NCBI GenBank assembly: GCA_017625695.1
Contig: JAGAKI010000009.1
Location: 1-35,346, forward strand
DNA: 35,346 nt
Reading direction: 5' to 3'
From: Clostridia bacterium
GTDB taxonomy: Bacteria > Bacillota > Clostridia > UMGS1840
Shown: positions 1-35,346 of the stretch, piece after piece
How positions within the stretch are numbered: the stretch's first letter is position 1
Layout of the letters: each line of letters opens with the position of its first letter
The notes under the pieces: generated by a model
What the model was told of the DNA's origin: nothing
Database searches by the model: none
Seen by the model: the letters and a program-made list of their open reading frames with translations, nothing else
Position numbers and translations under genes: made by a program

Positions 1-11
1 AAATCAGCCAT
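1..11 (-). CDS. 5' end of a leftward gene cut by the window edge
   Basis: On the minus strand a GGAGGG motif at about 18-23 lies seven bases before an ATG at 11-9, followed by GCT GAT, so the product would begin Met-Ala-Asp. Only the first codons are inside the window, so no function can be given. A second ATG at 16-14 is too close to the ribosome binding site to be preferred. The gene would lie downstream of pfkA in the same direction, about 160 bases after its stop. I see no convincing terminator between them. Confidence 0.35.
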
Positions 12-170
12 AGCATACCCTCCACAAAATTGTTTCTATAAGGTAAGCTATTTTTTTATGTCGCTGATAATTCTATATATGTATAAATATTTGTTTAATT
101 GTATATTTTTTTGTCATCAATACTTATCTCGTACAGAGAGTAAAAAAATCTGCGTTTTTGTTCAGTTGAA

Positions 171-1256
171 TTAGTCACCGAAACAGGTACCAATCGCTTT
201 TGCAGCTTGTACCAATTCGCCGTTAGGATCTACAGCTTTATTTGCACCGATAACATCTTCCAAGGAAGCATAAGTCATCTGATTTTCTTTTAAGCAAACC
301 ATATTGCCGAATTTTCCTGCCATCGCTAATTCTACTGCAGCCACGCCGTAACGGGTGGACAGAATTCTGTCTGCAGAGGACGGCGTACCGCCTCTCTGAA
401 TATGACCTAAAATGGTAGCACGAGCTTCTAAGCCAACCATCTCTTCTAAGTCATCTGCCACTTTCTGCGCAACACCGCCCAAGCGAACCGGGTCCGGGCT
501 ATTTTCAATCACTTTCTGAATGACAACCTCTCCGGTTACAGATTTTGCACCTTCGGAAACTGCCACAACAGAAAATTCTTTGCCATTTGCAATTCTCTTT
601 TTAATATGTTCTGCTACTTTCTTGATATCGTAAGGAATTTCAGGGATTAAGATAACATCAGCACCACCTGCAACCCCTGCAGATAATCCTAAAAATCCTG
701 CATATCTACCCATAATTTCTACGGTGATAATTCTGTGATGGGATTCTGCGGTGGTATGAATTCTGTCAATCGCATCGGTTGCAACACCCACTGCAGTATC
801 AAAACCAAAGGTGGTATCGGTGGAAGATAAATCGTTATCAATGGTTTTGGGAACACCGATGACTGGAACCCCAAGTCGGGAAAAATCACGCCCACTGGTT
901 AAGGTGCCGTCACCACCGATAATAATCATAGCATCAATGTTGTTCTTTTTAATATTTTCAACACCAATGTAGGAAACATCTTTTTTCACCATATTTCCGT
1001 TTTCATCGGGTACCAAATAATCAAATAAATTGTCTTTATTGGAACTAAATAGAATTGTGCCGCCCCGATGTAAGATGCCGGAAGTATTCTCCAACGTCAG
1101 TTCAACAGTTTGATTTTCGTATAAACCTTTGTAACCATTCTTAAAGCCGACAACGCTCATACCGTACTTCTCAATAGCTGTCTTTACTACCGCGCGAATC
1201 ACCGGGTTTAAGCCAGGACAGTCTCCACCGCCCGTTAAAATTCCAATACGTTTCAT
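171..1256 (-). CDS. pfkA: 6-phosphofructokinase
   Basis: Phosphorylates fructose 6-phosphate to the 1,6-bisphosphate, the committed step of glycolysis, in the cytoplasm. The 361-residue protein opens with the nucleotide loop GGGDCPG (9-15), has GGDGT (114-118) and the catalytic TIDND motif in PKTIDND (136-142), and MGRYAG near 183. In this superfamily Gly after GGD favours ATP, whereas Asp marks pyrophosphate enzymes. The Lys before TIDND is more typical of pyrophosphate-type enzymes; E. coli PfkA has Gly there. The protein thus has the mixed Gly/Lys combination known from some actinobacterial ATP enzymes. ATP is the likelier donor, but this is inference. The start ATG follows AAAGGAG at a normal distance, and a candidate promoter lies at 1316-1344. 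The gene is transcribed divergently from tex. Confidence 0.95.
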   Translation of the reverse strand: MKRIGILTGGGDCPGLNPVIRAVVKTAIEKYGMSVVGFKNGYKGLYENQTVELTLENTSGILHRGGTILFSSNKDNLFDYLVPDENGNMVKKDVSYIGVENIKKNNIDAMIIIGGDGTLTSGRDFSRLGVPVIGVPKTIDNDLSSTDTTFGFDTAVGVATDAIDRIHTTAESHHRIITVEIMGRYAGFLGLSAGVAGGADVILIPEIPYDIKKVAEHIKKRIANGKEFSVVAVSEGAKSVTGEVVIQKVIENSPDPVRLGGVAQKVADDLEEMVGLEARATILGHIQRGGTPSSADRILSTRYGVAAVELAMAGKFGNMVCLKENQMTYASLEDVIGANKAVDPNGELVQAAKAIGTCFGD

Positions 1257-1315
1257 AGGAACTCCTTTTAGTATTGTATCAACCCAAGATACATATTTTA
1301 TTTTCTGACTTCCTT

Positions 1316-1344
1316 ATTCTACATTATTTTTCAAAAAAAATCAA
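1316..1344 (-). promoter_or_regulatory. Sigma-A-type promoter for pfkA
   Basis: Read on the minus strand, TTGATT (1344-1339) and TAGAAT (1321-1316) are separated by 17 bp. They lie about 60 bases before the pfkA start codon in an AT-rich divergent intergenic region. Sequence match only. Confidence 0.55.
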
Positions 1345-1414
1345 TAGTTTTTTTAAAAATATTAAAGGATGTCCTGTTTGATGCTTTTTCTATCAATATT
1401 CTGTCGGTATTTCC

Positions 1415-1443
1415 TTGACAATAAAAGAAAAATCGAGTAAAAT
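1415..1443 (+). promoter_or_regulatory. Sigma-A promoter for the tex operon
   Basis: TTGACA (1415-1420), 17-bp spacer, TAAAAT (1438-1443). This is a near-consensus vegetative promoter. It is followed by AAGGAG at 1462-1467 and the tex ATG at 1477. It probably drives tex, mrnC, the kinase-like gene and the PP-loop gene together. Confidence 0.8.
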
Positions 1444-1476
1444 GAAACGTGAGATTATTCTAAGGAGCCAGATATT

Positions 1477-3624
1477 ATGAACATCATACAAATGTTATCA
1501 CAGGAATTTTCCATCCAGGAAAAATACATACAAAATATCGTTAATTTAATAGATGAAAAAAATACCATTCCCTTTATTGCCCGTTATCGTAAAGAATTAA
1601 CCAATTCCTGCGACGACCAGGTGTTACGTGAGATTTTTGACAGACTTACTTATCTTCGTAATTTGGAAGAAAGAAAACAGGAAATCATCAATTCCATCAC
1701 AGAGCAGGAAAAAATGACCGATGAAATCTTAAAAAATATCGAAGCGGCTACTACCCTGGCAAGACTGGAAGATATTTACCGTCCGTTTAAACAAAAAAAG
1801 AAAACCCGTGCTTCTATGGCGAAGGAAAAAGGACTTACTCCTCTGTATGAACGTATGATTGCGCAAGAAGATAAAACGGGAGATGTTTTTGAAATTGCTA
1901 AAGAATTTTTATCAGAAGCGGTAGAAACCCCTGAGGATGCCCTTCAGGGTGCTATGGATATTATAGCAGAGGATGTAAGTGACAATCCTGCATGCCGTGA
2001 TAAAATCCGTAAAATTTATAATAAATCAGGACTGGTCAGCACCGTGGCAAAAAAAGAAGACGCAGAATCGGTTTATCAGATGTATTACGAATATTCTGAG
2101 CCTGTTCACAAAATTCCCTCTCATCGTATCCTTGCCATTAACCGCGGCGAAAAGGAAGACATGCTGAAAGTTTCTGTTGTAATTGATGAAGAAAGCTGTC
2201 TGAAAGTATTAGAAGACGAATACTTAAAATATGAATGCATTTGGACAAGCTATGTAAAAGATGCCATTGCTGATGCCTATAAACGTCTGATTCATCCGTC
2301 ATTAGAACGTGAAGTCCGTTCCTTATTGACCGACATGGCATCCGAGCAGGCAATTAAGATTTTTGGACTGAATTTAAAAGCATTGCTAATGCAACCGCCC
2401 ATTAAAGGGAAAGTGGTTCTTGCGGTTGACCCGGCATACCGTACCGGTTGTAAAATTGCAGTCTGTGACCAGACGGGAAAGGTGTTGGATACAACCGTTA
2501 TCTATCCCACTCCCCCACAGAATAAAATTGCAGAAGCAAAAATCACTTTAAAGAAACTGATTGAGAAACATCAGGTTGAAATTATTTCTATTGGAAACGG
2601 GACTGCTTCTAAGGAATCTGAATTATTCATTGCAGAACTGATTTCTGAAATGGAACGTCCTTTGTCGTATATGGTAGTTTCGGAAGCCGGTGCCTCCGTG
2701 TATTCCGCTTCCAAATTGGGTGCTCAGGAATTTCCTGAATTTGACGTATCTCTTCGCAGTGCGGTCTCCATCGGCAGACGTCTGCAGGATCCGCTTTCCG
2801 AACTGGTAAAAATTGATCCAAAATCAATCGGTGTTGGTCAGTATCAACACGATATGCCTCAGAAACGATTATCCGAAGCATTGTTGGGTGTCGTTGAAGA
2901 TTGCGTAAACAAAGTGGGAGTAGATTTGAATACCGCTTCCCCATCCTTATTGGAATATGTTGCCGGACTCAGTGCATCGGTTGCCGGTAATATTGTCAAA
3001 TATCGGGAAGAAAACGGTGCATTCAAATCCCGTTCTCAATTGTTAAAGGTTCCAAAACTCGGTCCGAAAGCATATACTCAGTGTGCCGGTTTCTTGCGAA
3101 TTCCAGACGGAAAAAACATTCTGGATAACACCGGTGTTCATCCCGAAACATACGATGCCTGCAAAGCAATTTTAAGCCGTTTCTCTTACGTTTTAGAAGA
3201 TGTTACCAATGGCAATTTGGGCGAACTCTCCGTTAAAATCGATGGTTACGGTGCAAAAACCTTGGCAGAAGAATTGAATATCGGTCTTCCTACCCTGCAG
3301 GATATTGTCAAAGAGCTGGCAAAACCCGGCCGTGATATCCGTGATGAGTTGCCCCCTCCTCTTCTTAGAAAGGATATCCTTGATATCAAAGACTTAAAAG
3401 AAGGAATGAAAGTCACGGGTACCGTTCGTAATGTTGTTGATTTTGGCGCATTTATTGACTTGGGCGTTCATCAAGACGGATTGGTTCACATTTCCCAGAT
3501 TTCGGATAAATTCATCCGACACCCTTCGGAAATGCTTTCAGTAGGACAGGTAGTCACTGCTACTGTATTGTCTGTTGATTTATCCAAAAACAGAATTGCG
3601 CTTACCCTAAAAAAAGAATTATAA
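1477..3624 (+). CDS. tex: Tex-family RNA-binding transcription accessory protein
   Basis: A cytoplasmic nucleic-acid-binding protein of the Tex/YhgF family. At 715 residues it has the normal length and domain order: a helical Tex N-terminal region to about 300; a YqgF-type RNase-H-like core starting at VVLAVDP near 312; helix-hairpin-helix repeats around 480-560, including a VDLNTAS motif and a LLKVPKLGPKAY segment; and a C-terminal S1 RNA-binding domain from about 641, with VVDFGAFIDLG and GLVHISQ. The exact function is not settled in most bacteria; roles in transcription and RNA handling have been proposed. AAGGAG precedes the ATG at a good distance. It is the first gene of a rightward run, with mrnC starting 36 bases after its stop. 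Confidence 0.94.
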   Translation: MNIIQMLSQEFSIQEKYIQNIVNLIDEKNTIPFIARYRKELTNSCDDQVLREIFDRLTYLRNLEERKQEIINSITEQEKMTDEILKNIEAATTLARLEDIYRPFKQKKKTRASMAKEKGLTPLYERMIAQEDKTGDVFEIAKEFLSEAVETPEDALQGAMDIIAEDVSDNPACRDKIRKIYNKSGLVSTVAKKEDAESVYQMYYEYSEPVHKIPSHRILAINRGEKEDMLKVSVVIDEESCLKVLEDEYLKYECIWTSYVKDAIADAYKRLIHPSLEREVRSLLTDMASEQAIKIFGLNLKALLMQPPIKGKVVLAVDPAYRTGCKIAVCDQTGKVLDTTVIYPTPPQNKIAEAKITLKKLIEKHQVEIISIGNGTASKESELFIAELISEMERPLSYMVVSEAGASVYSASKLGAQEFPEFDVSLRSAVSIGRRLQDPLSELVKIDPKSIGVGQYQHDMPQKRLSEALLGVVEDCVNKVGVDLNTASPSLLEYVAGLSASVAGNIVKYREENGAFKSRSQLLKVPKLGPKAYTQCAGFLRIPDGKNILDNTGVHPETYDACKAILSRFSYVLEDVTNGNLGELSVKIDGYGAKTLAEELNIGLPTLQDIVKELAKPGRDIRDELPPPLLRKDILDIKDLKEGMKVTGTVRNVVDFGAFIDLGVHQDGLVHISQISDKFIRHPSEMLSVGQVVTATVLSVDLSKNRIALTLKKEL

Positions 3625-3660
3625 TTTTTTGCTGATACAATGGAAAGGAATGCGATTTGT

Positions 3661-4065
3661 ATGAATCCTTATCAGTCATACTCCTCACTGACGCTCGCCT
3701 ACGTTGGTGACGCAGTTTATGAGGTATTTATCCGAACAAAACTAACGGAAAACGGTGATAAAAAAGTAAACCGTTTACATAAAGAAGCCAAAAATTTTGT
3801 CAGTGCTAAAGCACAATGCCAGATTGTGGAGCAGCTTTTAGATATTCTGACTCCGGATGAAATAGATATTTTCAAACGAGGACGGAATACCAAGGTCAAT
3901 ACCAAAGCAAAAAATGCCGATTTTAAAGAGTATCATAATGCAACGGGACTGGAAGCTTTAATCGGATATCTGTACCTTTCAAAAAATATGGAGCGGCTGA
4001 CACAGATTTTAGAAAAGGCATATCAAATTGCCGCAGACATTCAAGGAGAATCCTATGAAAAATGA
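3661..4065 (+). CDS. mrnC: Mini-ribonuclease III
   Basis: Small RNase III without a double-stranded RNA-binding domain. In Bacillus subtilis it trims the ends of 23S rRNA precursor. The 134-residue product has the RNase III signature LAYVGDAVYE (12-21), with Asp17 and Glu21, and the second acidic patch in TGLEALIGYLYL (Glu98). A start at 3640 is possible in frame, but it has no ribosome binding site. The ATG at 3661 has GAAAGGA upstream and gives MNPYQS, which fits the family. It lies between tex and the kinase-like gene, whose ATG at 4055 overlaps its last 11 bases, so translational coupling is likely. Confidence 0.92.
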   Translation: MNPYQSYSSLTLAYVGDAVYEVFIRTKLTENGDKKVNRLHKEAKNFVSAKAQCQIVEQLLDILTPDEIDIFKRGRNTKVNTKAKNADFKEYHNATGLEALIGYLYLSKNMERLTQILEKAYQIAADIQGESYEK

Positions 4066-5002
4066 TTATACTCTTCTGATTTTTAATAACGGATGCTTAA
4101 CAGCTGTACAAAGTCCTTTGGTTTGCCTATTTGATACCGAATGTCATTCTTTAATCGGTAAGCGTATTGAAGAACTTTTTATTTCTGATACCATTGAACG
4201 CTTGTCTTCGATTGAAGTTAATAAAAAAGTCCCCTTTCATATTTGTGCAAAATCCAATAAAGCAATCTTTCCGGCAAGTGTTGAAAAAATAAGATTTCCA
4301 AAAACTGAAGTTCTCGTAATTTATACCAAAGAGAATCTTAATATTACCAATTCTGAATTCAATCCTATGATTCAGCATACTGCTCTGGAGCAACTCTTAA
4401 CCAATGAACAAGAAGAAATTGACAATCTGATTGAAAGTATGCGTACCACTCGCAATATGAAAGAAATCAGCAAGCTGAAATCTTTGCTACGAGGAATGTA
4501 TCGGAAAATTGATGACAGTATTCTGACGATTTTAAAATCCGAACCTGTTGAGCATTATCAGTATGAATCTTTCAATTTCGTATTGACTGTCAGAGCCTAT
4601 CTGGAACAACTGGAAGTAAATTATCCAAATAAAATCTGGGTGAACTTTCAGAATTTCTTTTCATCCTATGTATTAGGAAACAAAGAACGTCTGATTTCTC
4701 TGTTGGATGAGTTTTTTCTTCCGTATATGGAGAAAGAATCCATCCGGATTATAGCCGGAGTCACTCAGAACGACGGAACCATCACTGCAGAATTTACCGC
4801 ACTTCCCTTTGGACAATTGACGGAAGAAATTTCGGAAGAATTAACTGATTTTTCTCAACATGAAAAATTCCTGCTGGCGAAAAAAGCAGGCTGTACCGTT
4901 AACGTATATCAGAGAAAAGGGACCGGTTCTAAAATGACAGTGACTTATGATGCCTACAACAGTTACCGTCTGTATGAACCGGATCCAGAGGAGAGTGTGT
5001 AA
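4055..5002 (+). CDS. PAS and histidine-kinase-like protein lacking catalytic residues
   Basis: I do not recognise a named family. The 315-residue protein reads like a soluble sensor kinase that has lost catalysis. Residues 1-100 resemble a PAS domain, with FDTECHSLIGKRIEELF near 25-42. About 105-165 is helical and could be the dimerisation hairpin, but has no His-Glu or His-Asp H-box. About 205-300 matches the layout of an HATPase domain: LGNKERLISLLDEFF replaces the N-box and lacks its Asn; no DxGxG box is seen; and the end, AKKAGCTVNVYQ...GTGSKMTVTYDA, mimics the G2 region. There are no membrane segments. AAGGAG precedes the ATG at 4055, which overlaps the mrnC stop; the gene ends one base before the next start. 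A binding, scaffold or phosphotransfer role is possible, but the domain assignment is inference. Confidence 0.7.
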   Translation: MKNDYTLLIFNNGCLTAVQSPLVCLFDTECHSLIGKRIEELFISDTIERLSSIEVNKKVPFHICAKSNKAIFPASVEKIRFPKTEVLVIYTKENLNITNSEFNPMIQHTALEQLLTNEQEEIDNLIESMRTTRNMKEISKLKSLLRGMYRKIDDSILTILKSEPVEHYQYESFNFVLTVRAYLEQLEVNYPNKIWVNFQNFFSSYVLGNKERLISLLDEFFLPYMEKESIRIIAGVTQNDGTITAEFTALPFGQLTEEISEELTDFSQHEKFLLAKKAGCTVNVYQRKGTGSKMTVTYDAYNSYRLYEPDPEESV

Positions 5003-5003
5003 T

Positions 5004-5744
5004 ATGAGAAAAATGCTCAGTTATCTCAGACGTGCGGTTGATGACTATCATATGATCGAACAGAATGATAAAATTGCTGTTGGAATTTCCGGTGGAAAGG
5101 ATTCTTTAGTATTATTTCAGGCGATGATTCAACTGAAACGATTTTATCCTATCCCCTATGAACTGGTTGGAATCACCATAGACCTTGGATTTGATATTCC
5201 GTTGGAAACTCACGGAATCCAAAAAATAGCGTCAGATTATCAAATCGAATATCATGTGATAAAAACGCAAATTAAAGAAATTGTTTTTGATGTCCGAAAA
5301 GAAGAAAATCCATGTTCCTTATGTGCAAAACTCCGAAAAGGCGCTTTGATGGATGCGGCGAAACAATTGGGATGCAATAAAGTTGCATTAGGACATAACT
5401 ATGATGACGTGGTAGAAACTTTTTTTATGAAGCTGTTTTTTGAAGGAAATATCGGCTGTTTTTCTCCTGTCACATATTTAAGCCGAATGGATGTGACACA
5501 AATCCGTCCGTTGATTTTTGCACCGGAAGCTGAAATTAAATCCACTGCAGAACGGCTGGGACTTCCAGTCTTTAAAAATCCCTGCCCCGCTGACGGAGAA
5601 ACCAAACGTCAGGAAATCAAAGAACTGATCTACTTATTACGAAAAGACTATCCTGACTTAAAAGAGAAAGTGTTTGGCGGACTGTGCCGTGGAAGAATTT
5701 CAGGTTTTACCAATGAAAGAACCCCACGGAAAAAATCAGAATAA
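5004..5744 (+). CDS. TtcA-family PP-loop tRNA thiolation protein
   Basis: ATP pyrophosphatase of the TtcA/TilS superfamily. TtcA proteins place sulfur on cytidine 32 of tRNA using a [4Fe-4S] cluster. The 246-residue protein has the PP-loop SGGKDS (29-34), a CSLC pair (Cys104, Cys107), GHNYDDVVET (130-139), and a third candidate cluster ligand, Cys194, in NPCPADG. The Firmicute proteins differ from E. coli TtcA in the third-cysteine region, so the exact tRNA substrate is less certain. The ATG at 5004 is chosen because AGGAG lies ten bases upstream and it follows the previous stop by one base. It is the last gene of the tex run, closed by a terminator at 5747-5802. Confidence 0.88.
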   Translation: MRKMLSYLRRAVDDYHMIEQNDKIAVGISGGKDSLVLFQAMIQLKRFYPIPYELVGITIDLGFDIPLETHGIQKIASDYQIEYHVIKTQIKEIVFDVRKEENPCSLCAKLRKGALMDAAKQLGCNKVALGHNYDDVVETFFMKLFFEGNIGCFSPVTYLSRMDVTQIRPLIFAPEAEIKSTAERLGLPVFKNPCPADGETKRQEIKELIYLLRKDYPDLKEKVFGGLCRGRISGFTNERTPRKKSE

Positions 5745-5746
5745 TC

Positions 5747-5802
5747 AAAATCCCTCTTCACCTAATTTATGAAATTACATAAATTGGTAAGGGGGATTTT
5801 TT
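5747..5802 (+). terminator. Terminator after the TtcA-type gene
   Basis: A long imperfect hairpin. AAAATCCC at the left pairs with GGGGATTTT at the right, and the inner TAATTTATG pairs with CATAAATT around a short loop. It runs into a T-tract at about 5797-5802. It lies directly after the stop codon at 5744. Confidence 0.8.
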
Positions 5803-5833
5803 AACTCTATAAACAGTAAGGAATGATATCATA

Positions 5834-6097
5834 ATGAATTCATCGGAATATCTTGCGGTTTTCAAATCATTATCCTATGCCGGTCGGGTGAAAAATGAAT
5901 TCATTCTTTCCAAACGGCCAAAAATCATAAAAACACCAAAAAGAATTCTTGGTGGCTGTTCTTATTCATTATTGTTCCCGAAGGAGCAACTTTTCGATAT
6001 GAAACAGGCTGTCAAACGTCATAAACGTGGTTTGATCGGGATATACCGACAGACCGAGCCCGATCGATACGAGGTTATTTCCTATGATTTACCTTGA
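5834..6097 (+). CDS. DUF3343 small protein (putative Se/S carrier-like)
   Basis: An 87-residue cytoplasmic protein with the look of DUF3343. It opens with YLAVFKSLSYAGRVKN, then has a basic stretch and GGCSYSLLF with a single conserved-looking Cys42. DUF3343 members often sit beside sulfur or selenium handling genes and have been proposed as persulfide or selenide carriers; that role is not proven. Here the gene overlaps the following cysteine desulfurase by 14 bases, and the desulfurase ribosome binding site (GAGGT near 6069) lies inside it, so the two are translationally coupled. AAGGA at 5818-5822 precedes the ATG. A weak promoter (TTGGTA, 18 bp, TATAAA at 5808-5813) overlaps the upstream terminator. 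Confidence 0.78.
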   Translation: MNSSEYLAVFKSLSYAGRVKNEFILSKRPKIIKTPKRILGGCSYSLLFPKEQLFDMKQAVKRHKRGLIGIYRQTEPDRYEVISYDLP

Positions 6098-7214
6098 TAA
6101 TGCCGCAACCACCAACCAAAAGCCCTTTCGGGTAAAACAAGCGGTGCTGGATGCTTTGGATCATCCCGTTAATATCGGACGAAATTCGGGAAAAGAAGCA
6201 TTTTTCTATGCAGATAAAATACTTTCTGTCAGGGAAGCAATTGGAAATCTATTAAATGTTTCCAATTATGAAAGTATTGTATTTACAAACAATGCCAGCC
6301 AGGCTTTAAACTTTGCGGTCAAAGGCTTTTGCAGACCAAAGGACCATATTATTACGACTCCTTTTGAACACAATTCTGTGCTGCGGCAATTGTTTGCATC
6401 CAATGGATACCGGGTTTCCATTCTTCCCTGTCCCGATGGAAAAACTGTTGACTTTTCTCACATGAAAGACTTGGTACAACCAAAGACACGTTTACTGATT
6501 GTTAATGTAGTATCAAATGTGACCGGAAGGATGCAGCCATATCGGTCTATCTACCAATTTGCTGAAGAAGCAGGAATTGCTGTTCTGTTTGATTTATCCC
6601 AGGCAGTTGGTAATTTAGAGATTGATTTATCCGATTTTCACCATTGTATGGCAGCTTTTTCAGGGCATAAATCACTTTTAGGTCCTCAGGGGACAGGTGT
6701 ATTATATGTATCTGAAGATATCCGTTTAAACAATGTATGGGAGGGCGGAACCGGAAGCTTATCCAATCAGCTTCTCCAACCGGATTTTCTGCCCGACCAA
6801 TTGGAAGTCGGAACATTGAACACACCCGGAATTTTAGGCCTGGGAGAAGGCGTGCGATATGTTTTGCAACAATCGCCATCTCAATTGTTACAGCATAAAC
6901 GGGAATTATGTCGGTTAGCATATGACAATTTGAAGGAAATGGAGAATATTATCTTATATCACGATGGAGATTTCCAAAAGCACGTAGGGATCTTATCTTT
7001 TAACATCGGAACTCTTTATTCTGAACAAGTGGCTTCCCTCCTGTCAGAGGAATATCAGATCAGTACAAGGGGCGGTTTCCATTGTGCACCGCTGATGCAT
7101 CGTGTCATCGGTACCAAATCGCAGGGAGCGGTCAGAATCAGTCCGGGATACCAAACTACAAAAAATGAAATTTTCCGGTTGATTGATGCAGTTTATCACA
7201 TCACAAAAAAATAA
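6084..7214 (+). CDS. Class V cysteine desulfurase family protein
   Basis: PLP enzyme that would move sulfur (or selenium) from cysteine (or selenocysteine) to an active-site cysteine. The 376 residues include the N-terminal LDNAATT (4-10), His97 in FEHNS, Asp170 and Gln173 in the FDLSQ cofactor region, the PLP lysine Lys196 in SGHKSLLGPQGTG, and a reactive Cys334 in RGGFHCAPLMHR, close to the SufS-type arrangement. The overall pattern fits the subgroup typified by Enterococcus EF2568, which is found with selenium and labile-selenium genes rather than the Suf operon. No selD, sufU or iscU is in this window. Coupling to the DUF3343 gene suggests the small protein is its partner. It ends at a bidirectional terminator. 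Confidence 0.88.
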   Translation: MIYLDNAATTNQKPFRVKQAVLDALDHPVNIGRNSGKEAFFYADKILSVREAIGNLLNVSNYESIVFTNNASQALNFAVKGFCRPKDHIITTPFEHNSVLRQLFASNGYRVSILPCPDGKTVDFSHMKDLVQPKTRLLIVNVVSNVTGRMQPYRSIYQFAEEAGIAVLFDLSQAVGNLEIDLSDFHHCMAAFSGHKSLLGPQGTGVLYVSEDIRLNNVWEGGTGSLSNQLLQPDFLPDQLEVGTLNTPGILGLGEGVRYVLQQSPSQLLQHKRELCRLAYDNLKEMENIILYHDGDFQKHVGILSFNIGTLYSEQVASLLSEEYQISTRGGFHCAPLMHRVIGTKSQGAVRISPGYQTTKNEIFRLIDAVYHITKK

Positions 7215-7217
7215 AAG

Positions 7218-7256
7218 AAAAACGGTAGTTTTCCTTCTTTGAAAACTACCGTTTTT
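7218..7256. terminator. Bidirectional terminator
   Basis: A perfect 16-bp stem: AAAAACGGTAGTTTTC at 7218-7233 and its complement at 7241-7256, around a 7-base loop. A-runs and T-runs on either side let it serve the desulfurase from the left and the CBM9-like gene from the right. Confidence 0.88.
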
Positions 7257-7261
7257 AACAA

Positions 7262-7882
7262 TTATGACTCCAAAGTGATTTCTCCGAAAAATTCAGGACG
7301 ATGAAAATCCGGCTTTTCAGTTTCGATCAGATTCCAGCAACCCAAATGCGGAATTTCACAATCTTCACATAATTTCTGGAAATTACCGTTCCAGTTGGAA
7401 GAAAGTTTAGGATAGTACTTTTCTAAAAGGGAGAACGGAATATAGAATTTCGCTTCCCAGCCTTTATCATGTTCCAAAATTCGGGTATCAATGTGAAGTG
7501 TGGAAAAATCGATGTATTGAAGTTCACGGTCAAAACGTCCTGAACCAAAACCAAGATGCATATAACCGGTAACACTGAGTTCAAAGTTCAGATATTTATC
7601 GGTCTGTTCCGGTGCGGCATTGAAAAAAATTTCCACACAGCTGTCGGTATAAACATCAGTATTCATCCCTTTTGCATTTCCAACAGGATTTGTTTCGTTG
7701 CTGTAAAATTTAATTCCGATTCCCTCTTTATCATATAACATATAAAAATTAGTTAACGGAACATTGGTTTGATATCCTTCCCAAGGGTATAAATCGATGG
7801 AGCCTTCGTTTGCTGTGTTCCATACATTGCTATCAATTGGCAAATCAGCTAAGGTTGCCTTTTTTATCTGATAAATATTCAT
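7262..7882 (-). CDS. Carbohydrate-binding family 9-like protein
   Basis: A 206-residue protein with no signal peptide or membrane segment. It resembles the CBM9-like / DOMON-type beta-sandwich found in many Firmicutes: a DSCVEIFF strand, then YLNFELSVTGYMHLGFG, a GWEAKFYIPFSLLEKYY strand, and a conserved tail with WNGNFQKLCE, CWNLI and FHRPEFFGEI. Stand-alone cytoplasmic copies of this domain are common, but their ligand and role are unknown to me. AGGAG lies just before the ATG, and a promoter with a 17-bp spacer is at 7911-7939. It is a single-gene unit between two terminators or promoters. Confidence 0.8.
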   Translation of the reverse strand: MNIYQIKKATLADLPIDSNVWNTANEGSIDLYPWEGYQTNVPLTNFYMLYDKEGIGIKFYSNETNPVGNAKGMNTDVYTDSCVEIFFNAAPEQTDKYLNFELSVTGYMHLGFGSGRFDRELQYIDFSTLHIDTRILEHDKGWEAKFYIPFSLLEKYYPKLSSNWNGNFQKLCEDCEIPHLGCWNLIETEKPDFHRPEFFGEITLES

Positions 7883-7910
7883 AGTAAACTCCTAAATGGC
7901 ATTTTTTTAC

Positions 7911-7939
7911 AGTATATCATAGAACCCGTGTCCCGTCAA
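7911..7939 (-). promoter_or_regulatory. Promoter for the CBM9-like gene
   Basis: On the minus strand TTGACG (7939-7934) and TATACT (7916-7911) are 17 bp apart, about 30 bases before the start codon. Confidence 0.7.
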
Positions 7940-7987
7940 GGAAATTCCGATTCATTTTTTTATCCTAATAAAATTTTTAAAAAAGGG

Positions 7988-8016
7988 TTGACATTTTTTA
8001 CCGATTATGATAAAAT
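7988..8016 (+). promoter_or_regulatory. Sigma-A promoter of the feo operon
   Basis: TTGACA (7988-7993), a 17-bp spacer and TAAAAT (8011-8016). Transcription would begin near 8023, inside the inverted repeat at 8024-8041. Confidence 0.82.
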
Positions 8017-8023
8017 AACCAAC

Positions 8024-8041
8024 AGTTAGTTGAGACTAACT
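8024..8041. promoter_or_regulatory. Candidate iron-regulator operator upstream of feoA
   Basis: Inverted repeat AGTTAGT-TGAG-ACTAACT, immediately downstream of the -10 element and over the expected start point, a classic repressor position. The half-site TTAG/CTAA resembles operators of DtxR/IdeR/MntR-type metalloregulators. The regulator itself is not in the window, so the assignment is inference. Confidence 0.65.
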
Positions 8042-8069
8042 CAAAAAAGACAGGCGGTTGGTGATTGAT

Positions 8070-8285
8070 ATGAATTTAAAACAGGCAATTGAAGGAAAAG
8101 AATATGCCATTTTAGACATTCAGACTAATGATGAGGAATTCAATGCATTTTTATTTTCTTTAGGATGTTATGCAGGCGAAAAAATTACTGTGGTTTCTCA
8201 GCAGAGAAAAGGCTGTATGGTTGCCATTAAAGACAGCCGTTATCATATTGACCAACAGCTGGCGCAAGCGATTCTGATTGGATAA
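8070..8285 (+). CDS. feoA: FeoA ferrous iron transport accessory protein
   Basis: A 71-residue SH3-like protein that assists FeoB at the cytoplasmic side of the membrane. It shows the family pattern MNLKQAIEGKEYAILDI, then FLFSLGCYAGEKITVVS, and KDSRYHIDQQLAQAILI, a form of the usual sequence ending in a strand with DxR and an A-x-x-I tail. In-frame TTG (8058) and GTG (8061) starts exist. The ATG at 8070 gives the usual FeoA beginning and has a GGTGAT sequence before it, but initiation at the earlier codons after AGGCGG cannot be excluded. It is first in the feo operon, behind a strong promoter and an inverted-repeat operator. Confidence 0.88.
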   Translation: MNLKQAIEGKEYAILDIQTNDEEFNAFLFSLGCYAGEKITVVSQQRKGCMVAIKDSRYHIDQQLAQAILIG

Positions 8286-8306
8286 TACAAAAACTTATGC
8301 TGTTCG

Positions 8307-8322
8307 GTTAGCCAAAGCTAAC
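8307..8322. promoter_or_regulatory. Second inverted repeat, between feoA and feoB
   Basis: GTTAGC-CAAA-GCTAAC has the same half-site and the same 6-4-6 geometry as the core of the repeat upstream of feoA (GTTAGT-TGAG-ACTAAC). The shared architecture makes a second site for the same regulator plausible. I see no strong promoter next to it, so it could also act as an RNA hairpin in the feoA-feoB junction. Confidence 0.5.
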
Positions 8323-8369
8323 TACAAAAGAATCTTGAATCTAACAATATATCAATAAGGAGTTCTGAT

Positions 8370-10379
8370 ATGAAAATTGCACTGGCCGGAAATCCTAACT
8401 CCGGCAAAACAACAATGTATAACGCATTGACAGGTCAAAATGAAAAAGTCGGAAACTGGGCAGGCGTTACCGTAGATAAAAAAGAATATCGTATCAAAAA
8501 AATGTTTTGTCCCAGCGGAATGGATATTATTGCTGTTGATTTACCCGGTGCGTATTCTATGTCCCCTTTTACTTCAGAAGAAAGCATCACCAGAGATTAT
8601 GTACATAATGAAAAACCGGATGTTATAATTAATATTGTGGATGCTACTAATCTCAGCCGAAGTTTGTTTTTTACCACACAGCTGTTAGAATTGGGAATTC
8701 CTATGGTGATTGCACTAAACAAAAGTGACATCAATCAAAAAAAGCAAACAATCATTGATGCAGATGCATTATCCAACCAACTGGGGTGTCCCGTTTTTGA
8801 AACAGTTTCCACCTCTTCCGATGGTTTGGAACAATTGGTGCAGTCGGCAATCGCTCAGATCGGAACCAAACAAAAGGCGCCCTATTTGCAAGGAAATGTT
8901 GATTTATCGGATCAGTACGCAGTGCACCGTGCAGATAAAAAACGGTTTCAATTTGTAAATCTGATTGTGTCTTCTGTAGAAAAGAGAAAAATCTTAACCA
9001 AAGATAAGACGTTAAGTGATAAAATCGACAGTATTATTACCAATAAGTGGGTTGGACTTCCGATTTTCGCAATGGTCATGTGGTTTGTATTTTTTATTTC
9101 CCAGGCTTGGTTAGGTCCTTGGTTGGCAGATGAAATTTTGTGTCCGGTGATAGACAGCTTTGGAGAATTGATTGCCGGATTCCTTGTTGGAACTGCTCCC
9201 ATTTTACAAACCATTGTAGTAGATGGTATTGTAGGCGGTTTTAGTGCCGTAGTTGGATTTCTTCCATTGGTTATGGTAATGTATTTTATCATTGCTTTAC
9301 TGGAAGATTGCGGATATATGGCACGTGCAACTGTGGTATTGGACCCTATTTTTAAAAAGGTTGGTTTATCCGGAAAATCGGTGATTCCTTTTGTCATTGG
9401 AACCGGTTGTGCGATTCCCGGTGTTATGGCTTGCCGAACCATTCGTGATGAAAGAGAACGCCGTGCAACTGCAATGTTGGCACCTTTTATGCCTTGTGGT
9501 GCGAAGTTACCCGTTATCTCATTGTTTGCAGGTGTATTTTTTGGAGATAATCCCTGGATTGGAACGATTATGTATTTTGTGGGGATTCTCCTGATTTTCT
9601 TTGGAGCTTTGCTAATCAACTTGATTGTAGGATATCGTAGGAAAACCTCTTTCTTTATGATTGAATTGCCGGAATATAAAGTCCCCTCATTGAAACGGGC
9701 ATTTTTCTCCATGTGTGCCCGTGGATGGTCTTATATTGTAAAAGCCGGTACGGTAATCTTGCTCTGTAATGCAATTGTTACCATTATGCAAGGTTACAAC
9801 TGGAATTTCCAACCTGTAGAAAACGCAGACTCTTCTATTCTGGCTTCTATCGCATCCCCGATTTCTGTATTATTGATTCCCTTGGGATTTGGAGTATGGC
9901 AAATGGCAGCGGCAGCAGTAACAGGATTTATTGCAAAAGAAAATGTAGTCGGAACTCTGGCATCGGTTTACGGAATTTCAAACTTCATTAACACTGAAGA
10001 ATTCACGATGATTGAAGGTTCAGCGGCAAATATTGCTGAAGTTCTTGGGATTTCTGCGGTTGCAGGATTGGCTTGTCTGGTGTTTAATTTATTTACCCCA
10101 CCCTGTTTTGCTGCAATTGGAGCAATGAATGCAGAGCTAAAAAGTAAAAAATGGCTATTCGGAGGATTGGCACTTCAGTTTGCTACCGGATACACCATGG
10201 CGTTTTTGGTATATCAGCTTGGTACTTTGTTGACAACAGGACAACCGGGCGTTGGCTTCATTCCCGGATTCATTGCGGTTCTTATAATAGCGGGCATTAT
10301 TTTGACACTGATTCTCCGCACAAATCAAAAACTAAAACAGGAACAAACAATTTCTACAAAAGAAAAACAATCAATTTAA
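8370..10379 (+). CDS. feoB: FeoB ferrous iron transporter
   Basis: A 669-residue membrane Fe(II) transporter with an N-terminal G domain: G1 GNPNSGKT (7-14), G2 in GVTVD (32-36), G3 DLPG (57-60), and G4 NKSD (117-120). The membrane part from about 225 has the two FeoB gate repeats, one with CGYMARATVVLDP, SVIPFVIGTGCAIPG and MPCGAKLPV, the other with a later hydrophobic region including PLGFGVWQM and FIAKENVVGTL. The sequence ends in a short charged tail. AAGGAG precedes the ATG. It lies between feoA and a small FeoB-associated gene whose ribosome binding site overlaps its stop. Expression is probably iron-controlled through the inverted repeats at 8024 and 8307. Confidence 0.96.
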   Translation: MKIALAGNPNSGKTTMYNALTGQNEKVGNWAGVTVDKKEYRIKKMFCPSGMDIIAVDLPGAYSMSPFTSEESITRDYVHNEKPDVIINIVDATNLSRSLFFTTQLLELGIPMVIALNKSDINQKKQTIIDADALSNQLGCPVFETVSTSSDGLEQLVQSAIAQIGTKQKAPYLQGNVDLSDQYAVHRADKKRFQFVNLIVSSVEKRKILTKDKTLSDKIDSIITNKWVGLPIFAMVMWFVFFISQAWLGPWLADEILCPVIDSFGELIAGFLVGTAPILQTIVVDGIVGGFSAVVGFLPLVMVMYFIIALLEDCGYMARATVVLDPIFKKVGLSGKSVIPFVIGTGCAIPGVMACRTIRDERERRATAMLAPFMPCGAKLPVISLFAGVFFGDNPWIGTIMYFVGILLIFFGALLINLIVGYRRKTSFFMIELPEYKVPSLKRAFFSMCARGWSYIVKAGTVILLCNAIVTIMQGYNWNFQPVENADSSILASIASPISVLLIPLGFGVWQMAAAAVTGFIAKENVVGTLASVYGISNFINTEEFTMIEGSAANIAEVLGISAVAGLACLVFNLFTPPCFAAIGAMNAELKSKKWLFGGLALQFATGYTMAFLVYQLGTLLTTGQPGVGFIPGFIAVLIIAGIILTLILRTNQKLKQEQTISTKEKQSI

Positions 10380-10392
10380 GGAGTGAATCCTT

Positions 10393-10539
10393 ATGAAAAA
10401 TTTACTTGTAATTGGAATCATAGCGATTCTCTTCGGAAATGCCATTTGGTATCTTGTACGAAAACGGAAACAAGGTACGAAATGTATCGGCTGTCCCTAT
10501 GCATCTGAATGTAATCGTAATTGCAATGAACACGAATAG
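10393..10539 (+). CDS. FeoB-associated Cys-rich membrane protein
   Basis: A 48-residue protein: one N-terminal membrane helix (residues 3-21, LLVIGIIAILFGNAIWYLV), a basic stretch RKRKQG, then a cysteine-rich tail CIGCPYASECNRNC. This is the pattern of the small FeoB-associated proteins found next to feoB in Firmicutes. They are thought to help iron transport, but their mechanism is not established. AAGGAG at 10378-10383 overlaps the feoB stop codon, and the ATG follows nine bases later. A terminator closes the operon just downstream. Confidence 0.85.
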   Translation: MKNLLVIGIIAILFGNAIWYLVRKRKQGTKCIGCPYASECNRNCNEHE

Positions 10540-10551
10540 AATTAAACCATA

Positions 10552-10592
10552 AAAAAATGCTGAATCTTTTTTGTAAGATTCAGCATTTTTTA
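10552..10592. terminator. Bidirectional terminator after the feo operon
   Basis: AAAAAATGCTGAATCTT at 10552-10568 pairs with its complement at 10575-10591 around a six-base loop. A-runs on one side and T-runs on the other suit both the feo operon and the leftward SLH gene. Confidence 0.88.
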
Positions 10593-10604
10593 TGGATACT
10601 ATGA

Positions 10605-12401
10605 TTATTTTGAAATAACGATGGTCTGTGCTTCAAATATTCCGTTGGAGATTACACCGATACAGGTAATAACGTCATCAGGTTTAATATCATTGATGGT
10701 TTTTAATTTCGTATCGCTGGAATCACTGGAAATAATCTTGGTTTTCAGTTTGCTTACATATACTACCATTGAGTTACCTTCAAAGTCAACGAATGTAATC
10801 GCATTAGCATTGGTGTTAACTGATTGAACGGTACCAAATGCATTTCCGCTCTGAGACTGATTTACTGCTTCAACTTTTGCAACTACGGTACTGTCTAATG
10901 TAATTTTCACAAACTGAGCCAGTCTTAAACCGTAAATATCAGTTTCTTCTCCATACACATAAAATACGGTATCTCTTCCAATGGGGAAACTGGTTTCTTC
11001 ACCGGAATTATACAATGTAATGGAAGGAGTATTGGAAATATTGATTCCGCTAATAGAACCGGATGCAGTTTTTACTTCAGAAAATGCTTCAATTTCGGCA
11101 ACTCTGTTGTATTTTAAAATAACGCTGGAAAGCTTGTCTCCTACATTCAGAGCAGAAAATTCGGATTTTATGCCATTCTTTTTCACAACAAGACTTTTTC
11201 CGTTTACCAGATAGGTAAAAGAATTTTCTTCTTCATCTTTTAATTTTAAGGAAACAGTTTCTTCATCTGTGATGATTTCTTCAATTACAACATCAGAAAG
11301 TTTAGAGGTCACATCGCTAACAGTCAGTTTGATAATAGTATCATCTTCTGTTAAATCTAAAACAGCGTAATCGCAAATTCTCACATTAGGTAAAATACTT
11401 TCGGTGCCGTTAATTAAGATGGTTGCTCTTTCTTCCAACGCATATGTTGAAATCTCACCGGTAACAGGATTTTTCAGTTTAAGTTCATTGGATTTGGTTA
11501 CTACATCATGAACTTCTCCGTCAATGGTAGCAACAACTTCGGGAATTTCATAGAAAGAATCAATTGCAACTACTTTGTTATCGAGCATAGTAACTACGAC
11601 TTCATCACCTTTGTATAAATCTTTGGGTTCAATCGTAACGCCGCAGTTTCTTACAAGGATATCAGCATCAACATCGTAGGTTTTAGTAACAACGAAAATT
11701 TTTGCGGTGTTTTCTGACGCGGTTACACTGTCAACGGTACCTTTCGTGGTGTTGAAGTCAATCTTTTTCATCATACGGTACAACAAAGTTGCAATCTGAG
11801 CACGAGTGACAGTACCTTTTGGGGAAAACAGATTATCACCGGTACCATTCATCAGTTCCTGATCTCTAACGTAGTAAACCGCTTTTCTGAAATCTTCAGA
11901 AATATCAGAATCATCCTCATATGCATTTAAAATTACACTGTTACCTTCCATTGCTTCAACGCCACCGGAAGCCTTTGTAATATACAGAGCAGCTTCTTCA
12001 CGGCTTAACGGATCGGTAAAGTCTACAGCTTCCAGTTCTTCCAAAGTGAAGACACCTCTGAACAACAGATAAGCTAATTCATTTTTATATGTGGTATCCA
12101 AATCAGCTAAATCTTCTTCATAAATAGAATAAATCTTTTCAATATTGTCAGATATAACAGTTGTATTGAATCCTAAAATTCTGGCAATTAAGAGCATTGC
12201 CTGAACTTTGGTCACATTATTGTCAGGAGCAAATTCGGTATCAGATACTCCGTTAATAATTCCCTTGGATGCCATATCATTGATGGCTTCATAAGCCCAA
12301 CTGTGGCTTTCTTCGGAAACATCCTTAAAATTAGCTGCAAATGCCATTGTGCTTACTAACATTGCGAGACAAAGAACACACGCTAAAACTCTTTTGATCA
12401 T
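10605..12401 (-). CDS. Exported S-layer-homology protein
   Basis: A 598-residue secreted cell-wall protein. Signal peptide at residues 1-23 (MIKRVLACVLCLAMLVSTMAFA, cleaved near AFA-A). Three SLH segments follow: a clear one at about 25-75 (FKDV, WAYEAI, GIINGVSDTEFAPDNNVTK), a weak one with TDPLSREEAALYI, and a third with ELMNGTGDNLFSPKGTVTRAQ. The rest (about 215-598) is a series of beta-rich, Val/Ile/Thr-rich units with no enzyme motif I can see. SLH domains usually hold proteins to pyruvylated wall polymers. GGAGG precedes the ATG. It lies 50 bases after galE in the same direction and may share its transcript. A weak TATAAT near 12419 is too close to the start to be convincing. Confidence 0.85.
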   Translation of the reverse strand: MIKRVLACVLCLAMLVSTMAFAANFKDVSEESHSWAYEAINDMASKGIINGVSDTEFAPDNNVTKVQAMLLIARILGFNTTVISDNIEKIYSIYEEDLADLDTTYKNELAYLLFRGVFTLEELEAVDFTDPLSREEAALYITKASGGVEAMEGNSVILNAYEDDSDISEDFRKAVYYVRDQELMNGTGDNLFSPKGTVTRAQIATLLYRMMKKIDFNTTKGTVDSVTASENTAKIFVVTKTYDVDADILVRNCGVTIEPKDLYKGDEVVVTMLDNKVVAIDSFYEIPEVVATIDGEVHDVVTKSNELKLKNPVTGEISTYALEERATILINGTESILPNVRICDYAVLDLTEDDTIIKLTVSDVTSKLSDVVIEEIITDEETVSLKLKDEEENSFTYLVNGKSLVVKKNGIKSEFSALNVGDKLSSVILKYNRVAEIEAFSEVKTASGSISGINISNTPSITLYNSGEETSFPIGRDTVFYVYGEETDIYGLRLAQFVKITLDSTVVAKVEAVNQSQSGNAFGTVQSVNTNANAITFVDFEGNSMVVYVSKLKTKIISSDSSDTKLKTINDIKPDDVITCIGVISNGIFEAQTIVISK

Positions 12402-12451
12402 AGCTGAAATCCTCCAAAATTATATAAATTAAAATTTTTAAGCAAATGGAT

Positions 12452-13465
12452 TTATACTTCATAGCCATTGGGATTCTGTTTCTGCCAATTCCAAGCATCA
12501 CGGCACATATCAACAATATCCTTTTCTGCCTGCCAACCCAATTCTTCTTTTGCTTTTGTGGGATCTGCATAACAAGCTGCGATATCTCCGGGACGGCGAT
12601 CCACAATCTGATATGGAACTTTGATGCCGTTCGCTTCCTCAAATGCTTTGATTAAATCCAATACACTATATCCGGTACCGGTACCAAGGTTATGTACGAA
12701 CACACCGGTTTTATCCTGAATGTACTCAATTGCCTTCAGGTGCCCCATGGATAAGTCCATGACATGGATAAAGTCTCTCACACCGGTACCGTCATGAGTG
12801 TTGTAATCGGCACCAAAAACGCTTAATTTTTCAAGCTTTCCGGATGCAACCTGAGTGATATAAGGCATCAGATTATTGGGAATTCCTTTAGGATCTTCCC
12901 CAATTCTTCCGCTGTGATGAGCACCGATGGGATTAAAATAACGAAGTAAAGAAATAGAAAATTCTTTGTCTGATACATACACGTCAGATAAAATCTGCTC
13001 TAAGAATAACTTGGTTCTGCCGTAGGGATTGGTTGCAGAATTAGGCATATCTTCTGTGATAGGAACTTTATAGGGATCACCGTATACAGTTGCAGAAGAA
13101 GAAAATACCATTTTCTTCACATTATGTTTGGACATTACTTCCAACAAGGTAAAAGTTCCGGTTAAATTATTTTCATAATAACGAAGCGGAATAGAAACGG
13201 ATTCACCAACTGCTTTTAACCCTGCAAAGTGAATGACAGACTGAATATCATGTGCAGAAAAAATTTCATCCAGTTTATTGTAATCATTAATATCACATTC
13301 GTAAAAATCAACTGTTTTACCGGTAATATCCATTACCCGATTCAAAGATTCCATACAGCTATTGGAAAAATTGTCTACTACTACCACTTCATAACCGTTT
13401 TCCAATAATAACAATACAGTATGACTACCGATATAACCGGCGCCACCTGTTACTAATACTTTCAT
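12452..13465 (-). CDS. galE: UDP-glucose 4-epimerase
   Basis: Interconverts UDP-glucose and UDP-galactose with bound NAD, feeding galactose use and wall or surface polysaccharides. The 337-residue short-chain dehydrogenase has the NAD loop GGAGYIG (7-13), the SSSATVYG active-site serine region (121-128), and the YxxxK pair Tyr147/Lys151 in NPYGRTK. It also has the family pieces [10 protein letters not shown] and [13 protein letters not shown]. Length and residue spacing match E. coli GalE. AGGAGG precedes the ATG, and a promoter is at 13505-13533. The SLH gene downstream may be co-transcribed. Confidence 0.95.
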
Positions 13466-13504
13466 AGTTGCCTCCTGAAAAAATGATATATTTCTTATGA
13501 TTTC

Positions 13505-13533
13505 ATTATAACATTAACTTTACAAATTGTAAA
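13505..13533 (-). promoter_or_regulatory. Promoter for galE
   Basis: On the minus strand TTTACA (13533-13528) and TATAAT (13510-13505) are separated by 17 bp, about 40 bases before the galE start. Confidence 0.75.
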
Positions 13534-13551
13534 TATAAATCAAAAAAAAAC

Positions 13552-13580
13552 TTTACTTTTTAACCAAATTGTTATATAAT
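13552..13580 (+). promoter_or_regulatory. Promoter for the 13655-17741 gene run
   Basis: TTTACT (13552-13557), 17-bp spacer, TATAAT (13575-13580). It is divergent from the galE promoter, about 75 bases before the flavoprotein start. Confidence 0.65.
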
Positions 13581-13654
13581 TGCAATATATCGAAGTGTTA
13601 CGATGCGAAAGTGTTACATAAAAATAGAGTATATCAGACCGAAAGGATGTTTTT

Positions 13655-14236
13655 ATGAAAAAAATTATTGCAATCAATGCAAGTCCCTTCTCTTCGGGCA
13701 ATACAGCATGGCTGTTGGAAGAACTTGGAAAACAGATACAGAAAAACGGTGTTTCATTCGAGATGTTTCATTTGGGAAATTTATTATCTGAGCTTACGCT
13801 TCCCTACTGTGTTTGTTGCAGTTCCCCCTGCAACCGTTCCTGCTACGCCGGAACAGAGTTTGAACGATTTATGGAAACTTGCATCAAAGCTGACGGTATT
13901 ATTTTCGGAAGTCCTGTTTATTTTGGATCTATGAGTGCGCAACTGAAATGTTTTTTTGATAAAACAAGAGATGCACGTGCCAGAAAAGCATTTATCGGAA
14001 AACCCGCCTGTGCTGTCAGTGTAGGTGCAACCAAATACGGTGGCCAGCAATCCACACTTCGTGCCATTCAGGACTGTTGTATGGTTCTTGGGTTTTCTAT
14101 TGTTACCGATAGTGATGAAGAATTTGGATGCGGTCATTTCGGACTGAGTGCACAACGCCCTGCAAAAGAAGATGAATATGCCCAAAAAAGAATTCCCGTG
14201 TTAGCAAACAGAATGTGCAAAGAAGTGCTGAAATAG
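13655..14236 (+). CDS. Flavodoxin-fold NAD(P)H-dependent oxidoreductase
   Basis: A 193-residue flavoprotein of the NADPH-dependent FMN reductase / iron-sulfur flavoprotein group. FMN phosphate loop INASPFSSGNT (7-17), and the second flavin segment GSPVYFGSMSAQLKCFFDK near 89-107. Between them sits a cysteine cluster, C-x-C-C-x3-C-x3-C at 52, 54, 55, 59 and 63. Such a cluster can hold an Fe-S centre in Isf-type proteins, but the spacing here differs from the forms I know, so a cluster is only possible. Substrate unknown. AAAGGATG precedes the ATG. It leads a rightward run, with the glycosyltransferase 43 bases downstream. Confidence 0.85.
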   Translation: MKKIIAINASPFSSGNTAWLLEELGKQIQKNGVSFEMFHLGNLLSELTLPYCVCCSSPCNRSCYAGTEFERFMETCIKADGIIFGSPVYFGSMSAQLKCFFDKTRDARARKAFIGKPACAVSVGATKYGGQQSTLRAIQDCCMVLGFSIVTDSDEEFGCGHFGLSAQRPAKEDEYAQKRIPVLANRMCKEVLK

Positions 14237-14279
14237 GAATTTACTTTCAGTAACGCTATCAGAAGAAGAGGTTTTAGTT

Positions 14280-15383
14280 ATGCATCTTTTAATCTTATCT
14301 GTTACAGCCGGTCAGGGACATCATCAGACGGGACTTGCAATTTCTGAATATTTTGAAGAACGTGGGAATCAGGTTACACGTCTGGATTGTTATGAGTATT
14401 TAAGTCCGCCAATCAAGGAAATGATTGCAAACGGATATCTGGTTTCCACAAAATATTCCCCCAAATTATACGGCAGAATGTACCGGCTTGCAGAAAAAAC
14501 AGACCAGAAAGAATCAAATTCCATTCTATTTCAGGTTACCAATACCATTTTCAGAAATAAAATGGAAAAATTCTTAGAAGAAACCAATCCGGATGTCATT
14601 GTATGCACCCACGTGTTTGCAGCACTGTTAATGACACATTTGTTTGAAAAAGGACGTCGTTATCCTACCGTGGGAATCATTACTGATTTCAGAATGCACC
14701 CATATTGGGAGGCAACCGATATCGACTACTACGTTGCTCCCAATGAATATATGATTCCCGCATTGGTAAAAAAAGGAATTCCTTCTCATAAGATTCTTCC
14801 TTTCGGTATTCCGATTTTTGAAAAGTTTTCTCATAAAATCACAAAACAAGAGGCACGGAAAAAACTGGGATTTACTGAGTTACAAACCATTCTGGTAATG
14901 AGCGGAAGTATGGGCTTTGGTAATGTCTATAAAATGATAAAAAACATTGATAGTCTTCCGCTGGAATTCCAATTGATTACAGTATGCGGAAACAACGAAA
15001 AACTTTACGGTAAAATAGAAAAGAATAAATTCAAACACAAAGTTTATAACTACGCTTATATTAACTATGTAGATGAGCTGATGGATGCTGCTGACTGCAT
15101 TATCACAAAACCCGGCGGACTGACTGTTTCGGAAGCGTTATCCAAAGAACTTCCCATGATTCTTTCCAAGCCGATTCCCGGTCAGGAGGAACGAAATTTA
15201 GAATTTTTGCTGAACTTCGGATGCTGTATGCGGATTTCCAAAACAAGTCCGGTGGATGAAGTGATTGCACAACTGTTTATGAATCCGAAAAAACAGGAAT
15301 TAATGCTGGAAAGTGTTCGACTTTTAAAAAAGCCGGATGCTTGCAAACAATTATATGAACACATTTTAACAATTTTACCATAA
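14280..15383 (+). CDS. MGDG-synthase/UgtP-type lipid glycosyltransferase
   Basis: A GT28-type enzyme expected to transfer glucose or galactose from a UDP-sugar to diacylglycerol, making membrane glycolipids or the lipoteichoic acid anchor. The 367 residues begin with the acceptor-side motif SVTAGQGHHQTG (7-18), which matches the glycine-histidine loop of UgtP/MGD1. They end with the donor-site motif KPGGLTVSEAL and KPIPGQEERN around 275-306. No membrane helix; the enzyme is probably peripheral to the inner leaflet. Some members of this family in other clades use different acceptors, so the product is inferred. AGAGG precedes the ATG. It is followed 14 bases later by rpiB. Confidence 0.88.
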   Translation: MHLLILSVTAGQGHHQTGLAISEYFEERGNQVTRLDCYEYLSPPIKEMIANGYLVSTKYSPKLYGRMYRLAEKTDQKESNSILFQVTNTIFRNKMEKFLEETNPDVIVCTHVFAALLMTHLFEKGRRYPTVGIITDFRMHPYWEATDIDYYVAPNEYMIPALVKKGIPSHKILPFGIPIFEKFSHKITKQEARKKLGFTELQTILVMSGSMGFGNVYKMIKNIDSLPLEFQLITVCGNNEKLYGKIEKNKFKHKVYNYAYINYVDELMDAADCIITKPGGLTVSEALSKELPMILSKPIPGQEERNLEFLLNFGCCMRISKTSPVDEVIAQLFMNPKKQELMLESVRLLKKPDACKQLYEHILTILP

Positions 15384-15397
15384 AAAAGGAGAACAAT

Positions 15398-15850
15398 ATG
15401 ATTGCAATTGGAAATGACCACGTTGGTTTTGAACTGAAAGAAGCAGTAATTGAAGTGTTGAAAGAACATAATCTCGAGTATAAAGATTTCGGTGCCTATT
15501 CCTCCGAACGTGCCAATTATCCTGTCTACGGACAGAAAGTTGCAATGGCTGTTGCAAGCGGAGAATGTGACCGCGGAATTCTTTTGTGCGGCACAGGAGT
15601 TGGAATTTCTATCGCGGCAAATAAAGTCAAAGGAATCCGTGCTGTTGTTTGCTCGGAACCCTATTCCGCAAAATTAGCAAAAGAGCATAATGATGCAAAT
15701 ATTCTTGCAATGGGGGCAAGAGTAATTGGTCCTGAACTTGCCAAAATGATTGTTGAAAACTGGTTGACCGCAGAATTTCAGGGTGGACGTCATGCGGAAC
15801 GTGTCGCGTTGATTTCAAAAATTGAAGACGGTGAAGTTTTAGAATCCTGA
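15398..15850 (+). CDS. rpiB: Ribose-5-phosphate isomerase B
   Basis: Interconverts ribose 5-phosphate and ribulose 5-phosphate in the pentose phosphate pathway; some relatives act on allose or galactose phosphates. The 150-residue RpiB/LacAB-family protein has the phosphate and catalytic loop CGTGVG (64-69) with Cys64, His8 in NDHVGF, His98-Asn99 in EHNDANIL, and the GGRHAERV arginine-histidine motif (129-136). Length is standard. AAGGAG lies before the ATG. The next gene starts 17 bases after its stop. Confidence 0.93.
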   Translation: MIAIGNDHVGFELKEAVIEVLKEHNLEYKDFGAYSSERANYPVYGQKVAMAVASGECDRGILLCGTGVGISIAANKVKGIRAVVCSEPYSAKLAKEHNDANILAMGARVIGPELAKMIVENWLTAEFQGGRHAERVALISKIEDGEVLES

Positions 15851-15867
15851 TAAAGGAGATACGATTT

Positions 15868-16731
15868 TTGCGATATCTGATTATTTTAATTTTAATGCCA
15901 TTAATTCAATATACAGCAAGAAGTGTATTCCGCTTTTTGATTCCGGGTCCTTATGAATTCTGGCAAACCTATTGTATGATATTCATACAGCATGTTTGTT
16001 CCATCGGGATTCCTCTACTCTTGCTGTATCCAAAAAAGAAATATTATATCTCAAATCAAAAGGAACGAACATCCATTGGCGATGTGAGCCGATTTTTCCT
16101 CTTAGGGGGATGTATGCAATTGTTAGGAACGGCACTGAATTACCCTTTCAGTATGTTACTGCAACATTTTGGGTATACTTTGCCCCCTGCCCTTCCTAAT
16201 CCGGTTGATGGTTGGGAATTGATTTTACAAACAATGGTTGTATGTTTCACACCGGCAATCTTAGAAGAAATTCTCTTCCGTCAAATTATCTATAACGAAA
16301 TTGCTGCATACTCCAAAAGAAGTGGGATTTTTTTTTCCGCATTATTTTTCTCCATGGCACATTTTGATTTATTTAACCTGCCTGCTACTTTATTGATCGG
16401 AATCTCGCTTGGAGTTTTACGCAGCAGAAATATTTCATTGGTAAAATGTTGTTTCGTACACTTTGTAATCAATTTTTCTGCAAGCATTTTAAATTTAGGT
16501 TTTAATTTCAAAACTTTTTCTGAATTCTTTCATCGGTATTACCCCTTAACTGTCTTTTTAGCTTTGGTACTTTATGTAGCGGTATTTCCCAAGGGACAAA
16601 CCGGGGATGTCTTTATTATGAAAGAAGAATCAAAGCCTTCAACAGATATCTATCTGTTCAAATTACTGAAAAACCCACTATTTTACCTCTATTGTATTCT
16701 CTTTTTCACGATAGGAGTCAATCAATTATGA
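15868..16731 (+). CDS. CPBP-family intramembrane metalloprotease
   Basis: A 287-residue polytopic membrane protein of the CAAX protease / bacteriocin-processing (Abi) family. The three family motifs are present: Glu133-Glu134-x3-Arg138 in LEEILFR, the second in FSMAHFD (His165), and the third in VHFVINF (His198, Asn202). Substrates of bacterial members are mostly unknown. The start is a TTG at 15868, chosen because AAAGGAGAT sits seven bases upstream and the reading begins with a hydrophobic helix; no closer ATG has a ribosome binding site. Its stop overlaps the mltG start (ATGA), so the two are translationally coupled. Confidence 0.87.
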   Translation: MRYLIILILMPLIQYTARSVFRFLIPGPYEFWQTYCMIFIQHVCSIGIPLLLLYPKKKYYISNQKERTSIGDVSRFFLLGGCMQLLGTALNYPFSMLLQHFGYTLPPALPNPVDGWELILQTMVVCFTPAILEEILFRQIIYNEIAAYSKRSGIFFSALFFSMAHFDLFNLPATLLIGISLGVLRSRNISLVKCCFVHFVINFSASILNLGFNFKTFSEFFHRYYPLTVFLALVLYVAVFPKGQTGDVFIMKEESKPSTDIYLFKLLKNPLFYLYCILFFTIGVNQL

Positions 16732-17741
16732 TAAAAAAAATCTTTTCATTGGAAAATAAAATCTATGCAGGAATTTTACTTCTTATTTTTCTTGTGATAT
16801 TCATTTTTGGCATGGACGTGTTTGGAGTTGGCTTTTTCGATAAAACGATACAGATTGAAATTACAGAAAACGATAATCTGACGGTTATTTCAAAAAAACT
16901 GCAGAAAGAAGATGTAATTTTAAGTTCTGTTGTTTTTAAGCTGTTTTACAAATGTACAACCTATCCGGATATCATTCATCCCGGAACAATTACCGTTTCT
17001 AAAAACGATTCCTATCTTGAACTTGCCCGGGAAATCAATAACCCAAATACTAATTATTTAAAAATTACAATTCCCGAAGGATTTGAAGTCCGTGAAATCA
17101 TCGAACGCTTGCAAAATAACCATTTAATCACAAACGAAGAAGAATTTAAAAATGCTTTAAAATCCTACCGTTTCACGACTTCTCAAGGAAGTGAAATTTC
17201 CGGTGAAACCGCATTGTTATCCGGATTTTTATATCCTGATACCTACGAAATGTCACCGGATATTACAATGCACGAAATCATTCAGATGTTGACGGATAAT
17301 TTTAAGGCAAAATGGACTGATAAATATCAAAAACAAGCGGACAAGCTTCATATGAGCGTGAATGAGGTCATCACGCTTGCCTCAATTGTAGAGCGGGAAG
17401 CCGGAAAAGATGAGGATTTCCCATTGGTTGCTTCTGTTTTTCATAATCGTCTGAAAATCGGAAAAAATCTGGAATCCTGTGCAACTGTTCAATATGTTCT
17501 CAAAGAACGTAAGCCGGTTCTTTCTGTTTCTGATACAAAAATCGATTCTCCCTATAACACTTATCGGAATAAGGGGCTTCCCCCTGCCCCGATTGCTTCA
17601 CCGGGACAGATGGCGATTGAAGCAGTTTTATATCCCAAAGAAACAGACTATTTATACTTCTTCACCGACAAAAACGGAACGAACCATTATTCCAAAACCT
17701 ATGAAGAACACAATCAGTTAATAGAAGAGTTCGGATTATAA
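16728..17741 (+). CDS. mltG: Endolytic murein transglycosylase MltG
   Basis: Cuts nascent glycan strands in the wall and is thought to set glycan length. The 337-residue protein has a short cytoplasmic start, one membrane helix (about 13-34), a LysM-like region (about 40-110), and the YceG catalytic domain with Glu222 in LASIVEREAG, aligned with the catalytic Glu of E. coli MltG. YNTYRNKGLPPAPIASPG (276-293) is the other diagnostic stretch. The ATG at 16728 has AGGAG ten bases upstream and overlaps the previous stop by ATGA. It is the last gene of the run; a terminator follows at once. Confidence 0.93.
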   Translation: MIKKIFSLENKIYAGILLLIFLVIFIFGMDVFGVGFFDKTIQIEITENDNLTVISKKLQKEDVILSSVVFKLFYKCTTYPDIIHPGTITVSKNDSYLELAREINNPNTNYLKITIPEGFEVREIIERLQNNHLITNEEEFKNALKSYRFTTSQGSEISGETALLSGFLYPDTYEMSPDITMHEIIQMLTDNFKAKWTDKYQKQADKLHMSVNEVITLASIVEREAGKDEDFPLVASVFHNRLKIGKNLESCATVQYVLKERKPVLSVSDTKIDSPYNTYRNKGLPPAPIASPGQMAIEAVLYPKETDYLYFFTDKNGTNHYSKTYEEHNQLIEEFGL

Positions 17742-17778
17742 AAAAAATCGGATAACAAAATTGTTATCCGATTTTTTT
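17741..17778. terminator. Bidirectional terminator between mltG and prfA
   Basis: AAAAAAATCGGATAACAA at 17741-17758 and its complement at 17761-17778 form a near-perfect hairpin with A- and T-runs at the base. The prfA stop codon (17777-17779) lies in its right edge. Confidence 0.88.
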
Positions 17779-18850
17779 ATGCATTTTCACTCATTAAAAG
17801 TTTTTCACTTCGGTCAGCAGTAATCAATGCTTCAATAAAAGCATCAATATTTCCATTCATAATACTGGGAAGCTGCTGAATGGTTAAGCCGATTCTATGG
17901 TCGGTAACACGACCCTGGGGATAGTTATAAGTACGGATTCTCTCGCTTCGGTCCCCGGTTCCAACCTGAGATTTTCTTTCTGCTGCAATTTTGCTGTTTT
18001 GTTCCATAATTTTAATATCATACAATTTGGAACGCAACATTTTCATTGCCATATCACGATTTTTATGCTGGCTTCGTTCGTTCTGACAAGCAACTACGAT
18101 ACCCGTGGGTTTATGGGTGATACGGATGGCAGATTCGGTTTTGTTAACATGCTGACCACCTGCACCGGATGCACGGTAAGTATCAACTTCCAGATCGTCG
18201 GGATTGATTTCTACTTCTACATCTTCCACTTCGGGCAATACTGCAACCGTTACGGTTGAGGTATGAATTCTGCCGCCGGATTCTGTTTCAGGGATACGCT
18301 GTACACGGTGAACTCCACTTTCAAATTTTAATTTGGAATATACGCCTTTCCCTTCAATGGAAAACGAAATTTCCTTGTATCCACCAATGCCGATTTCGGT
18401 TTCGGAAATAATTTCAGTTTTAAACCGCTGATTCATCGCATACATTGAATACATTCGATATAAATCACCGGCAAACAGTGCAGCTTCATCACCGCCGGCA
18501 CCTGCACGGATTTCCACAATAACGTTTTTCTCGTCATTTTCATCTTTTGGAAGCAGTAAGATCTTGATTTCTTCAATGATCTTTTCTCCCAAATCTCTTT
18601 TTTCATAATACTCAGCTTCTGCCATTTCTTTTAATTCATGGTCCGTTTCGGTTTCCATCATTTCTTTGGCATCTGCCATTTCCTGCTGTGACTGTTTATA
18701 TTCCCGATATTTTTCAACAATAGGCTCCAGTTCGGAAATTTCTTTCATCACTGTACGGAATTGATCCTGATCACTGATGACATCCGGATCTGCAGCTTTG
18801 CTGTTTAAATCAATAAATTTTTCTTCTAAAAAGCCTAGTTTTTCAAACAT
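17777..18850 (-). CDS. prfA: Peptide chain release factor 1
   Basis: Ends translation at UAA and UAG. The 357-residue protein has the GGQ loop [15 protein letters not shown], which triggers peptide release, and the tripeptide anticodon-like region in [14 protein letters not shown], where Pro-Glu-Thr matches the PxT motif of RF1 rather than the SPF of RF2. The start codon overlaps the stop of prfB in TAATG, a usual arrangement for translational coupling. prfA is more often found beside prmC/hemK; here it sits directly after prfB in one transcription unit. It ends at the 17741-17778 terminator. Confidence 0.96.
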
Positions 18851-19969
18851 TATTCTTTTTTTCCTTTCGCTTGCTCTTTCAGATAGGCATGAATGAACTG
18901 GTCCAGTTCACCGTCCATAACAGCGGTAACGTTTCCGGTTTCTGTCAAGGTTCTGTGATCTTTAACCATACTGTAGGGATGGAATACATAAGAACGAATC
19001 TGACTTCCCCAACCGATATCCAGCTGTTCTCCCTTTAAGTCTTCAATTTTATCTTTATGAGCCTGTTCTTTCAGTTCCAGCAGTTTTGCATACAGCATTT
19101 TCATCGCAGTATCGCGGTTTTTATGCTGGCTGCGTTCATTCTGACATGACACCACAATCCCGGTGGGAATATGGGTAATACGAATCGCTGATTCGGTTTT
19201 ATTGATGTGCTGACCGCCTGCTCCGGAAGCACGGTAGGTATCTACCTTCAAATCTTCAGGGTTAATATCAATCTGAATATCATCCGGCAGCTCCGGCATA
19301 ACATCCAAAGATGCAAATGAGGTATGACGTCGTCCGGAGGAATCAAAGGGAGAAATTCTCACCAAGCGATGAACCCCTTTTTCCGCCTTCAGATATCCGT
19401 AAGCATTTAATCCGCTGACTAATACGGTAACACTTTTAATTCCTGCTTCATCACCATCAAGATAATCAAGAGTTTCGGTTTTAAAACCACGTTTTTCCGC
19501 CCAACGAAGATACATTCTATAGAGCATCTGTACCCAATCCTGAGCTTCTGTACCGCCCGCACCGGAATGAAGTGAAATAATAGCATTATTCGCATCATAC
19601 TCTTCAGAAAGCAGCGTTTCTAATAACATTGTTTCGAGAGACTTGGTGAAATCCTTTTCCATAGAAAGTGCTTCTTCCAATAAATCAGATGCATCCTCTT
19701 CCTCATTTGCCAGTTCTATGAGGGTAAAAATATCTTCCAATAAACTTTCCAGGTTAGAAAAACTTTGCAGCTTATCTTTTAATCCTTTCAATCGTTGCAA
19801 CACTTTCTGGGAATTTTCCAGGTCCTCCCAAAAGCCATGCTCGGCTGATTGACGGTCTAACTCTTTGATTTCATTTTCTAATGCAGCAACATTAAAGTGA
19901 ATCCCTCAGTTCATTCATTTGTTCTTTTGAATTGGTTAAGCGAAGTTTTAATTCTTCAAATTCCAACAA
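18850..19969 (-). CDS. prfB: Peptide chain release factor 2, made by programmed +1 frameshift
   Basis: Ends translation at UGA and UAA. The main frame (19893-18850, 347 residues plus stop) has SPF in [15 protein letters not shown], the RF2 codon-reading tripeptide, and [11 protein letters not shown] for peptide release. It has no start of its own at the proper place. A short upstream zero frame starting at TTG 19969 (AAGGAT nine bases before) encodes 25 residues ending ...MNELRDSL, then reads CTT TAA. A +1 slip on CTT joins it to AATGTTGCTGCA..., giving a 372-residue RF2 of normal length. The in-frame stop is UAA, not the usual UGA. It lies between secA and prfA. Confidence 0.93.
19892..19909 (-). 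promoter_or_regulatory. RF2 programmed frameshift site with UAA stop
   Basis: Minus strand reads GAGGGAT-TCA-CTT-TAA. GAGGGAT is the Shine-Dalgarno-like stimulator, three bases before the CTT slip codon, as in the standard RF2 cassette. The stop TAA is at 19894-19892, where nearly all known RF2 cassettes have TGA. RF2 and RF1 both recognise UAA, so the sensor is not RF2-specific. Confidence 0.88.
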
Positions 19970-20011
19970 ATTTATCACATCCTTTTCTCAAATAATTCGG
20001 TAGGATTTCTT

Positions 20012-22738
20012 TTACGGACGGCAGCATTTTTTATATTTTTTACCGCTTCCGCAAGGACACGGATCATTGGGTCCTACTTTGTCATTGGCTTTGGCAGGTG
20101 CCTTGGTTACGGTCCCATCTCCGGGTGTCTGCTGCGGTACGGCAACCTGTTGACGTTCGATTTTCCGCTGAAGACTGACATTTAAAACAGTTCGAGCCGT
20201 TTCATTGGAAATACTCTGAATCATTTCTTCAAACATATCAAAGCCTTCAAATTTATATTCCATAACAGGGTCTCTCTGACCGTATGCACGAAGATTGATA
20301 CCGTTTTTGAGCTGATCCATATCATCAATATGATCCATCCATTTTTTATCTACCACACGAAGCAAAACAACACGTTCAACTTCACGCATCGCTTCACCAA
20401 ATTCTGCTTCTTTGGCTTCATATTTTTCCATTGCCATATCGGTAATAATATTTCTTAAACGGTCTTTGGTAATTTCTTCCAAGTCAATTTCATCGACTGT
20501 GAACGGATTTTCTTCCGTCGTATAAACAGCATTCACAATTTCAGCCAATGCATGCAAATTCCAATCATCAGGATATTCGCTGACGCTGCAGAATTGATTT
20601 ACAGTATTTGCTACACTTTCTTTGATCATTTTTATAATGTTATCTCTGATATTTTCACCATTCAATACTTTTTGACGCTCGGAATAAATAATGTTTCTCT
20701 GCTGATTCATAACGTCGTCAAACTGCAATACATGCTTTCTGATACTAAAGTTTCTGCCTTCCACACGTTTTTGTGCATTTTCAATGGCTTTGGTTAACAT
20801 ATTATGTTCAATCGGCTCGTTTTCCGGCAATCCTAAAGTTTCTACTACGCCGCGTACTCTGTCAGAACCAAACAAGCGCATCAGTTCATCATCTAAAGAA
20901 AGGAAAAATTTTGTGAAACCGGAGTCACCCTGACGTCCGGCACGACCACGAAGCTGATTGTCGATTCGTCTGGATTCGTGACGTTCCGTACCAATGATAC
21001 AAAGACCGCCTGCCTTGATTACTTCTTCTTTTTCTTCTTTCAGCTGTTCGGAATATTTTTCCAATGCTTGCTGATATTGCTGACGTGCCTGCAATACCAT
21101 TTCGTCCTCGGTATGTGCAAATCCGGTAGCTTCTGAAATTACGTGTTCTTCATACCCGGCTTTCACAAGGTCTGCTTTAGCAAGATATTCCGCGTTACCG
21201 CCAAGCATGATATCAGTACCACGACCTGCCATATTGGTTGCAATAGTAACCGCGTTTTTCTTACCTGCCTGAGCAATAATCTGTGCTTCTTTATCGTGAT
21301 TTTTTGCATTTAATACTTCGTGTTTTACACCACGGCGTTTGAGTAAAGCAGATAATGCTTCTGATTTCTCGATGGAAACGGTACCAACCAGAATCGGTTG
21401 CCCGGTTGCGTGGCGTTTCACAATTTCTTCGATTACCGCATTATATTTACCTGCCTCGGTTTTATAGACTGCGTCTGCATCATCCACTCTTGCCAAAGGT
21501 TTGTTGGTGGGAATTTCAATACAGTCTAATTTGTAGATTTCCTGAAATTCTTCTTCTTCAGTTTTTGCAGTACCGGTCATACCGGACAATTTTTCATACA
21601 GACGGAAGTAATTCTGGAAGGTGATAGTTGCCAAAGTTTTGGATTCTCTTTCAACCTTTACCCCTTCTTTTGCTTCGATTGCCTGATGTAAACCTTCGGA
21701 ATAACGTCTACCAAACATCAAACGTCCGGTGAATTCATCAACGATGATAATTTCGCCGTCTTTTACCACATAGTCACGGTCTACACGCATAATACCGTTG
21801 GCGCGAAGTGCCTGATTGATGTGATGAGACAACGTTAAATTATCCGGGTCGGATAAGTTTTCAACATTAAAATGCTGTTCTGCTTTCTGAATACCCTGAG
21901 CTGTCAAAGTAGCAGTTTTGGCTTTTTCATCCACAATGTAGTCTGCATCACCTTCATCAGACAGAACTTTGGTATCTTCTTCCACAACAACTTTACGTTT
22001 TAAGCCTTTTACAAAACGGTCAGCGTGTTGATAAATATCGGTGGATTTATCGCCGGCGCCGGAAATAATCAGCGGAGTTCTGGCTTCGTCAATCAAAATG
22101 CTGTCAACTTCGTCCACGATAGCGAAATAGTGACCTCTTTGCACCATCTGTTCTTTATAGATTACCATATTATCTCGCAGATAGTCAAAGCCAAACTCAT
22201 TGTTGGTACCATAGGTAATATCGCAAGCATAGGACTGATGACGTTCGCTGGGGTCAACTGCATGAATAACAAGTCCGACTGTTAAGCCTAAAAACTGATA
22301 AACTTTACCCATCCATTCACTGTCACGTTTTGCAAGATAATCATTGACTGTAACAATATGAACACCGCGTTTGGTCAAAGCATTCAGATAGGCAGGCAAG
22401 GTTGCAACCAGCGTTTTCCCTTCCCCGGTTCTCATTTCAGCAATTCGTCCCTGATGTAACACAATCCCCCCTATAATCTGGACCGGATAGTGTTTTAATC
22501 CGATGACACGCCAGGATGCTTCTCTGACTGTTGCAAACGCTTCGGGCAAAATGTCATCCAGAGTTTCCCCGTTTTGTAAACGACTGATAAACTCAGGAGT
22601 TTTTGCTTTTAACTGTTCATCGGTCAGCTTTGCATATTCTTCGTCATAAGACAAAACCTTTTGAACCAAAGGATTAATCCGCTTAATTTCCCGTTCGGAA
22701 TAGGAACCAATCATTTTTTCTATCAATGCTTTAAACAT
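20012..22738 (-). CDS. secA: Preprotein translocase ATPase SecA
   Basis: Motor ATPase that pushes proteins through SecYEG. The 908-residue protein has Walker A in MRTGEGKT (102-109), the [23 protein letters not shown] region, the [10 protein letters not shown] motif, and a C-terminal zinc motif [13 protein letters not shown] (894-906). Length is standard. The start was set at the ATG 22738 (MFKALIEKM), which matches other SecA proteins; an in-frame TTG four codons earlier has no better ribosome binding site. prfB begins 42 bases after its stop, a common arrangement. A promoter and a leader hairpin lie at 22800-22856. Confidence 0.97.
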
Positions 22739-22799
22739 AACGCTTCTCAACTTTCTTTCGTATTTTTATCTAAATGTCGCAAAAACAAATTTTTTTCTC

Positions 22800-22822
22800 A
22801 GATATTGCCAATAGCAATATCT
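22800..22822 (-). repeat. Hairpin at the start of the secA leader
   Basis: AGATATTGC (22800-22808) and GCAATATCT (22814-22822) form a perfect 9-bp inverted repeat around a 5-base loop. It begins about six bases after the predicted -10 element, so it would be at the very 5' end of the secA mRNA or act as an operator. No T-run follows, so it is not a terminator. Confidence 0.7.
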
Positions 22823-22827
22823 AAAAT

Positions 22828-22856
22828 AGTATATCACATTTTTCCCCATTCTGCAA
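22828..22856 (-). promoter_or_regulatory. Promoter for secA-prfB-prfA
   Basis: On the minus strand TTGCAG (22856-22851) and TATACT (22833-22828) are 17 bp apart, about 90 bases before the secA start. Confidence 0.65.
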
Positions 22857-22894
22857 TAGAAATTAGCAAATTTTTGTGTAAATTTTGTGTATTT

Positions 22895-24106
22895 CTATTG
22901 AATCGCTTTTTTTAGCTGTTCTTTTATTTCCAAATGAGACAGTTTGTCCAGAGAATCAATGATTTCAATCTTCATATCATTGGCACGCTGAATGAGATAT
23001 CTGCGGCTGGAAGCACCGGAAGAAATATAATTTGTAACTAATATTTTCTTTGCATACTCTCCACCAAATCGCTGTGCAACCGAATCCAGTTCGTATAATG
23101 CTTCTTTATGTACTTCCCCGTTTTTACAGGAAATAAAAACAGGAATCATCCCACGCATTAAAAAAACATCAATTTCATTGCGGGTTTCCATTCTTTCTCC
23201 ACGGTAAAAACAACCGTCCCAATCAATCATCACGCCAATTCCGATATCGGAAAATATGCCGGATTCTTCTTCTGAAATCTCATGTGCCATTAAATAAACA
23301 TATAATTCCAAAATATTTCCCGCTTTTGACATTGCCCGCTTGACTGAAATGTTTTTATACCGGAATAAAACTTTTTGATGTTCTATCTGTACTTCATTCA
23401 ATAATCCTGCACGGGACAAATCATCGAAAAAATCATTATCAGAAAGGATCCGCTGTTTTTCCGGAGAAAGCGATTCCAAATTTGCCGAAACAACGAGATT
23501 CCGGTTGGAATCAAACGGGTCAGTCAGACTTTCCAATGCAATGACAAATTGATTCCATTTCGTACAGTTTTTTCGGGAGATACTCCACATTTTTTTAATA
23601 TCATCCCGGAATTCTTCGCTTAACTCCCATCGAAATGATTCTTCTGTTTTTGTGACGAGCTCACCACCGTTTAAAACAATGTCTTCCCGAATCGAAAGCG
23701 ATGCCTTTGAAGGTTCCAAAATGTCATCTGTATGCTTAACCCGTATAAAACGACCACTTCTGGGGTTAAACTGCACCATAGGAATTTGGTGAATTGTAGA
23801 AAGTTCTCCCATTGCAGTCAATACCAGTTCTTTGCCACCGGTCAAATCAAAACAGCAATTTGAATGTGTTTTTATGATTTCTTCCAAAACCTGCAATGAG
23901 GACTCATAGGAATACCGTTCTACCGTGACATATTTTAAAGAAACTTTCTGTTTTCTTAGTTCAAAAAAACGTTCCACGTCCCGACGTCGTTTTTTTGTCA
24001 TAACTGCGTCGTAGCCAACAAAAACGATGGTTTCCGGCAAAAAGCGAACTCCTGCAACGATATTTAACAATTGACACTCATCAAAAAATTCAATCAAGGT
24101 TTTCAT
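22895..24106 (-). CDS. DUF1887 CARF-domain nuclease (Card1/Can2-like)
   Basis: A 403-residue protein with the DUF1887 architecture known from Card1 and Can2: an N-terminal CARF-type Rossmann domain that binds cyclic oligoadenylate in those proteins, and a C-terminal PD-(D/E)xK nuclease. Visible signs: the CARF loop DLTGGKE (87-93) and MVQFNPRSGRFIRV; helix AGNILELYVYLMA with Glu267; and the nuclease core RNEID (309-313) followed by FISCKNG (325-331). The usual acid-x-Lys is Ser327-Cys-Lys329 here, so the active site lacks one acidic residue in this reading. There is no CRISPR array or cas gene in the window. It follows the LUD gene by 50 bases with AAAGGAA before its ATG. Function as a defence nuclease is inference. 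Confidence 0.85.
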   Translation of the reverse strand: MKTLIEFFDECQLLNIVAGVRFLPETIVFVGYDAVMTKKRRRDVERFFELRKQKVSLKYVTVERYSYESSLQVLEEIIKTHSNCCFDLTGGKELVLTAMGELSTIHQIPMVQFNPRSGRFIRVKHTDDILEPSKASLSIREDIVLNGGELVTKTEESFRWELSEEFRDDIKKMWSISRKNCTKWNQFVIALESLTDPFDSNRNLVVSANLESLSPEKQRILSDNDFFDDLSRAGLLNEVQIEHQKVLFRYKNISVKRAMSKAGNILELYVYLMAHEISEEESGIFSDIGIGVMIDWDGCFYRGERMETRNEIDVFLMRGMIPVFISCKNGEVHKEALYELDSVAQRFGGEYAKKILVTNYISSGASSRRYLIQRANDMKIEIIDSLDKLSHLEIKEQLKKAIQ

Positions 24107-24156
24107 AACAAAAAATTCCTTTCAAAAAAGGTAATCTTAACATACATTTTATAGAA

Positions 24157-24768
24157 TTAATATCCCAAATCTTCATTGATTAAAATGATTTCGTATTCTA
24201 CACCGGTGGGTTTTTGAGATAATATGGAAAAATTCCGACAAATACGGTCAGAACTGTTGCAATCATAGCATCGGTCTGCATGAATTGCACATGGTGTTTT
24301 ACGATTCAGACGTTTGGCATTTAACGGTGCAGCAATATTGCGTGCACGATAAAATGCTGATTCATAGTCCGGTGCTACTTTGTTGGCACTGACCACAAGA
24401 TACACCTTAGAAGGACCGTAGGAAATTGCAGCAACACGGTTGCCGGTACTGTCAATATTCACAATCTCACCCTGTTGGGAAATCCCGTTGACGGAACTGA
24501 GATAAATTTCCGCACGTGAAGCTGCTGTCCGTGTTTCCATCACTGTCATGTGTTCGGGTTTTTCATCGTGCCAATATACCGTATTATGAGTGGAAAGCAA
24601 ATCAAACACCTTCATTTGGTGAAGTGTCACAGAACCACCAAAACCTACGGTTTTTCCATCGATTTGACGATTTAGATACTCTGCGGCTTCTTCTTTGGAG
24701 TCAAACACAGATACCCGATAACCTTTATTCTCCAAATTATTTTTTAATACTGAAAAATCATATGTCAT
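24157..24768 (-). CDS. LUD-domain (LutC/YkgG-like) protein
   Basis: A 203-residue protein of the LUD (DUF162) family, related to LutC of the lactate-use system but often stand-alone in Clostridia. It has the glycine-rich VGFGGSVTLHQ (41-51), the central GISQQGEIVNIDSTGNRVAAISYGP strand-loop, and a cysteine-rich tail with Cys160, 167, 170 and 177 in CAIHADRCYDC...RIC. The tail could bind a metal or cluster. No lutA or lutB is in the window, so a lactate role is not supported. GAGGT lies near the ATG. It is probably co-transcribed with the CARF nuclease downstream. Confidence 0.83.
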   Translation of the reverse strand: MTYDFSVLKNNLENKGYRVSVFDSKEEAAEYLNRQIDGKTVGFGGSVTLHQMKVFDLLSTHNTVYWHDEKPEHMTVMETRTAASRAEIYLSSVNGISQQGEIVNIDSTGNRVAAISYGPSKVYLVVSANKVAPDYESAFYRARNIAAPLNAKRLNRKTPCAIHADRCYDCNSSDRICRNFSILSQKPTGVEYEIILINEDLGY

Positions 24769-25180
24769 AGTTTACTACCTCTTATTATTACGATACAGTT
24801 ACAATCTGCTTGGATTGTTAATTGACAATGGAGTGCGACACATAAGGTTTAGATGCAACTTGTTTTAGCTAAATTTTGCAACAAGTTGCAAAGCTAAATT
24901 ATTCCATCTTACTCCATAGCTAAATAGCTCCTTTGGAGTAGCTAAATTAAATTCGCCTTTTAGCGTGCAAAGCACATTTAGCTGCCGTAAGGCAATTTAG
25001 CTGAGTTTACTCAATTTAGCTCGCATTAGCGAATTTAGCTGCGTTGCTATGCAACGCAATTCTTCATGTCAAGTCAGAACAAAAAAAGTATCATTTGACA
25101 AAAATAATGATTCTTTTTCAACTATTATATCTTAACTTTAAAAAAAGTGCAATAGCTGTAATGTAAATGTTATAAGAAAA
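24769..25180. other. Gene-free stretch with hairpin array
   Basis: No coding region is convincing here. The centre (24854-25057) is an array of small palindromes described separately. The 25058-25180 part is AT-rich with no clear element, except TTGACA at 25096-25101 with no good partner. The leftward LUD promoter must lie before 24769, but I cannot choose a -10 element. Confidence 0.7.
24854..25057. repeat. Array of small palindromes joined by a 9-bp linker
   Basis: The linker AATTTAGCT appears at about 24975 (as CATTTAGCT), 24994, 25013 and 25032, an exact 19-bp period. Between and after these copies are GCC-GTAA-GGC, GAG-TTTA-CTC, CGC-ATTA-GCG, and finally GCGTTGC-TAT-GCAACGC (25041-25057). 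In the left half the complement AGCTAAATT appears at 24867, 24892, 24918 (last base changed) and 24940. Palindromes there include TTGCAAC-AA-GTTGCAA (24876-24891) and CTCC-TTT-GGAG (24928-24938), plus CGC..GCG at 24954 and TGC-AAA-GCA at 24966. A larger 11-bp stem joins 24854-24864 to 24880-24890. The two halves are in opposite orientation, so they can also pair with each other. Confidence 0.85.
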
Positions 25181-25222
25181 GACAAAGAGACTGCACGCAT
25201 ACAGCGACACAGTCTCTCTGTC
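25181..25222 (-). terminator. Terminator after spo0A
   Basis: On the minus strand GACAGAGAGACTG (25222-25210) pairs with CAGTCTCTTTGTC (25193-25181), with one G-T pair, around a 16-base loop. A run of TTTTCTT follows. Confidence 0.75.
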
Positions 25223-25263
25223 CGGGAAAAGAATTATATAGAATGGATACAGGCAAAGAAGGT

Positions 25264-26061
25264 TTATGCAGACAATCTTAATAGAATATTATCTGCGATC
25301 ATCGCAAGAAATTCAGAATTTGTTGGTTTTCCACGGGAAGATAATACGGTACATCCAAACAGTTTGGCAATATTATCTGCATCACCCCGAGTCCAAGCCA
25401 CCTCAATTGCATGGCGGATGGCACGTTCCACACGACTGGGTTTGGAATCAAATTCTTTGGCAGTCATTGGGTACAGCTCTTTGGTAACGCTGTGAAGTAA
25501 TTTTCTATTTTCCAAAACTCTTAAGATGGCAAAACGAAGATACTCATAGCCTTTTATATGTGCCGGCATCCCCACCTCGTGGAAAATGTTCGTAACCATT
25601 TGTTCTAAAATGGGATTTTCTTTGGATGTTTCAATATTTTCGATTTTTGGAATACACTTTTTGCCGGGTAATTGGTCTATGGTTTTTTCGCCGTTGGCAA
25701 CAGCTTTTATCTGAGTAATTAAGGAAAGTGTTTCAAAGGGTTTCATCACAAAATAATCAGCACCCATTTCTAAAATCAGTTTTTCAATGGAAGGAAGCTT
25801 AATATCCAACATAAAAATTACGGTACAATTCTCATGAAGTAAAAATTCTTTCTTCATCTGCTCCAATAGCCAGATACCATCACCGTTTGGCATGGTGATA
25901 TCGGTCAATACAATATCAGGCCGTTTTTCACGAATTAACTCCAAGGCAGCCTTCCCTTCATGAGCAACTGAAATTTCACCAAAGTAGGAATCATTTTCTA
26001 AGTGAGGAAGCAATTCCCCAACCATTGTAATATCATCGTCAATCACAATTATCTTTTTCAT
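25264..26061 (-). CDS. spo0A: Sporulation master regulator Spo0A
   Basis: Response regulator that starts sporulation when phosphorylated. The 265-residue protein has a receiver with acidic pocket Asp8-Asp9-Asp10, phospho-acceptor Asp54 in LTDITMP, and Lys107 in VMKPF. The Spo0A-specific DNA-binding domain is strongly conserved: LYPMTAKEF...PSRVERAIRHAIEVAW and GKPTNSEFLAMIAD. One switch residue is missing: where other Spo0A proteins have Thr in IMLTA, this has Leu85 (VIFMLDIK). AAGGAG precedes the ATG. A 0A-box-like site and a sigma-A promoter lie upstream. No kinase gene is adjacent. The presence of spo0A places the genome in an endospore-forming lineage, whether or not it still sporulates. 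Confidence 0.95.
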   Translation of the reverse strand: MKKIIVIDDDITMVGELLPHLENDSYFGEISVAHEGKAALELIREKRPDIVLTDITMPNGDGIWLLEQMKKEFLLHENCTVIFMLDIKLPSIEKLILEMGADYFVMKPFETLSLITQIKAVANGEKTIDQLPGKKCIPKIENIETSKENPILEQMVTNIFHEVGMPAHIKGYEYLRFAILRVLENRKLLHSVTKELYPMTAKEFDSKPSRVERAIRHAIEVAWTRGDADNIAKLFGCTVLSSRGKPTNSEFLAMIADNILLRLSA

Positions 26062-26115
26062 AGTATTCTCCTTGTTTGTTCTTGTTTGGAACTATCATTT
26101 TCATCCTTCGAATAT

Positions 26116-26144
26116 AATATATCACATTATTTTCAAAAAATCAA
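26116..26144 (-). promoter_or_regulatory. Promoter for spo0A
   Basis: On the minus strand TTGATT (26144-26139) and TATATT (26121-26116) are 17 bp apart, about 55 bases before the start codon. Confidence 0.6.
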
Positions 26145-26184
26145 GATAATTTTGGAAATAATTTCCATTTTTTACACGACTGTT

Positions 26185-26191
26185 TTCGACA
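26185..26191 (-). promoter_or_regulatory. 0A-box-like sequence upstream of spo0A
   Basis: TGTCGAA on the minus strand matches the core Spo0A-binding sequence. It lies about 40 bp upstream of the -35 element, a position compatible with autoregulation. A 7-bp match alone can be chance. Confidence 0.5.
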
Positions 26192-26285
26192 TCTAACAAA
26201 AAGAAACAGATTCTGCTAAAATAATTGATAGAAAATTTTTGGATTGTGTAATCTTTTGTATGATTGCTTTGATAACCATATCAGA

Positions 26286-26330
26286 ATAAAAAAACTGCCG
26301 AGATATTCTTAGAATATATCTCGACAGTTT
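26286..26330 (-). terminator. Terminator after gdhA
   Basis: On the minus strand AAACTGTCGAGATAT pairs with ATATCTCGGCAGTTT through a short AT-rich loop, with one mismatch-type pair. A run of seven T follows. It is about 20 bases after the gdhA stop. Confidence 0.85.
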
Positions 26331-26347
26331 GATAAGAAAATTTACAA

Positions 26348-27721
<1,374 letters not shown>

Positions 27722-27788
27722 CTATCATTTTTTATCAATTCACAAAGGCGGTAATAACAGAATTTGAAATCACTGCCATCAAAAACTC

Positions 27789-27817
27789 ATTATACACCAT
27801 TCTTTTTCTATTTGCAA
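27789..27817 (-). promoter_or_regulatory. Promoter for gdhA
   Basis: On the minus strand TTGCAA (27817-27812) and consensus TATAAT (27794-27789) are 17 bp apart. The leader to the ATG would be about 90 bases. Confidence 0.75.
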
Positions 27818-27930
27818 GTTTTTTAGTAAAAAATTTCATATTTTTTCTAAAATTATACAAAATAGAACGAATAATTTGCAAATTTGGATGTTTCTCTGTG
27901 AAAATGTTTCAAATTTTACATTCTATCGAA

Positions 27931-29628
27931 TTATTTGGAATGTTTGTGGGCTTTAGAAAGCAGGTGTGCCATTTCCCCCCGGGACAAATATTGTTCCGGA
28001 CGGAATGTATTATCCGGATATCCGCTCAGAATTCCGCTCTGAAGCATTGCAGTAATTTCATCATAAGACCAACGTTCTTCCGATACATCCGAAAATCCAT
28101 GATTGACATCAGCAGTACTTTTATCATATTTCAGAATCCGCTGTAATATGACCGCCATTTCTTCTCTGGTGACTGCACGATTCGGACGAAAAGTTTTATC
28201 AGGATAGCCTATCATCAGGTTATGTGCCAAGACGGTTTTAATATCTTTTTCTGCCCAATGATCTGAAATATCCGATACATTCGTGTCAGAAGGTTTGTCA
28301 GATAAATCAAGATACCGACAGAGCATTGTAGCTGCCTGACCACGGGTTAATCCATCCTCCGGCAAAAATTTGTGTTCGCTGATACCGACCATCCAACCAT
28401 GATTTGCCACCTCTACAATATCGTCCTTGGCAAAATGAGAAAAGGTATCGGAAAAATATTTCCCGTTCAGCCACAAAGAATAATAGTCCCAGACATCCGG
28501 CGTTTCCTGTCCTACGCTCCAGCTTCCTGCACCTTTTAAATTGTATTTATCCACCAAAGAAAGCTTATATTTTAACGTATCACTATTGTCATACCAAATG
28601 GTATATCCTCCGGGTTTTAGTTTTTGTCCGTTTACCGTAATTTCATCTGACTGTTTGACTGTAAAACGTCCAACCGCACTTTTTGATGTCTGGTCTATCC
28701 GGCTGGTGCCACCTGTTTTTTCCAGAGCCGACTGAATCTGACGATTGGTAATCCCGATCCCTTTTATGCTATTATTATCGCTCCAGATTCGCCCAAAAAA
28801 AGGTACCCCTAAAACGATTTTTTCCTTTGGAACATATTGCAAAGCATATCGAATTGATTTCTCTACAAAGTCAATACTTGCGACAGGTCCGGCTTCACCA
28901 CCGTTAAAATGTTCATCATATGCCATAATAAAAATATGGTCTGCAACTTTCCCCAATGCTTTATAATCATAGGAACCGTGCCAACCTGTATTCCAGCCTT
29001 CAGGATTTGCCGCAACTGCAACCGAAACTTCTTTCCACGCCGGAATTTTCTGACGAAGAAGGGTTACCAGTCGGGTATAAGCCTCACGATATTGATGAGT
29101 GACGTTTTCGATATCCACATTAATACCGTCTAAACCATATTGTTCCACAGCATTTGCAACTTGAGTTGCGAGTGTTTCCACATCATTGAGTGCCAGACTT
29201 CCTGCTGTTCTGTCCCAATGATTGCTGAGAAAAGGAACAATTTTTACGTTTTGACGGTGCATTGCCTCTACATAGGAATTGCTGATTGGTTCAACCGACA
29301 ACCCTCCGTCTGATAAGATATTAAAATAACTGGGAGAAATTACAGAAAAGCTTTGTTTGGATAATGCAACGTACTCCAGTTGTTTGTCATAACTTCCGTA
29401 AGATAAATAAGTCATGGAATAGCGTTCTTTGGCATCAGCAAGATAAGAAAACGGGATACTAAACGCCAAAGCGGTTCCCAAAATAAATTTCACCAGTCTG
29501 ATTTTCGTACCGTTTCTGAAGAATTCTTTGGAAAATTCTTCAATACTTTTTCCTGTTCCCGGTGTCAAACGAACTAAAATGTCACATACAGATTGATCTA
29601 CCGGAATCACATAAATCTGAACTTTCAT
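27931..29628 (-). CDS. GH18 (SleL/YaaH-like) glycosidase with SLH domains
   Basis: A 565-residue wall-associated glycosidase. The catalytic segment is Asp167-Gly-Ile-Asn-Val-Asp172-Ile-Glu174, followed by IMAYDEH (234-240). Asn in place of the first Asp of the chitinase motif is the form seen in spore-cortex and peptidoglycan N-acetylglucosaminidases such as SleL and YaaH, so peptidoglycan is a likelier substrate than chitin. Three SLH domains follow from about 410 to 560 (FLPEDGLTRGQAA, FRPNRAVTREEMA, FRPEQYLSRGEMA). The N-terminus is odd: about 45 charged residues come before the single hydrophobic helix (47-63), so it may be a membrane anchor rather than a cleaved signal. The start is well supported by GGAGG before the ATG. 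Confidence 0.87.
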   Translation of the reverse strand: MKVQIYVIPVDQSVCDILVRLTPGTGKSIEEFSKEFFRNGTKIRLVKFILGTALAFSIPFSYLADAKERYSMTYLSYGSYDKQLEYVALSKQSFSVISPSYFNILSDGGLSVEPISNSYVEAMHRQNVKIVPFLSNHWDRTAGSLALNDVETLATQVANAVEQYGLDGINVDIENVTHQYREAYTRLVTLLRQKIPAWKEVSVAVAANPEGWNTGWHGSYDYKALGKVADHIFIMAYDEHFNGGEAGPVASIDFVEKSIRYALQYVPKEKIVLGVPFFGRIWSDNNSIKGIGITNRQIQSALEKTGGTSRIDQTSKSAVGRFTVKQSDEITVNGQKLKPGGYTIWYDNSDTLKYKLSLVDKYNLKGAGSWSVGQETPDVWDYYSLWLNGKYFSDTFSHFAKDDIVEVANHGWMVGISEHKFLPEDGLTRGQAATMLCRYLDLSDKPSDTNVSDISDHWAEKDIKTVLAHNLMIGYPDKTFRPNRAVTREEMAVILQRILKYDKSTADVNHGFSDVSEERWSYDEITAMLQSGILSGYPDNTFRPEQYLSRGEMAHLLSKAHKHSK

Positions 29629-29656
29629 ACTAACTCCTCCAAAACACTTTTTATAT

Positions 29657-29665
29657 AGTATAACA
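29657..29665 (-). promoter_or_regulatory. Extended -10 promoter for the GH18-SLH gene
   Basis: TGTTATACT on the minus strand is an extended -10 element (TGnTATACT). No good -35 element is seen 17 bp upstream. It lies about 30 bases before the start codon. Confidence 0.4.
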
Positions 29666-29714
29666 AAAACTGAATATTTCTATTGTATCAGCATTTAATT
29701 TCCCGAAAAATCTA

Positions 29715-29743
29715 TTGCTATTTGGGAAAAATTATGATATAAT
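29715..29743 (+). promoter_or_regulatory. Promoter for the 29790 ATPase and downstream genes
   Basis: TTGCTA (29715-29720), 17-bp spacer, TATAAT (29738-29743), about 45 bases before the start codon. Confidence 0.65.
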
Positions 29744-29789
29744 AGTTTCCACTTGGTATTTTTATGATTGAAAGTGTAGGGAGTATGCT

Positions 29790-30773
29790 ATGATATATGT
29801 TAACGGGATATCGGTTGAACATTATAAAGGGTTACGCAATATATCTCTTGCAAACTTTTCTCCTATCACAATCATTACCGGTCCAAACGGGTGTGGCAAA
29901 ACATCTCTGACAGAAGCAATTGAAATCATTTTAAATCCACTAAATTTCAATCATTATATTGCAGTCACCCAAACCAAAAATCAAGGTTTCTGGAATTCTT
30001 TTGACAAACAACAAGCCCGTCTTTACACCAGAATTGACGGAGAAATTCTGAAACAGTCGTATTTTACAGAAATCGTTTCCTATCAACCAATATTTCAAGA
30101 ACCGTTTTTAGGATTTCACCACTTTGGATATCCGAAAAACGGAAGGGATATCATCGAAAGTAAGGAAATTGATTATTCTGTTTCAAAGAATCAATCCCAA
30201 AGTTTTTCTGATCCGATAGTACGATACCGTAAACTTACACCACAAAATCAAAATCTATCCTTTCAGACCATACGGGAAGATCAACTGCTGTGTGAAAAAG
30301 CACTTTCCTATCTTTCCTTATTTGATTCTGATTATGCGGGATTTCAAACAGAAAATTTTAAAGATACCGTTTTATACCATAAAAAATACAATCGTGTAAG
30401 CGAAGACTTTTTCAGTGACGGAATCCGATATGTCCTAAAAATTATGGAACAATTGTCCGGCTTTTCCAACGGTGTCGTAATCATTGACCCTGCAGAGCAT
30501 CAAATCGCTCCTAATACATTTCCGTTTATGGTAGAACTTCTCTATCACGTTGCATCCAAACGGCAACTGCAATTGTTTCTCACAACCCAAAGTATGGAAT
30601 TTGTTGATGAATGGTTGGATTTATTACACTTTTACCGTCAATTATCAGAAATTACTCTTGTGAAACTACGATCGAAACCGGATGGATGCAGTGCAAAACA
30701 GTATTCGGGGGAATTGATGTATCAACTTCGGATGGAACATCAGACAGATTTCAGATGTTCTGACTTTAACTAA
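29790..30773 (+). CDS. AAA/SMC-like ATP-binding protein with altered catalytic motifs
   Basis: A 327-residue soluble protein of the AAA_15/AAA_21 group (RecF/SMC-like, often linked to OLD or toxin systems). The N-terminus YVNGISVEHYKGLRNISLANF and Walker A GPNGCGKT (31-38) are typical. Walker B is IIDPAEHQIAP (231-241): the catalytic Glu that usually follows Asp is Pro234. The switch region reads LTTQSMEF, where His is usual (TTHS). ATP binding is likely and hydrolysis doubtful. No partner nuclease or toxin follows. The next gene is a chromate-transporter half whose ribosome binding site overlaps this stop (TAAGGAGG), so they are in one operon. AGGGAG precedes the ATG. Function unknown. Confidence 0.78.
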   Translation: MIYVNGISVEHYKGLRNISLANFSPITIITGPNGCGKTSLTEAIEIILNPLNFNHYIAVTQTKNQGFWNSFDKQQARLYTRIDGEILKQSYFTEIVSYQPIFQEPFLGFHHFGYPKNGRDIIESKEIDYSVSKNQSQSFSDPIVRYRKLTPQNQNLSFQTIREDQLLCEKALSYLSLFDSDYAGFQTENFKDTVLYHKKYNRVSEDFFSDGIRYVLKIMEQLSGFSNGVVIIDPAEHQIAPNTFPFMVELLYHVASKRQLQLFLTTQSMEFVDEWLDLLHFYRQLSEITLVKLRSKPDGCSAKQYSGELMYQLRMEHQTDFRCSDFN

Positions 30774-30785
30774 GGAGGTTATTAC

Positions 30786-31325
30786 ATGAAAGAATTATTC
30801 AGTCTATTCTTAACATTTGCCAAAATCGGTGGATTTACATTTGGAGGAGGCTACGCAATGCTTCCCATTATGCAAAGAGAACTGGTCGAAAAAAACGAAT
30901 GGGTTAGCAATGACGAACTTTTAAACTATTATGCTGTAGGACAGTGTACTCCCGGAATTATCGCTGTCAATACCGCCACCTTTGTAGGATATAAAAGAAA
31001 AGGTGTTTTGGGCAGCATCTTCTCCACCGCGGGAATTGTTACCCCTTCGGTTATCATTATCATGTTGATCGCAACATTTTTAAAAAATTTTGCAAGCTAT
31101 CCGGTGGTGCAATCCGCATTTGCCGGAATCCGGATTGCAGTTTGTGCCACTATTTTAGTTTCTATTGTAAACTTATGGAAAAAGGCCATCAAATGCTGGA
31201 TTGATATTCTGTTTTGTGCAGGTGCATTCATTCTCAGTGCATTCACTCCGATTTCCCCGTTATGGATTGTTCTCATAGCGGGAACCTGTGGTGTGTTCTG
31301 CCATCTGAAAAAGGAGGTTGAATAA
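30786..31325 (+). CDS. Chromate-transporter family protein, first half
   Basis: A 179-residue membrane protein of the CHR family, equal to one half of the roughly 400-residue long-chain ChrA. Family signs are FAKIGGFTFGGGYAMLP (residues 11-27), QCTPGIIAVNTATFVGY and a following helical pair. The short-chain type works as a pair with the next gene. Despite the name, the natural substrate in gut Firmicutes is uncertain. AAGGAGG precedes the ATG. Two bases separate it from its partner. Confidence 0.9.
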   Translation: MKELFSLFLTFAKIGGFTFGGGYAMLPIMQRELVEKNEWVSNDELLNYYAVGQCTPGIIAVNTATFVGYKRKGVLGSIFSTAGIVTPSVIIIMLIATFLKNFASYPVVQSAFAGIRIAVCATILVSIVNLWKKAIKCWIDILFCAGAFILSAFTPISPLWIVLIAGTCGVFCHLKKEVE

Positions 31326-31327
31326 CG

Positions 31328-31885
31328 ATGGAAGCATGGGTGCTGTTTATTGAATTTTTTAAAATTGGTTTATTTGCCGTAGGTGGTGGCTTAGCAACGC
31401 TCCCCTTTTTGAATCAACTGGTAGAAAAATATCCCTGGTATACTGCAAGTGACCTTGCAAATGTAATTGCAGTTTCCGAATCCACTCCGGGTCCTTTAGG
31501 CGTCAATATGGCAACTTATACCGGTTTTACCGGCTTAGGAATCCCCGGCGGAGTGATTGCTACAACTGGCATTGTACTTCCCTCATTGATCATTATTCTG
31601 ATCATCGCCAGGATTCTGGACCAATTCAACAAAAACCCATATGTAAAAGCAGCATTTGTAGGGCTGCGTGCCTCTGTTGTGGGATTGATTGCAGCAGCAG
31701 TACTTGGCATTGTGCAAATCAGTTTATTCCATACAGGACAAACAGAAATTTTGAATATGTTTAATTGGAAAGCGATTGTTGTTTTTTTATTTCTTACCAT
31801 ATTCCGCTTTCGCTTTGAAAAAGTGCATCCTATTGTATTTATTGCAATCGGTGCCGGTCTTGGGATTGTCCTCGGAGGATTCTGA
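31328..31885 (+). CDS. Chromate-transporter family protein, second half
   Basis: A 185-residue membrane protein, homologous to its upstream partner in inverted-topology fashion. It has FFKIGLFAVGGGLATLP (residues 10-26), SESTPGPLGVNMATYTGF and a series of hydrophobic helices. AAGGAGG near 31312 precedes the ATG, inside the previous gene. Together the pair forms the short-chain CHR transporter. The ABC-F gene follows after 33 bases. Confidence 0.9.
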   Translation: MEAWVLFIEFFKIGLFAVGGGLATLPFLNQLVEKYPWYTASDLANVIAVSESTPGPLGVNMATYTGFTGLGIPGGVIATTGIVLPSLIIILIIARILDQFNKNPYVKAAFVGLRASVVGLIAAAVLGIVQISLFHTGQTEILNMFNWKAIVVFLFLTIFRFRFEKVHPIVFIAIGAGLGIVLGGF

Positions 31886-31918
31886 TATAAAAAACTGAAA
31901 AAGGATTTCTACTAAATT

Positions 31919-33517
31919 ATGATAACAGTAACAAATTTGAGCCTAAATTTTAACGGTACTAACTTATTTAAAAACGCAGATTTAAAATTCACGCCCGGGA
32001 ATTGTTACGGGGTAATTGGTGCTAACGGAGCCGGAAAATCAACATTTTTAAGGATATTATCCGGTGAACTGGAACCCTCCACAGGTGACGTCGTGATACC
32101 CGGCCACTTACGGATGTCTGTATTAAAACAGGACCACTTTGCCTATGATGAATTTACGGTTGTGGATACTGTAATCCAGGGAAACAAACGCCTTTATGAC
32201 ATTATGAAAGAAAAGGAAGCTTTGTATGCAAAAGCAGATTTTAATGATGAAGATGGCGTTCGTCTGGCAGAATTAGAAGGTGAGTTTTTAGAATTAAACG
32301 GCTGGGAAGCGGAAAGCGACGCATCAAAACTACTTCAGGGATTGGGTCTTTCTGATGAGCTTTTATACAGTCAGATGAGCAGTTTAGACGGCAAACAAAA
32401 AGTGAAAGTATTACTTGCACAAGCGTTATTCGGAAATCCGGATATTATCTTACTGGACGAACCTACCAACCACTTGGATGTAGATTCTATCAACTGGCTG
32501 GAAGATTTTCTGTTAGATTACGAAGGGCTTGTAATTGTTGTATCTCATGATCGTCATTTTTTAAACACTGTTTGCACCAGTATAGTAGATATCGATTTTT
32601 CTCAGATTAAAATGTTTGTAGGTAACTACGAATTCTGGTATGAATCCAGTCAGTTAATTCAGAAAATGATTCGTGATCAGAATAAAAAAAATGAAGAAAA
32701 AGCAAAAGAATTAATAAGTTTTATTCAGCGATTCTCTGCCAATAAATCCAAATCCCGTCAGGCAACCTCACGAAAAAAGCTCTTGGAAAAGCTGACGATT
32801 GAGGAACTCCCCGCTTCTTCCCGCCGTTATCCGTTTGTAGGATTTCAGATGGACCGAGAAGCCGGAAAAGATATTCTCTTTGTAGAGGGAATTTCAAAAA
32901 CTGTGGACGGAGTAAAGGTGTTAAATAACGTGTCATTCACATTAAACAAGGGAGACAAAGTTGCCTTTTTAGGAGAAAATGAAACTGCAGTTACTACTAT
33001 GTTTCAGATTTTAGCCGGAGAAATAGAACCTGACGAAGGAAGCTACAAATGGGGTGTATCTACAACGCAATCCTATTTCCCAAAGGACAATTCCGAATTT
33101 TTTAACCAGTCCGATTTAAACTTATTACGCTGGTTGGAACAATATTCCAAGGACACTACCGAAACCTTCTTGCGAGGATTTTTAGGAAGAATGCTTTTTT
33201 CCGGTGACGATGTGTTGAAACCCGTCAAGGTGTTGTCCGGTGGTGAAAAGGTTCGTTGTATGCTGTCAAGAATGATGTTGTTCGGCTCCAATGTACTGAT
33301 GCTGGATCAACCCACCAACCATCTGGATTTGGAATCCATTACATCGGTAAACAACGGTTTAAAAGAATTTAAAGGAAACGTTATATTTGCCTCTCACGAC
33401 CATGAATTCATCTCAACCGTTGCAAATAGAATGATCGAATTCACTCCCGATGGTATCATAGATAGGAATGATAATTATGATGAATATCTCCAATGGAAAA
33501 AAGAAAACCAGAAATAA
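31919..33517 (+). CDS. ABC-F ATPase (YkpA/YbiT-like)
   Basis: A 532-residue cytoplasmic protein with two ABC domains and no membrane part. ABC-F proteins act on the ribosome, in translation or antibiotic protection. Domain 1 has a normal Walker A GANGAGKS (34-41) and LLDEPTNHLD near 178-188, but its signature is SLDGKQKV rather than LSGGQ. The linker is around 240-310. Domain 2 has a normal signature LSGGEK (about 438), but its Walker A is GENETAVTT with no Lys, and Walker B ends LDQPTNHLD with Gln for the catalytic Glu. The overall form resembles YkpA/YbiT; antibiotic resistance is not implied. AAAAAGGAT precedes the ATG. Its end overlaps the next gene by 41 bases. Confidence 0.88.
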   Translation: MITVTNLSLNFNGTNLFKNADLKFTPGNCYGVIGANGAGKSTFLRILSGELEPSTGDVVIPGHLRMSVLKQDHFAYDEFTVVDTVIQGNKRLYDIMKEKEALYAKADFNDEDGVRLAELEGEFLELNGWEAESDASKLLQGLGLSDELLYSQMSSLDGKQKVKVLLAQALFGNPDIILLDEPTNHLDVDSINWLEDFLLDYEGLVIVVSHDRHFLNTVCTSIVDIDFSQIKMFVGNYEFWYESSQLIQKMIRDQNKKNEEKAKELISFIQRFSANKSKSRQATSRKKLLEKLTIEELPASSRRYPFVGFQMDREAGKDILFVEGISKTVDGVKVLNNVSFTLNKGDKVAFLGENETAVTTMFQILAGEIEPDEGSYKWGVSTTQSYFPKDNSEFFNQSDLNLLRWLEQYSKDTTETFLRGFLGRMLFSGDDVLKPVKVLSGGEKVRCMLSRMMLFGSNVLMLDQPTNHLDLESITSVNNGLKEFKGNVIFASHDHEFISTVANRMIEFTPDGIIDRNDNYDEYLQWKKENQK

Positions 33518-34133
33518 TTTTACAAAAAATAAAAGAATTATCCCTCCCGAGAAGAAACGAATTTCTTACAAAAAGAAGGAATATTGGAAAGGTGGTACCT
33601 TACTTGCTCCTGTCCCACCTGCCCTTGTAACGGTTGGCACAATGGAACATCCTAATGTATTAACCATTGGTTGGACCGGAATACTCAATACCATTCCGCC
33701 AAAAACGTATATTTCCGTACGTAAGGAGCGGTATTCTTATCAAATGCTTATGGATAACCGTGAATTTGTGATTAATCTGCCATGTACAGATTTAGTGAAA
33801 GCTGTTGATTTTTGTGGTGTAAGAAGCGGAAGAGATTTGGATAAATTCAAAGAAATGCATCTGACTCCTGCTCCGGCGAATCATGTATCTACGCCATTAA
33901 TTTCCGAATGTCCTCTTCATTTGGAATGTAAGATTACCGATACCATTAACTTAGGAAGTCATACTATGTTTTTAGCAGATATTGTAGGAACCATTGTTTC
34001 AGAGAATTGTATCAATCAAGATGGAAAATTAGAAATTGAAAAATGTAATCTACTTGCATATGCCCACGGAGCATACTTTAGTTTGGGAAAACAGCTTGGA
34101 ACCTTCGGGTATTCTGTCAAAAAGAAAAAATAG
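33477..34133 (+). CDS. Flavin-reductase-like split-barrel protein
   Basis: A 218-residue protein of the FMN-binding split-barrel (flavin reductase) family. After a basic, poorly conserved start it shows TLLAPVPPALVTVG, NVLTIGWTGILNTIPPKTYISVRKERYS, REFVINLPC and GSHTMFLADIVGTIV, which are the family strands that bind FMN. The substrate is unknown. The start is uncertain: ATGs at 33468, 33477 and 33480 are all inside the end of the ABC-F gene. 33477 is chosen for its nine-base distance from AGGA at 33464. The 41-base overlap implies coupling. A terminator follows. Confidence 0.82.
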   Translation: MMNISNGKKKTRNNFTKNKRIIPPEKKRISYKKKEYWKGGTLLAPVPPALVTVGTMEHPNVLTIGWTGILNTIPPKTYISVRKERYSYQMLMDNREFVINLPCTDLVKAVDFCGVRSGRDLDKFKEMHLTPAPANHVSTPLISECPLHLECKITDTINLGSHTMFLADIVGTIVSENCINQDGKLEIEKCNLLAYAHGAYFSLGKQLGTFGYSVKKKK

Positions 34134-34148
34134 GAAAGCAAACCAATA

Positions 34149-34189
34149 AAAATGCAGAAGCTTATGAATGGTATAGGCTTCTGCATTTT
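34149..34189. terminator. Terminator between the flavin-reductase-like gene and the 50-residue gene
   Basis: AAATGCAGAAGC pairs with GCTTCTGCATTT around an AT-rich loop, with A- and T-runs at the base. It can serve both converging genes. Confidence 0.82.
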
Positions 34190-34198
34190 ACAAAAGAA

Positions 34199-34351
34199 TT
34201 ATAAGTCGTCAGCATCTTGCACCGGCTGAACATTTTTTTCTACAGGTGTTCCGGTATAACTTCCTTCCGGGTCAGTTCTTCTTCCGGTTTCTCCGAACGC
34301 ACGAATCACAGATTCTGTTTTCGGAAGTTTTTTCTTTTTCTTTTCTTTCAT
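34199..34351 (-). CDS. Small conserved-looking acidic-tail protein
   Basis: A 50-residue hypothetical protein. It starts with a basic stretch MKEKKKKKLPK, then has a TESVIRAFGETGRR segment, then TDPEGSYTGTP and the acidic end PVQDADDL. I have seen similar TDPxGSYTGxP...PVQDADDL small proteins in Clostridia, but know no function. GAGGTGA lies six bases before the ATG at 34351; a longer reading to 34444 has no ribosome binding site and overlaps rlmA. It is divergent from rlmA with 43 bases between the starts. Confidence 0.72.
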   Translation of the reverse strand: MKEKKKKKLPKTESVIRAFGETGRRTDPEGSYTGTPVEKNVQPVQDADDL

Positions 34352-34394
34352 TCTTTTCACCTCATATTCATTATTCCACATAAGGAGTGATTTT

Positions 34395-35189
34395 ATGTTA
34401 CGTTGTCCTGTTTGCCATGAACCTATTTTTAAACAAAATGACAAAATTTACTGCTGCAAAAACAATCATAGTTTTGATATTGCAAAAAAAGGCTATGTGA
34501 ATTTTTTATTATCTCATAAAATGAACTCCAAGCTCCCTGGGGATAATAAGCTCATGGTAGATGCAAGAAGCGAATTTTTAGGAAAAGGCTACTACGATAT
34601 TTTTCGTGAAAAATTAATCAATCTGATTGATGAATTTCATCCGAAAACAATTTTAGATGCCGGCTGCGGCGAAGGATATTATACCAATGAAATACATAAG
34701 GATTCCAGAAAAATTTTCGGAATCGATATTTCAAAAACTGCTCTGCAAAAAGCGGCTCCCAAAAACAGAAACATCACATATGTAGCCGCCAGTTTATTTG
34801 ATATCCCGATACTAAATAATAGTATAGACTTATTATTTAGTTTGTTTGCACCCTATGCGGGGGAAGAGTTTCATCGCGTTTTAAAACAAGATGGAATTAT
34901 GATCTTGGGAATTCCGGGAGAAAACCATTTAATTGAACTGAAAAAAGTGATTTACGAAAATCCCTATAAAAACCAGATAAAAGACTATGAACTTCCTAAC
35001 TTTAAGTTCTTAAAAGCAGAAAAAATTGATACAATCATTTCTCTGCAGTCCCAGAATGATATTTTAAATCTTTTTAAAATGACCCCTTACTATTACCGAA
35101 CAAGACAGGAAGATTTGGAAAAAATTCATTCTCTAACTCAGTTTAATATTACAATTTCGTTCCAACTGTTAGTATATCAAAAAGACTAA
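34395..35189 (+). CDS. RlmA-type 23S rRNA guanine-N1 methyltransferase
   Basis: A 264-residue methyltransferase of the RlmA family, which methylates G745 or G748 of 23S rRNA in other bacteria; the Gram-positive form (RlmA-II) can affect tylosin-type macrolide binding. It has an N-terminal zinc motif, CPVC (4-7) with C20/C21 and His25, then FDIAKKGYVNFLLS. The SAM-binding loop is LDAGCGEG (87-94), with FGIDISKTAL for the second strand and LFSLFAPYAGEEFHRVLK near 150. Whether the target is 745 or 748 cannot be told by reading. AAGGAGTGA lies before the ATG. I cannot place a promoter with confidence. The terminator at 35292 is about 100 bases downstream. Confidence 0.85.
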   Translation: MLRCPVCHEPIFKQNDKIYCCKNNHSFDIAKKGYVNFLLSHKMNSKLPGDNKLMVDARSEFLGKGYYDIFREKLINLIDEFHPKTILDAGCGEGYYTNEIHKDSRKIFGIDISKTALQKAAPKNRNITYVAASLFDIPILNNSIDLLFSLFAPYAGEEFHRVLKQDGIMILGIPGENHLIELKKVIYENPYKNQIKDYELPNFKFLKAEKIDTIISLQSQNDILNLFKMTPYYYRTRQEDLEKIHSLTQFNITISFQLLVYQKD

Positions 35190-35234
35190 AATTAAATTTT
35201 AATAAAATGATTTGTCAAACTAAGTGCAACATTT

Positions 35235-35252
35235 TTTGAGTTCAAGCTCAAA
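35235..35252. repeat. Short inverted repeat
   Basis: TTTGAG-TTCAAG-CTCAAA, a 6-6-6 hairpin between the methyltransferase gene and the terminator. No T-run follows on either strand in the right place for a terminator. Role not seen. Confidence 0.5.
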
Positions 35253-35291
35253 TAAATCTGCTGGTTTTTGATAATTTAAAATTTTTTTGGG

Positions 35292-35322
35292 CCTGGCGTT
35301 AATTAACGCCAGGTTCTTTTTT
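35292..35322 (+). terminator. Strong terminator at the right end
   Basis: A perfect 22-bp palindrome at 35292-35313 (CCTGGCGTTAA and its complement, with TTAA or AATT as the loop) followed by TTCTTTTTT. It is the likely end of the rlmA transcript. The T-rich bases before it also allow use from the right. Confidence 0.85.
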
Positions 35323-35346
35323 AGTGTTGTAGGACTAACCCTTGAT

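What the first reader, a model, noticed from the sequence alone, without database searches (positions are those of the whole stretch)
24854..25057. Mosaic hairpin array with constant 9-bp linker and variable palindromes
Eight copies of AATTTAGCT or its complement, four in each orientation, separate palindromes of different sequence. In the right half the period is exactly 19 bp: the stem bases change in compensating pairs (GCC/GGC, GAG/CTC, CGC/GCG) while the linker does not. Such compensation points to selection for, or copying of, folded units. It could be a genome-wide intergenic hairpin family, a mobile repeat, a transcript-end or RNA-processing structure between spo0A and the LUD gene, or a protein-binding array.
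Basis: seen in the sequence. Interest (0 to 1): 0.68.

Follow-up and report, generated by a model that had tools for sequence, protein, structure and literature searches.

The report
Mobile hairpin arrays with four-helix-bundle genes
The odd run of hairpins after spo0A is one of about fourteen copies in this genome of a mobile-looking DNA element, and its fuller copies carry a gene for a small helical protein long known only from selfish inserts in ribosomal RNA, which gives a first lead on what such dispersed repeat arrays are and how they might spread.

Summary
Observation confirmed: window 24867-25040 holds eight linkers (six exact AATTTAGCT/AGCTAAATT, two one-base variants), four per strand, separating seven hairpins plus an outer one. 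It is not a local accident. The own genome has about 14 copies, and the family is patchy across Clostridia (centre motif in 40 of 391 genomes). Copies share defined ends: a 5' hairpin class matched to a 3' module class, inserted after tRNA CCA ends, after promoter -10 boxes, or in promoter spacers. Stems covary and linkers do not. Longer copies carry a PF05635 four-helix-bundle (4HB, "23S rRNA-intervening sequence") gene. PF05635 genes in Clostridia often sit just behind such arrays. Each 4HB clade has its own linker (11 linkers, 10 changes on the tree, the minimum). In other phyla 4HB genes are bracketed by inverted heptamer repeats, with unoccupied sites in related plasmids. Rfam's orphan Gut-1 RNA is one arm of a sister family. 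Best reading: the window copy is a non-autonomous member of a selfish element family whose protein is the cognate 4HB. That the 4HB binds the array or moves it is inferred. Reverse transcriptase is absent from 7 of 9, and Y1 transposase from 3 of 9, element-bearing genomes.

The parts
25058..25072 (-). 5' flank TTGACATGAAGAATT; G-type copies elsewhere share CTTGACA...AT/ATT just before the outer hairpin
25041..25057 (-). outer (h0) hairpin GCGTTGCATAGCAACGC, G2 class; 5' end of the element
25032..25040 (-). left-arm linker 1 AGCTAAATT
25022..25031 (-). hairpin L1 (CGC..GCG)
25013..25021 (-). left-arm linker 2
25003..25012 (-). hairpin L2 (GAG..CTC; GAAC/GTTC or GAGC/GCTC in other copies)
24994..25002 (-). 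left-arm linker 3
24984..24993 (-). hairpin L3 (GCC..GGC)
24975..24983 (-). left-arm linker 4, one-base variant AGCTAAATG
24965..24975 (-). hairpin L4 (GTGC..GCAC)
24940..24964 (-). centre GCTAAAAGGCGAATTTAATTTAGCT, where linker orientation inverts; contains the 17-mer GCGAATTTAATTTAGCT used to count elements
24927..24939 (-). hairpin R1 (ACTCC..GGAGC)
24918..24926 (-). right-arm linker, one-base variant TATTTAGCT
24901..24917 (-). hairpin R2 with purine-rich internal loop (ATGGAGTAAGATGGAAT; tandem G.A in other copies)
24892..24900 (-). right-arm linker AATTTAGCT
24876..24891 (-). hairpin R3 (TTGCAACTTGTTGCAA)
24867..24875 (-). last right-arm linker AATTTAGCT
24834..24856 (-). 3' module GCATCTAAACCTTATGTGTCGCA, 10 nt after the array; exact match to the G2 consensus of other genomes; in cargo-bearing copies genes lie between array and module
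24157..24768 (-). LUD-domain gene downstream of the element (neighbour, not part)
25264..26061 (-). spo0A upstream of the element (neighbour, not part)

Best explanation
The array is a non-autonomous copy of a selfish, horizontally spreading element. Anatomy: a 5' hairpin, an inverted array of constant linkers alternating with position-specific hairpins, an optional gene, and a 3' module. The fuller version encodes a PF05635 four-helix-bundle (4HB) protein; the own genome holds one at G000:C61:57740-58096. Shown here: dispersal, shared ends, context-specific insertion points, stem covariation, linkage of arrays to 4HB genes, one linker per 4HB clade, and occupied versus unoccupied sites for the 4HB units of other phyla. 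Inferred: that the 4HB protein binds its own array through the constant linkers, presented as folded single-stranded RNA or DNA, and that copies such as the window's were spread in trans by it together with host enzymes. The strand-transfer chemistry is unknown.
For: Copies: 14 elements in the own genome; 9 of 60 relatives and 40 of 391 Clostridia genomes, patchy across families, with near-identical modules. Ends: wherever a 3' module was recognised and the 5' class is clear, the two classes agree (P-P, T-T, G-G/G2), apart from one P-type copy with a diverged G-like module (L045); the module lies 9-11 nt after the array, or 127-1087 nt when cargo intervenes. Identity falls from about 0.9 to 0.3 at the 5' boundary of P copies, and 20 of 23 lie just behind a TTG-N17-TANAAT promoter. 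T copies follow a tRNA at CCA in 13 of 16 loci. Covariation of stem pairs in 50 copies against permutation. Cargo: PF05635 protein, E 1.9e-28. PF05635 genes behind arrays. The protein tree needs 10 linker changes for 11 labels, shuffled mean 17.9 (0 of 200 as low), whereas host family needs 17. Independent sample: inverted bracket or unusual upstream fold in 13 of 23 4HB genes against 2 of 28 control ORFs. Plasmid 4HB genes of other phyla: at least two inverted heptamers on both sides in 13 of 16 against 0 of 38 controls. Unoccupied sites at cas2/cas1, helicase/methylase and a Nostoc plasmid locus, with homology ending at or near the repeat arrays.
Against: No binding or transposition data. 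The unoccupied sites compare diverged plasmids, and intergenic DNA is replaced rather than cleanly gained (188 bp at the Nostoc site). No empty site was found for the AATTTAGCT family itself. Two array-bearing genomes, G015 and G004, gave no match to the 4HB protein, so copies may outlive it or be moved otherwise. Some PF05635 genes have no array in the sample (5 of 23 by eye). With the strict 7-mer metric only 9 of 23 scored, against 5 of 28 controls. Control ORF sets are small.
Confidence: 0.6

Rival explanations
1. The array is a 5' leader RNA that the 4HB protein binds to control its own and neighbouring genes; dispersal is by ordinary recombination and the arrays are kept for regulation.
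For: Arrays sit in the 5' leader position of 4HB genes and other genes; G.T exceeds A.C mispairs in the right arm on the canonical strand, 21 to 9; P copies start just behind promoters.
Against: T copies lie behind tRNA terminators with no gene to regulate; downstream genes are unrelated; distribution is patchy with matched end modules; left-arm G.T and A.C mispairs are equal, 5 to 4.
Confidence: 0.2
2. REP/REPIN-like elements moved by a Y1 (RAYT, IS200/IS605-type) transposase through folded single-stranded DNA.
For: Short palindromic dispersed repeats; loops GNA on one strand and TNC on the other suit stable DNA mini-hairpins (general knowledge).
Against: No Y1_Tnp in 3 of 9 element-bearing genomes, among them G358 with 11 centre-motif hits; the linked protein is PF05635, not Y1.
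Confidence: 0.06
3. RNA-level copying by a reverse transcriptase, with the 4HB acting like the Avd protein of diversity-generating retroelements.
For: The own genome has a reverse transcriptase beside a weak PF05635 match (G000:C7); insertion at mature tRNA CCA ends suggests an RNA intermediate.
Against: No PF00078 match in 7 of 9 element-bearing genomes, including G007 with 15 centre-motif hits.
Confidence: 0.09
4. Domesticated terminator or RNA-processing structure, conserved at each site by selection.
For: T copies begin with a terminator-like hairpin behind tRNA genes.
Against: The same array occurs behind promoters and in promoter spacers; the one sister-species spo0A locus read in detail lacks it.
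Confidence: 0.05

Closest known systems
23S rRNA intervening sequences (IVS) with S23 ORF
   Same: Selfish element; PF05635/S23 protein; ORF bordered by complementary sequences (PMC4990558); sporadic, horizontally acquired.
   Different: Not in rRNA genes; inverted heptamer or linker-hairpin arrays instead of one simple stem; many array-only copies per genome.
Gut-1 RNA (Rfam RF01706)
   Same: Its consensus is linker (G)TGAAAT alternating with hairpins: the left arm of a sister array family, behind tRNA terminators and sometimes before a 4HB gene.
   Different: Described as a human-gut noncoding RNA (PMC2864571); the full inverted array, the ends and the 4HB link are not in the text I could search. 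The window array itself does not match it.
REPIN/RAYT
   Same: Dispersed palindromic repeats, each family tied to a protein clade (general knowledge; PMC3116915 seen as abstract only).
   Different: The protein is PF05635, not a Y1 transposase; the arrays are larger.
Heptamer repeats of Cyanobacteria, Xanthomonas and Beggiatoaceae
   Same: 7-bp intergenic repeats, often convergent pairs in Xanthomonas (PMC4692102), suspected horizontal spread without known mechanism (PMC4679880).
   Different: No 4HB or S23 link is mentioned in those two papers.
Avd of diversity-generating retroelements
   Same: Four-helix-bundle relative (general knowledge); a weak PF05635 match lies beside a reverse transcriptase in the own genome.
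   Different: No reverse transcriptase accompanies these elements.

Membership tests
REPIN/RAYT | Y1 transposase present in the genome | tested here: not met
   absent in 3 of 9 element-bearing genomes
REPIN/RAYT | short palindromes in inverted pairs, dispersed in the genome | tested here: met
23S rRNA IVS | S23/PF05635 ORF in full copies | tested here: met
   PF05635, E 1.9e-28; PDB relatives 2rld and, weakly, 2gsc
23S rRNA IVS | located inside rRNA genes and excised by RNase III | tested here: not met
   the copies read sit at tRNA ends, promoters and intergenic sites; excision not testable
Gut-1 RNA RF01706 | covariance model score at or above 50 bits | tested here: not met
   no match in the window or L049; met by the sister families in L432, L440, L439
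Retroelement (group II intron, DGR) | reverse transcriptase in the genome | tested here: not met
   no PF00078 match in 7 of 9 genomes
DDE MITE | terminal inverted repeats with target-site duplication identical at each insertion | tested here: inconclusive
   TANAAT or CCA stands on both sides, but the two -10 copies often differ within one insertion
PF05635-linked array family proposed here | 4HB clade-specific linker | tested here: met
PF05635-linked array family proposed here | 4HB binds its array | not testable with these tools
   needs biochemistry

The most novel reading that the evidence does not exclude
A new class of bacterial mobile element in which a small four-helix-bundle protein, with no recombinase, transposase or reverse transcriptase of its own, recognises folded inverted repeat arrays and drives their spread into tRNA ends, promoters and operons. 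It would unite rRNA intervening sequences, Gut-1 RNA, heptamer repeats and S23 proteins in one system.
Probability: 0.35. Interest if true: 0.95.

Novelty: new variant of a known kind. Interest (0 to 1): 0.8.

Why it matters
S23/four-helix-bundle proteins, rRNA intervening sequences, the orphan Gut-1 RNA and genus-wide heptamer repeats have each been described without a known function or way of spreading. A clade-specific match between protein and repeat gives a testable partner for each and a candidate mechanism for their dispersal. It also offers ready reagents: a roughly 120-aa protein and a roughly 170-nt array.

Tried and rejected
Phage and plasmid copies of the array itself: no match by blastn; the viral contigs pattern hits were single matches per contig, often at codon-multiple spacing, and were taken as chance. 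Rfam on the window: no match. Clean empty site at spo0A: the one sister locus read (L393) has a tRNA nucleotidyltransferase-like gene next to spo0A, so the flank differs and no junction can be drawn (L394 and L395 were not inspected for it). Target-site duplication: the two -10 copies differ within insertions, so rejected as a simple duplication. Reverse transcriptase and Y1 transposase as general movers: absent from several element-bearing genomes. The strict exact-7-mer metric was too insensitive for degenerate heptamers and was replaced by flank complementarity and fold z-scores; the thresholds there were chosen after seeing the loci.

Full report
Observation. The array is real. The 19-bp period and the paired stem changes are as described. 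RNA folding of either strand is far better than dinucleotide shuffles (z -5.5 and -5.3). Rfam finds nothing in the window.

A dispersed family. In the own genome (1.97 Mb) AATTTAGCT occurs 81 times against 7 for the reversed control, and linker pairs 24 times against 0. They fall into about 14 elements of one design. Read in canonical orientation (minus strand of the window): an outer hairpin h0, left-arm linkers AGCTAAATT with hairpins between, a centre GCGAATTTAATTTAGCT, and right-arm linkers AATTTAGCT with hairpins between. The centre 17-mer, allowing one mismatch, is found in 40 of 391 Clostridia genomes, scattered over many families, with up to 15 hits per genome. Named genomes with several matches are mostly gut and rumen Clostridia.

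Ends and insertion points. Four end classes are seen. P copies begin at the -10 box of a promoter: 20 of 23 have TTG at a 17-bp spacer, and sequence identity between copies rises from about 0.3 outside to about 0.9 inside. T copies begin right behind a tRNA's CCA with a terminator-like hairpin; ARAGORN finds the tRNA in 13 of 16 loci. G and G2 copies lie after ATAT or AATT in TTGACA-containing stretches; the window copy is G2. Each class has its own 3' module starting with CATCTA, ending in TATAAT (P), CCA (T) or TATAT (G). Where a module was recognised it agrees with the 5' class, apart from one P-type copy (L045) with a diverged G-like module; it lies 9-11 nt behind the array, or 127-1087 nt behind when genes intervene. 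The window's module is an exact G2 match.

Structure. Across 50 aligned copies, varying stem pairs keep Watson-Crick pairing far above permuted partners (for example R1 pair 2: 50 of 50 against 25 expected; R3 pair 6: 48 of 50 against 23). Shared ancestry inflates this control. Loops follow a rule: mostly TNC or TNNC in the left arm, mostly GNA or GNNA in the right arm, and hairpin R2 keeps mismatched purines. G.T against A.C mispairs (21 to 9 right arm, 5 to 4 left) lean only weakly to the canonical strand as the folded one, so RNA versus DNA is open.

Cargo. Several copies carry a gene between array and 3' module: six of the seven found encode a 119-aa PF05635 protein and one a NUDIX hydrolase. 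PF05635 genes were then searched in 20 genomes. Reading their upstream DNA showed that most stand directly behind a hairpin array, with linkers that differ by gene: AGCTAAAT, AGTGRTAT, ATGATAT, ATATCGA, GTGAAGA, ATGAAGC, AATGATGT, ATGAAAT, GTGAAAT, ATGAATT. Linkers were assigned partly by eye. On the protein tree the 11 labels need 10 changes, the minimum possible; shuffled labels average 17.9 and host family needs 17. Array and protein thus travel together across host families.

Independent check. A second draw of Clostridia genomes gave 23 further loci. With thresholds on flank complementarity (z > 4) or upstream folding (z < -3.5), 13 of 23 4HB genes score against 2 of 28 control ORFs. An earlier stricter metric scored 9 of 23 against 5 of 28. 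By eye about 5 of 23 have no repeats.

Other phyla. Sixteen plasmid 4HB genes (Cyanobacteria, Bacteroidota, Spirochaetota, Chloroflexota, Clostridia) were read. Thirteen have a heptamer repeated at least twice upstream and its complement at least twice downstream; 0 of 38 control ORFs do. Two phage contigs carry the Clostridia type. Related plasmids without the unit exist: cas2/cas1 in two Nostoc plasmids, helicase/methylase in two, and a Nostoc locus in three. Homology stops at or near the repeat arrays, but intergenic sequence is replaced rather than simply gained, so these show occupied and unoccupied states, not a junction-level mechanism.

Known relatives. rRNA intervening sequences are selfish inserts bordered by complementary sequences and may encode the S23 protein (PMC4990558). 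Gut-1 RNA (RF01706, reported as a human-gut noncoding RNA, PMC2864571) aligns to linker-hairpin-linker units of the GTGAAAT and AGTGATAT families and recurs up to 15 or more times per genome; it is one arm of such arrays. Heptamer repeats have been described without a mechanism (PMC4692102, PMC4679880), and neither paper mentions S23 or 4HB in the searched text. My literature searches found no paper linking them, within an open-access library only.

Mechanism. Shown: dispersal, ends, context, covariation, 4HB linkage, co-divergence. Inferred: 4HB binding to the array and mobilisation in trans. Y1 transposase is missing from 3 of 9 and reverse transcriptase from 7 of 9 element-bearing genomes, so neither can be the general mover, allowing for draft incompleteness. 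G015 and G004 hold arrays but gave no 4HB match, as expected for non-autonomous leftovers or for another mover.

Noticed in passing
L432 1935-2008 (-), L440 1290-1362, L439 1286-1356: Rfam orphan Gut-1 RNA matches one arm of GTGAAAT/AGTGATAT hairpin arrays behind tRNA terminators; its reading as a stand-alone ncRNA may need revision.
   Followed up: partly
window 22895-24106 (-): CARF-PDDEXK (Card1-like) nuclease gene next to the LUD gene; PADLOC CARF4, E 1.6e-41.
   Followed up: no
G000:C7:4283-5765 and G004:C19:19023-20505: Weak PF05635 match beside a reverse transcriptase, a possible diversity-generating retroelement.
   Followed up: no
L358, L360, L364, L365 downstream of the array; L381; L410: Other array families (linkers TCGATATG, ATGAATTG, AGTGGTAT) lie in tandem with or near the AATTTAGCT family and share outer hairpins.
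   Followed up: partly
L450 3971-4327; L436 1501-1842; L448 3935-4333: 4HB units sit between cas2 and cas1, between hsdS and hsdR, and between helicase and methylase genes on plasmids.
   Followed up: partly
L393 downstream of spo0A: In one sister species spo0A is followed by a tRNA nucleotidyltransferase-like gene, not by LUD, and no array is present.
   Followed up: no
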